From positions 2,728,001 through 2,792,000 of the forward strand of contig NZ_CP064908.1 of assembly GCF_015841355.1 (NCBI RefSeq): DNA of 64,000 nt. The letters are read 5' to 3'. Below, piece by piece: positions 1 to 64,000 of the stretch. Each line of letters opens with the position of its first letter. Within the stretch, counting starts at the first letter, position 1. Made by a program: the position numbers and the translations under genes. The stretch comes from Synechococcus sp. CBW1107 (lineage in GTDB: Bacteria > Cyanobacteriota > Cyanobacteriia > PCC-6307 > Cyanobiaceae). The notes below the pieces were generated by a model. That model was not told the DNA's origin, did not search any database, and worked only from the letters and a program-made list of their open reading frames with translations.

Positions 1-627
<627 letters not shown>

Positions 628-629
628 CG

Positions 630-1343
630 TCAGGGCACCAGCTGGGTCCAGGCGAACGTGGCGCCGATGCCGATCAGCATCCCGGCCACCAGCCGCAGGT
701 TGGCGGCCTGAAGCCCCCGGGCCCAGGAGCGGACCAGGGTGACGGCCGTGATCAGCAGGGCCCCCTGGCTGATCAGCAGGCCCGCCAGATACAGAACCTG
801 GGCCGAGATCGACCAGCCCAGCACCGGCTGGCTCAGGACACTGCCGTGCAGGGCGATGGCGGGCAGGAGGATCCAGCGGGGCCAGCGGCCCAGCACCACC
901 AGACCGGTGGCCACGAGCGAGAGGGCCACCAGCAGTTCACTGCCGGGCGGCAGCGGCAGCACCAGGCCGAGGGCAGTGGAGCCCAGTCCGATCGCCAGCA
1001 GGGCGATCACCCAGCGCAAAGGCTGTTGCAGCCCCACAAGGCCGAGGCTGAGCAGAAAGAGGAGATGGTCAGGGCCGAGCAGGGGATGCCCCAGGCCGCT
1101 GAGGAAACCGGCCAGGCCACCTTCCTTCAGTCCGAAGGCCTCCATCAGGTGGTGGGCCGAGGCGGGTGCAGCCAGCAGCGAGAGCAGCAGCAGGGGCGCC
1201 AGCCCCACCAGGCTGATCAGACTCCTGGGGATGGGCCTGGCGCTGGTGGGCTCGTGAGCGCTGGTGTGGCCTGATCGGGAAGCGGGACTGGTGGGCCGTG
1301 CCGGCTGACGCAGCCGGGCCGGATCCCTGGACAGGAAGGTCAT
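630..1343 (-). CDS. hupE: HupE/UreJ-family nickel/cobalt transporter
   Basis: Hydrophobic protein of about 237 residues with an N-terminal signal-like segment ending AAPASAHH, the HupE signature [13 protein letters not shown] and about six further membrane spans. HupE/UreJ proteins are secondary permeases for Ni2+ or Co2+. The frame stays open upstream to 1439, but that stretch lies inside the cobalamin riboswitch. The ATG at 1343, just after the aptamer, is therefore chosen. The cobW start follows the stop by 2 nt. Riboswitch control suggests the substrate is cobalt for (pseudo)cobalamin; nickel cannot be excluded. Confidence 0.85.
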
Positions 1344-1378
1344 GGTCTGGAATTCCGGTCCGCGCCGGCACGAGAGGG

Positions 1379-1515
1379 AGAACCGGCGGGTGTTCTGACT
1401 GGCTCGTGCGGCGGCTGCTGACCGGAGCACGGGCTTCACAGCTGCGGGACAGCGCCGGACTCACACCGGACTTTCCCCCTTGCCCCCGGTGGCTGCTCAC
1501 CACCGGAACCGGACC
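1379..1515 (-). promoter_or_regulatory. Cobalamin (adenosylcobalamin) riboswitch
   Basis: On the minus strand, 1478 down to about 1431 reads GGGAAAG-TCCGGTG-TGAGTCCGGCGCTG-TCCCGC-AGCTGTGAA. This matches the conserved core of the B12 riboswitch (GGGAA..GGTG..A.TCC..CTG.CCCGC..CTGT.A). A B12-box-like GAGCCAGTCAGAACACC follows at about 1405-1389. An inverted repeat CGCCGG/CCGGCG (1363-1388) lies between the aptamer and the hupE ATG and could be the expression platform. It is expected to lower hupE-cobW expression when B12 is plentiful. Confidence 0.93.
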
Positions 1516-1521
1516 CGAATG

Positions 1522-2061
1522 CTACCGGCAGCCCAGGCTTTCGACCGTGGACACCCCGGTGCTCGGGTTGACGCCATCGGCGCGGGAGCAGAGGGCCTTG
1601 ACCTGGGAGAGATCCAGCACGGCGTCGCTGAAATCGGCTCCATCGATCCGGGCACCGGTGAAGCGGCTCTGCATGAGCATGGCGTTGCGCAGCACAGCAC
1701 CACTCAGGTCAGCCCCATCGAAGCGGGTGGCGAAGGCCACGACGTCTTCGAGGTCGGCCGCGCTCAGGTTGGAGTTGGTGAGATCACTGGAGTTGAACAC
1801 CGCCCCGCGCAGATCGCTGCCGCTGAGGTCGTAGCCGCTCATCGACGCCTTGAGGAACTCCTGCTGGCGCAGGTCACGCCCGTGCATATCGGGCTGCAGA
1901 TCCTGCAGGGCGCGCTGACCCCGCAGCTCCGGCGCGGTGATCGCCGCGGCGCTGCCCACACCCACGAGCAGCGAGCTGCCGATCAGCAGGATCAGCCCCG
2001 CCAGCAGCGACCACCAGCGCCTGTGAACGCGCTGCCGGCAGGAGGCGAGGGGCCCGGACAC
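1522..2061 (-). CDS. Secreted pentapeptide-repeat protein (probable thylakoid lumen/periplasm)
   Basis: About 179 residues. A positively charged start ([10 protein letters not shown]) and a hydrophobic segment ending GSAAA form a signal peptide. Pentapeptide repeats of the A(D/N)LXX type follow (for example [34 protein letters not shown]), which fold as a right-handed quadrilateral beta-helix. Two cysteines near the C-terminus could form a disulfide. The GTG at 2061 leaves a short gap to the divergent upp start; an ATG at 2115 in the same frame would overlap upp. The biochemical role is unknown; cyanobacteria have many such lumenal proteins. Confidence 0.75.
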
Positions 2062-2113
2062 CCGAAGAGCAGACGGCACGGCGCACGTAGCGTGACGGCT
2101 CAAGCTATGGCAC

Positions 2114-2797
2114 ATGAGCATGTCGCTGCGGGTGGTCGTTCCACCCCATCCCCTGATCGCCCACTGGCTCACGCTGCTGCGGGACCGGAACACCCCCTCG
2201 CCGCTGTTCGCCACCGCCATGGCCGAGCTGGGGCGCTGGCTCACCTACGAGGCCGTGCGCGACTGGCTGCCCCAGAGATCCCTGCAGGTGCAGACTCCCC
2301 TGGCCGTCACCGAGGGGATGGTGGTGGATCCGTCGGTGCCCGTGCTGGCGGTGCCGGTGCTGCGGGCCGGACTGGGGCTGTGGGCCGGAGCCCAGGCGGT
2401 GTTGCCCTCAGCCCGGGTGGCCCACATGGGCCTGGTGCGGGATGAGCACACGGGCGAGGCCAGTTGCTACCTCGACACACTGCCGCAGCGGATCGGCGAG
2501 CGGGTCGGAGTGATGGTCTTCGATCCGATGCTCGCCACCGGCGGCAGCCTGATCCAGGTGCTGGAGCGCCTGGAGGCCCGGGGTGTGACGGGGCAGCGGT
2601 TGCGGGTGATCACGGCCCTGGCGGCCAGTCCCGGACTCGCGGCCCTCGGCAGGCGTTTCCCGGATCTGAAGGTGTACACGGCCTGTATCGATCCCGAGCT
2701 GGATGAGGCCTTCCGCATCGTTCCCGGCCTGGGCGATGCCGGGGATCGCCTCAACGGCTCCCAGTCGCCGGCGTTTCCGGCGGAAGCTCAGGCCTAG
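2114..2797 (+). CDS. upp: Uracil phosphoribosyltransferase
   Basis: 227 residues matching UPRT over its whole length. The enzyme makes UMP from uracil and PRPP (pyrimidine salvage, cytosol). The PRPP-binding loop [11 protein letters not shown] is clear at about residues 134-144, and the flexible region VLRAGLG is typical. The N-terminus [18 protein letters not shown] resembles picocyanobacterial UPRTs, supporting the ATG at 2114. Its TAG stop is followed by GCT, giving a TAGGCT hexamer that may serve as the -10 of aroA. Confidence 0.93.
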
Positions 2798-2800
2798 GCT
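2795..2800 (+). promoter_or_regulatory. Possible -10 element (TAGGCT) for aroA
   Basis: TAGGCT lies 35 nt before the aroA ATG and overlaps the upp stop codon. No convincing -35 box is visible. It is listed because similar hexamers recur at the same distance before several genes in the window. Confidence 0.3.
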
Positions 2801-2835
2801 CCCCCGATTCCCCCTTCGCTCCGCCCCTCCGTCGC

Positions 2836-4200
2836 ATGGCCGTCGCCCCCGCTCCCGGCAGCCCCCTGATCCTGGGCTCCAGCGCCGGGGCTGGCCTGGA
2901 GCGCAGCCTGCGGGGAAGGGTGCGGGTGCCGGGCGACAAGTCGATTTCCCACCGGGCCCTGCTTTTCGGCGCCATCGCCGAAGGCGAGACCCGCATCGAG
3001 GGGCTGCTTCCCGCCGAGGATCCCCTCAGCACCGCCGCCTGCCTGAGGGCCATGGGGGTCACCATCAGCCCGATCAGGGCCGGTGAAGCGGTGCTGGTGC
3101 AGGGAGTCGGCCTCGATGGCCTGCGGGAGCCCGAGGACGTGCTCGACTGCGGCAATTCCGGCACCACCATGCGCCTGATGCTGGGGCTGCTGGCGGGCCG
3201 CACGGGCCGCCATTTCGTGCTCAATGGCGATGCCTCCCTGCGCCGGCGGCCGATGGCCCGGGTCGGCCAGCCCCTGGCCGGCATGGGCGCGCAGATCCGC
3301 GGACGGGCGGGCGGCAATCTCGCTCCGCTGGCGATCGAAGGCAGCCAGCTTCACGGCGCGGTGATCGGCACACCCGTGGCCTCGGCCCAGGTGAAATCAG
3401 CCCTGCTGCTGGCGGCCCTCACGGCCAGCGGGTCCACAACCGTGATCGAGCCGGCCCGCTCCCGCGATCACAGCGAGCGCATGCTCAGCGCCTTCGGTGC
3501 CGAACTGGAGGTGGGTGGTGACATGGGGCGCATGATCTGTCTCCATCCCGGGTCCACCCTGAGGGGTCTGCCGGTGGTGGTGCCCGGTGACATCAGTTCG
3601 GCGGCCTTCTGGCTGGTGGCCGCCGCCATCACCCCCGGAGCCGAGATCACCGTGGAGAACGTGGGTCTCAACCCGACCCGCACCGGTCTCCTCCAGGTGC
3701 TTCAGCAGATGGAAGCCCGGCTGGAGGTGCTCAATCCCCGCGATGTGGCCGGTGAGCCGGTGGGGGACGTGCGTGTCAGCCATGGTCCGCTGAAGGCCTT
3801 CGAGATCGGTGGCGACCTGATCCCCCTGCTGGTGGATGAGATCCCGATCCTGGCGGTGGCGGCCTGCTGCGCCGAGGGGGTGAGCCGCATCCGTGATGCC
3901 GGGGAACTGCGCGTGAAGGAAACGGACCGGCTGGCGGTGATGGCGCGCCAGCTCGGGGCGATGGGGGCAGCACTGGAGGAAACCGCCGACGGCCTGGTCA
4001 TCGAGGGTGGCCGTCCCCTCCATGGCGCCGAGGTCGACAGCGAAACCGACCACCGGGTGGCCATGAGCCTGGGGGTGGCCGCCCAGGTGGCCGGCGGCAC
4101 CACCCGGCTGCACCGCAGCGAGGCGGCGGCGGTGTCCTATCCAGGCTTCTGGGAGGATCTGGCGCGTCTGCAGACCGGTCCCTCCGGTCCCGCGGGGTGA
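2836..4200 (+). CDS. aroA: 3-phosphoshikimate 1-carboxyvinyltransferase (EPSP synthase)
   Basis: 454 residues, the usual length. It transfers the enolpyruvyl group of PEP to shikimate-3-phosphate in the chorismate pathway. Substrate-binding motifs are intact: GDKSISHR (33-40), [25 protein letters not shown] and, near the C-terminus, LRVKETDR and DHRVAMSL. The stop overlaps the GTG of the next gene (GTGA), so the methyltransferase is probably translated from the same message. Confidence 0.96.
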
Positions 4201-5135
4201 AGCCCGGGGCTCCCGTGGCGGCCCACCTCAGTCCCCGCCTCACCGATGACGGCAGTTTCAGCCTGCACAGCGCCGAGTTCGCTGAAGGATTTCACTGCCG
4301 CAGTGGCGCCCTGCTGGAGGCGCGGCGCACCTATGCGGATCCGGCCCAGCTGGAACGCTTCAGCGCCGGGACGGAGCTCCGGGTGGTGGATGTCTGTGTG
4401 GGGCTGGGCACCAACAGCGCCGTCCTGCTCGAGCTGGCGGCCCCCCTGGGGTTGCGTCTGCACTGGTTCGGCCTGGAGATCGATCCGGCCCCCCTGGCTC
4501 TGGCCCTGGCGGAGCCGTCCTTCCGCCGGCAGTGGCAGCCCGCGCTCGGGCTGGATCTGCTCCGGCAGCTGAGGGACACCGGTCGCTGGATCAGCCCCCA
4601 CGGGCGGGGAGACCTGCGCTGGGGTGATGCACGAGAGCAGATCAGGTGGGTGACGGCGCAGGCCGCGGGGCGCTGCGATCTGGTGATGCTCGATGCCTTC
4701 TCACCGCGCCATTGCCCCCAGCTCTGGAGCCAGGAGTTTCTGGCCGCACTGGCCGCGCTGCTGGCCCCCCAGGGGCGTCTGCTCACCTATTGCTCGGCCG
4801 CCGCCCCCCGCCGCAGCCTGGCGGCGGCCGGCCTCCAGCTGGCGGCGCTGCGGTCCGAAGCCGCTGGGACCTCGGCTGCCGGGGCCGCTCAGGCCTGGAG
4901 CCTGGGCACCGTGGCGGCCCGGACGCTGGAGGCGTCCTCGCCCTGGTGGCGGCCCCTCTCGCTGATGGAGCAGGAGCATCTGGCCAGCCGGGCCGGAGAG
5001 CCCTACCGCGACCCGGGAGGCAACGCCGAGGCCTCCCGGATCCTGGCTGATCGCCAGAGGGCCCAGGCTCTCAGCGGGACGGAGCCGTCGGGTGCCTGGC
5101 GGCGGCGCTGGGGTCTTGACGGACGAGGCCGGTAG
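4197..5135 (+). CDS. MnmC-type (DUF752) tRNA-modifying SAM methyltransferase, stand-alone
   Basis: 312 residues resembling the methyltransferase half of bifunctional MnmC, which methylates aminomethyl-(2-thio)uridine at the tRNA wobble position. The SAM site [16 protein letters not shown] follows a typical N-terminus ([13 protein letters not shown]...FAEGFH). The family signature [18 protein letters not shown] is clear. The FAD-dependent MnmC oxidoreductase half is absent, as in other stand-alone members. The GTG start overlaps the aroA stop by 4 nt. The exact tRNA substrate is inferred from the family. Confidence 0.8.
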
Positions 5136-5138
5136 ATT
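5133..5138 (+). promoter_or_regulatory. Possible -10 element (TAGATT) for glmU
   Basis: TAGATT starts at the stop codon of the methyltransferase gene and lies 26 nt before the glmU ATG. A TTGACG is present at 5116, but only 11 nt away, which is too close for a normal -35. Confidence 0.3.
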
Positions 5139-5164
5139 CCGACGCCAGATGCCTTGATCCGCCG

Positions 5165-6517
5165 ATGCTCGCCGTTGCCGTGCTGGCCGCTGGAAAGGGC
5201 ACCCGGATGAAGAGCGATCTGCCCAAGGTGCTGCAGTCCCTGGCAGGCGTCACCCTGGTGGAGCGGGTGCTGGCCAGCTGCCGCCACCTCGAACCCCAGC
5301 GGCAGGTTTTGATCGTGGGCCACCAGGCCGAACGCGTGCGCTCCGTCCTGGCCGGCCTGGAGGGACTGGAGTTCGTGCTGCAGCAGCCCCAGAACGGCAC
5401 GGGCCATGCCGTGCAGCAGCTGCTGGATCCTCTGGCCGACTTCGAGGGGGAGCTGCTGGTGCTCAATGGGGATGTGCCCCTGCTGCGGCCCGCCACCCTG
5501 GAGGCCCTGCTGGAGCGGCACCGGGCGAGCGGGGCGGCGGTGAGCCTGCTCACCGCCCGGCTGGCTGATCCCAGTGGCTACGGCCGGGTGTTCACCGATG
5601 ACCACGGCCAGGTGGACGCGATCGTGGAGCACCGCGACTGCAGCGAGGAGCAGCGCCGCCATGACCTCACCAATGCCGGCATCTACTGCTTCGACTGGCG
5701 TGCCCTGGCGGCGGTGCTGCCGAAGCTGAGCACCGACAACGACCAGGGGGAGCTCTACCTCACCGACACCGTGGCGATGCTCCGCCCCGCCGTGCATGTG
5801 GAGGTGGAGGACCCCGCCGAGATCGCCGGCATCAACGACCGACTGCAGCTCGCCCAGTGTGAGCTGGCCCTGCAGGATCGGCTCCGCTGCCACTGGATGG
5901 CGGAAGGTGTGAGTTTCATGGACCCGGCCAGCTGCACCCTCAGTGAGGGCACCCGTTTCGGCCGGGATGTGCTGGTGGAGCCCCAGTGCCATTTCCGGGG
6001 CAATACCAGCATCGGCAGCGGCTGCCGCATCGGGCCCGGTTGCCTGATCGAGGACAGTCAGCTCGAGGACGGGGTGGAAGTGCTCTACTCCGTGCTCCGC
6101 GATGCGAGCGTGGCCGGGGGCTGCGTGGTGGGTCCCTTCGCCCAGCTCCGCGCGGGTGCGCGGCTGGAGAGCGGCTGCCGCATCGGCAATTTCGTGGAGG
6201 TCAAGAACAGCCATCTGGCCGCAGGCTGCAAGGCCAACCACCTCAGCTATCTCGGCGATGCCGATCTGGGGACCGGGGTGAACGTGGGGGCGGGAACGAT
6301 CACCGCCAACTTCGACGGCGTGCGCAAGCACCGCACCGTGATCGGCGCCGGCAGCAAGACCGGCGCCAACTCGGTGCTGGTGGCACCGATCGTGCTGGGT
6401 GCCGGCGTCACCGTGGGGGCTGGCTCCACCCTCACTCGCGACGTGCCGGCCGGTGCCCTGGCCCTGGGCCGCGCCCGTCAGCTGATCAAGGCCGACTGGA
6501 GCCCGCCGCAGGGCTGA
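5165..6517 (+). CDS. glmU: Bifunctional GlmU: glucosamine-1-P acetyltransferase / GlcNAc-1-P uridyltransferase
   Basis: 450 residues, full length. The N-terminal nucleotidyltransferase domain starts with the signature [16 protein letters not shown] (about 8-23). The C-terminal left-handed beta-helix acetyltransferase domain (about 250-450) has hexapeptide repeats and the [20 protein letters not shown] active-site region. It makes UDP-GlcNAc for peptidoglycan and outer-membrane glycans. Its last 32 nt overlap the 3' end of the convergent murF gene, so both C-termini are encoded on opposite strands of the same DNA. Confidence 0.96.
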
Positions 6518-7937
6518 GCCCTCGCTCCAGCAGCGGCAGCAGGCGCTCCAGGGCCACCCCCCGGCTGGCTTTGAGCAGCAGGTGGTCGCCCGGCTCCAGC
6601 CAGTCCAGCAGCGTCTGGGCGGCTTCAGCGGGTGAGTCGAGCCGTTGCAGGCGCGGCAGACCGGCGGCCCCCGCCAGCAGGGCCTCCCCTTCGGCGCCAC
6701 CCGCCACGATCACCAGACCATCGAGACCGAGGGCTCTGGCCCGCTCGCCCACCCGGCGGTGCAGCTCGGTGCTCTGCTCCCCCAGCTCGAGCATGGTGCC
6801 GAGTGCCGCGAAACGGCGGCCTGGCTGGGCTCCGAGCAGATCCAGTGCGGCCAGCATCGCTTCGGGGGAGGCGTTGTAGGTCTCGTCGAGCACCTCGATC
6901 TCCCCGAGGCGGATCCGCCGGCTGCGTCCTCCCGGCAGGGTCACCTCCAGCTGGCGCAGCTGCAGCGGATCCACCCCCAGTTCACGGGCCACGGCCAGGG
7001 CCAGCAGCAGGTTGCGGGCGTTGTGGCGGCCCGGCAACGGCAGCCCGGTGCTGTGCTCGCTGGCCCCAGGCTCCGCCTCCCCCCAGAGCAAGCGGCCGCC
7101 GTCGGCGCCGGCCTGAAGGCGGCCCAGCAGCTGGGCCGGCTGAGGGCCCGCGGGGTCGTCGTGGAGGGCGACGCGCATCACCCGCCCGCTCCAGACGGCG
7201 GCGAGGCTGGCCTCGAGCAGGGGGTCACCGGCAGGGATCACCACCAGCCCATCGGGGCGCAGGGCTGTCACGATCTCGCACTTGGCGGTGGCGATGGCCT
7301 CGCGGCTGCCCAGCCGGCCGATGTGGGCCGTGCCGATGTTGGTGATCACGGTGATGTCGGGTTCGGCGCAGCGGCTGAGCCGCTCGATCTCCCCCAGTCC
7401 GCGCATGCCCATCTCCACCACCACGGCCCGATGCTCAGCGCCGGCCTTGAGCAGGGTGAGCGGTACGCCGATGTCGTTGTTCTCGTTACCCACGCTGGCA
7501 AGCACCGGCCCGAGGGGGGAGAGCACGGCCCTGATCAGCTCGCGGGTGGTGGTCTTGCCGGCCGAGCCGGTCACGGCGATCACCGGCGCGCTGCCCTGGC
7601 GGCGCCACAGACGTCCCAGCTCCTGGTAAGCCGCCTGGGTGTCATCCACCAGCCAGATCCGGCCGCCGCTGGAGCGCACCAGGTCCTCGGCCTGCCCGGC
7701 GCTGAGACGGTCCCGCTGGGCCAGGGCGCCCAGCGCCCCCTGCTCCAGGGCCGCCGCCAGGAAGCGGTGGCCATCGAAGCGCTCGCCCACCAGCGGCACG
7801 AACAGGCAGCCGGGTTCCAGCTCACGGCTGTCGGTGCCGATCCGGCTGAAGCGGGCCGCCGGATCGGCGGCGGCCGCTTCGATCGGCGGGCCCCACAGCT
7901 CCACCAGGTTCGCCAGCTGCATCGCGTCCGCCCGCAT
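6486..7937 (-). CDS. murF: UDP-N-acetylmuramoyl-tripeptide--D-alanyl-D-alanine ligase
   Basis: 483 residues with the Mur-ligase P-loop [10 protein letters not shown] at about 122-131 and the downstream blocks NEKNDIG-like (NENNDIG), [10 protein letters not shown] and [11 protein letters not shown]. It adds D-Ala-D-Ala to the peptidoglycan precursor in the cytosol. A second Met at residue 6 is a possible start. It is last in a leftward run glgA - membrane protein - murF with 2-4 nt gaps, so these genes are probably co-transcribed. It is convergent with and overlaps glmU. Confidence 0.95.
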
Positions 7938-7941
7938 CGGA

Positions 7942-8655
7942 TCAATCGAGCAGAATCATGCCGCCGCCCACGACGGCGTCCCGCCCCAGCTCGCCGCCGT
8001 CGGGGTCGAGCAGGCGCAGGTGCTCGTAGCCGAGGCCAAGGGCCTGCTGCCACCACTGCTGCGCCAGCCGTTGCCGTTCTTGCTCGGGCAGGCCCTGGAA
8101 GGCCTCGGAGATCCGCAGGTTCAGCAGCGCCGCCCCGCCGCCGTTGGGAGCCGCCAGCACCAGGCCCGAGTCGTCACGGAAGCCCTGCGGCAGCTGGATC
8201 GGAACGCTGCCGGCGCCCGGAGCCGCCGTCGCGTCCAGGGGTTCCGGGGGTTCCGGAAGTTCCGTGGGTTCCGGCAGATCTGCGGGGGCGTCCACCGGAG
8301 TCTGCAGCGGGTCAAGGGCTGGATCCGTGGGCCGCGGAGGCGCTGCAACCGTTGGCGAGGCTCCTGAGCCACCCCGCTCCACGGGGCTCTCGACACCGGC
8401 CGGGTGCAGCTGCCGAACGGCCAGTCCTCCGGTCAGGACCAGCAGGACCAGGATCAGCAGCAGCAGAGCGGGCCAGAAGAGGGTGGCCTGACGCCCGGGC
8501 CAGAACGGGGGTGTGGGCAGATCCCCCTGCCACTGGCGGCGCCACAGCCTCCTCAGGGCCAGCACGCAGCTGGCGGCCACCGCACGCAGATCCCTCCCCA
8601 GGGCCCGCCAGGGACTTTCGTAGACGACGGGCAGCTCGGAGCCCGAGCGCTCCAT
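7942..8655 (-). CDS. Single-pass membrane protein with proline-rich linker, unknown function
   Basis: 237 residues. A basic N-terminal part of about 70 residues is followed by one strong membrane span (LFWPALLLLILVLLVLTGGL). A Pro/Glu-rich low-complexity linker comes next (about 95-145). A small C-terminal domain (about 150-237) begins IQLPQGFRDDSGLVLAAPN. The layout suggests an anchor with an extracytoplasmic domain on a flexible stalk. It sits between glgA (2 nt gap) and murF (4 nt gap) on the same strand, so a cell-envelope link is possible but unproven. No family was recognised. Confidence 0.7.
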   Translation of the reverse strand: MERSGSELPVVYESPWRALGRDLRAVAASCVLALRRLWRRQWQGDLPTPPFWPGRQATLFWPALLLLILVLLVLTGGLAVRQLHPAGVESPVERGGSGASPTVAAPPRPTDPALDPLQTPVDAPADLPEPTELPEPPEPLDATAAPGAGSVPIQLPQGFRDDSGLVLAAPNGGGAALLNLRISEAFQGLPEQERQRLAQQWWQQALGLGYEHLRLLDPDGGELGRDAVVGGGMILLD

Positions 8656-8657
8656 GC

Positions 8658-10193
8658 TCAGCCCTGGCCGCGGCGCAGAAGGGCGGAGAGGGGATTGCGG
8701 GGGCCACCGCCGCCTTCCGGCCTGGTGGGTTGGGCCGCAGCCTCGGCCTGGACGAGGCTGGGGTCGGCCTCCTGACCAAGGGAGAACTGCTCCACATCGG
8801 CGGCCGAGGGGGTGGGCTGCTTGACTCCGCGCACGTCGCGGTACATGGCGTCGTACTCGAGCGCTGAACGGGTCCAGCTGTGGTCCACCGCCATGGCGCG
8901 TAGCTGCAGCTCCCGCCAGCTGTGGCTGTGGCGGTAGGCCTCCCAGGAGCGCACGATCGCGGTGTAGAAGTCGACGGGCTCATAGCGATCGAAGCAGAAG
9001 CCGGTGCCGCTGTGGTCGGCGGGCACATGGGGCTGGACGGTGTCGACCAGGCCGCCCACCTTGCGCACGATCGGGATGCAGCCATAGCGCATCGCCAGCA
9101 TCTGACTGATGCCGCAGGGCTCGAAGCGGCTGGGCATCAGGAAGGCATCGGCGCCGGCATAGATCAACCGCGCCAGGGCATCGTCGTAGGTGAGGAACAC
9201 GGAGAAGCGGCCGGGATGACGGGCGGCCATCTGCCAGAGGCCCGATTCATAGTGGCGGTCGCCTGTTCCCAGCACCACGATCTGGCTGTCGGAATAGGCC
9301 AGGACCCGGTCGGCCACCTGCAGCAGCAGATCCACACCCTTCTGATCCACCAGTCGGCTCACCATCCCCATCAGATAGGTGTCGGCGTTGACCCCCAGCC
9401 CCATGCGCTCCTGCAGCACCCGCTTGTTGGTGGCCCTCGGAGCCATGTCGGTGGCGCTGTAGCAGGCGGGCAGCAGGCTGTCGGTGGCGGGGTTCCAGGC
9501 TTCGGTGTCGATGCCGTTGAGGATGCCGCGCAATTTTCCGCTGATGTAATTCAGCAGGCCATCGAGGCGTTCGCCGTATTCGGGCGTGCGGATCTCCTGG
9601 GCATAGGTGGGAGAGACGGCGTTGACCCGGTCGGCATAGAGCAGTGCGGCGGCCATCGTGTGATCCCCCTGCATGTACCAGGGAATCCAGGTCATGCGCT
9701 CGAGTTTCCAGCGCCAGGGTCCCTGGTATTCGAGGTTGTGGATGGTGAAGACCGTGCTGATCTCCGGGTCCTGGTGCATCCAGACCGGGATCATCCCGGT
9801 GTGCCAGTCATGGCAGTGAAAGACCTCCGGCTTCCAGTGGTTCCAGGCGAATTCGGCGGCGGCGTTGGCAAAGAACGTGAAGCGCCAATCCTCATCTTCT
9901 CCGCCGTAGATGCGTTCCGGATCGAACACCGGATGACCGATCAGGTAGAGCGGCAATCCATGGCTGGGATGCCTGGTTTCATAGACGGCGAAGTCGTTGC
10001 CCATCGCCCGGCCGCGCCAGACGGGTTCGGTGGGGATCTCCAGGCGACTCCAGAGCTTGCCGTAGCCCGGCATGATCGTGCGCACGTCGTGGCCGAGGGC
10101 CGCCACCGCCGGCGGCAGGGACCCCACCACATCGCCCATGCCCCCCACCTTGATCATCGGGGCGCACTCGGCGGCGGCGAACAACACGCGCAT
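8658..10193 (-). CDS. glgA: Glycogen synthase (ADP-glucose type, GT5)
   Basis: 511 residues. The N-terminal ADP-glucose-binding motif is [13 protein letters not shown] (about 16-28). The second Rossmann domain carries [17 protein letters not shown] with the catalytic Glu. It elongates alpha-1,4-glucan from ADP-glucose. The glycogen branching enzyme gene glgB is also in this window (55.4 kb). The start at 10193 gives the standard [18 protein letters not shown] opening. It is the first gene of a leftward run with the membrane protein and murF. Confidence 0.96.
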
Positions 10194-10247
10194 GGGGAGA
10201 ACGCAGGGGAGGGCCGAACTCTACGTTTGCTGCCCCGGGTGACCCCT

Positions 10248-10943
10248 TCAGGGCAGCACGGTCACCACAGTGCCCATGCGCACCAGTTCAAAGAGGTCAC
10301 GCACGTTCTCGTCGTACATGCGCACGCAGCCGTGGGAGACCGCCCGGCCGACGGTCTCGCGCTGGGGTGTGCCGTGGAAGCCGGCGGTGACGCAGCCCTT
10401 CACCTCCAGGTGCTGCTGACCGTTGAACCCGCGCTTGCCGGCGCAGTCGCGGTGGAAGCCGATCCAGCGGCTACCCAGGGGGTTGTTCGGACCGGGGGGG
10501 TAGAGCTTGCCGCTCACCGGGTGCTTCCAGACCGGATCGGGCGCCATCTCGATCACCTGGAAGCGGCCAAGAGGCGTTTCCCAGCCGGGCATGCCCACGG
10601 CCACCGGGAAACGGCGCAGCTCTCGGCCATCCTCGATCACCACCACCTGCCGCTTGCTGCGGTGGAGCACCAGGCTGCGCTCAGGACCCGGGGACGCGAT
10701 TGCCAGAGTGGCGCTGGAACCGGCCTGCGCTGGTGTCTGGGTCTGTGCCGGTGGCTGCTGGGTCGGCTGTGGTTGAAGGGCCGGGGTGTGGGGGAGCTCG
10801 ATCGGCGGATGCCACGGCCGTGGAGCGGAGACAAGGGGCTGCACCTCTGCCAGGGCACCGGCCGGTGACAGCAGGCTGCCACCGAGCAGCAGGGTCGCCA
10901 GCGGGATTGTGAAGCGGAAAGGCACGGCCGGGCGTTGGGTCAC
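10248..10943 (-). CDS. Exported L,D-transpeptidase (YkuD domain)
   Basis: 231 residues. The signal peptide (basic start, hydrophobic core, cut near ALAEV) is followed by a Pro/Gln-rich linker (about 45-75) and a YkuD domain (about 85-231). The active-site motif HG..17 residues..SHGCVRMYD is intact, with catalytic Cys at about 206. Such enzymes form 3-3 cross-links in peptidoglycan or attach proteins to it. The GTG start is used. A TAGCCT hexamer lies about 15 nt upstream. It is separated by 54 nt from glgA. Confidence 0.88.
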   Translation of the reverse strand: MTQRPAVPFRFTIPLATLLLGGSLLSPAGALAEVQPLVSAPRPWHPPIELPHTPALQPQPTQQPPAQTQTPAQAGSSATLAIASPGPERSLVLHRSKRQVVVIEDGRELRRFPVAVGMPGWETPLGRFQVIEMAPDPVWKHPVSGKLYPPGPNNPLGSRWIGFHRDCAGKRGFNGQQHLEVKGCVTAGFHGTPQRETVGRAVSHGCVRMYDENVRDLFELVRMGTVVTVLP

Positions 10944-11028
10944 AAGCTCTTCAGACCTAGGCTAACCATCGCGGTCTCGACAGGACCGTGATGGCCAGGA
11001 CTGCGATTCAGAGGATGCAGAGGAAACA

Positions 11029-11847
11029 ATGGGCTGGCGCCCCGGAGAGTCCTTGCTCTCTCTGGAGACCATGACCCCCTTCCCCGACTATCCGACTCCC
11101 GCCGATGAGGAAGAGCGGCTGCGGTCGCTGGAGAGGACCCTGCTGCTCGACACCGAATCGGACGCGGACCTCGACCGCATCACCACCCTGGCCTCCGAGA
11201 CCCTGGACACACCGATCGCCCTGATCTCGCTGGTGGATCGGGAGCGTCAGTGGTTTCTGTCCAGAGTGGGTCTCGAGGCCTCCCAGACACCCCGGTCCAT
11301 GGCGTTCTGCGCCCACGCGATCACCCAGTGCTCGACGCTGGTGGTGCCTGACGCCCTGGACGACCCCCGCTTCAACACCAATCCGCTGGTGGTGTCTGAG
11401 CCGAAGATCCGCTTCTATGCCGGCGCCCAGCTCAGGCCTCAGGACGGGCAAGCCCTTGGCACCCTCTGTGTGATCGATCGGGCACCCCGCCAGTTCAGCC
11501 CACGGCAGCTGCACTGGCTCCAGCTCTTCTCCGAACAGGTGAGCCGGGAAATCGAGCTGCGCCAGCGGCTGGCGCGTTGTCCCATCACCGGGTTCTTTCG
11601 CCGCAGCGCATTCGAAATGCTCTGTCAGAAGGAGTTCGAGCGGGCCTGGGCCAGCTTGATGGAGCCCACCAGGGCACCGATGCCGCTGCTCTCGATCACC
11701 ACGGTGTGGCCGAAATCCCGTACAACGGCCTTCAACTCCGGTGCAGAGAACCAGCTGGGGAAGTCATCGCTCGAGCTCAGCGGCTGGAGAGGATCTTTCA
11801 CTGAGATGGGAGTCTGTAAATCCCGTCCGCTGCAGCTGATTGTTTAA
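11029..11847 (+). CDS. GAF-domain protein with truncated/broken GGDEF region
   Basis: An ATG at 11029 is preceded by GAGG with 5 nt spacing. Residues about 20-175 form a complete GAF domain of the redox/light-sensor-like type (DTPIALISLVDRERQWF...FCAHAI...KIRFYAGAQL...LGTLCVIDR). At about 183 the beginning of a GGDEF diguanylate cyclase appears (CPITGFFRRSAFEMLCQKEFERA), but no GGDEF signature follows. The last 65 or so residues look unlike any domain. The gene therefore probably lost its cyclase where the R-M island begins. It may still act as a GAF sensor, or be decaying. Confidence 0.65.
   Translation: MGWRPGESLLSLETMTPFPDYPTPADEEERLRSLERTLLLDTESDADLDRITTLASETLDTPIALISLVDRERQWFLSRVGLEASQTPRSMAFCAHAITQCSTLVVPDALDDPRFNTNPLVVSEPKIRFYAGAQLRPQDGQALGTLCVIDRAPRQFSPRQLHWLQLFSEQVSREIELRQRLARCPITGFFRRSAFEMLCQKEFERAWASLMEPTRAPMPLLSITTVWPKSRTTAFNSGAENQLGKSSLELSGWRGSFTEMGVCKSRPLQLIV
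11625..11801 (-). pseudogene. Possible remnant of a STAS-domain gene, antisense to the GAF gene tail
   Basis: The minus strand holds a 58-codon frame from a GTG that reads SAPELKAVVRDFGHTVVIES followed by SGIGALVGSIKLAQA. This resembles the helix and D-S-S-G-L-G-A-L loop of STAS anti-anti-sigma proteins, with the strand in between missing. It ends within the DNA that also encodes the last GGDEF-like residues of the plus-strand gene. This is a weak call from pattern only; it could be a chance antisense frame. Confidence 0.25.
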
Positions 11848-11872
11848 CGATCAGATTTTAACGCAGATCAGA
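11843..11872. repeat. Tandem imperfect repeat at left edge of the R-M island
   Basis: TTTAACG-ATCAGA (11843-11855) is followed directly by TTTAACG-CAG-ATCAGA (11857-11872). The surrounding sequence to 11949 is clearly richer in A+T than the rest of the window and has no gene. This is the non-coding gap between the GAF gene and the hsdR stop. Confidence 0.6.
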
Positions 11873-11949
11873 CTCCCTCGGAACTGCAAGAAATTCCCCT
11901 ACCATGTTATAAGACATAGAATGCAGAGATAGCCGATGATTGTCTGTCC

Positions 11950-14943
11950 CTATTCATAGGTGAGCCCAAAGACCGTATCCGCCATCCAATGGCGGAACGA
12001 CTCGTTGTCCATGAATTGCTTGAAGAGTTCCATATCGTCTTTGAGCACATCCGTCATCACACGGGTCAGTGCCTTGTCATGTTCGATTCGCGCATTCTGC
12101 TTGTCGGAATTCTGGCGGGCATTCTGGTAGGCCGGGTCCGCTGAAACGCGCCTGGGGATGTCTTCGGTGATCAAGCGGTTGACTCGATCCTCGTCGGTCC
12201 ACTCGATGTTGCCGAACTGGTCATTGAACACCTTGAGGATGTTCGAAAGTCGATCGAGCTCAGGTTCGGGTCTGCGCCCGCCGCCAGCGGCGGGAACCGG
12301 TTCGATCTCGGCGTCCTCGTCGGGCAGTTGAATCCTTACGGCCGCCTGTTTCTCCACGCGGTAACTATCCATGTCGATCGCTTCCAGAATGCCCGCTGAG
12401 AGGTCTTCCTCAATCGGAGCCGGAAGCTTGGAGATGAGGAAGTTCAGCAGGATCGAGAGCTTCTCCCAATCGGCGTTGGTGTAGGGGAGAATCGATGAGA
12501 GGAAGCCGTAGGTGCGGGTGAAGGCCTTGGCCTTGCCCTTGAACTCCACCTGGCCATCTTCGTCAAGCTGCTCTCGGTAGGCCGCCACGCAGGCATCAAG
12601 GATGGGATCGAGTTGATCGCGATCCGCACCCCCTAGATACAGTTCCACCAATTCGTCAACCTGCGGCTGATCGTAGACCTGATAGCCATCGAGAGCGGCT
12701 TTCAGATCGTGGAGCTTGTTGGGATCGGTCTCCTCGGCGAGGATCGTGGTGCGGTAGTAGTCAGCGAAAGCCTGCTGAATGGTGTCGACGTCGTTCATGA
12801 AGTCGAGCACGAAGACGTCATGCTTCTTGGGGTGGGCGCGGTTCAGCCGTGACAAGGTTTGCACCGCCTTGATACCCGACAGCACTTTGTCGACATACAT
12901 CGTGTGCAGCAGGGGTTCGTCGTAGCCGGTCTGGAATTTGTCGGCACAGATCAGAAAGCGATAGGGATCTTCCTGGATCTTGTCGGCGATCTGGCTCGAT
13001 GGAAACCCGTTGAGGGAGGCTTCGGTGACTTTGGTGCCACCGTACTCGTGCTCGCCGGAGAAGGCGACGATGGGCAGGTATCGGCTTTTCCGCTCGCTGA
13101 GATAGCTACGAAAGGCATGGAAATACTGGATGGCCCGTTCGATGCCGCTGGTCACCACCATGGATCGGGCCTCGCCGCCAATCTTGCTTAGGGAAAGCAC
13201 CTGCTCGTGGAAGTGATCCACCATGATCTCCGCCTTGAGCTGGATCGCATGCTCATGGCTCTCCACGTAGCGGCGGAGCTTCTTCTTGGCGCGCTTGCTG
13301 TCGAACTCGGGATCACTCTCCACCTTTTTGATGAGCTTGTAGTAGCTCTCCACCGGTGTATAGTGGCGCAGCACATCGAGGATGAAGCCCTCCTGAATGG
13401 CCTGCTTCATCGTGTAGCTGTGGAACGGAAGGTGGTGCACGGTTCCATCGGCCTGGGGGTCGGGATGCCCGAAGATCTCCAGGGTCTTGTTCTTGGGTGT
13501 GGCCGTGAAGGCGAAATAGCTGGCATTGGGCAGCAGCTTCTTGGCCCCCATCAGCCGATTGATCTTGTCTTCAGTGGACTCCTCTGCTTCCTCCGCCCCA
13601 GTGCTGGAGAGGGCCAGGGAGAGGGCCGCCGAAGTGCGTCCGCCCTGGCTGGAATGGGCTTCGTCGATCACGATTGCAAAGCTGCGGCCGCGCTGCTCAT
13701 TGCCGATTTCGTCAAGGATGTATGGAAACTTCTGAACCGTGGTGATGATGATCTTCTTGCCTTCGGCGATAAAGCCACGCAGATCCCCGGCTTTATCGGC
13801 ATGTCCAACCGTGGCACCCACCTGGGCGAACTGCCTGATGGTGTCGCGGATCTGCTGATCGAGGATGCGGCGGTCAGTGACCACCAGGATCGAATCGAAA
13901 ACGGCGGTGTTGTTGCGCTCAAGGCCGATCAGCTGGTGGGCCAACCAGGCGATCGAGTTGCTCTTCCCGCTACCGGCGGAGTGCTGGATCAGATAGCGGC
14001 GGCCGGCGCCGTGCTCAGCGGCATCAGCGAGCAGGCGACGCACCACATCGAGCTGGTGGAAACGTGGCCAGATCTGCACGGCCTTCTTCCTGCCTGTCTT
14101 CTCGTCTTTGGTCTCGACCACCTGGGCGTAGTTCTCCAGGATGTCGGTTAGGCCCTCTCGGGTGAGGATCTGCTTCCAGAGATACGCAGTCTTGAGGCCG
14201 TCCGGGTTCGGGGGGTTGCCAGCACCATCGTTCCAACCCTGGTTGAAAGGCAGAAACCAGGAGGCCTTGCCTTTGAGCTGGGTGCAGAAGCGCACCTCGT
14301 GATCGTCCACGGCGAAATGGGCCACGCAGCGGCCGAATTCGAAGAGCTTCTCCCGAGGGTCACGGTCGAGCTGGTATTGCTTCACGGCGTCAGCAACCGT
14401 CTGCTTGGTGAGGCTGTTCTTGAGTTCAAAGGTGGCCACCGACAGGCCATTGATGAACAGGCCCAGGTCCAGAGCTCGCTGGGTTTCATCGCGGCTATAG
14501 CGGAGCTGGCGGGTCACGCTGAAGCGGTTGGCGGCGAAGCGCTCGATCGCTGTGGGGTTCCCTGGTGAAGGCGTGCCGCAGAAGAGATCGAGGTGATGGG
14601 GCCCGTGCTTGAGGCCGTGGCGCAGCACGTCGATCGTGCCGCGCCTGGAGATTTCACCCTGCAGTCGCGCCAGGAACTTGCGGCGGGTGGGTCCATCGAC
14701 CTCCAGCGCCAGGGAATCGAGGGCATCGGGCTGGGTGGCCATCAGGAAGCCGCGCAGCTGCACGAGATCGATGCAGTAGTCGCGGTCGTAATGGGTGGGA
14801 TCTCCCAGCAGCCACCCGGTGCCACCAGCCACCGGCACGCTGGTTTCGGTGGCGGCGTGTGTGGGCACGAGCACGTCGGTGCGGCCGGTCATGGCCCGCA
14901 CGATCAGGGCTTCCAGTCCCTTTTCGGTGGTGTCGGTGGTCAT
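11950..14943 (-). CDS. hsdR: Type I restriction enzyme R subunit (HsdR)
   Basis: 997 residues. The N-terminal part (to about 300) is the nuclease region. The SF2 translocase follows, with Walker A HSAGSGKSNSIAWL at about 322-335, DEAH in IDEAHSSQGGR at about 427, and TATPKNKTLEIFG as motif III. The C-terminal helical part would bind the HsdM/HsdS core. It translocates DNA with ATP and cuts unmodified DNA at a distance. It ends a leftward operon, 127 nt after the AlbA_2 gene. That gap holds a pair of 19-nt repeats. The reading frame looks intact. Confidence 0.95.
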   Translation of the reverse strand: MTTDTTEKGLEALIVRAMTGRTDVLVPTHAATETSVPVAGGTGWLLGDPTHYDRDYCIDLVQLRGFLMATQPDALDSLALEVDGPTRRKFLARLQGEISRRGTIDVLRHGLKHGPHHLDLFCGTPSPGNPTAIERFAANRFSVTRQLRYSRDETQRALDLGLFINGLSVATFELKNSLTKQTVADAVKQYQLDRDPREKLFEFGRCVAHFAVDDHEVRFCTQLKGKASWFLPFNQGWNDGAGNPPNPDGLKTAYLWKQILTREGLTDILENYAQVVETKDEKTGRKKAVQIWPRFHQLDVVRRLLADAAEHGAGRRYLIQHSAGSGKSNSIAWLAHQLIGLERNNTAVFDSILVVTDRRILDQQIRDTIRQFAQVGATVGHADKAGDLRGFIAEGKKIIITTVQKFPYILDEIGNEQRGRSFAIVIDEAHSSQGGRTSAALSLALSSTGAEEAEESTEDKINRLMGAKKLLPNASYFAFTATPKNKTLEIFGHPDPQADGTVHHLPFHSYTMKQAIQEGFILDVLRHYTPVESYYKLIKKVESDPEFDSKRAKKKLRRYVESHEHAIQLKAEIMVDHFHEQVLSLSKIGGEARSMVVTSGIERAIQYFHAFRSYLSERKSRYLPIVAFSGEHEYGGTKVTEASLNGFPSSQIADKIQEDPYRFLICADKFQTGYDEPLLHTMYVDKVLSGIKAVQTLSRLNRAHPKKHDVFVLDFMNDVDTIQQAFADYYRTTILAEETDPNKLHDLKAALDGYQVYDQPQVDELVELYLGGADRDQLDPILDACVAAYREQLDEDGQVEFKGKAKAFTRTYGFLSSILPYTNADWEKLSILLNFLISKLPAPIEEDLSAGILEAIDMDSYRVEKQAAVRIQLPDEDAEIEPVPAAGGGRRPEPELDRLSNILKVFNDQFGNIEWTDEDRVNRLITEDIPRRVSADPAYQNARQNSDKQNARIEHDKALTRVMTDVLKDDMELFKQFMDNESFRHWMADTVFGLTYE

Positions 14944-14954
14944 GGGGGCGCCTC

Positions 14955-14973
14955 GATCACGTACCCGTCACGT
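14955..14973. repeat. 19-nt repeat copy A upstream of hsdR
   Basis: GATCACGTACCCGTCACGT, itself two TCACGT hexamers 5 nt apart. It lies 12 nt before the hsdR start, next to the GAGG Shine-Dalgarno. It is 16/19 identical to copy B at 15045. Position suggests an operator or an RNA element controlling hsdR. Confidence 0.55.
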
Positions 14974-15044
14974 AGGGATGATGCGGCAAAAGGATTGCAG
15001 CGCCGGGGATTCCGGGCTGCGGAGGGGACCCGGGCACTTCTCCT

Positions 15045-15063
15045 GATCAAGTACCCATCAAGT
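15045..15063. repeat. 19-nt repeat copy B upstream of hsdR
   Basis: GATCAAGTACCCATCAAGT, two TCAAGT hexamers 5 nt apart, 8 nt downstream of the AlbA_2 gene stop. The two hexamers match each other within this copy, but differ from copy A at the same position (A for C). Confidence 0.55.
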
Positions 15064-15070
15064 GGCAGGG

Positions 15071-16561
15071 TCATGGCTGCCCATGGGGGCCAGCAGCAGC
15101 CCAGAACGGCAGGTACCGCATGAGTTTAGGAGCTGCCTCCGGATCGGCCGGCAGGATGGCCCCCGCTTCCACGGCCTCCCGAATCATCCGTGAGACCGCA
15201 GCCCGGTTGTGGTCCTCCACGCCAAAACGGGCCCGCAGGGTGGTGTTGGTCATCGCCTTTCGGGTCACGTAGCAAAGGCAGGCGTGGAGATAGCAGGCGC
15301 GAATCCGTTCCGCCTTGTCCATGGCGGCAAGCGGCTTGTGGGCGAACAGGACGGAGCGTGTGAAGCCTTCCGGGCTCTCGAACAGCGGCGCCGGCAGCTG
15401 GAACACCTCCACCTGGGCCACCACCTTGTCGATGCCGCTGCCCCGTTCCTCGCAGATGCGGAAGCGTCGCATCAGGGAGGCCAGTGCCTCATTGCGGGAG
15501 CGTGGCGGGGTGTCCACGAACCGATCGGTATGCACGAGCGGCTCGCCCGGGTTGGTGATTTCAATGCGGTCGTCGAAGATCTCCACCATCGGCCCGGCGC
15601 CTGTGATGAAGAAGTCCTGGTGGATGAGGGCATTGGCCACCAGTTCCCGCACGGCCAGCTCCGGGAACATCGGGACAGAGGTCCGCAAGGCCTGCCCGAT
15701 GATTTCGTTGGACGGCAGCAGGCCGTTGATGAAGCCGATCAGCCCCTCGAACCCACAGGCATAGCCCTTGCCGCCTTCCTGTTCTTTCAGGGTCTGGGTG
15801 CGGTCACAGGCGCGGTAGTGGATCACGCGCACCGCCTTGCGGCGCAGGGAGCGAAAGGTATCGAGGCGCTTGGCGAACAGGATGGCGCCGAGATTGGTGA
15901 TGTCCCAGCCGCCCGCATCGCTCTTGCGGATGAGGCGATCGGCGGCCAAGGCGGCGAGGATCCCCTCACGGTTGTCGGGCAGGGGCAGTTCCAGCAGATC
16001 GAAGTAGGCCGGGTAATCAAGCAGCTGAAGTACCTCATCAGCGGTGGCACGATCGATGGCGAGGCCGTCTTCAAACGGGGTCTGATCGAAGATGCGCCAC
16101 AGGGCCCGTTCCTTCTCTGGGGCACCCTCGAGCCTTTTCTTGTAGCTGCCCACGCGGATGAACTTCTGCTGCTTGAAGCGCACGGGATGCCGAGCTGCCC
16201 GTGCAATCTCCAGCACTACCACTGGTTTGCCATCGATGGGCACCTTGAAGAAGCGGAAATCAATCTTGGGCTCCAAGAGCCTCAGCAACCAGCTCTCCAG
16301 TTCTTCGTTGCCGAGCTTGGTGGCAAACGGATCGAAGCGGGTTCCCACGATTGCGTGATCGGCGTCGCGCACGCCCCACACCAGATAGGCGAAGGCTTTG
16401 CCCTGAAGGGCTGCCGCGTTAGCAAGGGCGGAGATGTACTCGCCGATCTCCTCAGGGTTGTCGTTGTTTTGCTTGAACTCGACCCATTCGGTTTCCTTGG
16501 GCAAGGCACAGAGCTCGTGCACCAAGCTGATCAGAAAATCAATGGGCCTTTCGGAGCTCAC
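15071..16561 (-). CDS. AlbA_2 (Schlafen-like) domain ATP-binding protein embedded in type I R-M operon
   Basis: 496 residues. An AlbA_2 domain (about 15-130) carries the family pattern ETEWVEFKQNN...ANAAAL...YLVWGVRD. A GHKL-type ATPase-like region follows (about 290-400) with ELVANALIHQDF, EIFDDRIEITNPG and GSGIDKV. A C-terminal winged-helix-like part (about 420-480) completes it. Such proteins are annotated as divergent-AAA_4 regulators or ATP-dependent helicases and are common beside restriction systems. Their role is unsettled. The GTG start is 2 nt after the hsdS stop, so translation is coupled. It may be a regulator or an additional antiviral effector (inference). Confidence 0.85.
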   Translation of the reverse strand: MSSERPIDFLISLVHELCALPKETEWVEFKQNNDNPEEIGEYISALANAAALQGKAFAYLVWGVRDADHAIVGTRFDPFATKLGNEELESWLLRLLEPKIDFRFFKVPIDGKPVVVLEIARAARHPVRFKQQKFIRVGSYKKRLEGAPEKERALWRIFDQTPFEDGLAIDRATADEVLQLLDYPAYFDLLELPLPDNREGILAALAADRLIRKSDAGGWDITNLGAILFAKRLDTFRSLRRKAVRVIHYRACDRTQTLKEQEGGKGYACGFEGLIGFINGLLPSNEIIGQALRTSVPMFPELAVRELVANALIHQDFFITGAGPMVEIFDDRIEITNPGEPLVHTDRFVDTPPRSRNEALASLMRRFRICEERGSGIDKVVAQVEVFQLPAPLFESPEGFTRSVLFAHKPLAAMDKAERIRACYLHACLCYVTRKAMTNTTLRARFGVEDHNRAAVSRMIREAVEAGAILPADPEAAPKLMRYLPFWAAAGPHGQP

Positions 16562-16563
16562 TT

Positions 16564-17970
16564 CTAGGGATCCTCTGGTGCAGTATCGAGATCATCAAGA
16601 GCGGCTTCCTCGGGATCGCTGATTTCATCCAAGTCATCTAGTAGTTGAGGCTCCTGCTCCTCGTCGGGAAGCTGCGCCGCTGCCTCCCGCACATCGAGCT
16701 TGCCGGTAACCACATCAGCGATCAGGCGGGTACGGTATTCGTGTAGAAGATTGATTTCACGCCTAACGCAAGCAACAGCCTGCTCAATACCTGTTGTTGC
16801 TTCATCCAAGTAAGCGACGATTACACCCTGCTCGCCATCAGGCGGCAACCCCAGACGGATTCCTCCTACGGTATCGGTATTCAAATTCAGCTGGGTGCCG
16901 AGCTTGCCTAGGCGCCCAAAAGGGGCGCCACAGGAGAAAACACGGTACAGGAAATCAGCATTGCCATGATACTGGGGGAAATAGACAAAGCCATCGTGGA
17001 TACAGCACTTGATCTTGGTAATGATTGGCTTTCCAACTGAGCCTGCAATACTCAGAAGCAAAGCGCCAGGTTGCAGTCGCACGCTCATCGACTCCCCAAG
17101 CACAGAGAGCCTCTGAGTAGTCTCTTCAAGATATTTGCGACTTGCCGACACGTCAGCGATGCGAACCCATGCGTACTCGCCACCTTCGTCGAAGTACTTC
17201 TGGTCTGCAATGGGTCGCGGAGAAGCCCCTCGTTTGACCAATGAGAGGCTTTTCACCCTCCTAATCTCCCAATGCTCCGGCACATCGCCCAGCCACTCCT
17301 CCCCGGAGGGCTTGAGGCGCACGTTGGGATCAAGGCCACCGGTGACGGCGCGGTGGATGATGACCTGCTTCTGCTCCTCCAGCAGCTTGATCAGCGTCTG
17401 CTTGGCGCGGATGTAACGGCGGATCTTGCGGTCGGCGTGGTCGAGGAAGCGGACGATGGCGGCTTGTTCTGCAGTTGGAGGGCATGGTGTTTGGATTTGT
17501 TTGAACTGCTCCCAATACAACCGATTACGATCCTTGACAATCCCGCGTGAGTAGTTGTCCACCTCGCCCATGTAGGCATCCGTGCGAAAGAGGTAGGCGA
17601 AGTAATGCGGCAAGACCCCAGGGAGGGGCCTAGCCACGACATACGCTGGGCTGACCAAGCCATCAACTGGAGCAACTCCAACAGCGCCTTGCCACATACG
17701 CATCATGTTGTAGGCCACGTCGCCACATGAAGCTCGCTTGTACTTTGCGCGATCCTCCATGATCTGCTTACGCGACGAGCCCCCGAATTCACGAACTCGA
17801 ACTCCGGTCTTTAGAGAAACCTCAAGGATGGCTAGATCGGCGAATCCTGTCTCGATTCTCTGGACGAAGAGACTGCCGTTGCGACAAACTGACCAGCCTG
17901 CAGGCAACTCCTCCAGCCAGGGAATGCTGGTGCCCTTCATTTCTGGATAGGGCTTGAGATCGCAAATCAT
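16564..17970 (-). CDS. hsdS: Type I restriction-modification specificity subunit (HsdS)
   Basis: 468 residues with two target recognition domains (about 15-165 and 225-375). Each is followed by a conserved helix (FLDHADRKIRRYIRAKQ..LLEEQKQ and YLDEATTGIEQAVACVRREI). Both halves begin with the IPWLEELPAGW / WLGDVPEHWEI type motif. The C-terminal tail is very acidic (about 430-468). ATG 17970 overlaps the upstream stop as ATGA, which is preferred over an in-frame start at 18000. Base composition falls here: 16741-16800 has 28 G+C of 60, typical of exchangeable recognition domains. Confidence 0.93.
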   Translation of the reverse strand: MICDLKPYPEMKGTSIPWLEELPAGWSVCRNGSLFVQRIETGFADLAILEVSLKTGVRVREFGGSSRKQIMEDRAKYKRASCGDVAYNMMRMWQGAVGVAPVDGLVSPAYVVARPLPGVLPHYFAYLFRTDAYMGEVDNYSRGIVKDRNRLYWEQFKQIQTPCPPTAEQAAIVRFLDHADRKIRRYIRAKQTLIKLLEEQKQVIIHRAVTGGLDPNVRLKPSGEEWLGDVPEHWEIRRVKSLSLVKRGASPRPIADQKYFDEGGEYAWVRIADVSASRKYLEETTQRLSVLGESMSVRLQPGALLLSIAGSVGKPIITKIKCCIHDGFVYFPQYHGNADFLYRVFSCGAPFGRLGKLGTQLNLNTDTVGGIRLGLPPDGEQGVIVAYLDEATTGIEQAVACVRREINLLHEYRTRLIADVVTGKLDVREAAAQLPDEEQEPQLLDDLDEISDPEEAALDDLDTAPEDP

Positions 17971-18772
17971 GAGCTCTCGCTCAAGCCTGTGGGCACACAT
18001 TGATCAAGCTTGCGATGCAGGAGAGAGATCAGGGAAAGGTAGTCGGCCGCATCATCCTCTCCTTCCCACATAATCTTCGGTTCATGGGCCAAGGGATTGC
18101 GAACGGCCGCGAAGCAGCCCTTCAGCAGGGCTGAATATCCTTTGTGCTCACTCTTCTCGGTTTCGGTCTTCAGTGTGTTCAGGGCTAGCAAGGGACGTTC
18201 GATTGAAAACACACGATCGATCAGCTTGGGTCCGTCCGCTTGAACTCCCGTCATATCGCGAATCCGCTGGGCGAGGCCTTTACTGGCTTCAAAGACAGCG
18301 TGGAAATAGTTGTCCTGCATCAACTCGGAGCGACAATACTTTACAACCTCAGGATGAATACGCCGGCCTTGGAACTTCGAGCGAATTGTTCGCACCCGCT
18401 GTTCCGCCTCCTCAATCGTTGCGGCAGGTTCAACTCTGCGAAACTGGCCGTCAGCTCCGTACTCCAGCCCAGAGAATGCCAGAATTGTGTTGAGCTCCTG
18501 CCGGTGCGCTTCAAACTCTTCACTTCGCCCAACGAATCGTGCTGGTATCAGGCAAGCTCTAATGAAGTCAACGATCTGATTGGCGCAGCCGTGACGCCTC
18601 TGGGAATCCAAGAACACTGAGTAGATTCTGCGCCACTTGGTGGATTGTCCAGAATTATCGGTCAAGCCGCGATCCAGAAAGATGCGGCTGATGTCCGACC
18701 CTGAGCCGCACTCTCCGAGTAACTTTGCTATCGCTTCGATCTGCCCTTCTGGGAATGAAGGTACGGGAGTCA

Positions 18773-18776
<4 letters not shown>
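17967..18776 (-). CDS. TIGR02391 / Ymh-family protein inside the R-M operon
   Basis: 269 residues. The C-terminal half (about 135-265) has the TIGR02391 (Hypoth_Ymh) pattern: FEASKGLAQRIRDMTG, LIDRVFS, LLKGCFAAVRNPLAHEP and DAADYLSLISLLHRKLD. The RNPLAH motif recalls HEPN-like folds, which are often RNases in defence systems (inference). The N-terminal half is not recognised. It overlaps hsdM by 4 nt at its start and hsdS by 4 nt at its end, so it is a true operon member. Related proteins occur near restriction and abortive-infection genes. Its activity is unknown. Confidence 0.8.
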
Positions 18777-20914
<2,138 letters not shown>

Positions 20915-21021
20915 GTCCCTCTGTGACTGCCGGTTGTCCGGCCTTCAGGCCCAAGGATGCCCGACGATTTGACATCGCGTTGTGGTTTGCAACGTCTTCG
21001 CAGCGACCCTCAGGGCTACCA

Positions 21022-21152
21022 GGCTGAATTCCCGATGTCAGGGTCGCACTTCTCTAGGAAGGCGTTGCCGCCCGCCAGCTCCAGCAGGCCGGCCAGGCCA
21101 TCGGGGTCGGCGTGAAGGAGGTCTTGAGGTAACGGATCGCCGTGGGCTGTAC
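21022..21152 (-). pseudogene. Decayed duplicate of the menB 3' end at right edge of the R-M island
   Basis: This stretch aligns by eye with the 3' end of the intact menB (about 21655-21820), in the same orientation. The block 21036-21071 matches menB at about 29 of 36 bases. The block ending CGGATCGCCGTGGG is closer still. An internal deletion of about 45 nt removes the [11 protein letters not shown] region, and a 1-nt deletion breaks the frame. Pieces such as DGLAGLLELAGG and NAFLEKCDPDIGNSAW remain readable in different frames. It lies in the 313-nt gap between hsdM and the next gene; nothing else was recognised there. Confidence 0.8.
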
Positions 21153-21227
21153 TGGTCCGCCTGGAGAACAGCGTGCCTGGCGTGGCTCCAGGGGCCACTG
21201 TGTCAGGGCCTTCCGCTGCTCAATCCC

Positions 21228-21617
21228 ATGGCTGCCGCTCCCTATCTGATCGCCCTGGCCCTGCTGGAGCAGGGGGGGCAACGGGCGATGCCACTGCAGG
21301 GGAGATCGTTGCCTGAGCCCGTGCCGGCCGATGGTGATCCGGGTGATGTCGGCCGGCAGCAGGCCCTCGAGCTACTGGTGAGGGTGTGGCAGCGCAGTGA
21401 GGAGGGTGCGCTGCGCCGGGCGGCTGGCGAGCACAGCCTGCTGCTGCTGGAGTTGCCGATCGAGTCTCTGCAGGAGACCTTGCCCGCCCTCAAGGCCCAG
21501 TGGATCGCCACTGGCGACAGCACCCTCTTTCTGAAACGGCTCAAGGAGCTGGCGGGCGGTCTCTGGATCCTGGGCCTGGAGCGCCGTGAGCCGCTCTGCT
21601 TCCGGCGGCTTCAGTAG
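21228..21617 (+). CDS. Hypothetical protein, convergent with menB
   Basis: 129 residues from the ATG at 21228 (MAAAPYLIALALLEQ). It is probably soluble and helical, with a leucine-rich centre (EHSLLLLELPIESLQETLPALKAQW). No family was recognised and there is no signal peptide. The codon pattern looks like the neighbouring core genes rather than the island. It ends 19 nt before the menB stop and lies between the decayed and intact menB copies. The frame is open further upstream, but that part runs through the menB fragment and is not used. Confidence 0.55.
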   Translation: MAAAPYLIALALLEQGGQRAMPLQGRSLPEPVPADGDPGDVGRQQALELLVRVWQRSEEGALRRAAGEHSLLLLELPIESLQETLPALKAQWIATGDSTLFLKRLKELAGGLWILGLERREPLCFRRLQ

Positions 21618-21636
21618 GTGCGCCAGCCCAGTGGCG

Positions 21637-22533
21637 TCAGGGCAACCAGGGGGAATCACTGAAGTCGGGATCACGCTTCTCCAGGAAGGCGTTGCGCCCC
21701 TCCTGACCCTCGGCGGTTCGATAGAAGAGGTGGGTGGCCTGGCCCGCCAGCTCCTGGATGCCAGCCAGGCCATCGGTTTCGGCGTTGAAGGAGGCCTTGA
21801 GGCAACGGATCGCCGTGGGGCTGTGCTGCAGCACCTCCCGGGCCCAGCGCACTCCCTCCGCCTCCAGCTTCTGCAGCGGCACCACCGCGTTCACCAGGCC
21901 CATCGCCAGGGCCTCCTCGGCGTTGTAGCGGCGGCAGAGGAACCAGATCTCCCGGGCCTTGCGCTGGCCCACCAGGCGTGCCAGATAACCGGCGCCGAAG
22001 CCGCCATCGAAGCTGCCCACCCGCGGACCCGTCTGGCCGAAGACAGCGTTTTCCGCGGCCAGGCTGAGGTCGCAGAGCAGATGCAGCACCTGGCCGCCGC
22101 CGATGGCGTAGCCCGCCACCAGGGCGATCACCACCTTGGGCAGAGAACGGATCTGGCGCTGCAGATCGAGCACGTTCAGGCGGGGGAGCCCGCTTTCATC
22201 GAGGTAGCCGCCATCGCCGCGAACGCTCTGGTCACCGCCGGCGCAGAAGGCGTAGCCCCCGTCGGCCGCCGGGCCCACGCCGGTGAACAGCACAACCCCC
22301 ACCCGCGGGTTGTCGCGTACCCGGCTGAAAGCGTCGTAGAGCTCCACCACCGTGCGCGGGCGGAAGGCGTTGCGTTTGGACGGACGGTTGATGGCGATCC
22401 GGGCGATCCCCTCCCCACAGAGGTCGAAGCGGATGTCCTCGTAGCTGGCGGCCGAGCTCCAGTGCACGAGGCTCTCCCCTGGCAGCACCGGGCCGGGGCT
22501 TGGGGCATCAGCCGGGTTGGGATCGACGCTCAT
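21637..22533 (-). CDS. menB: 1,4-dihydroxy-2-naphthoyl-CoA synthase
   Basis: 298 residues of the crotonase fold. It closes the second ring of the naphthoquinone in phylloquinone (vitamin K1, the photosystem I acceptor) synthesis. Typical blocks are [46 protein letters not shown] and the C-terminal [10 protein letters not shown]. The start overlaps the menD stop (ATGA), so menD-menB is an operon. A decayed second copy of its 3' end lies at 21022-21152. Confidence 0.95.
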
Positions 22534-24368
22534 CGCGGCGGGGCCTGGGAAGGTGTCATTCTGAGCCGCGGGCGCGGACAGTCCTGGCGCAGGCGCTGGC
22601 GCAACAGGGCATCGGCCCGGCGGTCGGTCCTCACCTCCAGCAGGGCCACCGGCTGCTCCAGGGCCCAGTCCAGGGCCCCCTCCAGCTCGGTCAGGGCCGC
22701 CACCCGCCGCCAGGGCACGCCATGGGCGGCGGCCAGGGAGGTGTGATCCAGGGGCTGGCCCATGGCGAAGAGGCGTTCGAAATCCAGGCCTGCCGTCGCC
22801 CGGATCGGCAGCTGCTCGAAGATGCCGCCTCCTCCGTTCTCGATCAGTACCACGGTGAGCCGGCCCCGCAGCTGGTGGTGCCAGAGCCAGCCGTTGGAGT
22901 CGTGGAGCAGGGCCAGATCTCCGCTGAGCAGCACCAGCCCTCCGAGGCTCTCCGCCAGCCCGGCCGCCAGCGACAGCGTGCCGTCGATGCCCGAAGCCCC
23001 GCGGAAGCCATGGACGGGCCTGGCGGGGCCGCTGGGATCGGCGAAGCTCTCCCAGTCGCGCACGGGGCTGCTGCTGGCCAGCATCACCGCCAGACCAGGC
23101 GGCAGGAGCTGACTCAGGGCCCGGGCCAGGCTGGGTTCATCGGGCCGGTGGCTGGCTCCCTCGTGGGTCAGCTGGGTGTTCAGCCAGCCCTGGGTGCCGC
23201 CCTCGGCGGCCTGCCACAGCGTCAGGACCTCCTGGTTGGCCGTGAGCCCGGGCCCTCCCTGCCAGAACGAGACCGGCAGGGCCTGGCACCAGGTCGAGAA
23301 GCCGTGGCCGCAGCTGGCCTGGACCGTGCCCAGGGGATCGAGCGGGCGTGGATCCCCCTCGCTGATCAGCACCTGATGGCCGCCGCAGGCCGCCAGCCAG
23401 CGCTGCAGCCTCCGGCTGGCGGGCAGGGGACCCAGCCTCAGCACCTGGGGGGGGGCCAGAGCGGGGTCGGGGTCCTCGAGGACCAGGTCATAGCCAGCCA
23501 CCAGGTCCAGACCGGCCTGGCCCCTGAGACCGGAGAGACCATCGGCCAGCAGCGGCCAGCCACAGCGCTGCTGCCAGCGCTGCAGAGCCGCCACGAAGGC
23601 GGGCCACTGGTCGGGGCTGCCCCGCCACGGCCCCGCCACGATCACCCCGGGGCGATCGGGATCCAGGCCCAGCGGATCGCCTCCGGCCGTGGCCGCGCCG
23701 CCGCCATCGCCATGGCCGGGCACCTCGGTGGCCGCGGCCATGGCGCCGAACTCCCGGGCCAGACGCTGCAGCGCCTCCGCTCCGGCATGGAGCGGTTCGT
23801 CGAAGGGCAGGTTCAGATGCACCGGTCCCATCGGTGCGCTCAGGGCCATCCGACAGGCCCTGCGGGCCAGGGCCTGCAGGGCAGGGCGAGCCATCGCGGC
23901 CAGGCCCCGGCTGTCCCCCTGCGCGGACCAGCGGCAGCAGGGGGCGAGGAACTCCTCCTGGTTCACGGTCTGGTTGGCGCCGCAGTTCTTCAGCCGCTGC
24001 GGTCGGTCGGCGCTCAGCAGCAGCAGCGGAATCGTGCCGCTGTCGGCCTCCACCACGGCTGGCAGCAGGTTGGCCACGGCAGTGCCGGAGGTGGTGATCA
24101 CCACGGTGGGTGTGCCCTCGGCCCTGGCCAGGCCCAGGGCGAAGAACCCCGCCGATCGCTCGTCGATGGCCGTGTGCAGTTTCAGTCCCCGCTGGAGCAG
24201 CAACCCGGCCGCCGCCGCCAGAGGCCCCGAACGGCTGCCCGGACAGAGCACCACCCGCTCCACCCCCCGGGCCATCAGCTCCAGCAGCAGGTCCACCGCC
24301 GCCCTGAGGTTGGCCTCAGCCCGATCAGCCTGCCGCTGGGGCAGCTCCTGGCTCACTGGGTCCGCCAC
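22530..24368 (-). CDS. menD: SEPHCHC synthase (2-succinyl-5-enolpyruvyl-6-hydroxy-3-cyclohexene-1-carboxylate synthase)
   Basis: 612 residues, a thiamine-diphosphate enzyme that joins isochorismate and 2-oxoglutarate in phylloquinone synthesis. The N-terminal PYR domain has [15 protein letters not shown] and [17 protein letters not shown] with the conserved Glu. The C-terminal PP domain has [12 protein letters not shown] and [12 protein letters not shown], the ThDP/Mg site. The GTG at 24368 gives [13 protein letters not shown]. It lies only 20 nt from the divergent lepB start, so the two promoters must overlap the coding ends. Confidence 0.95.
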
Positions 24369-24388
24369 CGCTTCAGGATGGAGCGATC

Positions 24389-24994
24389 ATGCCCAATCCT
24401 CCTCTGTCCCCTTCGGCCACGACCCCATCCGGTGCCAGCCGCCGCTGGGGGGTGGCCCGCCAGCTGATTCCCCTGCTGCTCTGGGTGGGGGTGGCCCTGC
24501 TGCTGCGCTGGCAGGTGATGGAACCCCGCTGGATCCCCTCGGGCTCGATGCTGCCCACGCTGCAGCTCGAGGACCGGATCCTGGTGGAGAAGCTCAGGCC
24601 CCGGCTGGTTCCGGTCCTGCCGCGCGGAGCGATCGTCGTGTTCCGTCCGCCCGATCCCCTGCTCGCCGCCGGCTACGACCCCCGGGCCGCATTGATCAAG
24701 CGGGTCGTGGGGGTGCCCGGCGATGTGATCGAAGTGGCGGGTGGTGACCTGCTCCGCAATGGCGCCCCGGTACGTGAGCCCTGGCGGCGCGAGCCGATGA
24801 ACTATGAGCTCCCGCCTCTGACCGTACCGGCGGGTCACCTGCTGGTGATGGGGGATAACCGCAATGCCAGCCTCGACTCGCACCTCTGGGGCCCCCTGCC
24901 GGCCGACCATGTGATCGGCACCGCCGTGTTCCGTTACTGGCCCCTGCGGCATCTCGGCCCGATACGGTTCTCACCCACGGCGGGGAGAGGTTGA
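24389..24994 (+). CDS. lepB: Signal peptidase I
   Basis: 201 residues. One N-terminal membrane span (about 26-43) is followed by the S26 catalytic domain outside the cytoplasmic face. The nucleophile is Ser53 in PSGSMLPTL and the general base is Lys104 in LIKRVVGVPGD. The GDNRNASLDSHLWGPLP box near the C-terminus is standard. It removes signal peptides from exported and thylakoid-lumen proteins, several of which are encoded nearby (petE, petJ, pentapeptide protein). Confidence 0.95.
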   Translation: MPNPPLSPSATTPSGASRRWGVARQLIPLLLWVGVALLLRWQVMEPRWIPSGSMLPTLQLEDRILVEKLRPRLVPVLPRGAIVVFRPPDPLLAAGYDPRAALIKRVVGVPGDVIEVAGGDLLRNGAPVREPWRREPMNYELPPLTVPAGHLLVMGDNRNASLDSHLWGPLPADHVIGTAVFRYWPLRHLGPIRFSPTAGRG

Positions 24995-25009
24995 TCTGAA
25001 ACTCTGCGT

Positions 25010-25015
25010 TAGGGT
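25010..25015 (+). promoter_or_regulatory. Possible -10 element (TAGGGT) inside a short palindrome, before DUF760 gene
   Basis: TAGGGT lies 32 nt before the ATG at 25048. It is part of the inverted repeat GTTAGG-GTT-CCTAAC (25008-25022), which could also be an operator. Confidence 0.3.
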
Positions 25016-25047
25016 TCCTAACCAGAAACGGATCACGCCGGAGGGGC

Positions 25048-25395
25048 ATGTTCAACCCGGAGTTCCTGACCACCGACAGCGAAGCGATCAGCGGGAATTC
25101 CCTGATTCAGTACCTGCAGGACCAGTCACCCGATGTGCTTCAGCGGGTGGCCCGCTCCGCCAGCGGTGACATCCAGGACATCATTCGCCACAACGTCCAG
25201 GGATTGCTGGGGATGCTTCCCGGTGAGCAGTTCGAAGTGAAGATTCAGACCAGCCGCGACAACCTCGCCGGTCTGCTCGCTTCCGCGATGATGACCGGCT
25301 ATTTCCTGCGCCAGATGGAGCAGAGGATGGAGCTGGAAACCACCCTCTTCGGCGAGGGCGGTCTCGACGCCGATCCCGGCGAACTCAGGCTCTGA
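25048..25395 (+). CDS. DUF760-family protein
   Basis: 115 residues, a complete DUF760 protein: NSLIQYLQDQSPDVLQRVARSASGDIQDIIRHN and QFEVKIQTSRDNLAGLLASAMMTGYFLRQMEQRM are the family's conserved parts, given here as positions about 16-48 and 61-94. The family is confined to cyanobacteria and plastids; no enzymatic role is established. A good Shine-Dalgarno (GGAGG) precedes the ATG. It follows lepB by 53 nt with its own probable promoter. Confidence 0.85.
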   Translation: MFNPEFLTTDSEAISGNSLIQYLQDQSPDVLQRVARSASGDIQDIIRHNVQGLLGMLPGEQFEVKIQTSRDNLAGLLASAMMTGYFLRQMEQRMELETTLFGEGGLDADPGELRL

Positions 25396-25406
25396 GTCCC
25401 TCGGGG

Positions 25407-26585
25407 TCAGGCCCCTGGTTCGCTGGGCACGACGCCCCAGCGCACCAGGGCCCGATCGATCCCCGCCAGATAGGCCCAGGAGCCCTCGGACGCCGCCCAG
25501 GGCCGGTCTCTGATCGACCTCGCCAGGGCCATCAGATCGTCGCCGGTGCAGGCCACGGGGGCCTCGTAGTGGGCGGGCACCAGCCAGCGAATCTGCTGCA
25601 GCGCGGCGAGGCTCTCCAGCCAGGTCAGCAGGGCCTCGCGGCAACGGGGGAACACCAGCCGCTCCAGCACCGGTGCCACCTGCAGGCGAGGTTCGCCGCG
25701 GGGGCTCAGAAGGGCCTTGAACTCCTCCTCCCAGCCGGGTGACCAGCGGAAGGGGTACAGGCCGAAATAGGTCCTGGGCCGGCGCAGGCCGGGCTTGAGC
25801 GCCTGACTGAGAACCTCCATCAGACCGGCAACCTCCAGCGACCCGGGGCGCAGGTAGGAGGCGAACAGCACGGTGCGCCACCAGCCGATCCGCCGGTGCT
25901 CAGGGGTGTCGATCAAGGGCTGATCGCCCCGGTCGCGGCCATGAAAGAGCAGCGGCGTGGGATCGGCCTCGAACAGCTGGGGGGGCTCCGGCGCAATCGC
26001 CACCAGGGCATCGGTGACCAGCAGGGCTCCACTGGCCCGGTGCAGGCAGGCCACCTCCAGAAAGGTGCCGGTCCCCAGGTCGAGGGGACCGAGCGGATGC
26101 CAGCTGAGCTCGTCGCCATGGGGCAGCCCATCCTCCAGGAGCACCCGGGTGCGGGAGCGGGGAAACCCCAGCCAGGGGAGCGGCAGGGACAGCGGAAAGC
26201 TCCATTGCTGCGGGCTCACCCAGACCTCGGCTGCGGGGAAGGCCCGGGCCATGGCCGGGACCGGCAGCTTGTGCTCCAGACCGGAGCTGGTGGGCAGCAC
26301 GATCGTGCGCACCGGTCCGTAGCGATGCTCCAGGGCGCGCAGCTCCTCCAGCACCTCCTCGGTGGGGGGCACCGGCGCATGCAGCAGCAGCCCCCCGCTC
26401 AGACGCAGCACCGTCATCCGGATCGGGACCGCCACATGGAAGATCCCCTGCAGCTGCTCGAAGCTCCAGACCTGTGCGGGGATGAGCGTGCGCACCAGGG
26501 TGCGGCGGCAGCCGTAGGGGTAGAGGGGAAGAAGGGGCCACCAGGGCCAGCGCTGACTGGGGCGTCGCTGCTCCACCGGCGTCAA
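25407..26585 (-). CDS. DUF4336-family protein, metallo-hydrolase-like
   Basis: 392 residues. The DUF4336 region spans about 40-290: VLRLSGGLLLHAPVPPTEE, YGPVRTIVLPTSSGLEHK and FLEVACLHRASGALLVTDAL. The fold resembles metallo-beta-lactamases, but the usual HxHxDH motif is not evident. The function is unknown. Its start overlaps the stop of the ABC permease gene by 4 nt, so it is most likely expressed with the Mn/Zn importer. A link to metal homeostasis is an inference from this context only. Confidence 0.8.
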   Translation of the reverse strand: MTPVEQRRPSQRWPWWPLLPLYPYGCRRTLVRTLIPAQVWSFEQLQGIFHVAVPIRMTVLRLSGGLLLHAPVPPTEEVLEELRALEHRYGPVRTIVLPTSSGLEHKLPVPAMARAFPAAEVWVSPQQWSFPLSLPLPWLGFPRSRTRVLLEDGLPHGDELSWHPLGPLDLGTGTFLEVACLHRASGALLVTDALVAIAPEPPQLFEADPTPLLFHGRDRGDQPLIDTPEHRRIGWWRTVLFASYLRPGSLEVAGLMEVLSQALKPGLRRPRTYFGLYPFRWSPGWEEEFKALLSPRGEPRLQVAPVLERLVFPRCREALLTWLESLAALQQIRWLVPAHYEAPVACTGDDLMALARSIRDRPWAASEGSWAYLAGIDRALVRWGVVPSEPGA

Positions 26586-27421
26586 CGGCGCTGCTGGGCC
26601 AGCAGCCCGTGGCGGGGGGCAAACAGGAAACTGAGCAGAAACAGTCCCGTCTGCACCAGCACGATGCAGCCCGCCGTGGAGGCATCCATCCAGTAGCTCC
26701 AGTAGATGCCCAGCACGCTGGAGAGCACGGCCGAGCCGATCGCGATCCAGGTCATGCGGTCGAAGCGGTCGGTGAGCAGGTAGGCCGTGGCGCCCGGCGT
26801 CACCAGCATCGCCACCACCAGGATGATGCCCACGGTCTGCAGACCGGCCACCGCCGCCAGGGACAGCACCGAGAGCAGCAGGTAATGCAGGAATCCGGTG
26901 TTCACGCCGATCGAGCGGGCGTGGGTGGGATCGAAGCAGAACAGGATCAGGTCGCGGCGGAACAGCAGCAGCAGCACCAGCACCAGCAGGCTGATGAGCA
27001 CGGTCTGGCGGATGTCATCGCCGCTGATTCCCAGCACGTTGCCGAAGAGGATGTGGGTGAGATCGATGGTGCTGCGCACCTTCGAGATCAGCGTCAGACC
27101 GAGCGCGAAGAATCCGGTGAACACCAGGCCGATCACGGTGTCTTCCTTGATCCGGGTCATCTGTTTGATGTAGCCGATCACCGCCACCGAGCCCACCCCG
27201 AACACGAAGGCCCCCAGGGCGAAGGGCAGGTTGAGCGCATAGGCGATCACCACTCCCGGCATCACCGCGTGCGAGACCGCATCCCCCATCAGGGCCCAGC
27301 CCTTGAGGGTCATGAAGCAGGAGAGCAGTCCACAGACGCCCGCCACCAGGGCACTCACCAGCAGCGCCCGCACCATGAAGTCGTGGCGCAGGGGCTCCAG
27401 CAGCCAGCTCAGGGGATCCAT
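26582..27421 (-). CDS. mntB: Metal (Mn/Zn) ABC transporter permease
   Basis: 279 residues with about eight membrane spans, ABC-3 family. Conserved parts include MGDAVSHAVMPGVVIAYAL (about 46-64) and ITVGIILVVAMLVTPGA-type sequence (QTVGIILVVAMLVTPGATAY). It forms the channel for a divalent metal, working with the ATPase and lipoprotein encoded immediately upstream. The start shares one base with the ATPase stop. The Mn assignment rests on the operon's solute-binding protein and its position after psbA. Confidence 0.9.
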   Translation of the reverse strand: MDPLSWLLEPLRHDFMVRALLVSALVAGVCGLLSCFMTLKGWALMGDAVSHAVMPGVVIAYALNLPFALGAFVFGVGSVAVIGYIKQMTRIKEDTVIGLVFTGFFALGLTLISKVRSTIDLTHILFGNVLGISGDDIRQTVLISLLVLVLLLLFRRDLILFCFDPTHARSIGVNTGFLHYLLLSVLSLAAVAGLQTVGIILVVAMLVTPGATAYLLTDRFDRMTWIAIGSAVLSSVLGIYWSYWMDASTAGCIVLVQTGLFLLSFLFAPRHGLLAQQRR

Positions 27422-28239
27422 CAGGGCTCGCTCCGCCAGGGGTCGTGTCCCGGCTGGGGGCCCGGTTCGAGACCCGGGCTGGTGAGCAACTGGGCGGGGC
27501 TGCCGCCGAAGGTGCGCGCCAGGTTCTCCTCGGTGAACACCTCGGAGGTGTCGCCGTAGGCCAGAACGGTCTTGTTGATCAGCACCACCTCATCGCAGAA
27601 GCCGGTGACGTGGGAGAGGTCGTGGGTGGAGATCAGCAGGGTGCGGCCCTCGGCGCGGAACTGCTGGAACAACTCGATCATCAACCGCTCGGTGCGGATG
27701 TCGACGCCGGCGAAGGGCTCATCGAGCAGCAGCACGGAGGCGCCCTGGGCCAGGGCCCGCGCCAGGAAGGCCCGCTTGCGCTGACCGCCGGAGAGTTCAC
27801 CGATCTGGCGGTGGCGCAGGGGCCAGAGCTCCACCCGCTCCAGGCTCTCGCGCACGGCGCGGTGGTCGTCGCGGCTGGGAATCCTCAGCAGGTTCATGCC
27901 GCCGTAGCGACCCATCATCACCACGTTGGCCACGTGGATGGGGAAGTTCCAGTCGACGCTCTCCATCTGGGGGACGTAGGCCACCGCCTGGCGGCGCAGG
28001 GCCTGGCGCAAGGGCAGGCCGTTGATGCTGATCTCCCCCTCGGAGGGCCGCACGAAGCCCATCAGGGACTTGAACAGCGTGGATTTGCCGGCGCCGTTGG
28101 TGCCCACCAGACCACAGATGATGCCGGCCTTCACCGTCAGAGACACGTCGTGGAGGGCCACCACACCGTGGTAGCTGACGCAGAGGTGGCTGACGCGGAT
28201 GCGCTCGGCCCTGGGGGCGAGGTCGGGATGGGCGGCCAT
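27421..28239 (-). CDS. mntA: Metal (Mn/Zn) ABC transporter ATP-binding protein
   Basis: 272 residues with every ABC ATPase motif: Walker A GTNGAGKST (about 46-54), Q-loop VPQMESVDWNFP, signature LSGGQRKR and Walker B VLLLDEPFAGVD, then the H-loop STHDLSH. MESVDWNFP is typical of Mn/Zn importer ATPases. It powers uptake through the permease encoded next. It is separated by 4 nt from the substrate-binding protein gene. Confidence 0.93.
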   Translation of the reverse strand: MAAHPDLAPRAERIRVSHLCVSYHGVVALHDVSLTVKAGIICGLVGTNGAGKSTLFKSLMGFVRPSEGEISINGLPLRQALRRQAVAYVPQMESVDWNFPIHVANVVMMGRYGGMNLLRIPSRDDHRAVRESLERVELWPLRHRQIGELSGGQRKRAFLARALAQGASVLLLDEPFAGVDIRTERLMIELFQQFRAEGRTLLISTHDLSHVTGFCDEVVLINKTVLAYGDTSEVFTEENLARTFGGSPAQLLTSPGLEPGPQPGHDPWRSEP

Positions 28240-28243
28240 GCGA

Positions 28244-29197
28244 TCAGCTCCCCTTCAGGCCCTGGATCAGGGTGCGCACGTTGTGGCGTTGCAGCTTCAG
28301 CAGGGTCGGCGCCTCACCCTGGGGGCCGGAGAGCGAGTCGACATAGAACACGCCTCCGAAGCGGGCGCCCGTCTGCTCGGCCACCTGACGCTGCACCTTG
28401 TCGCTGACGGTGCTCTCGCAGAAGACCGCCGGCACCTGACGCTGGCGCACGGTGGCGATCAGCCGCGCCATCCGCTGGGGGGTGACCTGGGACTCGGAAT
28501 TCACCGGCCAGAGGTAGGCCTCATCGAGGCCGTAGTCCTTCGCCAGGTAGGTGAAGGCCCCCTCGCAGCTGGCCAGCACCCGCCTGGGCGCGGGGATCGT
28601 GGCCAGCTCGCGGCGCAGCTCCAGGTCGAGGGCCCGGAGCTGGTCCTTGTAGGCCTGGGCGCGGCGGCGGTACTCCTCGGCGTTGGCCGGATCCAGCTCG
28701 CTGAACGCCCGGCGGATGTTCTCCACGTAGATCTCAGCGAGGCGGGGGGACATCCAGGCATGGGGATTGGGTTTCCCCCGGTACGCATCTTCGGTGATCG
28801 GCAGGGGCGTGATCCCCGCGGTGAGGGTGGACCGCTTCAGGTTCGGCATCCCGGCCAGGAAGCGCTCGCTCCAGCGCTCCAGGTTCAGGCCGTTCTCCAG
28901 CACGAGCGAGGCCCCCTCGACCCGGCGCAGATCGCTGGGGGTGGGCTCGTAGCCGTGGATCTCCGCCCCCAGCTTGGTGATCGATTCCACCCGCAGGTGA
29001 TCGCCGGCCACATTGCGGGCCATGTCGGCCAGCACCGTGAAGGTGGTGATCACCAGGGGACGCTCCTCGGCCACCGGGCCTGAGCCGCGACAACCCGCCA
29101 GGACCGGCAGCACCAGGATGGCGAGCAGCCAGCCCACCCTCCCGGCGGGACGGTGCCGGCGTGGGCTCCTGGTCTCTGCACCGATCCGAGTCGTCAA
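28244..29197 (-). CDS. mntC: Metal ABC transporter substrate-binding lipoprotein (ZnuA/MntC family)
   Basis: 317 residues. A lipobox LVLPVLAGC (about 29-37) would lipidate Cys37. The cluster A-1 solute-binding fold shows VITTFTVLADMARNVAGD, ITKLGAEIHGYEPTPSD, NPHAWMSPRLAEIYVENI and VFCESTVSDK. The acidic/His-rich loop of zinc-specific ZnuA proteins is missing, which favours Mn2+. The start codon is probably TTG. It lies 107 nt after psbA on the same strand, beyond a terminator, so it probably has some independent expression. Confidence 0.88.
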   Translation of the reverse strand: MTTRIGAETRSPRRHRPAGRVGWLLAILVLPVLAGCRGSGPVAEERPLVITTFTVLADMARNVAGDHLRVESITKLGAEIHGYEPTPSDLRRVEGASLVLENGLNLERWSERFLAGMPNLKRSTLTAGITPLPITEDAYRGKPNPHAWMSPRLAEIYVENIRRAFSELDPANAEEYRRRAQAYKDQLRALDLELRRELATIPAPRRVLASCEGAFTYLAKDYGLDEAYLWPVNSESQVTPQRMARLIATVRQRQVPAVFCESTVSDKVQRQVAEQTGARFGGVFYVDSLSGPQGEAPTLLKLQRHNVRTLIQGLKGS

Positions 29198-29239
29198 ACA
29201 CCGTTCTCGTCAGCGAATGAATCTAGGAGCCCAGGCAGC

Positions 29240-29265
29240 AAAAAGCCCCCGCGGAGGCAGGGGCT
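29240..29265 (-). terminator. Rho-independent terminator after psbA
   Basis: Read on the minus strand: AGCCCC, a 10-nt loop, GGGGCT, then five T. It starts 40 nt beyond the psbA stop and separates it from the metal importer operon. Confidence 0.75.
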
Positions 29266-29304
29266 GAGGGGATCCAGGCGGCGGCCGCGAGGGGCCGGCC
29301 GGGA

Positions 29305-30381
29305 TCAGCCGATGGCGGGGGCGGTCAGTGCGACCGGCACGATCTCGCTGGCGGCCAGATCCAGCGGGAAGTTGTGAGCGTTGCGCTCGTGCATCACCTC
29401 GAAACCGAGGTTGGCGCGGTTGAGCACGTCGGCCCAGGTGTTGAGCACCCGGCCCTGGGAATCCAGGATCGACTGGTTGAAGTTGAAGCCGTTCAGGTTG
29501 AAGGCCATCGTGCTCACGCCCAGGGCGGTGAACCAGATGCCGACGACGGGCCAGGCAGCCAGGAAGAAGTGCAGGCTGCGGCTGTTGTTGAAGGAGGCGT
29601 ACTGGAAGATCAGGCGACCGAAGTAACCGTGGGCAGCCACGATGTTGTAGGTCTCCTCTTCCTGACCGAACTTGTAGCCGTAGTTCTGGCTCTCGCTCTC
29701 GGTGGTCTCACGCACCAGGGAGGAGGTCACCAGGGAGCCGTGCATGGCGGAGAACAGGGAGCCGCCGAACACACCCGCCACACCCAGCATGTGGAAGGGG
29801 TGCATCAGGATGTTGTGCTCAGCCTGGAACACCAGCATGAAGTTGAAGGTGCCGGAGATGCCGAGGGGCATGCCGTCGGAGAAGGAACCCTGACCGAAGG
29901 GGTAGATCAGGAACACGGCGAAGGCGGCCGAGAGGGGCGCCGAGTAGGCGACGCAGATCCAGGGACGCATGCCCAGGCGGTAGGAGAGCTCCCACTGGCG
30001 GCCCATGTAGCAGGCGATGCCGATCAGGAAGTGGAAGACCACCAGCTGGTAAGGACCGCCGTTGTACAGCCACTCGTCGAGGCTGGCGGCTTCCCAGATG
30101 GGATAGAAGTGCAGGCCGATGGCGTTGCTCGAAGGAACAACGGCGCCGGAGATGATGTTGTTGCCGTACAGGAACGAACCTGCGACCGGTTCCCGGATGC
30201 CGTCGATGTCGACGGGGGGAGCGGCGATGAAGGCAATGATGAAGCAGATGGTGGCTGACAGGAGGCAGGGAATCATCAGCACACCGAACCAACCGACATA
30301 GATGCGGTTGTCGGTGGAGGTGACCCACTGACAGAAGTTTTCCCAGTTGCCAGCGCGTCCGCTGCGAACGGCCGTGGTCAT
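29305..30381 (-). CDS. psbA: Photosystem II reaction centre protein D1
   Basis: 358 residues, full-length D1. It binds P680, the Mn cluster and QB in the thylakoid membrane. The residue before WELSYRLGM (position 130 of the standard numbering) is Gln, as in the low-light D1:1 form rather than the stress form with Glu. The C-terminal extension after the mature Ala344 ([18 protein letters not shown]) is present and would be cut by CtpA. The upstream 212 nt are non-coding and hold a palindrome and a triple TTCATGAA-type repeat. A terminator follows. Picocyanobacteria usually carry several psbA copies; only this one is in the window. Confidence 0.98.
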
Positions 30382-30515
30382 TGGAGGAATGAGGACGGGA
30401 TGGACTCGCCCAGGGATTCAGACCCGGATCAGGCTCAAGAGGCCGACCCTGGACCTGGACATGGTGGGCGCCATTTGACGCTAGGGAATGCCCCCGATCT
30501 GGCCAGGGAAAATCT

Positions 30516-30527
30516 CGAAACGTTTCG
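30516..30527. promoter_or_regulatory. 12-bp perfect palindrome in psbA upstream region
   Basis: CGAAACGTTTCG, 135 nt before the psbA ATG. Perfect dyad symmetry and a non-coding location suggest a protein-binding site; no known regulator motif was matched. Confidence 0.45.
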
Positions 30528-30541
30528 TGTCTACAGGGAAC

Positions 30542-30572
30542 TTCATGAACGACTTCATCAAGTCTTCATGAA
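30542..30572. repeat. Three TTCATGAA-type boxes with helical spacing upstream of psbA
   Basis: TTCATGAA (30542), TTCATCAA (30554) and TTCATGAA (30565), centres 12 and 11 nt apart, about 160-190 nt before the psbA start. Direct repeats one helical turn apart are how OmpR/PhoB-family regulators often bind. The exact factor is unknown; the motif is not the usual HLR1 sequence. Confidence 0.5.
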
Positions 30573-30593
30573 GAAGTTGTTCGGTGCTTGGGG

Positions 30594-32021
30594 TCAGCCG
30601 GCGGCCTCGAGTCCAGGCGTCCCCTGGCTGCGCCACCAGGCCTGGCCCTGGCTGAGGAATCCCTTCCAGTCCAGCCGCTCCGCCTCGGCGGCCCTGGCCA
30701 CCAGCAGAGGGGCCTGTTGGCGCAGCATCTGCAGATCCGGTTCGGGCACCCCGCTGGAGAGGGCGAGCACATCGGCCATGGCATGGGCCACCACCCGGGT
30801 CAGGTAGGCGGCGCTGAGGGCCTGCAGCGCACCACCCACCAGCCAGGTGGTTCCCTCCAGGCGCATGGCCGAGAGCAGGGCCTGGCTGGTCCACTCGGTC
30901 ACGCCCAGGGCCAGCGCCGCCTTGGCCAGCTCAGTGGCGGCCTCGCGCAGCTGAGCCAGCTGCCAGGGGCAATCCCAGAGCTCGGCCATCTCCCTGAGCA
31001 TCAGGCCGTTGGCCACCGCCAGCACCAGCAGATCGACGCTGGGCATCGGGGCCGCGAACACCCCCGCGGCCACCAGCCACTGGGTGCGCCGCACCAGCCC
31101 ATCGAGACGCCCGCGCCTCAGACTCTCCAGGCTCGTCTGCCACTCCGCGTGCAGGGTCTCGAGGCAGCGCAGCTCGGTCTGCAGCAGCAGGCTCCGCCCG
31201 CGGACGCGCAGCAGCCGGCTGCAGGGCTCCAGGGCAGACCCGAGCTGCTCCTCCTCGCCGCTCCAGAGAATCACCTGATCGGCCAGGGTCCCCGGCAGCT
31301 GGGCGCGCAACTCCTGGTCCAGCTCCGCCGTCGGCGCCGGCTGGGAGCTCGTGACCAGCAGGGACACGGCCTGACCTGCGGGCAGGGATTCGAGCCAGCG
31401 CAGATCCGCGGCCCTCAGGGGGGTCTCCAGGTGAACGAGCAGCAGGTCGCACTGCTGGAACAGCAGGGGCCAACGCCAGTCGGGGCTGTGGCTCGGCAGG
31501 GGATGGCCCCAGTGCAGGCAGAGGGGCAGGGGGGCCCTGAGCGCCCGGATCAGTTCCGGCTGCAGGCTCGCGGGCGGCAGGCTGACCCCGGCCAGCCCCA
31601 CCTGCAGCTGCTGCCGCGGCTGACGGTCGCGCAGCTGCTGCAGGCGCTGGCGCCGGCCCTCCTGCTCGGCGCTGGCGGCGGGATCGTTCTCAGTGGGCTG
31701 GAGCTGCTCGAACTGATTCAGCAGCCCTTCGCACCGCTCGATCCAGCCGTTCCAGCTGGAGGGAAGCCTGGGCTGGATCGAGGCCCTGCCGCGGCTGAGC
31801 CACCACAGGCCCCCCGCAGCCGCGGCGACCACCACGGCACCGGAGACGCTGCCGTGGAGGCTGTCGCCCAGCAGCAGGCCGCCGGCCAGCACCAGAGCCG
31901 CCGGCATCCAGGGCATTCCCGGGCGCCAGCTGTGCGCCCTGGCCCCGGCGTCGCCTGAGCAGGCCTGAGCGGCGCTGAGCTGGGACGCGGCGTTGGCCTT
32001 GGGAGCGGCGGGGGTGGTCAA
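30594..32021 (-). CDS. DUF697 membrane protein with a degenerate GTPase-like domain
   Basis: 475 residues. Two N-terminal membrane spans (about 36-75) are followed by a central region (about 135-275) laid out like a small GTPase. It has a core strand (LQVGLAGVSL), CDLLLVHLETPLRAADLRWL and AVSLLVTSSQP, but no P-loop G..GKS and no NKxD. The C-terminal DUF697 region (about 310-440) carries AAGVFAAPMPSVDLLVLAVANGLM. It looks like a pseudo-GTPase relative of YcjF/GTPase-DUF697 fusions. It lies upstream of psbA on the same strand and is divergent from the next gene by 2 nt if the longest starts are used. Confidence 0.65.
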   Translation of the reverse strand: MTTPAAPKANAASQLSAAQACSGDAGARAHSWRPGMPWMPAALVLAGGLLLGDSLHGSVSGAVVVAAAAGGLWWLSRGRASIQPRLPSSWNGWIERCEGLLNQFEQLQPTENDPAASAEQEGRRQRLQQLRDRQPRQQLQVGLAGVSLPPASLQPELIRALRAPLPLCLHWGHPLPSHSPDWRWPLLFQQCDLLLVHLETPLRAADLRWLESLPAGQAVSLLVTSSQPAPTAELDQELRAQLPGTLADQVILWSGEEEQLGSALEPCSRLLRVRGRSLLLQTELRCLETLHAEWQTSLESLRRGRLDGLVRRTQWLVAAGVFAAPMPSVDLLVLAVANGLMLREMAELWDCPWQLAQLREAATELAKAALALGVTEWTSQALLSAMRLEGTTWLVGGALQALSAAYLTRVVAHAMADVLALSSGVPEPDLQMLRQQAPLLVARAAEAERLDWKGFLSQGQAWWRSQGTPGLEAAG

Positions 32022-32125
32022 GGGTGGTGCGGCGCTGCCGAAGCAGTGCCTCTCTAGCTCAGCCGCCCACTCCTGCCCAGGCGGCCTGGATCACCCCCAC
32101 ACTGGATGGGTCGAGCGGCCTTGCC

Positions 32126-32623
32126 ATGGTGGAGACGGCCGAGGCCGCCAGTCTGAAGCTCACCCCCCGTCTGGAGCTGGAGCTGGCGCAGCGGCTGCAT
32201 CACCAGCAGCAGGAGCGGCACTGGCACGGGGGACTGCCGGTGCTGCTGCTGGATCGCTGCTGGCTGCAGCTCCGGGCGGTCCCGGTGGAGCGCCTGACGC
32301 TGGAGCTGCCGCCCGATTGCACAGCTGCGGCTCCGGAGCTGGAGGCCTTCCGCCGCTGCTGCCGCGAGGGACTGAGCCCGGAGGCCGCCGAAGCCCACTG
32401 CTGGCGGGAGTTCGGCGAGGAGGCCTGTCGGCTGGCCCTGAAACGGCACTGGCAGGCCCAGGAGAGAGGCCATGGGGGTTGGACCCTGCAGATCTATCTG
32501 GCCTTCCTTGCCCGGTACCGGCAGTCCTTCTCCGCGGCAGGGCCACGGCCGTTGCCCGTCTTGGTCCTCGCCCGCGCCGGATCAGTTGAACCCCTCCGTC
32601 TGCTCTGGCTGGCCGCCCCGTGA
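32126..32623 (+). CDS. Hypothetical cyanobacterial protein
   Basis: 165 residues from ATG 32126 (MVETAEAASLKLTPRLELEL). An upstream in-frame start at 32024 would abut the divergent DUF697 gene and is judged less likely. It has no signal peptide or membrane span. The middle is rich in Trp, Arg and Cys (CCREGLSPEAAEAHCWREFGE across about 103-123). It ends in a hydrophobic strand-like segment PLPVLVLARAGS...LRLLWLAAP. No family was recognised. It is followed 44 nt later by another unknown gene and trpS. Confidence 0.55.
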   Translation: MVETAEAASLKLTPRLELELAQRLHHQQQERHWHGGLPVLLLDRCWLQLRAVPVERLTLELPPDCTAAAPELEAFRRCCREGLSPEAAEAHCWREFGEEACRLALKRHWQAQERGHGGWTLQIYLAFLARYRQSFSAAGPRPLPVLVLARAGSVEPLRLLWLAAP

Positions 32624-32667
32624 CCCGTTGATGCGGCACACTTGCCCCCTGATTGAAGGCTCCGGCG

Positions 32668-33255
32668 ATGGCCGACGAGAACACAGCAGCAGTGGCCCGG
32701 TCCGAGCAGGACCAGCCCGCCCGTGCAAGGCGCATCGAGTCGGGTCGGGGCAGTGGTGGCGGGGGCGGCGGACGCGAGCGCGAGACCGGCGGCTTTCGCA
32801 TCCGGCTGAGCGAGAACGAGCTCCGTGCGGCCAATGCCGTTCAGGAAGCCTTCCAGCTCCGCTCCACCGTGGCGGCGCTGGGCTTCTCGATCCGCACCGT
32901 GGCCCAGCTTCTGGAGCAGGGCCAGCTCGACGCCCTGCTGGCGGAGCACCGCGCCCAGGGCGGCGCCCCCCGGAACGAAGGCACTCCCCGTGACGGGCAG
33001 CGGGCCCGGCGATCCCCCGCCGAGGGCCGTGGCGAGCGGCGCTCCAGCCGTCCGGATCCGTTCGCACGGCCCAGTCGCCCCCAGGCCCCGGCCCCTGAGC
33101 CGGAGGCCAACGAGGCCACCGACGCGGTCGAGGCGGTCGAAGCGGTCCAGACTCCGGATCAGGCTCCTGAGCCGGATCAGGCCCTTGAGGTGGTGATCTC
33201 GGAGCCGGAGCCGACCGCTGCCCCGTCCGCCGAAGCGGACGAGACGCAACCGTGA
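32668..33255 (+). CDS. Hypothetical protein with central helical domain and disordered ends, upstream of trpS
   Basis: 195 residues from ATG 32668 (MADENTAAVARS); a TTG 15 nt earlier is also in frame. The N-terminus has a Gly run. The conserved-looking core (about 43-95) is RIRLSENELRAANAVQEAF followed by LRSTVAALGFSIRTVAQLL, a helix-rich small domain. The C-terminal half is charged and low-complexity (Pro/Glu/Ala repeats with alternating EAVEAVEAV), probably disordered. The stop overlaps the trpS GTG (GTGA), so it is coupled to trpS. The function is unknown. Confidence 0.65.
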   Translation: MADENTAAVARSEQDQPARARRIESGRGSGGGGGGRERETGGFRIRLSENELRAANAVQEAFQLRSTVAALGFSIRTVAQLLEQGQLDALLAEHRAQGGAPRNEGTPRDGQRARRSPAEGRGERRSSRPDPFARPSRPQAPAPEPEANEATDAVEAVEAVQTPDQAPEPDQALEVVISEPEPTAAPSAEADETQP

Positions 33256-34268
33256 GCGGCAGGCCCAGGGTTCTCTCCGGTGTCCAGCCCACAGGTGCTC
33301 TTCACCTGGGGAACTGGCTCGGGGCCATCCGCAACTGGGTCAGCCTCCAGGACGACCACGACACGTTCTTCTGTGTGGTCGATCTGCATGCCATCACGGT
33401 GCCTCACGATCCGGCGCTGCTGGCCGAGAACACCCGTCGCACCGCCGCGCTCTACCTCGCCAGCGGCATCGATCCCGAGCGCTCCAGCGTCTTCGTGCAG
33501 AGCCAGGTCACGGCCCACAGCGAGCTCACCTGGCTGCTGAACTGCGTCACGCCGCTGAACTGGCTCGAGCGGATGATCCAGTTCAAGGAAAAGGCCCGCA
33601 AACAGGGCGAGAACGTCTCGGTGGGCCTGCTGGATTACCCCGTGCTGATGGCGGCGGACATCCTGCTCTACGACGCCGATCTGGTGCCGGTGGGCGAAGA
33701 CCAGAAGCAGCATCTCGAGCTGGCCCGCGACATCGCCCAGCAACGGATCAATGCCCGCTTCGCCCCTGAGGACGAGCCGCTGCTGAAAGTCCCCGAGCCG
33801 CTGATCCTCGCCGAGGGCGCACGGGTGATGAGCCTGGCCGATGGGCGCAGCAAGATGAGCAAGAGCGACCCCAACGAGGGCTCGCGCATCAACTTGCTCG
33901 ATCCCCCCGAGCTGATCACCCGCAAGATCAAGCGGGCCAAGACCGATCCGGTGATGGGGCTGGAGTTCGGCAACCCCGAGCGACCCGAGGCCGACAACCT
34001 CCTGGGGCTCTATGCCCTGCTCAGTGGCGTGGGTCGGGAGGCGGCCGCCCGGGAGTGCGCCCCGATGGGCTGGGGCCAGTTCAAGCCCCTGCTGGCGGAG
34101 GCGGCCGTTGAGGCTCTGCGCCCCCTGCAGGAGCGCTACGAGGCGATCCGGGCTGAGCCGGGCTACCTCGATCAGGTGCTGCGCCGTGGCCGCGAACGGG
34201 CCAGTGTCGTGGCCGAGGCGTCCCTGGAGAGAGTGCGCACGGCCATGGGATTTCTGCCGGCACGCTGA
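33252..34268 (+). CDS. trpS: Tryptophanyl-tRNA synthetase
   Basis: 338 residues, class I synthetase of usual length. The HIGH-type motif is in SGVQPTGALHLGNWLGAI (about 9-26), and the KMSKS loop is complete (SLADGRSKMSKSDPN). It charges tRNA-Trp in the cytosol. The GTG start overlaps the stop of the preceding unknown gene, so its expression is probably linked to that gene. An inverted repeat follows the stop. Confidence 0.96.
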   Translation: MSGRPRVLSGVQPTGALHLGNWLGAIRNWVSLQDDHDTFFCVVDLHAITVPHDPALLAENTRRTAALYLASGIDPERSSVFVQSQVTAHSELTWLLNCVTPLNWLERMIQFKEKARKQGENVSVGLLDYPVLMAADILLYDADLVPVGEDQKQHLELARDIAQQRINARFAPEDEPLLKVPEPLILAEGARVMSLADGRSKMSKSDPNEGSRINLLDPPELITRKIKRAKTDPVMGLEFGNPERPEADNLLGLYALLSGVGREAAARECAPMGWGQFKPLLAEAAVEALRPLQERYEAIRAEPGYLDQVLRRGRERASVVAEASLERVRTAMGFLPAR

Positions 34269-34279
34269 TCGCCGGCCAA

Positions 34280-34310
34280 GGACTGATCAGTGGATCTGAT
34301 CATTCAGTCC
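34280..34310 (+). repeat. Inverted repeat after trpS, GATC-rich
   Basis: GGACTGA...TCAGTCC arms (7 bp) enclose two TGATCA palindromes. It starts 11 nt after the trpS stop. It could act as a transcript-end hairpin, although there is no T-run. The rest of the 246-nt gap to the next gene shows no convincing coding sequence. Confidence 0.4.
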
Positions 34311-34488
34311 CGCCGAGAGGGCTTGCCGATCCGGCGGTGTGTGGTAGCTCCAGTGCCTGGGCGGCCTGTGCTGGTGGTCGCTCCGGGCCTGGCCGACCTG
34401 TCGGGCTGCCTGGAAAGCACGGCAAGGCCCGTTCTGTCCACCCCATCAGGGAGGCGACGCCGGAAGGATGTGACAACCAGCACAGTTT

Positions 34489-34513
34489 CCGAATCTTTAA
34501 GTTTTTGATTCGG
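34489..34513 (+). promoter_or_regulatory. Hairpin abutting the start codon of the endolysin-like gene
   Basis: CCGAATC (34489-34495), an 11-nt T-rich loop, then GATTCGG (34507-34513). The ATG is at 34515. There is no Shine-Dalgarno, so the stem would cover the ribosome entry region of the mRNA, or act as a DNA operator. Confidence 0.45.
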
Positions 34514-34514
34514 C

Positions 34515-35201
34515 ATGGTTGCCAAGGGAGCATCCCGTGGGCCCGTGGAGGCTCTCGGTACCACCGCCCTGCTGCTGGCCCTGCCGGCGCTGATCTCCAG
34601 CCGCTACGGCGCTGCGCTGGCCGCTGTGTCACCCGTGCCTCCCTTCCCTCCATCGCCAGCGCTGGCGGCGCCTGCCATCGCCGTCGCCCGGCCCGCCCCG
34701 AGGGCCGTCCGCTATCCGCTCACGCGCCAGCGGCGGGCGTTGCTGGCCACGATCCGCTTCGCCGAGGGCACCTGGGCCGGCGGGTCTCCCGACGGCTACC
34801 GGACTCTGTACGGCGGCGAGCTGGTGCCCTCTCTGGAGCTTCACCCCGACATCGTCGTGGTGAAGCGCTACGCCAGTGCCGCCGCCGGGGCCTACCAGAT
34901 GCTGCCGGCCACCTGGAAGGCGGCCAGCAGCCGCCTCGGTCTGCGCGGGTTCGGACCTGCCAACCAGGACCAGGCCGCCCTCTACCTCGTGGATCAGCGT
35001 GGTGCCCTCGCGTCGGTTGACCGGGGCCAGCTCTCCGATGACGCCATGGCCCGCCTGGCTGGCGAGTGGGCGTCCTTCCCGCTGCACCATGGCGGCAGCG
35101 CCTACGGCCAGCCGGTCAAGAGAGCCGGGGAGCTGCGCCGCTTCTTCGACGCGCAGCTCCGCGGTCAGACCCAGCCAGCGGCCGCGAGCCGGCTGGGCTG
35201 A
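34515..35201 (+). CDS. Exported lambda-endolysin-like (GH104) muralytic protein
   Basis: 228 residues with an N-terminal hydrophobic signal segment (about 12-35). The C-terminal domain (about 70-215) follows the phage lambda endolysin order: RRALLATIRFAEGTW with the catalytic-type Glu, GYRTLYGGELV, SAAAGAYQMLPATWKAAS, FGPANQDQAALYLVDQRGAL and GEWASFPLHHGGSAYGQPVK. Lambda R-type enzymes are lytic transglycosylases cutting glycan strands. No holin, spanin or other phage gene is nearby, so this is probably a domesticated cell-wall enzyme with its own export signal. A hairpin lies right at the ATG. Confidence 0.82.
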   Translation: MVAKGASRGPVEALGTTALLLALPALISSRYGAALAAVSPVPPFPPSPALAAPAIAVARPAPRAVRYPLTRQRRALLATIRFAEGTWAGGSPDGYRTLYGGELVPSLELHPDIVVVKRYASAAAGAYQMLPATWKAASSRLGLRGFGPANQDQAALYLVDQRGALASVDRGQLSDDAMARLAGEWASFPLHHGGSAYGQPVKRAGELRRFFDAQLRGQTQPAAASRLG

Positions 35202-35203
35202 TC

Positions 35204-35689
35204 TCAGGGCTCCCTGTAGACGACCCGCCCCCGTTCGTCGTTGCCGACGTCCAGCAGGTCGTCGTGCATCAGTCGCTGGATTTCCTCCCGCACCCGCTCC
35301 CGCGGGGTGTCCCGCGGCAGCTGGCACTCCAGCAGGGCATCGTTGTAGGTGAAGCCGGCGGCGCCGGCGCGCCGGGCCAGGGCCAGCAACTGACGGTCCA
35401 GGGGCGGCAGGGCTTCGCCGGGGCCGCCGGCTTCGAGAGCCTCCAGCGCTTCCTGGAGCAGGAGCGGCTGGTTGGCCTGATCCACCAGCTCCGGAATCAG
35501 GAACAGATCCACCAGCTGGCCGATGAAGCAGAGGCCGAAGGTGAGCAGCCAGAGGGTGCCGCTCAGCGGCTTGCGGGCATAGAAGCGCTGCAGGCCGCAG
35601 ACCCCGAAGAGTCCCAGGGCCCAGAGCAGATAGCCGGGGGCCACGTGGCGCCGTTGCTGGCTGATCCCAGGGGCTGACGGACGTTTCAA
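35204..35689 (-). CDS. TM2-domain membrane protein
   Basis: 161 residues. A TM2 domain (about 15-68) has two spans with GYLLWALGLFGVCGLQRFY, the hallmark G..G.HRFY-like motif (here LQRFY), and LWLLTFGLCFIGQLVDLFLI. A soluble C-terminal part (about 85-161) resembles a small winged helix (LDRQLLALARRAGAAGFTYNDAL). The function is unknown. It overlaps the upstream DUF2605 gene by 4 nt, so the pair is an operon. Confidence 0.8.
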   Translation of the reverse strand: MKRPSAPGISQQRRHVAPGYLLWALGLFGVCGLQRFYARKPLSGTLWLLTFGLCFIGQLVDLFLIPELVDQANQPLLLQEALEALEAGGPGEALPPLDRQLLALARRAGAAGFTYNDALLECQLPRDTPRERVREEIQRLMHDDLLDVGNDERGRVVYREP

Positions 35690-36060
35690 GGCCTGGGCGC
35701 CGGGGGCAGCTCCGGCAGCGCCACCCCGGCCTGGCGCAGCTCCGCCGACAGGTTCCAGACGCTCAGCACCAGGCGGTGCCAGGGGGCCATGGCCTGCATG
35801 TCGAGGGCCATGCTCACCGGTGCGGCCGAGCGCAGGGTTCTGGCGGCGATGAGTTCCTTGCGGGCGGTGTCCAGGCGTTCGCTCAGGGTCTTCTGCTCCG
35901 CGGCGCTCAGCACGCTCTCCGGGCAGTGCCGGAGCAGCAGCAGCCCCCGATCGAACCAGAAGTCGAAATCCAGCAGCAGGGACTCCAGCAGCTGGTCGAG
36001 CAGCTCACCCGCAGCCCCCGACCTGGGGGCCGAATCCGGTCTCGAGGGAAGATCATTCAC
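35686..36060 (-). CDS. DUF2605-family protein
   Basis: 124 residues from a GTG. The family pattern is LLDQLLESLLLDFDFWFDRG, HCPESVLSAAEQK and MDMQAMAPWH-like (LDMQAMAPWHRLVLSVWNLS). It is helical and soluble, found in cyanobacteria, of unknown function. It is translated just ahead of the TM2-domain gene with an ATGA overlap, and is divergent from thrS with a 76-nt shared upstream region. Confidence 0.75.
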   Translation of the reverse strand: MNDLPSRPDSAPRSGAAGELLDQLLESLLLDFDFWFDRGLLLLRHCPESVLSAAEQKTLSERLDTARKELIAARTLRSAAPVSMALDMQAMAPWHRLVLSVWNLSAELRQAGVALPELPPAPRP

Positions 36061-36107
36061 CCGTCAACCTTAGGAATCCATCGGGCGGCGGGGCCGAATC
36101 CGGTGCG

Positions 36108-36113
36108 TAGGAT
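36108..36113 (+). promoter_or_regulatory. Possible -10 element (TAGGAT) for thrS
   Basis: TAGGAT lies 23 nt before the thrS GTG, inside the 76-nt gap shared with the divergent DUF2605 gene. No -35 box is evident. Confidence 0.35.
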
Positions 36114-36136
36114 CGACCCTGGCCTCGCCTGATTCC

Positions 36137-38008
36137 GTGTCCCCATCCCCGTCGACGCTCCCGGCCTCTGGCCCTGGCCCGAGTCCGGAGCCGGCGGTCA
36201 CTCAGGCCGGCGAGGCCCCGAGGATGCGCCTGCCCCGCACGAGCGAGAGCCCGGAGCTGCTGCGCATCCGCCATTCCATGAGCCATGTGCTGGCCATGGC
36301 GGTGCAGAAGCTCTTCCCCAACGCCCAGGTCACGATCGGTCCCTGGACCGAGACCGGCTTCTACTACGACTTCGACAATCCCGAACCCTTCACGGAGGCC
36401 GATCTCAAGGCCATCAAGAAGGAGATGGGCAGGATCATTGCCCGCAAGTTGCCGCTGCAGCGCCTCGAGGTGAGCCGGGAGGAGGCCGAGGCGCGCATCA
36501 GGGCCCAGAACGAGCCCTACAAGCTCGAGATCCTGGCGGGGATCCAGGAGCCCATCACCCTCTACACCCTCGGCGACGAGTGGTGGGACCTCTGCGCCGG
36601 CCCCCACGTGGCCAACACCAGCGACCTCAATCCGAAGGCCTTCGAGCTCGAGAGCGTGGCCGGTGCCTACTGGCGCGGGGATGAGACCAGGGCCCAGTTG
36701 CAGCGCATCTACGGCACGGCCTGGGAGACCCCGGAGCAACTGGCCGAGTACAGGCACCGCAAGCAGGAGGCCCTGCGCCGTGATCACCGCCGCCTCGGCA
36801 CCGACCTGCAGCTCTTCTCGATCGAGGATGAAGCCGGTGCCGGTCTGGTGTTCTGGCACCCCCGCGGCGCCCGCATGCGCCTGCTCATCGAAGAGTTCTG
36901 GCGTCAGGCCCACTTCGCGGCGGGCTACGACCTGCTCTACACACCCCACGTGGCCGACCTGAGCCTCTGGAAAACCTCCGGCCACCTCGACTTCTACAGC
37001 GAGAGCATGTTCGGCCCCATGCAGGTGGATGAGCGCCAGTATCAGCTCAAGCCGATGAACTGCCCGTTCCACGTGCTCACCTACGCCAGCACCCTGCGCT
37101 CCTACCGCGAACTGCCGATCCGCTGGGCCGAGCTGGGCACGGTGTACCGATACGAACGCCCCGGTGTGATGCATGGGCTGATGCGGGTGCGCGGCTTCAC
37201 TCAGGACGACGCCCACATCTTCTGCCTGCCCGAGCAGATCGGCGATGAGATCCTCGGGGTTCTGAACCTCACCGAAACGATCCTCTCCAGCTTCGACTTC
37301 CACACTTATGAGGTCAATCTCTCCACCCGTCCGGAGAAGTCGATCGGTGAGGATGCCGTCTGGGATCTGGCCACCGCCGGCCTGATCGAGGCCCTGGAGC
37401 GCAAGGGCTGGCCCTACAAGGTGGATGAGGGGGGCGGAGCCTTCTACGGCCCCAAGATCGACATCAAGATCGAGGATGCCATCGGCAGGATGTGGCAGTG
37501 CTCCACGATTCAGCTTGATTTCAACCTGCCCGAGCGCTTCGATCTGCACTACGTGGCCGCCGACGGCAGCCGCCAGCGGCCGATCATGATTCACCGGGCC
37601 ATCTTCGGCTCGCTGGAGCGGTTCTTCGGGATCATGGTCGAGAACTATGCCGGCGACTTTCCCTTCTGGCTGGCTCCCGAGCAGGTGCGTCTGCTGCCCG
37701 TCACCGACGAGGTGATTCCCTATGCCGAGCAGGTGCTGGCACAGCTGCGTTCGGCGGGGGTGCGCGCCGCCATCGATCGCAGCGGCGATCGCCTCGGCAA
37801 ACTGATTCGCCACGGGGAACAGCAGAAGATTCCGGTCCTGGCGGTGATCGGCGCCAAGGAGGCCGAGCAGGGCAGCGTCAGCCTGCGCTCCCGCCGCGAC
37901 GGTGACCTCGGCAGCGTCGAGACCCCGGTGCTGGTGGCAGCCGCCAGGACCGCCAGTGAGACCCGTGCCCCCGGCCTGGGTCTGGAGCCTGCGCCGGCCT
38001 GCGGATGA
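36137..38008 (+). CDS. thrS: Threonyl-tRNA synthetase lacking the TGS domain
   Basis: 623 residues. After a Pro/Ser-rich start the protein goes straight into the editing domain, with HSMSH (about 47-51) and DLCAGPH. The class II catalytic core (MNCPFHVLTY, RVRGFTQDDAHIFC, IHRAIFGSLERF) and the anticodon domain follow. The N-terminal TGS domain seen in most bacterial ThrRS is missing, so the enzyme is shorter than the E. coli type. The catalytic residues seem intact. The stop overlaps the glk ATG (ATGA). Confidence 0.93.
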   Translation: MSPSPSTLPASGPGPSPEPAVTQAGEAPRMRLPRTSESPELLRIRHSMSHVLAMAVQKLFPNAQVTIGPWTETGFYYDFDNPEPFTEADLKAIKKEMGRIIARKLPLQRLEVSREEAEARIRAQNEPYKLEILAGIQEPITLYTLGDEWWDLCAGPHVANTSDLNPKAFELESVAGAYWRGDETRAQLQRIYGTAWETPEQLAEYRHRKQEALRRDHRRLGTDLQLFSIEDEAGAGLVFWHPRGARMRLLIEEFWRQAHFAAGYDLLYTPHVADLSLWKTSGHLDFYSESMFGPMQVDERQYQLKPMNCPFHVLTYASTLRSYRELPIRWAELGTVYRYERPGVMHGLMRVRGFTQDDAHIFCLPEQIGDEILGVLNLTETILSSFDFHTYEVNLSTRPEKSIGEDAVWDLATAGLIEALERKGWPYKVDEGGGAFYGPKIDIKIEDAIGRMWQCSTIQLDFNLPERFDLHYVAADGSRQRPIMIHRAIFGSLERFFGIMVENYAGDFPFWLAPEQVRLLPVTDEVIPYAEQVLAQLRSAGVRAAIDRSGDRLGKLIRHGEQQKIPVLAVIGAKEAEQGSVSLRSRRDGDLGSVETPVLVAAARTASETRAPGLGLEPAPACG

Positions 38009-39030
38009 CCACCCTGCTGGCCGGTGACATCGGTGGCACCAAGACTCTGCTGGCCACCTACCGGCTGGAGGAGGGCGCACTGGTGCAGCTGCGCTGTGAG
38101 CGATTCGCCTCAGCCGCCTGGGACGACTTCTCCGAGCTGGTGCGACGGTTTCTCGCCGCCGGCGGACCCGGATCCGAGGCCCCCGGCCATGGCTGTCTGG
38201 CGATTGCCGGGCCCGTCCAGGACGGCCGGGTCCGGCTGACCAACCTGCCCTGGGAACTCGACGAGCTGGAGCTGGCTTCCGCCTGCGGGCTCGAGCGGCT
38301 GGAGCTGGTCAACGATTTCGCCGTGCTGATCTACGGGCTGCCGCATCTGGGCGAGTCCCAGCAGGTGCTCGTGCGGCAGGGACTCCTCCAGCCAGGCCCC
38401 CTGGCGATCCTCGGGGCCGGCACCGGTCTCGGCGTGGCCGTCGGGGTGCCGGGGCCCCGGGGGCTGATCGCCCTGGCCAGTGAGGCCGCCCACGCTGAAT
38501 TCGCCCCGCGACAGGAGCGGGAGTGGCGTCTGAAGCAGTGGTTGCTGCGCGACCTGTCCCTGGAGCGGGTCTCGATCGAGCGGATCGTCAGTGGCACCGG
38601 CCTGGGCCATGTCTTCCGCTGGTTTCTCCACGAGGCCGGCGTGCCCCATGGACTGGCGCAGGCGGCGGAGAGCTGGGCCCTGGCCGAGCTCCGCGGCGAG
38701 GCGGATCGCCCCGATCTGCCGGCCCTGGTGGCTGCCGCCGCCGCCGGTGGTGATCCCCTGGCCGCCGCCGCCCTCGATCTCTGGCTGGGGGCTTATGGCT
38801 CCGTGGCGGGTGACCTGGCCCTGCAGAGCCTGTGCCGCGGCGGGCTCTGGCTGGGGGGTGGCACCGCCGCCAAGCTGCTGCCCCAGCTGCGTTCCCCGGC
38901 CTTTCTGGCTCCCTTTGCCGCGAAGGGACGGCTGACGCCGGTGCTGGAGCAGATTCCGCTGCGCGCCCTGATCGACCCGGAGGCCGGCCTGTTCAGCGCC
39001 GCCTGCCGGGCGCGGATGCTGCTGGCCTGA
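38005..39030 (+). CDS. glk: Glucokinase (Glk family)
   Basis: 341 residues. The phosphate-binding loop GDIGGTKT is at 7-14. A second motif LVNDFAVLIYGL and the ATP-binding GAGTGLGVAVGV are those of bacterial glucokinase. It phosphorylates glucose to glucose-6-phosphate, consistent with the glycogen genes in this window. It is translationally coupled to thrS. A second, unrelated-family sugar kinase (ROK) is encoded at 46.3-47.2 kb. Confidence 0.92.
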   Translation: MTTLLAGDIGGTKTLLATYRLEEGALVQLRCERFASAAWDDFSELVRRFLAAGGPGSEAPGHGCLAIAGPVQDGRVRLTNLPWELDELELASACGLERLELVNDFAVLIYGLPHLGESQQVLVRQGLLQPGPLAILGAGTGLGVAVGVPGPRGLIALASEAAHAEFAPRQEREWRLKQWLLRDLSLERVSIERIVSGTGLGHVFRWFLHEAGVPHGLAQAAESWALAELRGEADRPDLPALVAAAAAGGDPLAAAALDLWLGAYGSVAGDLALQSLCRGGLWLGGGTAAKLLPQLRSPAFLAPFAAKGRLTPVLEQIPLRALIDPEAGLFSAACRARMLLA

Positions 39031-39072
39031 GGCCGCTCGGGCGGATGGGACACTGTCTCGAGCAGAACGGTT

Positions 39073-40026
39073 GTGATGGTGAGGCCCCGCATCGGGCAGG
39101 GTGTGCAGGTGGATGTGCCGGCGACCACCGCCAACCTGGGTCCAGGGTTCGATTGCCTGGGGGCGGCCCTGGAGCTGAACAACCGCTTCGAGCTGCGCTG
39201 CATCGAGGGGGATGGTGAGCGCTTCGACCTGTTGATCGAAGGCAGCGAGGGGGCCCACCTGCGCGGTGGACCCGACAACCTCGTCTACCGCTCCGCCCAG
39301 CGGGTGTGGAAGGAGGCGGGCCAGCAGCCGGTGGCTCTCGAGGCCCGGGTGCGGCTGGCGGTTCCACCGGCCCGGGGGCTGGGCAGCAGTGCCACGGCGA
39401 TCGTGGCCGGGCTGATCGGCGCCAACGCCCTGGTGGGGGAACCCCTCAGCAAGGAGAAGCTGCTGGAGCTGGCCATCGACATCGAGGGGCATCCCGACAA
39501 TGTCGTTCCGTCGTTGCTCGGTGGCCTGTGCATGACCGCCCGGGCGGCCTCCCACCGCTGGCGGGTGGTGCGCTGCGAATGGCAGGAGAGCGTCAAGGCG
39601 GTGGTGGTGATTCCGGCCATCCGGCTCTCCACCAGCGAGGCGAGGCGGGTGATGCCCAAGGTGATCCCGATTGCCGACGCGGTGGTGAACCTGGGCTCGC
39701 TCACCCTGCTGCTGCAGGGTCTGCGCACCGGTAACGGCGATCTGATCGCCGACGGCATGCATGACCGGCTGCATGAGCCCTATCGCTGGGGTCTGATCCA
39801 GGGGGGGCGCCAGGTGCGCCAGGCGGCTCTCGACGCCGGAGCCTGGGGCTGTGTGATCAGCGGCGCCGGGCCCAGTCTGCTGGCCCTGGCCAGCGCCGAC
39901 CATGCCGGGGCCGTGAGCCGGGCGATGGTGTCGGCCTGGGAGCGGGAGGGGGTCGCCTCGCGGGCGGAAGTGCTGCGGGTGCAGCTGAGCGGCAGCCGCT
40001 GGCACGGCCTCCCGGACCGCCCCTGA
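39073..40026 (+). CDS. thrB: Homoserine kinase
   Basis: 317 residues, GHMP kinase family. It phosphorylates homoserine in the threonine pathway. The first motif is VPATTANLGPGFDCLG (about 15-30), the ATP loop is PPARGLGSSATAIVAG (about 98-113), and the C-terminal motif is CVISGAGPSLLAL. The start may be GTG 39073 or the ATG 3 nt later. It sits 42 nt after glk; threonine supply and ThrRS are thus neighbours. Confidence 0.95.
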   Translation: MMVRPRIGQGVQVDVPATTANLGPGFDCLGAALELNNRFELRCIEGDGERFDLLIEGSEGAHLRGGPDNLVYRSAQRVWKEAGQQPVALEARVRLAVPPARGLGSSATAIVAGLIGANALVGEPLSKEKLLELAIDIEGHPDNVVPSLLGGLCMTARAASHRWRVVRCEWQESVKAVVVIPAIRLSTSEARRVMPKVIPIADAVVNLGSLTLLLQGLRTGNGDLIADGMHDRLHEPYRWGLIQGGRQVRQAALDAGAWGCVISGAGPSLLALASADHAGAVSRAMVSAWEREGVASRAEVLRVQLSGSRWHGLPDRP

Positions 40027-40117
40027 GCAGGCGCTCCTGAGTACAACTACCTAACTGATACATTCAGTGCCCGAACGCCGGATCATCCGGCTACAACCGA
40101 CCCTTCCGCAGTCTCGA

Positions 40118-41692
40118 ATGGACGCCACACTGCCCCTCACGGTTGCGTCCAGCCTGCCTGCATCCTTTCCCTGGCTCAGTCTGATCGCCCTGTTGCCGGC
40201 GGCCGGTGCCCTGCTGATGCCGCTGCTCCCGGGTGACGGCACCGATCCCCGCGCGCCCCGCACCATCGCCCTGGTGGTGCTGCTGGCCGACCTGCTGCTG
40301 ATGATGTGGGTCTTCAGCCAGCGTTTCGACGGTGGGCTGAGCGGCCTGCAGCTGGTGGAGCGGGTGCCCTGGGTCCCCCTGCTCGGTCTGGAGTGGTCGC
40401 TCGGAGCTGATGGCCTCTCGGCCCCTCTGGTGGTGCTCAGCGGACTGGTCACCCTGCTGGCGGTGGCGGCGAGCTGGAACGTCAATCGCAAGACCCAGCT
40501 CTATTTCGGCCTGCTGCTGCTGCAGGCCTCCGCCCAGTCCCTGGTGTTTCTGTCCCAGGACTTTCTGCTCTTCTTCCTGGCCTGGGAGCTGGAGCTGGTG
40601 CCGGTCTACCTGCTGATCGCGATCTGGGGCGGAACCCAGCGCCAGTACGCCGCCACCAAATTCATTCTCTACACCGCCACCGCCTCCCTGCTGATCCTGA
40701 TCAGCGGTCTGGCCCTGGCCCTGAGCGGCGATGGCTTCACCCTCAACCTGCAGTCGCTGAGTGAGCGGTCCTACGGCGGCAGTTTCGGACTGCTCTGCTA
40801 CCTGGGCTTCCTGATCGGCTTCGGCGTGAAGTTGCCGATGTTCCCTCTGCACACCTGGCTGCCGGATGCCCATGGTGAGGCCAATGCCCCGGTGTCGATG
40901 TTGCTGGCGGGGGTGCTGCTGAAGATGGGCGGCTATGCCCTGCTGCGCTTCAACGTGCAGATGCTCCCCGACGCCCATGTGCAGCTGGCACCGGCCCTGG
41001 TGGTGCTGGGCATCGTCAACATCATCTACGGGGCCCTGAATGCCTTCGCCCAGGACAACGTCAAGCGGCGGATCGCCTGCAGTTCGGTGAGTCACATGGG
41101 CTTCGTGTTGCTCGGCATCGGTGCCATCGACAGCCTCGGCATGAGCGGGGCGATGCTGCAGATGATCAGCCACGGCCTGATCGCCGCTTCGATGTTCTTC
41201 GTCACGGGAGTGTTCTACGAGCGCACCAGGACGCTCTCGATCCCGAACATGGGCGGCCTCGCCAAGGTGCTGCCGATCACCTTCGCCTTCTTCCTGGCCA
41301 GTTCGCTCGCCTCCCTCGCCCTCCCGGGCATGAGCGGCTTCATCAGCGAGATCACCGTCTTCCTGGGGATCACCGCCAACGACGGCTTCACCGTGCCCTT
41401 CCGGGTGGTGACGATCGTGCTGGCGGCCATCGGCCTGGTGCTCACCCCCGTGTACCTGCTCTCGCTCTGCCGCCGTGTCTTCTTCGGCCCCAGGATTCCG
41501 GCCCTGGCGGTGGTGGGCGACATGAAACCCAGGGAGCTGGTGATCGGGCTCTGCCTGCTGGTGCCGACCCTGGCGATCGGCTTCTGGCCCCGCCTGGCGA
41601 TCGACTTCTACGGTGCCACCACCACGGCCCTGGCCGAGGGGCTCAGTGCCTCCAGCGTCATGGCGGTGGGGCGGCTTTCCGCTCTCGGCTGA
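40118..41692 (+). CDS. ndhD: NAD(P)H-quinone oxidoreductase subunit 4 (NdhD)
   Basis: 524 residues from ATG 40118 ([20 protein letters not shown]), preferred over an in-frame GTG at 40067 because it restores the usual N-terminus. There are about 14 membrane spans. The proton-pumping signature is present: [20 protein letters not shown], the [20 protein letters not shown] block and [17 protein letters not shown]. It is part of the thylakoid NDH-1 complex for cyclic electron flow and respiration. The overall sequence fits NdhD1-type rather than CO2-uptake subunits (less certain). Confidence 0.93.
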
Positions 41693-41747
41693 ACCGCTGG
41701 GGCGGCGCTGATCCGCTGGAATGGGCCCAACGAACCGGTTCACCGCC

Positions 41748-43883
41748 ATGAGCGCCTCCCTGCTTGCGCCCCCGCTGCTTCGCGGCGAGGGTCTGCCCGA
41801 TTTTCCGGCCATCACCCCTGAGCAGGTGAGCGAGCAGATTCCCGTCCTGCTCGACGAGCTCAACGCCGGTCTGAGCGCCCTGGAGCAGCGCCTCGACCTG
41901 GCCCTCGACTCCGCCGAACCCCTTGGCTGGGCCGAGGTCATGGATCCCCTGCATCGCCTGGGCGAGCGCCTGCGCTGGAGCTGGGGCGTGGTCAGCCATC
42001 TCAATGGCGTCTGCAACAGCCCGGAGCTGCGCGAGGCCCACCAGAGCCAGCAGGCGGCTGTGGTGGCCTTCGGCAACCGCGCCGGCCAGAGCCGCACGGT
42101 GTACCGGGCCCTGGAGCGGCTCCAGGAGCAGCACCGGGCCGGCCACCTGCCCCTCGATCCCACCCAGGAGCGCATCCTCGACGCCGAGCTGCTGGAGATG
42201 CGGCTGCGGGGCGTGGCGCTGGAGGGCGAGGAGCAGGCGGCGTTCAACGCCGCCAGTGAGGAGCTGGCCGGGCTCGCCACCCGTTTCGGCAACCATGTGC
42301 TCGATGCCACCAACGGCTGGACGCTGGCCCTGAACAGTCCGGAGGAGGTGGAGGGCCTGCCTGAAAGCCTGCGCCAGCTGCTGGCCCAGGCGGCGCGGGA
42401 TGCCGGCCTGAGCGGCGCCGATGGCCGTGAGGCCAGCGCCGAGGACGGTCCCTGGCTGCTGGGACTGGACATCCCCCGGGCCATGCCCTTCCTGAAGTAC
42501 AGCCGCCGCCGCGACCTGCGCGAGCGGCTCTACAAGGCCCAGGTGAGCCGTGCCTCCTCCGGTGATCTCGACAACCGCCCGCTGATCGAACGCATCCTCA
42601 CCCTCAAGCGCGAGCAGGCGGTGCGGCTGGGCTACGCCAACTGGGCCGAGGTGAGTCTGGCCTCGAAGATGGCCGACTCCGTGGAGGCGGTGGAACGGCT
42701 GCTGGAGGATCTGCGGGCCGCGTCCTATCCGGCTGCGGAGCGGGAGCTGCAGGCCCTCGCCGCCTGTGCCGGGCGCCAGGAGGCCCCTGAGGCCGGCGAT
42801 CTCAAACCCTGGGACGTGAGCTTCTGGGCCGAGGTGCTGCGGCGCGAGAGCTTCGATCTCCACGGGGAGGCGCTGCGCCCATGGTTCCCCCTGCCGCGGG
42901 TGCTCGATGGCCTGTTCGCCCTCTGCGGCCGCCTGTTCGACATCCGCATCGAGGCCGCCGATGGCGAAGCGCCGGTGTGGCAGGCCGATGTGCGCTTCTT
43001 CAGGGTCTTCGACGCCGGCAGCGGCGAAGCCATCGCCAGCTTCTACCTCGATCCCTACAGCCGCCCCGGCAGCAAGCGCGGTGGAGCCTGGATGGACACC
43101 TGCCTGGATCGCCACACGGACGCCGCCGGGCGCCCGGTGCTGCCGGTGGCCTACCTGATCTGCAACCAGAGTCCGCCGGTGGGCGAGATCCCCAGCCTGA
43201 TGACCTTCGAGGAGGTGGAGACCCTCTTCCACGAATTCGGACACGGGCTTCAGCACATGCTCACCACCGTCGAGCGGCCCCAGGCGGCCGGCATCAACCA
43301 CGTGGAGTGGGACGCGGTGGAGCTGCCGAGCCAGTTCATGGAGAACTGGTGCTACGACCGGGCCACGCTGCTGGGCATGGCCCGGCACTGGCAGACCGGT
43401 GAGCCCCTGCCCGAGGAGGAGTTCGCCAAACTCCTGGCGGCGCGCACGTTCATGGGCGGCAGCGCCACCCTGCGCCAGGTTCACTTCGCCCTGGTGGACC
43501 TGCGCCTGCACAGCGTCTGGACACCCGCCTCAGGCCAGAGCCCCGAGGATCTGCGCCGCCAGATCGCCAGCACCACCACGGTGCTGCCCCCCATCCCAGA
43601 GGATGCCTTCCTCTGCGCCTTCAGCCACATCTTCGCCGGCGGCTACTCCGCCGGCTACTACTCCTACAAATGGGCCGAGGTGCTCAGCGCCGATGCCTTC
43701 AGCGCCTTCGAGGAGGTGGGTCTCGAGGATGAGCCGGCCGTGCGCCGCACAGGCCGCCGCTTCCGCGACACGGTGCTCAGCCTCGGTGGCAGCCGCAGCC
43801 CCGCCGAGGTGTTCAGGGCCTTCCGTGGCCGTGAGCCCTCGCCGGAGGCCCTGATTCGTCATTCCGGGCTGGTGGCGGCCTGA
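41748..43883 (+). CDS. prlC: Oligopeptidase A-type M3 metallopeptidase
   Basis: 711 residues from ATG 41748 (MSASLLAPPLLRGEGLPDF); an ATG 27 nt earlier is in frame. It is an M3 family zinc peptidase with HEFGHGLQHML at about residue 495 and a downstream Glu. FAGGYSAGYYSYKWAEV is typical of the family. It degrades short peptides, including cleaved signal peptides, in the cytosol. The full length is close to E. coli PrlC. It ends facing the hydrolase gene. Confidence 0.93.
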   Translation: MSASLLAPPLLRGEGLPDFPAITPEQVSEQIPVLLDELNAGLSALEQRLDLALDSAEPLGWAEVMDPLHRLGERLRWSWGVVSHLNGVCNSPELREAHQSQQAAVVAFGNRAGQSRTVYRALERLQEQHRAGHLPLDPTQERILDAELLEMRLRGVALEGEEQAAFNAASEELAGLATRFGNHVLDATNGWTLALNSPEEVEGLPESLRQLLAQAARDAGLSGADGREASAEDGPWLLGLDIPRAMPFLKYSRRRDLRERLYKAQVSRASSGDLDNRPLIERILTLKREQAVRLGYANWAEVSLASKMADSVEAVERLLEDLRAASYPAAERELQALAACAGRQEAPEAGDLKPWDVSFWAEVLRRESFDLHGEALRPWFPLPRVLDGLFALCGRLFDIRIEAADGEAPVWQADVRFFRVFDAGSGEAIASFYLDPYSRPGSKRGGAWMDTCLDRHTDAAGRPVLPVAYLICNQSPPVGEIPSLMTFEEVETLFHEFGHGLQHMLTTVERPQAAGINHVEWDAVELPSQFMENWCYDRATLLGMARHWQTGEPLPEEEFAKLLAARTFMGGSATLRQVHFALVDLRLHSVWTPASGQSPEDLRRQIASTTTVLPPIPEDAFLCAFSHIFAGGYSAGYYSYKWAEVLSADAFSAFEEVGLEDEPAVRRTGRRFRDTVLSLGGSRSPAEVFRAFRGREPSPEALIRHSGLVAA

Positions 43884-43894
43884 GGCGGGCCGCC
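43874..43894. terminator. GC-rich hairpin between convergent genes
   Basis: GGCGGCC, a 7-nt loop, GGCCGCC; it covers the prlC stop codon. There is no T-run on either side, so termination ability is uncertain. Confidence 0.3.
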
Positions 43895-43902
43895 GCCGGT
43901 GT

Positions 43903-44496
43903 TCAGGGGCGCAGCAGCTCCCGACGCAGCACCTCCAGCGACGCCGGCGCGCTGAGCACGTTCTGGTGCAGCCACACCGGCAGGGGCCTGGCCGGGCCGA
44001 AGGGCAGCACCGCCTTCCAGCCCGGCACCACCACCTGGTCGGTGGGGGTGTAGAAGCTCAGGCACTCCACCCCCGCCAGGGCATGGGGCTCCTCGTTGAG
44101 CCGGCGCAGCAGCGGACTGCCCGGTTTCATGTCGGCGATGCCCCCCAGCAGAAACGCCGGCCAGGGCTGGGCGGTGATCGTGCCCTGCTGAGGGCTGGCC
44201 ACGCTGATGAACCGGCGGGTGCGCTCCTCGCCCCCCAGCAGCTGCAGCCAGCAGCGGGCGATCACACCGCCCATCGAGAACCCGAGCAGATCGATCGGTT
44301 CCTCCGCTCCGAACCGGCGCTCGATGGCCTGGCCCAGCCGCTCGGCCAGATCCAGCAGGGGGGTGGCGCCGAGGCGGTGGCTGAGGTGGGGTACCAGCAA
44401 CGGATCGCGGGCTCCCGCCAGGAGTTTCTCCAGGCGCCGGAACAGGCGGGGCGAATCCCAGAGCCCATGCACCAGCACCAGGGGGGGGGCCGTCAT
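43903..44496 (-). CDS. Alpha/beta hydrolase, lipase/esterase-like
   Basis: 197 residues. An alpha/beta hydrolase opens with PPLVLVHGLWDSPRLFRRL (oxyanion HG at about 10-11). The nucleophile elbow is GFSMGG with Ser74. The fold is similar to short triacylglycerol lipases/esterases. There is no signal peptide, so it is cytosolic. A candidate acid is Asp in YTPTDQVV and candidate His is in WLHQNVL. The substrate is unknown. It is 4 nt from folB on the same strand. Confidence 0.8.
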   Translation of the reverse strand: MTAPPLVLVHGLWDSPRLFRRLEKLLAGARDPLLVPHLSHRLGATPLLDLAERLGQAIERRFGAEEPIDLLGFSMGGVIARCWLQLLGGEERTRRFISVASPQQGTITAQPWPAFLLGGIADMKPGSPLLRRLNEEPHALAGVECLSFYTPTDQVVVPGWKAVLPFGPARPLPVWLHQNVLSAPASLEVLRRELLRP

Positions 44497-44500
44497 CGCG

Positions 44501-44926
44501 TCAGCCGGCCGGGGCCCGATGACGCCAGCGCTCCACCTGCACCAGGCCGCTGAAACCGGGCACGGGGGCGGCGCATTTGGTCAGGATCAGGCGCTGGGTG
44601 ACGGGGCCGTAGAGCTGCTCGAGGCACTCCATCATCCGCTCGGCGTAGTGCTCGAGGGTGAGGCAGCGGATCGTGCGGGCCTGTTCCTGCAGCGCCCGGA
44701 TCGCCAGGCTGTAATCGAGGCTGTCGCGGAGATCATCGCTGCGGCCGGCGGGGCCGAGATCGTGCCAGAGGCTGAGGGAAAGCTCGAACCACTGGCCCAG
44801 CTCCCGCTCCCGCTCCAGCACGCCCACGTGGGCCCAGAGCCGCAGGGCGTGCAGATGGATCGCCTCAAGGCCGGGCCCTGCGGGAGGCCCCGGGGCAGGC
44901 AGTGGTGGGCTGGCCGGATCTGGCAT
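44501..44926 (-). CDS. folB: Dihydroneopterin aldolase
   Basis: 141 residues from ATG 44926; the frame continues upstream only through proA DNA. FolB motifs are LRLWAHVGVLERERELGQWF, LDYSLAIRALQ, RCLTLEHYAERM and LTKCAAPVPGF. It converts dihydroneopterin to 6-hydroxymethyl-dihydropterin in folate synthesis. The N-terminus is Pro-rich and longer than usual. It follows proA by 7 nt, so the leftward run is proA-folB-hydrolase. Confidence 0.88.
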   Translation of the reverse strand: MPDPASPPLPAPGPPAGPGLEAIHLHALRLWAHVGVLERERELGQWFELSLSLWHDLGPAGRSDDLRDSLDYSLAIRALQEQARTIRCLTLEHYAERMMECLEQLYGPVTQRLILTKCAAPVPGFSGLVQVERWRHRAPAG

Positions 44927-44933
44927 GGATGTG

Positions 44934-46253
44934 TCAGAGGGGCAGGGAGCGGTGGCTGAAACGGCGCAGGCCGCTGACGTAGTCGGCGGCGATGTGGCCC
45001 TCGCCGCGCAGGCGGTAGCGGTAGGTGACCAGCCCCTCCAGCCCCACCGGCCCCCGCGGGGGCAGGGTCTGGGTGCTGATCCCCACCTCGGCCCCGAAGC
45101 CGTAGCGGAAGCCATCGGCGAAACGGGTGGAGCAGTTGAGGTACACCCCGGCGCTGTCGACCGCCGAGAGGAAGCGTCCGGCCGCCTCGGGATCGGTGCT
45201 GCAGATGGCGTCCGTGTGCCGGGAGCCGTGACGGGCGATGTGGTCGAGAGCCTCCTCCAGGCTCTGCACCACCTTCACCGCCAGGGTCCGGTCGGAGAAT
45301 TCCCGGCCCCAGTCGTCGTCGCTGGCGGCACGGGCCACCCCGAGGGCGCAGGCGCGGGGACAGCCCCGCAGCTCCACGGATTCGGCCTGGAAGGCGCTGA
45401 TGACCGCCGGCAGGACCCGGTCGGCCACGTCCTGGTGCACCAGGAGGGTCTCGATCGCATTGCAGGCGGCCGGATACTGGGTCTTGCTGTCGATGGCGAT
45501 GCGCAGGGCCTGCTCCGGGTCCACCGAGCGGTCGATGTACAGATGGCAGACCCCGTCGGCGTGGCCGAGCACCGGGATGCGGGTGTTGTCCTGGATGAAG
45601 CGCACCAGGTCGTTCGAGCCTCTGGGGATGATCAGATCCACCAGGCCGTCGAGCCGCAGCATCCCCAGGCTCTCCTCACGGGTGGTCAGCAGGGCGAGGG
45701 CCTGCAGATCCACCGCGCTCGCCGCCAGGCCCTCCTGCAGGGCCGCGAAGATCGCCGCGCAGCTGCGGCTGGCTTCGCGGCCCCCCTTGAGCAGGGCGCC
45801 GTTGCCGGAGCGGATCGCCAGCGCGGCGATCTGGATCAGGGCGTCGGGGCGTGCCTCGAAGATCACCCCCACCACCCCCAGGGGCACGGTGACCCGCTCC
45901 AGCACCAGGCCGGCATCGAGTTCGGTGTGCAGCTGGCGGCGACCGACCGGATCCGGCAGGGTCGCCAGCTGGCGCACGCCCTCGATCGCGCCGCTGAGCT
46001 TGGCGCCGTCGAGTTTCAGCCGGGCGACCAGGGCCGGGGCCAGCTGATCCACCGCCGCCGCCTCCAGATCGGCCCTGTTGGCCGCCGCGATCGCCTCGGC
46101 CGAGCGCTCCAGGGCCTCGGCCATCGCCAGCAGCGCCTGCTGCCGCTGCTCATCGCTGCACTGGCCCAGGGCCATGGCGGCACGGCGCACGGCGGCGGCG
46201 CGGCTGAGCAGCTCGGGGCTGGGGTCGGGGACTCCGGACGGGGGGAAAGCCAT
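44934..46253 (-). CDS. proA: Gamma-glutamyl phosphate reductase
   Basis: 439 residues from ATG 46253 ([20 protein letters not shown]). This aldehyde-dehydrogenase-fold enzyme makes glutamate semialdehyde for proline. The catalytic Cys is in [16 protein letters not shown], and the NADP-binding [14 protein letters not shown] and cofactor-loop [10 protein letters not shown] are clear. [20 protein letters not shown] is the standard C-terminal block. The frame continues upstream but without family sequence, and into the neighbouring kinase gene. Confidence 0.95.
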
Positions 46254-46285
46254 CGGTCCATCATTCCAGCCGCAGTGGCGAAGAC

Positions 46286-47170
46286 TCAGGCCGGCAGGGC
46301 TTCGAGGGCCAGCCGCACCGCCCCAAGCCGCCCGGCGCCGTTGCCGAGGGCGCAGCGGCGGATCTCCAGTCCGCGGCGGCTCACCGGCAGCACCCGCTCC
46401 TCCACCTCCCGCCACACCGCCGGCAGGAAGTGATCACTGGCGGCGCTGAGGCCACCGCCGAACAGCACCAGCTCGGGCGTCAGCACATAGAGCAGGGAAC
46501 TCAGGCCGATCCCCAGCCAGCGGCCGTAGCGGGCCCACACGGCCAGGGCCTCGGCATCGCCGGCTCTGGCACGACGGTCGAGCTCGGCGGGGTCCAGGGG
46601 GCTGAGGCGGCCCAGGCCGGTGATGCTGCAGTACTGCTCGAGCGAGCCCCGGTTGCCGCTGTGGCAGGGGGGACCCTCCGGATCCACACCGATCAGGCCG
46701 GGCTCGATCGCCGCCCCGTCGCGGCCCGTGAACAGCCGGCCCCCCAGCAGCGCGGCCCCGCCGACCCCCGTGCCCAGGGTGAGCAGCAGCACGTCGGAGC
46801 GGCCACGGGCCGCCCCCAGCCAGGCCTCCCCCAGCAGGGCGCAGTTGGCGTCGTTGCCCAGGATCACCCGGCGCCCCAACAGGGGCTCCAGCCAGTCGGC
46901 GAGAGGGACGTCGTGCCAGCCGGGCAGGTTGATCGACACCCGCGCCACCCGGCCGCTGCGGTCCATCGGTCCGGGCAGGCCGATCCCCACCCGAGCGGCC
47001 TGGCGCCCGGGATCCACCGCTGAGATCGCCTCCACCAGCGCCGTGCACACCGCTCCGGGCAGGGCCGGCCGGGGGGTGGGGCACTTCAGTTCGGCCAGGC
47101 AGGCGCCGTCGGCGTCGAAGCGGCCGAGCTTGATGGCGGTGCCCCCCAGATCCACGCCGATCAGTTCCAT
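46286..47170 (-). CDS. ROK-family sugar kinase with altered zinc motif
   Basis: 294 residues from ATG 47170 ([16 protein letters not shown]). The phosphate loop, the second motif [19 protein letters not shown] with catalytic Asp, and the ATP-site [14 protein letters not shown] are all ROK-like. The zinc-binding motif usual in ROK kinases (CxCGxxGC) reads [14 protein letters not shown], so two of the cysteines are lost. It probably phosphorylates glucose or a related sugar. Its overlap upstream with the TamB-like gene frame is avoided by this start (17 nt gap). Confidence 0.85.
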
Positions 47171-47186
47171 GGTCAGGCGGGCCCCT

Positions 47187-50100
47187 TCAGAAGCGGAAGA
47201 ACAGCTGCAGCTGGCCCTGCCAGCGCCCTTCGGTGTCGAAGGATCCCTGCAGGCCCAGGGTGTCATTGGCCTGGTAGCGCAGGGTGAGCTGGGGGGGGAT
47301 GTCGGTGCGGTTCGGTGCCGCCAGCACCGAGAAGTTGAAGCGTTCGGTGATGTCGAGGCCCAGCTCCGTACCCAGCACCAGCTGGGCCGGGGCGCGGCGT
47401 GACTCCCGCCGGGAGCCGGAGGCGTTGCTGCCCACCTCCTGGGTGGAGGGGGAGAAGAAGGTGGGGAAGATCGAGAAACTCACGCGCTGGCCGAAGGCGC
47501 TGCTCAGGGTTCCCACCAGGGGCGAGAGCAGCGACTGGCCGAAGACCGTGGCCAGGGCCGTCGTGGCATTGCCGCCGCTGAGGCCGGCCAGGGAATTGCC
47601 GCCGATCAGGGCCACCAGCCGCTCCTCCGGCAGGGGAGGGGAGCTGCGGATCGTGAGGGATTCGGCGATCCGGTCGGCCGGGCCGCTCACGGTCACCACC
47701 ACCTTCACCAGGTTGAGCTGATCCAGCGGTGTGTAGCCACCCCGGAGGTCGACGTCGTTGAGGCCTCCACCGCTCTGCCCCACCCTGAGCGTGTCCGAGA
47801 CCCGGGTGCGCAGGGCGATGTCCACGTAGGGAACCAGGCCGAGGCTGGGGGTGAACACCGCCACGTTGGGGGCGTCGGGGTCGAGGGTGAAATTGGTGGT
47901 GAACAGGCTCAGACGGCCACCGCGCAGCCGCACCACGCCGCTGGCGCTGAGGCTGGGATCGATGCGGCCGTTGAGGGTGAGGGTGCCGCCCGTCCTGAAG
48001 CTGGCCACGGGAGGCACCACCACCTCGAGATCGGGACCGAGGCTGAGGCGCAGATTGTCCAGGCGCAGCAGAGGCACCCGCGGGACCGAATCGCGCAGGG
48101 ACAGGCCCGTGTCGCTTTCCACCTCCGGCCCGAGCAGCACCAGCGGCTTCTCGAAGTTCCACGATTCCTCCACCAGCCGCCGGGCCGGCTTGGGCTTGAG
48201 CACGCCCTTGTCGTCCTCCTGGGCCAGGGTGCCCGGCTGGCCGTTGATCGTGCCCTTGCTCAGGCTGAGCTCGCCGCTGAGCAGAGGCCGCAGCAGGCTG
48301 CCGCGCAGGGTCAGGGTGCCGTCGGTGAGGGCGTTGAGGCGGGGCGCGCTGATCCGGGCGGTCTTGACCGTGAGCTGGAGGGGTTGGCGCTGGGGACTGT
48401 CGCGGAAGAGGGCGAGGCCGCCGCTGCCCTCGAGTTCGCCGCTGCGGCCCATACGCGCCTTGAACTCCTGCACCAGCAGTTCCTCGAAATCGAAGAGCAC
48501 CGTGGCCTGCAGGTCCCTGATCTCCTGACCGGCCACCACCACCTCGCCGTCGCGGAAGCGCAGGAAGCCGTTGGCCAGGGGCTTGAGCAGGCTGCCCCGC
48601 ATCAGCAGTTCCAGATCGGCGCTGCCCTTACGCCAGTCGAGGCCCCGTCCAACCAGGGTGCTGATGAAGCGCAGCCCGTCGCCGCGGCTGGAGAGCCGCA
48701 GCCTCAGGCCCTCCTGGCCGGGATCGAGGGGGATGCTGCCGCTGAGGTCGACGCGGCTGCCGGCCCCCTGGCTGCTGAGGGAGGCCGAGAGGGCCAGGGC
48801 CTGGCCCTCCAGGCTCACGCTGGTGTCCTCGAGGCGGATCGGGATCCCGTTCAGGCTGGCGTCGTTGAGGCTGAGGCTGGTGCGGAAGGCCCGCTCGCGG
48901 CCGGGCGAGGCCAGCTGGTAGGAGCCCTCCAGGTTCAGTCCCCCCCGCAGGCTGCTGGGCACCGGTGTGGCCAGGGCCAGCAGGGCCAGGGGGAGGTTCT
49001 CGAGGCTGAAGCGCCCCTGCCCGCCCCGGATCGGTCCGGCCAGGCGCACCTGGAACGGCTCCAGCCGCAGGGCCTCGTCGCGGTCGTCGGCCCGCAGCCA
49101 GAGGTGGCCCTTGGCGGCGGCATCCAGCCTGAGGCGCTCCAGATCGGGCCCGGCCAGGCTGATGTCCAGATCCACCAGACCACGCAGGTCCGCGAGCTGC
49201 ACCCGTGATCCGGTGGTCGCCGGGGGGCGCAGCTCCGCCAGCCGTGCCTGCGCCGCGCGCAGGGCCTGGAGCTGGCCGTCGATCGTCCCGCCCAGGGTGT
49301 CGATCATGAGGGTGCCCAGGTCGCTGGCCCGTCCCCTGGGCGGAGGGGTGTCGCCCCGCCAGATCGTCAGCGCCTCCGCCAGCTCCTGGAACAGCTGCAG
49401 GGGCAGTCCCCGTCCCTCGAGGCGGCTGCGCAGGCGGCCCTTGCGCACGCCATCGCCGCTGAGGGCCACGGTTCCGCCGGCCAGGGGCATGAACTCCCCG
49501 TTGAAGCGGAACTGACCGCCCGCATAGCGGGCCGTGGCGGTGAGCCGCTGACCGCGGACCCCCAGCAGCAGGGGACGGTCGAGGGCCACGCTGCCCTCCA
49601 TCGCCAGGGGCTGCAGATCGAGAAATCCCTTGCCGCTGAGCAGGCCGTCGAGGGCCCTGGGCCTGGCGTTGCCCCCAACGGCGAGACGCAGTCCCCCGAG
49701 GGGGAAGCGTCTCGCCTGCCAGCGGTAGCGGCGCGCATCGCCCGTCAGGCTCAGCACCCCCTGCCGGCGGCGCAGCTCCACCTCGGTGGGCAGCCAGGAG
49801 CGGTTCAGCCGGGCCCTGAGGCTCCCCTGCTGGGCCGGGGCCAGCGCCGTCAGGGCCAGGTCGCCGCCGCCGCCGCCCCGGGCGGTGAGCCGTCCTTCCC
49901 AGGTTTCCAGGAGCTGCAGGGGGCCGCCACCGGGCTGACGCACCGTCAGCCAGACGTCGGGGCGCAGGGCCGCCAGGGGTCCACGGAGGGTTCCCCGGGC
50001 GCTGAGATCCCCCTGGAGCGTGCTGCCCACCAGGGGGCCGAGCCGCGCCAGGGCGTAGGGCCTGAGGTTCAGGTTCAGGCCCAGTTCACCGGCCACCAGG

Positions 50101-51731
50101 CCGCGACGGCGCTGCCAGCGCAGGGGCAGGCTGCCATCGGCGCTGAGCTCCGGGCTCTCGAAACGGCGCAGGCGCAGGCGATCCTCGAACCAGACCAGGT
50201 CGGCGCTGGCTGCTCCCAGCAGCAGGGTGTCCTCCAGCCGGATGCCGGAGGGGGCCGTGAGCCTGGCCTCCAGGCGCCCGAGGGGCCCGGCCCGTCGGCC
50301 GCTCGGGCCGCCGCTGGCCTGCACGGTGAGCAGGGTGCTGCCCTGCCGCAGGACCCTGGCGCTGAGGGTCGGCCGCTGCACGGTGCCACCGAGGAGCAGG
50401 CCACCCTCCAGCCAGGCCTCGCGGCCCAGCAGGGCCTGGGCTGCACCTCCGGCCGGCTGCCAGAGGGAGGGGTGCAGGCGCATCTGCTGGCTGCGCACGT
50501 CGAGGCGCGGCCAGACCTGGCCTCGGGCCGTGAGCGCGGAACGGCCGGAGCGCAGGCGCAGGCTGTCGAGGGTCAACCGCAGGCTGCTGCGCCAGTCGGC
50601 ACGGATCAGGGCGTTGAGTTTGAGGGGCTGGGGGCTGGTGGGTGTGCCCTTGCCCAGGGGGATATGGCCATCGAGCGCCAGCAGAGGTTGACGCCAGGGA
50701 CCGCTGAGTCCCAGGCCCAGCCGGTCGCCGCGCTGGGGGTCGCTGGCCGTGAGCCGCAGGTCGAAGCGGCTGCCGGGCACCAGGGAACCGCCCACGGTTC
50801 CGCGCCAGTTCGCCATCTGCCAGGGATCCCCCTGCAGCTGGATCCGCTGCCCGCGGCAGCCGACGCCCAGGCGTCGGGCCTGGAGCGGGGCCGGCAACAG
50901 CGGATCGCTCAGCTCCACCCCGCCCAGGCGCAGGGAGCCCCGGCAGCTGATCTCGCCGGGACGGCGCTTGAGTTCGAGGCGGCCGTCGGCGGTTCCCTTC
51001 AGCGACTGTCGGCGCGGGGGACGGGCGCGGGGAACCAGGGACACCAGAGGGGCCAGATCCCAGCGGCGCAGGTCGAGGCCGAGCGTCACGGCTCCGCTGC
51101 CCCAGTTCGCCTTGCCCCGCACCCCGGCACGGCCGCTGCCGGCGCCTGCCCTGGCGGTGGCGCGCCAGTCGACGCTGCGGCGGTGCAGCCTCACCCCCGC
51201 CCGGCCCTGCACCTTCAGGTCGAGAGCGCCGGAGCCCAGCTGCAGGCGGGCGGGCTTCTCCAGCAGCAGGTTCAGGGTCAGCCTCGGCGGCTTCCTGGTT
51301 CCCGCCGGTCCGAAGACCCAGAGTTGCCCCCTGGCGTTGGGGATCAGGTTGAGCCGGGCTCCCCTGGGCCGCAGATCCAGCACCAGGGCCCGCTCCGCCA
51401 GGCTGGCCAGGGGATCCAGGTTCACCCCGGCCCCGTCGAGGCTCAGGTTGGAGCGGTCGGCCGGACCGCTGAGGACACGGCTGGGCCCGATGCTCAGACC
51501 CCAGGGCCTGAGCCCTTCATAGGGACCAAGCTGGACGGGGTGCCCCAGCCCACGGCCGATCAGCACCTGCAGCTGGGGCCGCCAGCTCTCGTAGGCCCAG
51601 CGAGCGAGATGATCGGTGGCCCACCAGGCTCCGATCAGGCCTGCGCCACCGCCGAGGGCAGCGGCCAGCAGCAGCCGGTGGCGACGGCTCCGGGACTGGG
51701 TTCCCGTTCCAGGCGAAGGCGGGGACCCCAT
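47187..51731 (-). CDS. tamB: TamB-like (DUF490) envelope protein
   Basis: 1514 residues. A basic start and one membrane span (about 17-40) are followed by a very long beta-rich stretch of repeated strand patterns (RLSLNDA, GSLLKPLANGFLRFRDGEV and similar). The C-terminal TamB/DUF490 domain spans about 1100-1514 and ends LTLRYQANDTLGLQGSFDTEGRWQGQLQLFFRF, listed here as a position range ending in an aromatic beta-signal. Such proteins bridge inner and outer membranes, helping outer-membrane assembly or lipid transport; plastid TIC236 is a relative. The reading frame is intact throughout. Confidence 0.9.
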   Translation of the reverse strand: MGSPPSPGTGTQSRSRRHRLLLAAALGGGAGLIGAWWATDHLARWAYESWRPQLQVLIGRGLGHPVQLGPYEGLRPWGLSIGPSRVLSGPADRSNLSLDGAGVNLDPLASLAERALVLDLRPRGARLNLIPNARGQLWVFGPAGTRKPPRLTLNLLLEKPARLQLGSGALDLKVQGRAGVRLHRRSVDWRATARAGAGSGRAGVRGKANWGSGAVTLGLDLRRWDLAPLVSLVPRARPPRRQSLKGTADGRLELKRRPGEISCRGSLRLGGVELSDPLLPAPLQARRLGVGCRGQRIQLQGDPWQMANWRGTVGGSLVPGSRFDLRLTASDPQRGDRLGLGLSGPWRQPLLALDGHIPLGKGTPTSPQPLKLNALIRADWRSSLRLTLDSLRLRSGRSALTARGQVWPRLDVRSQQMRLHPSLWQPAGGAAQALLGREAWLEGGLLLGGTVQRPTLSARVLRQGSTLLTVQASGGPSGRRAGPLGRLEARLTAPSGIRLEDTLLLGAASADLVWFEDRLRLRRFESPELSADGSLPLRWQRRRGLVAGELGLNLNLRPYALARLGPLVGSTLQGDLSARGTLRGPLAALRPDVWLTVRQPGGGPLQLLETWEGRLTARGGGGGDLALTALAPAQQGSLRARLNRSWLPTEVELRRRQGVLSLTGDARRYRWQARRFPLGGLRLAVGGNARPRALDGLLSGKGFLDLQPLAMEGSVALDRPLLLGVRGQRLTATARYAGGQFRFNGEFMPLAGGTVALSGDGVRKGRLRSRLEGRGLPLQLFQELAEALTIWRGDTPPPRGRASDLGTLMIDTLGGTIDGQLQALRAAQARLAELRPPATTGSRVQLADLRGLVDLDISLAGPDLERLRLDAAAKGHLWLRADDRDEALRLEPFQVRLAGPIRGGQGRFSLENLPLALLALATPVPSSLRGGLNLEGSYQLASPGRERAFRTSLSLNDASLNGIPIRLEDTSVSLEGQALALSASLSSQGAGSRVDLSGSIPLDPGQEGLRLRLSSRGDGLRFISTLVGRGLDWRKGSADLELLMRGSLLKPLANGFLRFRDGEVVVAGQEIRDLQATVLFDFEELLVQEFKARMGRSGELEGSGGLALFRDSPQRQPLQLTVKTARISAPRLNALTDGTLTLRGSLLRPLLSGELSLSKGTINGQPGTLAQEDDKGVLKPKPARRLVEESWNFEKPLVLLGPEVESDTGLSLRDSVPRVPLLRLDNLRLSLGPDLEVVVPPVASFRTGGTLTLNGRIDPSLSASGVVRLRGGRLSLFTTNFTLDPDAPNVAVFTPSLGLVPYVDIALRTRVSDTLRVGQSGGGLNDVDLRGGYTPLDQLNLVKVVVTVSGPADRIAESLTIRSSPPLPEERLVALIGGNSLAGLSGGNATTALATVFGQSLLSPLVGTLSSAFGQRVSFSIFPTFFSPSTQEVGSNASGSRRESRRAPAQLVLGTELGLDITERFNFSVLAAPNRTDIPPQLTLRYQANDTLGLQGSFDTEGRWQGQLQLFFRF

Positions 51732-51766
51732 CGGCTCGTCGCTGTCACCGCCTGAGGACGCCGCAA

Positions 51767-51772
51767 TATAAA
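51767..51772 (+). promoter_or_regulatory. Probable -10 element (TATAAA) for ycf51
   Basis: TATAAA, 27 nt before the ycf51 ATG, in a short AT-rich patch between divergent genes. No clear -35. Confidence 0.4.
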
Positions 51773-51799
51773 GGGGTTTCCGCTTCCGTCCTGGCCGCC

Positions 51800-52267
51800 A
51801 TGCCCGTTGATCCGCTGTTGCTCAAAGCCGGGCTCTGGCTGGGGGCCGCCAGTGGGGTCCTGGCGGTGCTGATGGTGGCGGGCTTCGTGCTGGGCTGGGG
51901 AGTCCGCTTCCGGCTGGTGGGGGTCACGAGCTTCACGGCCCTGCTCTCCCTCTCCTGTCTGGCCTTCGCCATCAGCTACTCGCCCCGAACCCAGGTGGAG
52001 GGCGCCGTGACCGTGCCGGTGGTGTTCGACAACGGCACCAATCTGGTGATCGCCGCCGCCCCGGAGGGTCTGGCCGCCGAGGCCTACGGCCCCACGGTGG
52101 AGCAGCTGGCCCTCAACCTGCGCGGCAGCGGCCGCAGCAGCGCCGATGGGCTGGTGCACGTGCGCCTGAGGCGGGTCGAGTCGGCCGGCGACGGTGTCAG
52201 CCGGCCGGTGGTGCTGGCGGAGGCCACCCGCAGCCTCAGTGACGGCGCGGTTCAGGTGCTGCGTTGA
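51800..52267 (+). CDS. ycf51: Ycf51-family (DUF2518) membrane protein
   Basis: 155 residues. Two N-terminal membrane spans (about 8-30 and 40-60) give the family pattern LKAGLWLGAASGVLAVLMV and RLVGVTSFTALLSLSCLAFA. A soluble domain follows with PVVFDNGTNLVIAAAPEGLA. The family occurs in cyanobacteria and some algal plastids; its function is not established. Its TGA overlaps the start of the DUF4332 gene, suggesting coupled translation. Confidence 0.82.
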   Translation: MPVDPLLLKAGLWLGAASGVLAVLMVAGFVLGWGVRFRLVGVTSFTALLSLSCLAFAISYSPRTQVEGAVTVPVVFDNGTNLVIAAAPEGLAAEAYGPTVEQLALNLRGSGRSSADGLVHVRLRRVESAGDGVSRPVVLAEATRSLSDGAVQVLR

Positions 52268-52656
52268 TGCTGGCTCTTCCCGCGCACTTCCGTGCCGAGC
52301 AGAGCCAGCTGAGCCAGGCGGGTCTGACCGACTGGCCGTCGCTGGCCGCCCAGAGCGATCTGGCGCTGCGGCGGCTGGCCCGCTGCGGCGCTTCGGAGCA
52401 GCGCCTGATCAAACTGAGGGGCCAGGCCCGGCTGATCAGTGAGCTGGGGCTGGAGCCTGAGCAGGCCGCCCTGCTGTTGTATGCGGGCATCGCCAGCTCG
52501 GCCGGACTGGCCGAAGCCTCGCCCCAGCAGCTGCTGCGCCAGCTGGGTCGGTTGCAGCGTTCCCTGACCGGATCCGCGGTGGCCACGCCCGACGCCACGC
52601 AGGTGCGCGCCTGGATCGCGGCGGCACGCCGGGCCACCGGTCGCCCACCAAACTGA
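52267..52656 (+). CDS. DUF4332-family helix-hairpin-helix protein
   Basis: 129 residues from the ATG at 52267 (a TTG 3 nt earlier is also possible). The sequence alternates short helices with small-residue turns, and the family patterns are RLIKLRGQARLISELGLEPE and LLLYAGIASSAGLAEASPQQ. Proteins of this type resemble tandem HhH modules found in nucleic-acid-binding proteins. The function is unknown. It is translationally coupled to ycf51. Confidence 0.7.
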   Translation: MLALPAHFRAEQSQLSQAGLTDWPSLAAQSDLALRRLARCGASEQRLIKLRGQARLISELGLEPEQAALLLYAGIASSAGLAEASPQQLLRQLGRLQRSLTGSAVATPDATQVRAWIAAARRATGRPPN

Positions 52657-52724
52657 CCAGGACTGCTCCAACCGGTCTCGCCCAGACCCTCAAATGGACA
52701 GATCCCCCCTGCGGTGGACGGTCC

Positions 52725-53051
52725 TTGCCTGTTCTCTCCCTTCTCACCCAACGACGACCTCGGCTGCCTGCACCCGGCCGCATCGCTCTGACGGCCCTGG
52801 CCGTGCTCCTGGGTGCCGGTCTGCCGTTCACGCCCGTCGAGGCGGCCTCACCGCTGCTGGAGTCGGTCAAGCAGAACCCGCAGCTGGCCCGGCGCCTCTG
52901 CGCCGACCTGCGCCAGCTCAACAGCCGCGGCGTGAGTTCCAACTCCCCGGAAGCGATCGCCATGGTGGCCCGCAGCCAGGGCCTGAGCTCCACCGACGCG
53001 GAGATTCTCACCACCTACGTGGTCGGGCTTCACTGTCCTGACGTGCGCTGA
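52725..53051 (+). CDS. Small exported hypothetical protein
   Basis: 108 residues from a TTG start. The signal peptide has a basic start (QRRPRLPAPGR), a hydrophobic core and a likely cut at VEAAS (about 41). The mature part of about 67 residues contains two cysteines (RRLCADLRQ and GLHCPDVR) that could form a disulfide. No family was recognised. The start codon is uncertain. It is followed 36 nt later by the CocE-type hydrolase. Confidence 0.5.
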   Translation: MPVLSLLTQRRPRLPAPGRIALTALAVLLGAGLPFTPVEAASPLLESVKQNPQLARRLCADLRQLNSRGVSSNSPEAIAMVARSQGLSSTDAEILTTYVVGLHCPDVR

Positions 53052-53087
53052 GCCGCTCCGCTGGACACCGAGGTTCTCGAGGAATGG

Positions 53088-54632
53088 ATGCCTTGCCCCG
53101 ACGGCGCGAGGCTGGCCACCAGGGTCTGGAAACCCACGGGGCCGGGGCGCTGGCCGCTGCTGCTGATGCGTCAGCCCTACGGGCGCGCCATCGCCTCCAC
53201 GGTCACCTATGCCCATCCGCGCTGGTATGCCGCCCAGGGCTACGCGGTGGCGGTGCAGGATGTGCGCGGCCGGGGCGATTCCACGGGGGAGTTCAGCGGC
53301 TTTGCCCAGGAGGCCGCCGATGGCGCCGTCGCCCTGGCCTGGGTGCGCAGCCTGGCCTATGCCAACGGCCGGGTCGGAACCTATGGCTTCTCCTATCAGG
53401 GGCTGACTCAGCTGCTGCTGGGCTCCGGCGGCTCGCTGCCTGACGCCCTGGCCCCGGCGATGGCCGGCCTGGATGAGCGGTTGCACTGGGCCAGCGAAGG
53501 GGGCGCCCACTGGTGGGCTCTGGGTCTGGGCTGGGCGCTGCAGCTGGCGGCCGAATCGGCGCGGCGCGCCGGGGATGACGCGGCCTGGCGCCGCCTGCGC
53601 CTGAGCCTGGAGGGGGGCACGTTCCTGCGCGAGGGGCTGGCGCTGCTGCAGCAGCACGATCCCGGCGGCATGGGGCTGGGCTGGCTGCGGCTGGATCCCG
53701 CCAGTGCCGCCGGCTGGAGACGCCATGAGCCGACGGAGGGACTGCTCCGCCAGCCGATGCTGCTGGTGGGCGGCTGGCACGACCCGCACCTCGGCGGGGT
53801 GCTCGATCTGCGCGCCCGCGCCCATGCCGCCGGCGGCGCTCCCTGGCTGCGCATCGGGGCGTGGACGCACCTGAACTGGGCCGGGGGCCTCGATCGCCTG
53901 CAGCTGGCCTTCTTCGACCGGCACCTGCGCGACCGGGAAGGACTGGAGGCCCATCCCCGCGAGTGGGTGGCCGATCTGGGCTCCGGCTCCTGGCGGCGCC
54001 TGGCCGATGGCGGCAGCGAGGGGCCGCGCTGGGCGCTGCGCAGCGATGGACTGGCCGCGATCGATCCGGGCGAGGGCCGCCTGCTCCCGGACGGGGTCGG
54101 TGGCGGAGACCTCTCCCTGGTGCACGATCCCTGGCGGCCCGCCCCCGGACGGGGAGGCCATCTGGGCCTGGATGCCGGCCTGGTGGACCGCACCGATCTC
54201 GACGCCCGCGCCGATGTGGCCTGCTTCACCGCTCCGCCCCTGGCGGGCCCGCTGCAGCTGGCGGGTCGTCCGGAACTGGAGCTGGAGGTCAGCTGTGACC
54301 AGGACGGTTTCGATCTCTGCGGGGCCCTCTCGGTGATCCGCCGGGGGACGGTCTGGCAGCTGAGCACCGGGGTGCTCCGGTCGCTGGGGCCCCACTGCCG
54401 CCGCCGGCAGCGGCGACGCCTGAGGCTGCAGCCCCTGGTGGCGACCCTGGCGGCCGGGGAGCAGCTGCGCCTGTCGCTGGCGGCCTCGGCCTGGCCCCAG
54501 GTGACCGTCAACCCCGGCAGCGGCGACTCCGTCCTGGGTCCCGTGGGCCCGGGCCACCGGGTGATCACCCTGGAGCTGCAGCTCAGCGAAGCCTGCCTGC
54601 GCCTGCTGCCGCTTGATTCTCGGGCAGACTGA
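53088..54632 (+). CDS. CocE/NonD (peptidase S15-like) hydrolase
   Basis: 514 residues. The alpha/beta hydrolase core has VAVQDVRGRGDSTGEF and the nucleophile GFSYQG (Ser at about 104). A candidate His is in GAWTHLNWAGG. The C-terminal jelly-roll domain (about 350-514) with DVACFTAPPLAGPLQLAGRP is typical of Xaa-Pro dipeptidyl peptidase/CocE enzymes. There is no signal peptide, so it is cytosolic. It may act on acyl esters, glutaryl-amides or peptides; the substrate is not predictable. No upstream start exists between the previous gene's in-frame stop and this ATG. Confidence 0.85.
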   Translation: MPCPDGARLATRVWKPTGPGRWPLLLMRQPYGRAIASTVTYAHPRWYAAQGYAVAVQDVRGRGDSTGEFSGFAQEAADGAVALAWVRSLAYANGRVGTYGFSYQGLTQLLLGSGGSLPDALAPAMAGLDERLHWASEGGAHWWALGLGWALQLAAESARRAGDDAAWRRLRLSLEGGTFLREGLALLQQHDPGGMGLGWLRLDPASAAGWRRHEPTEGLLRQPMLLVGGWHDPHLGGVLDLRARAHAAGGAPWLRIGAWTHLNWAGGLDRLQLAFFDRHLRDREGLEAHPREWVADLGSGSWRRLADGGSEGPRWALRSDGLAAIDPGEGRLLPDGVGGGDLSLVHDPWRPAPGRGGHLGLDAGLVDRTDLDARADVACFTAPPLAGPLQLAGRPELELEVSCDQDGFDLCGALSVIRRGTVWQLSTGVLRSLGPHCRRRQRRRLRLQPLVATLAAGEQLRLSLAASAWPQVTVNPGSGDSVLGPVGPGHRVITLELQLSEACLRLLPLDSRAD

Positions 54633-54656
54633 CGCCAACACACTGCCCGCCCCTCC

Positions 54657-55373
54657 GTGAACCTGCGCGTCCCTCTGCTGGCGATGGCCCTGGCCTGTGG
54701 ACTGCATGGCGGTCAGGCCCTGGCCACCTCCGCGCTGCAGCCGGCCGAGGCCCGAGCCGCCGGGCAGGTGTTGCTCGATGCCCTCAAGCGGCAGGACAGC
54801 CAGGCCGTGTTTGATCGTCTGGCCCCAGATCTGCAGAAGCTGACCACGGTGGAGCGGGTGCGTCAGCGCCTTCAGGATCAGGGGACCATCCTGGGCAGCC
54901 GCATCACCGGCGTCTCGACGGGGGTGGATGACAGCACGGTGGACGTGGAACTGAAGGGCAGCGGCGGCAGCCGTCCGCTGGTGCTGGTGCTCGATGGCCG
55001 CGGGCGTGTGCTGGGCTGGGAGCTGGATCAGAAGGACAGGCCGATCAAGCAGATCGCCACCAACTTCATCACCTCCCTCAGCCAGGGCCGGGTGGTGGAT
55101 GCCCGCAGCCTGCTGATCCGCGATCTCCAGGACGAGATCACCCCCCAGGATCTGCTCAACCGCTGGAAGGATCTCGAGAAACTCACCGGGTCCTTCCAGC
55201 GGCTGCGCGGCACCGTGGTGGCCAGTGAAGGGGGACCCCAGCAGCTGGTGCTCGTCACCACCGAGTTCCAGCGGGTCACCGACAACCTGTTCGTGATCTT
55301 CGACAACCAGGGTCACATCATCGGCGTCGACTTCCCCGAGGATCCGGCCCGGCCCGGCACCCCCCTGCCCTGA
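54657..55373 (+). CDS. Exported protein with two DUF3887-like domains
   Basis: 238 residues from a GTG. The signal peptide ends about ALATS (residue 24). Two similar halves follow: about 30-120 (VLLDALKRQDSQAVFDRLAP ... VDVELKGSGGSRPLVLVLDG) and about 125-230 (FITSLSQGRVVDARSLLIRD ... LFVIFDNQGHIIGVDFPE). Each has an alpha/beta cone layout of the NTF2-like DUF3887 type. The protein likely sits in the periplasm or lumen. The function is unknown. Confidence 0.7.
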   Translation: MNLRVPLLAMALACGLHGGQALATSALQPAEARAAGQVLLDALKRQDSQAVFDRLAPDLQKLTTVERVRQRLQDQGTILGSRITGVSTGVDDSTVDVELKGSGGSRPLVLVLDGRGRVLGWELDQKDRPIKQIATNFITSLSQGRVVDARSLLIRDLQDEITPQDLLNRWKDLEKLTGSFQRLRGTVVASEGGPQQLVLVTTEFQRVTDNLFVIFDNQGHIIGVDFPEDPARPGTPLP

Positions 55374-55400
55374 GCGCGGGGGCCTGAGGAACTGCGGGCC

Positions 55401-55406
55401 TAAGCT
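55401..55406 (+). promoter_or_regulatory. Possible -10 element (TAAGCT) for glgB
   Basis: TAAGCT, 23 nt before the glgB ATG, in the 56-nt gap after the DUF3887-type gene. No -35 is evident. Confidence 0.3.
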
Positions 55407-55429
55407 CCCCTTCCGTCCGCTCATGCTCG

Positions 55430-57739
55430 ATGCCCCCCTCCAGCCTCGAATGGATGGTCCAGGACGGCCAGAGGCTTCAGGAGTGCCGGCACGATCATCC
55501 CTTTGCCGTCCTGGGACCCCAGCCCCACGGTGATGGCTGGGTGGTGAGGGCCTGGATGCCGGAGGCGAGCCAGGTGGATCTGCTGCTGAACGGCCGCACC
55601 CTGCCGATGGCCACGCCGCACCATCCCTGGGTGTTCGAGGTGGAGCTGAGCGAAGACCCGGGCCGCCGCTACGAGTACCGGGTGCAGCGCGGAGGCATCG
55701 AGCATCAGCAGCACGATCCGTGGGCCTTCCGCGAGGAGTGGATGGGCGAACTCGACCGCCATCTGTTCGCGGAGGGCAACCACCATCACATCTGGCGCCG
55801 TCTCGGTGCGCACCCCTGCGAGCGCGATGGCATCGCCGGCGTGCAGTTCGCCCTCTGGGCCCCCAATGCCCGCAGTGTGGCCCTGCTGGCTGAATGCAAC
55901 AGCTGGGATGGCCGCCATCACCCGATGCAGCTGCGCATCGGCGGGATCTGGGAACTGTTCGTGCCCGGCCTGAAGCCGGGAGATCTCTACAAGTACGAGG
56001 TGCGCTCCCCCGAGGGCCATTGCTATGTGAAGGCCGATCCCTACGGCTTCCAGCACGAGGTCCGCCCCCGGCAGGGTTCGGTGGTCTCCCAGCTGGGCCA
56101 GTACCGCTGGAGTGATCAGGCTTGGCTGGCCGAGCGCGACGGCCGCGATCCTCTCAACCAGCCGATCGCTGTGTACGAACTGCATCTGGGCAGCTGGATG
56201 CACGGCCCTGCCGATGAGCCCTTCCTGGAGGCCGACGGCAGCCCGCGGCCACCCGTGGCGGCGGCGGATCTCAAGCCCGGCGCACGCCTGCTCACCTACC
56301 CCGAGCTGGCCGACCGGCTGATCCCCTACGTGAAGGAGCGCGGGTTCACCCACCTGGAGCTGATGCCGGTCGCCGAGCATCCCTTCGATGGTTCCTGGGG
56401 CTATCAGGTGACGGGCTTCTACGCCCCCACCAGCCGCTTCGGTCCACCCGATGAATTCCGGGCCTTCGTGGATCGCTGTCATGCCGAAGGGATCGGGGTG
56501 ATCCTCGACTGGGTGCCCGGCCACTTCCCCAAGGATGCCCATGGCCTGGCCTTCTTCGATGGCTGCCACCTCTATGAGCACGCCGATTCCCGCATCGGCG
56601 AGCACAAGGAGTGGGGCACGCTGATCTTCAACTACAGCCGCAACGAGGTGCGCAACTTCCTGGTGGCGAACCTGGTGTACTGGTTCGAGGAGTTCCACAT
56701 CGACGGCATCCGGGTGGATGCGGTGGCCTCGATGCTCTACCGCGACTACCTGCGTCCCGATGGCGAATGGCTGCCGAACGAGCACGGGGGGCGGGAGAAC
56801 CTGGAAGCCGTGCGCTTCCTGCAGCAGGCCAATTCGGTGCTGTTCCACCACTTCCCCGGTGCCCTCTCGATCGCGGAGGAATCCACCACCTGGCCGATGG
56901 TGACCAAGCCCACCGACATGGGTGGCCTCGGGTTCAACCTCAAGTGGAACATGGGCTGGATGCACGACATGCTCGATTACTTCGAGCTGGATCCCTGGTT
57001 CCGCCAGTTCCACCAGAACAATGTCACGTTCTCGATCATGTACCACTACACCGAGAACTTCATGCTGGCGCTCAGCCACGATGAAGTGGTGCATGGCAAG
57101 AGCCATCTGCTGCACAAGATGCCGGGTGACGACTGGCAGAAGTTCGCCAATGTGCGCGCCCTGCTGGCCTACATGTGGACCCACCCGGGCAAGAAGACCA
57201 TCTTCATGGGCATGGAGTTCGGGCAGCGCTCCGAATGGAACGTCTGGGGCGACCTGCAGTGGGACCTGCTGCAGTACGAGGCCCATCAGGGGCTGCGCAA
57301 CCTGGTCGACGATCTCAACCGCTTCTACCGCGAGGAGCCGGCCCTCTGGAGGGAGGATTTCGACCACTACGGCTTCCAGTGGATCGACTGCAGCGACAGC
57401 CGTCATTCGGTGATCAGCTTCATGCGCCGCGAGAGCCTCACGGGCCGCTGGGTGGTGGTGGTGGCCAACTTCACCCCCCAGAGCCACTCCCACTACCGGG
57501 TGGGGGTGCCGAAGGAGGGCTACTACGCCGAGGCCTTCAACACCGACAGCAGCCGCTACGGCGGCAGCAATCTCGGCAATCTCGGGGGCAAATTCAGCGA
57601 CGAGTGGCCGCTGCATGGCTATGAGCAGTCGCTCGACCTCTGCCTGCCGCCCCTGAGCGTGCTGGTGCTGCAGCACGACCCGGTGCGCAGCCAGACCCTC
57701 TGTGACGAAGCCACCGAAGCCGGTGGTGCCGTCGGGTAG
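55430..57739 (+). CDS. glgB: 1,4-alpha-glucan branching enzyme
   Basis: 769 residues, GH13. Two N-terminal beta-sandwich regions (about 25-125 and 130-230, CBM48 type) precede the catalytic barrel. Catalytic features are [11 protein letters not shown] (nucleophile Asp), AEESTTWP (acid/base Glu) and [10 protein letters not shown]. It makes alpha-1,6 branches in glycogen, complementing GlgA in this window. Its TAG stop is part of a TAGGTT that may be the hemE -10. Confidence 0.96.
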
Positions 57740-57742
57740 GTT
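57737..57742 (+). promoter_or_regulatory. Possible -10 element (TAGGTT) for hemE
   Basis: TAGGTT overlaps the glgB stop codon and lies 23 nt before the hemE ATG. No -35 box is evident. Confidence 0.3.
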
Positions 57743-57765
57743 CGCCCCTGGCATTCTCTTCACCC

Positions 57766-58824
57766 ATGGCCGACTCGCTCCCCCTGCTGATGCGCGCCGC
57801 CCGAGGTGAGCAGGTGGAGCGGCCACCGGTCTGGATGATGCGCCAGGCCGGGCGCTACATGAAGGTCTACCGCGACCTGCGCGACCGTCATCCGGGCTTC
57901 CGGGAACGCTCGGAGCAGCCCGATCTTTCCTATGAGATCTCGATGCAGCCGTATCGGGCCTTTCAGCCCGACGGGGTGATTCTCTTCTCCGACATCCTCA
58001 CGCCGCTGCCGGGGATGGGGATCGATTTCGACATCATCGAGAGCAAGGGTCCGATCATCGATCCGCCGATCCGCAGCCTCGCCCAGGTGGAGGCGCTCAG
58101 GCCCCTGGATGCCGCGGCGTCGCTGCCGTTCGTGGGCGAGGTGCTGGGCCGGCTGCGCCAGAGTGTGGGCAACGAGGCGGCGGTGCTCGGCTTCGTGGGG
58201 GCTCCCTGGACCCTGGCCGCCTATGCGGTGGAGGGCAGAAGCAGCAAGAACTACGCCGTGATCAAGGCGATGGCCTTCCAGGAGCCGGCGCTGCTGCACC
58301 GTCTGCTGGGTCTGCTGGCCGATTCGATCGCCGCCTACGTGAGCTATCAGATCGAGAGCGGTGCCCAGGTGGTGCAGCTGTTCGATTCCTGGGCGGGTCA
58401 GCTCAGCCCGATCGACTACGACATGTTCGCGGCTCCGTATCAGAAACGGGTGGTGGATCAGGTCAAGGCGAAGCACCCGGACACCCCCCTGATTCTCTAC
58501 ATCTCCGGCAGCGCCGGTGTGCTGGAGCGGATGGCCACCACCGGCGTCGATTTCATCTCGCTCGACTGGACCGTGGACATGGCCGACGGCTGCGCCCGCC
58601 TGCCGCAGCACCTCGGTGTGCAGGGCAATGTGGATCCAGGCCTGCTCTTCGGCACACCGGAGGCGATCCGGGCACGGATCGTCGACACCGTGCTCAAGGC
58701 CCGGGGCCGCCGCCACATCCTCAACCTCGGCCATGGCATCCTGCCGGGCACGCCCGAGGAGAACGCCCGGGTGTTCTTCGAGGCCGGCAAGTCGGTCAAC
58801 GAGCTGCTGGGGGCAGCCGTTTGA
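57766..58824 (+). CDS. hemE: Uroporphyrinogen decarboxylase
   Basis: 352 residues. Signature [14 protein letters not shown] is at about 19-32, and [16 protein letters not shown] and [14 protein letters not shown] are typical. It converts uroporphyrinogen III to coproporphyrinogen III, feeding both haem and chlorophyll. The TGA overlaps the TTG start of the next gene (TTGA). It follows glgB by 26 nt with a likely own promoter. Confidence 0.97.
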
Positions 58825-59831
58825 GTGGCGCCAGCGGGCCCGCCCGGATTCTGATCACGGGAGCGAGCGGCTGCGTCGGCCAGGCCATCGCCGAGCAGTT
58901 GCTGACCAACTCCGACGCCGAGCTGCTGCTCTGGCTGCGGGATCCCGCCAAGCTCACCGCCGTGCCCCGGCAGCACCCCCGCATCACCCTGCTGGTGGGT
59001 GATCTGCGTGATCAGGAGCCCCACGCCGCCGCGATCGCCTCGGCCACCCGGGTGATCCACACCGCCACCGCCTGGGGTGACCCCGAGCGGGCTCAGCAGG
59101 TGAATGTGGTGGCGGTCAAGGAGCTGCTGGGCCGTCTCGATCCCGGGCGGCTGGAGCAGATCATCTATTTTTCCACCGCCAGCATTCTCGATCGGTCGTT
59201 GCGGCTGCTGCCGGAAGCGGCGGCCTACGGCACCGAGTACATCCAGACCAAGGCTCTCTGCCTCGAGCAGCTGGAGCGCCATCCCCTGGCCGAGCGGATC
59301 GTGGCGGTCTTCCCCACGCTGGTGTTCGGCGGTTCGGTGGCTCCCGGCGACCCCCTCCCCACCAGCTACCTCACGGCCGGCCTGAAGGAGGCGGTGCGCT
59401 GGCTGTGGCTGGCGAAGTGGCTGCGGGCGGAGGCGAGCTTCCACTTCATCCATGCCGTCGACATCGCCCGGGTCTGCGCCCACCTGGCCCTCAACCCCCA
59501 TCAGGCCAATCCCGAGCCGGATCAGGGGCCGCTGCGCCGGCTGGTGCTGGGGCAGCCGGCCGTCACGGTCGACGACACCGTGAGCCGCCTCTGCCGCTGG
59601 CGGCGCAGCTGGCGGCCGCCGCTGGGGCTGTCACTGAACGGCTGGTGGATCGAGGCCCTGATCCGGGTGCTGCCGATCGAGGTGAACGCCTGGGACCGCT
59701 TCAGCATCCGCCAGCGCCATTTCATCCACGACCCGGTGAGCCCGCCGGAGCGCTTCGGTCTGGTGAGCCATGCCCCCAGCCTCGAGGCGGTGTTCGAGCT
59801 GGCGGGACTGCCTCACCGCGGTGCCGTGTGA
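58821..59831 (+). CDS. NAD(P)-dependent epimerase/dehydratase-like protein
   Basis: 336 residues, extended short-chain dehydrogenase fold. The dinucleotide loop [14 protein letters not shown] is at about 10-23. The active-site region has FSTASI in place of the usual S/T and YGTEYIQTK with Tyr-x3-Lys in the form YIQTK. The substrate is unknown; candidates are nucleotide-sugar or steroid-like compounds. It is translationally coupled to hemE by a TTGA overlap, which is a common neighbourhood in these cyanobacteria but not proof of a tetrapyrrole role. Confidence 0.8.
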
Positions 59832-59839
59832 CGACGCCA

Positions 59840-59845
59840 TACAAT
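59840..59845 (+). promoter_or_regulatory. Probable -10 element (TACAAT) for petE
   Basis: TACAAT in a short AT-rich patch, 23 nt before the ATG at 59869. The -35 region falls in the end of the preceding gene and is not recognisable. Confidence 0.4.
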
Positions 59846-59868
59846 TCTCAAAGTGTTAGGACTTGCTG

Positions 59869-60261
59869 ATGGTTCGAGGTCTGATGGCTTCCGCGGCTCG
59901 CCTTCTCAAGGCCGTCGCCACCTCCGCCCTGGTCGGGGCCCTGCTGGTGCTGGTGAGCGTCAGCATCGTGCAGCCGGCCGCAGCCGCCACCGTTGAGGTG
60001 AAACTCGGCACCGACGCCGGCATGCTGGCCTTCGAGCCCAGTGTGGTCACGATCAGCAAGGGCGACACGGTCCACTTCGTCAACAACAAGCTGGCCCCCC
60101 ACAACGCCGTCTTCGATGGCCACGAGGAGCTCAGCCACACCACCCTGGCCTTCGCTCCCGGGGAGAGCTGGGATGAGACCTTCGATGAGGCCGGCAGCTA
60201 CGACTACTGGTGCGAGCCCCACCGCGGAGCCGGCATGGTCGGCAAGGTGATCGTCGAGTGA
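59869..60261 (+). CDS. petE: Plastocyanin precursor
   Basis: 130 residues from ATG 59869 (another ATG lies 15 nt on). A signal peptide ends about QPAAA (residue 40). The mature protein carries all type I copper ligands: His in [10 protein letters not shown], then Cys, His and Met in [14 protein letters not shown]. It moves electrons from cytochrome b6f to photosystem I in the thylakoid lumen when copper is available. Its alternative, cytochrome c6, is encoded next on the same strand. Confidence 0.97.
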
Positions 60262-60301
60262 ACCCCGTCGGGGCTCGGTAACGACATTGTTTCGATCCGC
60301 T

Positions 60302-60330
60302 CCCGCCGCCGGCTCCGATCCGGTGGCGGG
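60302..60330 (+). terminator. Strong hairpin between petE and petJ, possible terminator/attenuator
   Basis: An 11-bp stem (CCCGCCGCCGG / CCGGTGGCGGG, one G-U pair) with a 7-nt loop. Six nt later comes TATTTTTG. It could end petE transcripts or form the 5' leader of petJ mRNA. Confidence 0.5.
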
Positions 60331-60374
60331 ACTCTATTTTTGACTGGTTGCCCGCTCCATTGCTCGCCTCCCTG

Positions 60375-60716
60375 ATGCGTCGCCTGCTTTCATTCTTCGC
60401 CGTCTGCCTGGCACTGCTGCTGGGAGCCGCCCCCAGTTTTGCCGCCGACGCTGCCCACGGCGGCCAGCTCTTCTCCGCCAACTGCGCCGCCTGCCACATG
60501 GGCGGCGGCAATGTGGTGAACGCCGAGCGCACGCTCAAGGCCGACGCTCTGGAGGCCTATCTGGCCAACTACAGCAGTGACCATGAGGCGGCCATCGCCA
60601 TGCAGGTCACCAACGGCAAGAACGCCATGCCCGCCTTCGCCGGCAAGCTCACCGACAGTGACATCGCCGATGTGGCCGCCTACGTCGAGGAAATGGCGGC
60701 CAAGGGCTGGGCCTGA
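60375..60716 (+). CDS. petJ: Cytochrome c6 precursor
   Basis: 113 residues from ATG 60375 (MRRLLSFFAVCLALLLG); an in-frame TTG lies 27 nt upstream. The signal peptide is cut about SFAAD (residue 24). The haem site is CAACH, and the axial Met is in NAMPAFAGKL. It is a lumenal carrier that replaces plastocyanin under copper limitation. A terminator follows. Placing it next to petE would let one copper-responsive system control both. Confidence 0.96.
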   Translation: MRRLLSFFAVCLALLLGAAPSFAADAAHGGQLFSANCAACHMGGGNVVNAERTLKADALEAYLANYSSDHEAAIAMQVTNGKNAMPAFAGKLTDSDIADVAAYVEEMAAKGWA

Positions 60717-60807
60717 GGTTCTGAGGCTCTGAGGCCCACGGTCTGAGGCCCCTTCATTGATCCAGACGCCGAGCGGCCTGCTCCTGCCACGGCGTCGGTC
60801 ATCACCC

Positions 60808-60834
60808 ACCACCCCTGCCAGGGGTGGTTTTTTT
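60808..60834 (+). terminator. Rho-independent terminator after petJ
   Basis: ACCACCCCT, GCC loop, AGGGGTGGT, then a run of T (seven in all). It lies 92 nt past the petJ stop. Confidence 0.85.
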
Positions 60835-60906
60835 GTGCTTTGTGTGCAGTTCCTGGCCAGGCGGTGGTGGCGGAGCGATGGTGACCATGTCCGATGAAGC
60901 AGTGGG

Positions 60907-61197
60907 ATGTCCCTGGACCATCTGCGGCGGCTGGTGGCCGACGCCGAGCGCCAACCCAGGCTCAGGGCCCTGCTGCGCCAGGGTGACCACGAGCAGCCCT
61001 GGCAGCGGCTGATCGAGCAGGCCAGGGCCCTGGGCTACGCGATCGAGTGGGCCGACCTGGAGCGCGCCAGTGCCGCGGAGGCGGCCTCCCGCTTCCTGGA
61101 GCGGTCGCGGATCGCCCCTGTGGCCGATCTGCTCAGCTCGGTGACCGGACGGAAGCCTCAGCTGAGCTCGCGGCGCCTGGCGAGCACGTCGAGGTAA
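60907..61197 (+). CDS. Nif11-like domain protein without leader cleavage motif
   Basis: 96 residues. The first 65 match the Nif11-like pattern of short helices: LRRLVADAERQPRLRALLRQ, LIEQARALGYAIEWADLERA. Nif11 domains occur as leaders of lanthipeptide precursors, but here there is no double-Gly cleavage site and no Cys-rich core. It is therefore more likely a stand-alone small protein. Its 3' end overlaps the convergent gene by 40 nt. Confidence 0.6.
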   Translation: MSLDHLRRLVADAERQPRLRALLRQGDHEQPWQRLIEQARALGYAIEWADLERASAAEAASRFLERSRIAPVADLLSSVTGRKPQLSSRRLASTSR

Positions 61198-61364
61198 AGG
61201 TCTTCGGGCACGTCGCGGATGTCGTACTCGCTGGGCAGCACCCCATGGGCGTGGCGGTGCACCACCAGCCAGCAGTTGCGCTCCGGATCCTTGCTGGTGC
61301 CCTCGAAATCACGGGATTCGTGCGCGAGTCGCAGCACCAGGGCATCCCTGTCCTCGTTGCTCAT
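61158..61364 (-). CDS. Small conserved-looking hypothetical protein
   Basis: 68 residues (MSNEDRDALVLRLAHESRDF ...). It is charged and soluble, with WLVVHRHAHGVLPSEYDI and an amphipathic end VPEDLYLDVLARRREL. No family was recognised. The start codon ATG 61364 and residue pattern look like a real short gene rather than a shadow frame. It overlaps the tail of the Nif11-like gene on the other strand. Confidence 0.55.
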   Translation of the reverse strand: MSNEDRDALVLRLAHESRDFEGTSKDPERNCWLVVHRHAHGVLPSEYDIRDVPEDLYLDVLARRRELS

Positions 61365-61400
61365 CCCTACCCTGGGCCCGTGGCCTGACGCCGCGTCATC

Positions 61401-61751
61401 ATGGCAACTCCAGTTCTGAACGGACCGCTCGCCAGGTTCGGACCGCCGGCGAGCAGACCAAGCCTGGTGAGCCTCCTGGCCACTCTGCCCCTGATGCTCG
61501 GCGCTCCAGTTTCCGCCCAGCCCCAGCCCCTGGCGGTGCCGCCCCTGTCCAGCGCGCCCTGGGTGCCGGGGGCCTCCTGCCCGCTGCTGGTCCCCCTGAG
61601 CGACTCCGTGCTGCAGCCGCTGAGGATCGAGCCGCGGCAGGTGCCTCGCAAGAACGCCGGCGGCTGCCTGTCGGCGGCCGATGCGCTCTACAGCGCCGAC
61701 GGCTGCCCGCTCAGGCTCTGCCCGCGGGCGGTGCCGAGCCTCGACCTCTGA
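61401..61751 (+). CDS. Exported small hypothetical protein
   Basis: 116 residues. The signal peptide has a hydrophobic core LVSLLATLPLMLGAPVSAQ, cut about residue 41. The mature region of about 75 residues is Pro-rich and has four cysteines (GASCPLL, GGCLSAAD, DGCPLRLCPR), suggesting disulfides. No family was recognised. It ends 31 nt before the stop of the convergent secreted-protein gene. Confidence 0.5.
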   Translation: MATPVLNGPLARFGPPASRPSLVSLLATLPLMLGAPVSAQPQPLAVPPLSSAPWVPGASCPLLVPLSDSVLQPLRIEPRQVPRKNAGGCLSAADALYSADGCPLRLCPRAVPSLDL

Positions 61752-61782
61752 AGCGCGGGCGCGGGTCGCGTCCTCCGCTCCC

Positions 61783-62256
61783 TCAGCGGCAGCCGAACAC
61801 CGAGATGGTGTAGCTGAACCCCGTGGCGTTGGCGTTGTAGCCCGAGCCCACCTTGACGTTCACCTGGCTCACCAGTTTGCCGGAGGGGGGATAGAAGGGT
61901 CCGAACTGGCGGAACTGGCCGGGCCGGGCGTCGAGCGTTTCGTTCACCACCTGCAGGTTGGTGCCATCGCTGAACTTGAGATAGGCCTGGATGGGGTAGG
62001 GGCCGCGCTCGCTGGAGTTGGACTTGAAGTTCACCTTGTAACTGGAGAAGGCCCGGTTCACGGTGAAGTCGGTGTTGAAGTTGGTGCGGCCGAAGGGAAA
62101 CACCAGGGGACCGTTCAGCTGGATCGACTTGCTGACGCTGGTGCCTCCCCCCACGGCCGGCAAGTAGGTGCAGCTGGCGGCCGCAGCGCCGGGGGCCAGG
62201 CCGGCTGACAGCAGGGTGAGGGCCGCGAGCGCGACGAGAGAACGGGTCCTGGGCAT
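61783..62256 (-). CDS. Exported beta-rich hypothetical protein
   Basis: 157 residues from ATG 62256 (MPRTRSLVALAALTLLSAG); the frame is open further upstream to 62337. The signal peptide is cut about AAAAS (residue 27). The mature protein shows alternating strand patterns (FPFGRTNFNTDFTVNRAF, YKVNFKSNSS, VNVKVGSGYNANATG) consistent with a beta-sandwich. Two cysteines lie at its very ends (SCTYL and FGCR) and could form a closing disulfide. No family was recognised. Confidence 0.6.
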   Translation of the reverse strand: MPRTRSLVALAALTLLSAGLAPGAAAASCTYLPAVGGGTSVSKSIQLNGPLVFPFGRTNFNTDFTVNRAFSSYKVNFKSNSSERGPYPIQAYLKFSDGTNLQVVNETLDARPGQFRQFGPFYPPSGKLVSQVNVKVGSGYNANATGFSYTISVFGCR

Positions 62257-62406
62257 CGGGCGAGGGCGTGGCAAGGGCTCGACGTTACGAACCGGCCCGA
62301 GCCGCCGTTCGGTTGATTCGCCAAATGTTTCGGGCACCCCATCCTGTGCTGGTGGTGGGGTCGTTCATAGCCTTCCTTCAACGACCCATCCAAGCGGAGA
62401 TCCTCC

Positions 62407-64000
62407 ATGCACCCCACCGCCGAAGCGTTCACCGAGAAGGCCTGGGCCGCGATCGTGGCCTCGCAGCAGCTGGCCAAGCAGCGCCGGCAGCAACAGCTGG
62501 AGAGTGAGCATCTCTTCGCCAGCCTGATCAGCCAGCCCGGACTGGCCACCCGCATCCTCGAGAAGGCCGGCGTCGATGTGGCGGCCCTGAACCAGTCGGT
62601 GGAGTCGTACCTCGCGAGCCAGCCCAGCCTGGGCGCCGCGCCGGAGAACGTGTTCCTGGGCAAGGGCCTCAATGAGGTGCTCGATCAGGCCGAACAGCTG
62701 AAGGCGACCTATGGCGACAGCTTCATCTCGATCGAGCACCTGCTGCTGGCCCTGGCGATCGACGACCGCTGCGGCAAGCGGCTGCTCTCGCAGGCCGGCA
62801 CCAACGCTGACAAACTCAAGGACGCCGTCCAAGCCGTGCGCGGCAATCAGACCGTGACCGATCAGAACCCCGAAGGCACCTACGAATCCCTCGAGAAGTA
62901 CGGCCGCGATCTCACCCAGGCGGCCCGCGACGGCAAGCTGGATCCGGTGATCGGCCGCGACGAGGAGATCCGCCGCACGATCCAGATCCTCAGCCGCCGC
63001 ACCAAGAACAACCCGGTGCTGATCGGTGAACCCGGCGTGGGCAAGACCGCGATCGTGGAGGGCCTGGCCCAGCGCATCGTCAACGGTGACGTGCCCCAGG
63101 CGCTGCAGAACCGCCAGCTGATCGCCCTCGACATGGGCGCGCTGATCGCCGGCGCCAAGTACCGCGGTGAGTTCGAGGAGCGGCTCAAGGCCGTGCTCAA
63201 GGAGGTGACCTCCAGCGAAGGGCAGATCGTGCTGTTCATCGACGAGATCCACACCGTGGTGGGGGCCGGCGCCGCCGGCGGTTCGATGGATGCCAGCAAT
63301 CTGCTCAAGCCGATGCTGGCGCGAGGCGAACTGCGCTGCATCGGGGCCACCACCCTCGATGAGCACCGCCAGCACATCGAGAAGGATCCCGCCCTGGAGC
63401 GCCGCTTCCAGCAGGTGTTCGTGGATCAGCCCACCGTGGAGGACACGATCTCGATCCTGCGGGGTCTCAAGGAGCGCTATGAGGTGCACCACGGCGTGCG
63501 CATCGCCGACAACGCCCTGGTGGCGGCGGCGGTGCTCTCCAGCCGCTACATCGCCGATCGCTTCCTGCCCGACAAGGCTATCGATCTGATGGATGAATCG
63601 GCGGCGCGCCTGAAGATGGTGATCACCTCCAAGCCGGAGGCGATCGATGAACTCGACCGCCGCATCCTGCAGCTGGAGATGGAGAAACTCTCCCTGGGCC
63701 GCGAATCCGATGCCGCCAGCAAGGACCGCCTGGAGCGGCTGGAGAAGGAGCTGGCCGATCTGAGCGAGCAGCAGAGCACCCTCAATGCCCAGTGGCAGCA
63801 GGAGAAGGGGGCGATCGATCAGCTCAGCGCCATCAAGGAGGAGATCGAGCAGGTGCAGCTGCAGGTGGAGCAGGCCAAGCGTCAGTACGACCTCAACAAG
63901 GCCGCGGAACTGGAGTACGGCACCCTGGCGGACCTGCACAAGAAGCTGGCCGTCAAGGAAGCCGAACTGAACGCGGGTGATGGCGAGAAGACCCTGCTGC
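62407..64000 (+). CDS. clpB: ClpB chaperone, 3' part outside window
   Basis: First 531 codons of an AAA+ disaggregase. Two Clp N repeats (about 7-150) are followed by NBD1 with Walker [14 protein letters not shown] (about 204-216), Walker [15 protein letters not shown] and the Arg finger region ERRFQQVF. The coiled-coil middle domain starts at about 410 ([20 protein letters not shown]) and is running at the window edge. NBD2 is not in view. ClpB works with DnaK to recover aggregated proteins. The M domain separates it from ClpC, which lacks the long coil. Confidence 0.95.

Follow-up and report, generated by a model that had tools for sequence, protein, structure and literature searches.

Does the decayed second copy of the menB 3′ end at the right edge of a restriction-modification (R-M) island in Synechococcus sp. 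CBW1107 record the arrival of that island? A preliminary description of the window (the whole stretch of DNA analysed, 64,000 nucleotides) proposed that it may mark the place where the R-M island entered by recombination from a related strain, bringing that strain's menB end with it. The locus has the order glgA-LDT-GAF(truncated)-R-M-relic-ORFx-menB (Table 1).

Table 1. Features of the menB-glgA interval in the window
Feature	Coordinates	Strand	Basis or remark
glgA, left backbone flank	8658-10193	-	
L,D-transpeptidase (YkuD) gene, LDT	10248-10943	-	allele shared by window, G004 and G005, the EPS-locus strains compared
GAF-domain gene, truncated after about codon 206	11029-11646	+	
STAS/bacterial sugar transferase gene remnant, left end of lost EPS island (most likely)	11638-11770	-	89-91% DNA identity to G004, G005
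179 bp between EPS remnant and hsdR	11771-11949		no match
Type I R-M cassette (predicted)	11950-20961	-	homology to R-M cassettes elsewhere, Pfam, PADLOC
hsdR	11950-14943	-	Pfam HSDR_N, PADLOC type I models
SLFN_AlbA_2/HATPase_c_4 protein, between hsdR and hsdS	15071-16561	-	
hsdS	16564-18000	-	Pfam Methylase_S
Hypoth_Ymh/PD-Lambda-3_B-like protein, between hsdS and hsdM	17967-18776	-	PADLOC PD-Lambda-3_B, E 3.3e-72
hsdM	18773-20914	-	Pfam HsdM_N/N6_Mtase
48 bp between R-M cassette and relic	20962-21009		no assigned homology
Decayed copy of menB 3′ end (relic), from the old stop codon inwards	21010-21154	-	DNA search, alignments; also in G004, G005, G007
ORFx leader resembling thiD (phosphomethylpyrimidine kinase) 3′ end	21148-21227	+	
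ORFx, conserved hypothetical, 129 aa	21228-21617	+	
Intact menB, source of comparison	21637-22533	-	

The relic is a real decayed copy of the menB tail. In a DNA search against its own genome, the stretch 20915-21240 matched only itself and two stretches of menB (40 of the 97 candidates were scored), one at 87% identity over 87 nt (E 4.1e-22) and the other at 80% over 59 nt (E 7.6e-8), and the local alignment of the relic with menB scored 115, compared to a maximum of 34 among 1000 dinucleotide shuffles. The copy lies in the same orientation as menB and begins with the complement of the old menB stop codon (21010-21012), about 12 nt before the start at 21022 given in the preliminary description. 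One 45-nt internal deletion and two 1-nt deletions leave the frame broken, a TAG near the end of the relic stands where menB has TTG, and 22 of the 145 aligned sites differ from the menB of the window. Thus, the relic shows both the significant homology and the loss of coding capacity that define a menB pseudogene. Most of what had been read from the letters alone holds, namely, the orientation, the 45-nt deletion, a frame-breaking 1-nt deletion (one of two, as it turns out), the block judged by eye to be about 80% identical, and the conclusion that this is not a recent duplication. We saw no function for the relic in the window.

The origin proposed for this fragment fared differently. We compared the locus in nine genomes of the genus, G000 to G008, where G000 is the genome of the window, G004 is Synechococcus sp. 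WH 5701 (assigned to the genus Regnicoccus in PMC9716671), G005 is RedBA-s, G007 is the metagenome-assembled genome Cyanobium sp. CZS48M, and G008 is BSA11S. Both G004 and G005 have the order glgA-LDT-GAF(longer)-EPS/histidine-kinase island of about 19 kb-relic-ORFx-menB, and G007 has kinase-relic-ORFx-menB as far as its contig end. In these three genomes, the relic lies between the histidine-kinase/polysaccharide (EPS) island and ORFx/menB, and the stretches examined contain no R-M genes. The order is LDT-ORFx-menB in G006, where ORFx is truncated, and in G008, with no relic, GAF gene or EPS genes there, and LDT-menB in G001-G003, which carry a 54% homologue of ORFx elsewhere in the genome. 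When each menB tail was compared by blast with its own locus, a duplicate was detected in 3 of the 21 loci, those of G004, G005 and G007. A family-wide search, in which mostly two candidates were scored per genome and single matches were taken without one-by-one confirmation as menB, yielded matches in 94 of 300 genomes, of which five had two; in four of these (the window's genome, G004, G005 and G007) the pair consists of relic and menB, and in G008 of menB and the ORFx leader only. The presence of the fragment at the same place in strains without the island, which the preliminary description had itself set against its proposal, is therefore what three genomes of the same genus display. Because relatives with a different island carry the relic, it is most likely not the mark of R-M arrival.

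The four relics also share a history of decay. All of them contain CCCACGG where menB has CCCCACGG, although the aligner places a gap at this site in the window and G005, and G004 and G007 differ just before it. A 1-nt deletion at AACGCC and the change of GAAACC to GACCCC are common to the window, G004 and G005, the corresponding stretch being missing in G007. The larger deletions differ, with the 45-nt deletion in the window, two that are common to G004 and G005, and a single long one in G007. In a tree of 50 menB tails (30 from genomes with loci and 20 added, out of 135 genomes with a menB match), the relics form one clade (0.988) nested in the menB of the genus (0.936 for the genus) and, on at most 145 sites, fall within rather than outside the menB of G000 and G004-G007 (0.867). 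In the 54 columns that the three larger relics have in common, the relic consensus shows 3 differences from the menB of the window and G004, 4-5 from the rest of the G000/G004-G007 group and from G008, and 6-7 from G001-G003; menB of other genera has at least 6 differences, with G076 and G013 tying at 6 with G001 and G003. The relic thus looks like one old scar made of local sequence. With the nearest of the 50 tails being those of this genus, an origin in a foreign clade is rejected; a source in a related strain is possible, but the relic falls inside the genus's own menB clade and not in another.

The R-M genes have a different history. The cassette is a predicted type I R-M system with hsdR, hsdM and hsdS all present, and its hsdM product is 92-96% identical to homologues in G300, G343 and G166 (partial in G166). 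Homology to G300 and G343, which belong to another genus, starts at 11949/11950 and stops at 20961, with nothing matched beyond; within these limits, no match covers the region of the SLFN gene (about 15100-16660) or parts of hsdS and of the Hypoth_Ymh gene. The right limit is set where homology to R-M cassettes in three genomes belonging to other genera ends, 48 bases from the relic. No match to menB, LDT or glgA was found in the stretches of 20, 20 and 12 kb around the R-M homologues. Elsewhere in the window's genome, a second hsdM, 47% identical to that of the window, lies at G000:C1:818263-820389.

At the left edge of the cassette, the 133 bp at 11638-11770 correspond to part of the sugar-transferase gene with which the EPS island of G004 and G005 begins on the left. 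The adjacent GAF gene encodes 335 aa in G005 and is matched over residues 4-335 in G004, compared to the truncated copy in the window; at its joint with the sugar-transferase remnant, 8 of 9 bases match by eye. Because the window keeps this piece of the EPS island at the left edge, the R-M cassette most likely replaced the EPS island in the lineage of the window. Neither 11771-11949 nor 20962-21009 had a match at E 0.5 among the loci compared, and when 300 genomes were searched with 20962-21068, the single match restricted to 20962-21009 was short and weak (G042, E 0.005). We infer that the right breakpoint of the replacement lies in 20962-21009 or at its edges. Given the EPS remnant to the left and the limits of R-M homology, the cassette is therefore flanked by what appear to be two scars of the older EPS island.

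What the relic was attached to before the R-M genes came can be read from the kinase that adjoins it in the relatives. The stop codons of menB and a related kinase overlap in G058, which belongs to another genus, the two genes being placed tail to tail. In G007, the last bases of the kinase gene fall inside the menB-matching stretch, and the alignment likewise places the kinase end over that stretch in G004 and G005. Therefore, the relic appears to be the menB-tail neighbour of the kinase, and the end of the kinase gene appears to have been remodelled from the relic of another gene. Several further features of these neighbourhoods deserve mention. The convergent stops of G058 (L045:1640-1700) overlap on the palindrome CCTAGG, and in L034, L035 and L036 the decayed menB tail seems to encode, on its antisense strand, the last codons of the histidine kinase. 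Among 21 loci of other genera, 4 (L013, L014, L016 and L030) have GAF/histidine-kinase/SpoIIE-type modules downstream of menB, and in 17 (L015, L017-L029 and L031-L033) the 1.5 kb examined contain LDT and/or glgA. Two genera are polymorphic for the module, which is present in G058 and absent from G090, and present in G013 and absent from G069.

On its other side, the relic meets ORFx and its leader. ORFx has no Pfam match and does not lie beside menB in the other genera compared, by coordinates or flanks; homologues were detected in 254 of the 300 family genomes searched, with one match in each of the nine genomes of this genus. In 7 of 14 homologue loci (L074, L075 of G071, L077, L078, L081, L085 and L170), the ORFx start codon follows a thiD-like 3′ end, as judged by eye, with PF08543 shown for one. 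Against each of six such ends, the 80-nt ORFx leader scores above all 500 mononucleotide shuffles, some of the margins being small. The leader is probably a relic of the former upstream neighbour of ORFx, and therefore ORFx, too, adjoins a probable stranded tail. A search with the C-terminal half of ThiD, run with no positive control, found thiD nowhere else in these genomes, and PF08543 was detected in none of the nine genomes of the genus, compared to 14 of 14 positive controls; the HMP-phosphate kinase may have been lost or replaced in this genus. In four genomes, the relic gives way to the thiD-like leader at nearly the same position, and the filler at this joint has no match beyond short words among the loci compared, so that one junction is without homology, as in a scar of homology-facilitated illegitimate recombination (HFIR).

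The opposite side of the interval may bear traces of homologous exchange. LDT forms an allele of its own (0.999) in the window, G004 and G005, whereas menB and glgA place G005 with the EPS-free G006. The combination of an EPS-linked LDT allele with a glgA of backbone type suggests that the sequence switches close to where glgA and LDT meet. In the spacer upstream of LDT, the EPS-free genomes G001, G002 and G008 are homologous to one another (G008 scores 120-130, compared to shuffle maxima of 43-48), and this homology makes the absence of EPS look like the ancestral condition of the genus. The G006 spacer bears a weak likeness to those of G001 and G002 (46-54 vs 33-43 in shuffles) and none to that of G008 (26 vs 32), and the spacers of the window and G005 score above shuffles against none of G001, G002, G006 and G008.

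Taken together, these observations are probably best accounted for by a model under which the relic is an ordinary recombination scar older than the R-M island, formed in an ancestor by the joining, next to ORFx, of an end that carried the EPS island and a menB tail. The recipient would have had the order glgA-LDT-(thiD tail)-ORFx-menB, and the donor, a genus-mate, the order glgA-LDT-GAF-EPS-histidine kinase-menB, with the last two tail to tail as in G058. The mosaic alleles suggest that the incoming DNA would have recombined homologously on the glgA/LDT side; the other end would have been joined without homology beside ORFx, stranding the donor menB tail, which would then have decayed. Later, the R-M cassette most likely supplanted the EPS island in the lineage of the window. 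In support of this model, parts of the last 190 nt or so of the genus menB adjoin the 3′ end of the EPS histidine kinase in G004, G005 and G007. Thus, the earlier suggestion of a recombination scar at the island edge is supported, but that of a mark of R-M entry is not, given that the scar is present in strains with no R-M genes there. However, the fit is imperfect. The relic falls inside the menB group of G000 and G004-G007, as would be expected only of a very close donor; none of the nine genomes of the genus has the order assumed for the donor, with kinase next to menB and no ORFx; kinase and menB adjoin directly tail to tail in only one of the four island-bearing outgroup loci, that of G058; G006, which groups with G005 by menB and glgA, has neither EPS nor relic, so that a loss or a swap is needed; and an unequal origin or rate in the stop-proximal block is left unexplained by the scar model.

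The same product could have been reached with the opposite polarity. If the ancestor had the order EPS-histidine kinase-menB, incoming menB and ORFx (with the thiD tail) could have recombined within menB and left the resident tail beside the kinase; a single-crossover, Campbell-like integration also yields this product. The relic lacks its 5′ part, extends to the stop codon and occupies the place expected for the menB neighbour of the kinase; it falls inside the local menB clade, and ORFx, with its thiD-like tail, probably came from elsewhere. However, ORFx adjoins menB also in G006 and G008, where EPS, GAF and relic are lacking, and with the EPS-free state apparently ancestral, judging from the LDT spacers, additional losses would be needed. 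We consider this displacement of a resident tail rather unlikely, though a serious alternative. Tandem duplication of the menB 3′ end together with ORFx, followed by the loss of one ORFx copy, would explain the direct orientation and the closeness of the relic to the clade's own menB; it is distinctly improbable in view of the single ORFx match per genome, of the restriction of own-genome matches of 20915-21240 to menB (again with 40 of 97 candidates scored), and of the abutment, in the EPS strains, of the relic and the end of the kinase gene at the former stop codon of menB. Arrival of the whole relic with the R-M island from a related strain, in line with its position at the island's right edge, is highly improbable, considering that the relic, complete with shared derived changes, is found in strains without R-M genes at the locus. 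Copies of gene ends at island edges are typical of integrase-borne elements, and the relic is such a copy; nevertheless, a scan of 8 proteins of the window gave no integrase family, the window yielded no tRNA, and the relic is not repeated at the island's left edge. The reading of the relic as the attachment-site duplicate of an element targeting menB is accordingly hardly credible, and the locus does not classify as an integrase-borne genomic island.

The stop-proximal block raises the possibility of a mosaic, in which the 59 nt at 21010-21068, the part closest to the R-M cassette, came with it from a donor where R-M genes abutted a menB tail, the remainder being the old scar. This block differs between the window and G007 relics at 12 of 48 sites, and between the window relic and those of G004 and G005 at 7 of 25 sites in each, compared to 3/58, 5/54 and 1/14 differences from the sister relics in the other block. 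The contrast of 12/48 with the pooled 9/126 gives a Fisher p of 0.003 for blocks that were picked post hoc and pooled relics that are kin rather than independent; between the window relic and its own menB, the corresponding figures are 13/60 and 9/85 (p 0.099). However, the menB tails nearest to the block are still those of this genus (12-16 differences in 60 sites in its 9 tails, at least 18 in the other 41), there is no menB in the stretches examined around the R-M homologues L125-L127, and the search of 300 genomes with 20962-21068, with two candidates scored in each genome for which the number is given, listed no match on a contig with a listed hsdM at E ≤1e-100, other than the window's own. 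In the kinase-bearing strains, part of the block is also kinase coding sequence, and this constraint may have held it constant there. A mosaic origin therefore appears improbable.

Under the model of an older scar, a gene fragment at the edge of an island need not date that island, and strains with another island in the same place can indicate that the scar is older. The findings further suggest that one chromosomal interval passed from a surface-polysaccharide island to an R-M island. Both kinds of module are generally linked to phage resistance. The value of the locus lies in its layered record of island turnover at one site. Tentatively, the menB-glgA interval could serve several picocyanobacterial genera as a site of homology-driven exchange without integrases, at which entire islands (for surface polysaccharide and signalling in some strains, for R-M in another) swap and stranded tails (menB, thiD, sugar transferase) form a stratigraphy of replacements. 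No published account of this locus was found among the titles and abstract openings of the literature on picocyanobacterial and Synechococcus islands.

The R-M cassette has the genes of a type I restriction-modification island, and the relic lies outside it. The likeness to HFIR scars would consist in one-sided homology that leaves a fragment; the difference is that the event is reconstructed here from comparative genomics, and its homologous end from the mosaic LDT/glgA alleles. Short microhomology at the illegitimate joint is also a feature of HFIR scars; for the joint of relic and ORFx leader, the genomes compared contain no intact parental sequences. The scar is ordinary in kind, such events being already described elsewhere (PMC3240628, PMC5361080, PMC2884548). 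In HFIR, as outlined in the first of these sources, the incoming DNA pairs by homology at one end and is joined without it at the other, and odd gene fragments can result (PMC3240628). The account of Vibrio T6SS loci describes displaced effector 3′ ends and orphan immunity arrays, with successive insertions that push back and retain remnants, and suggests HFIR as a mechanism (PMC5361080). Those loci and ours both record past events; here, however, the remnant is the tail of a housekeeping gene with no function seen, and the inserts are EPS and R-M islands. In E. coli, dimorphic variable segments between conserved genes have been put down to illegitimate recombination, with help from homology in one of the schemes (PMC2884548). 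Alternative contents at one locus are common to both cases, but the E. coli account stresses small segments, whereas the islands of the menB-glgA interval measure about 9 and 19 kb.
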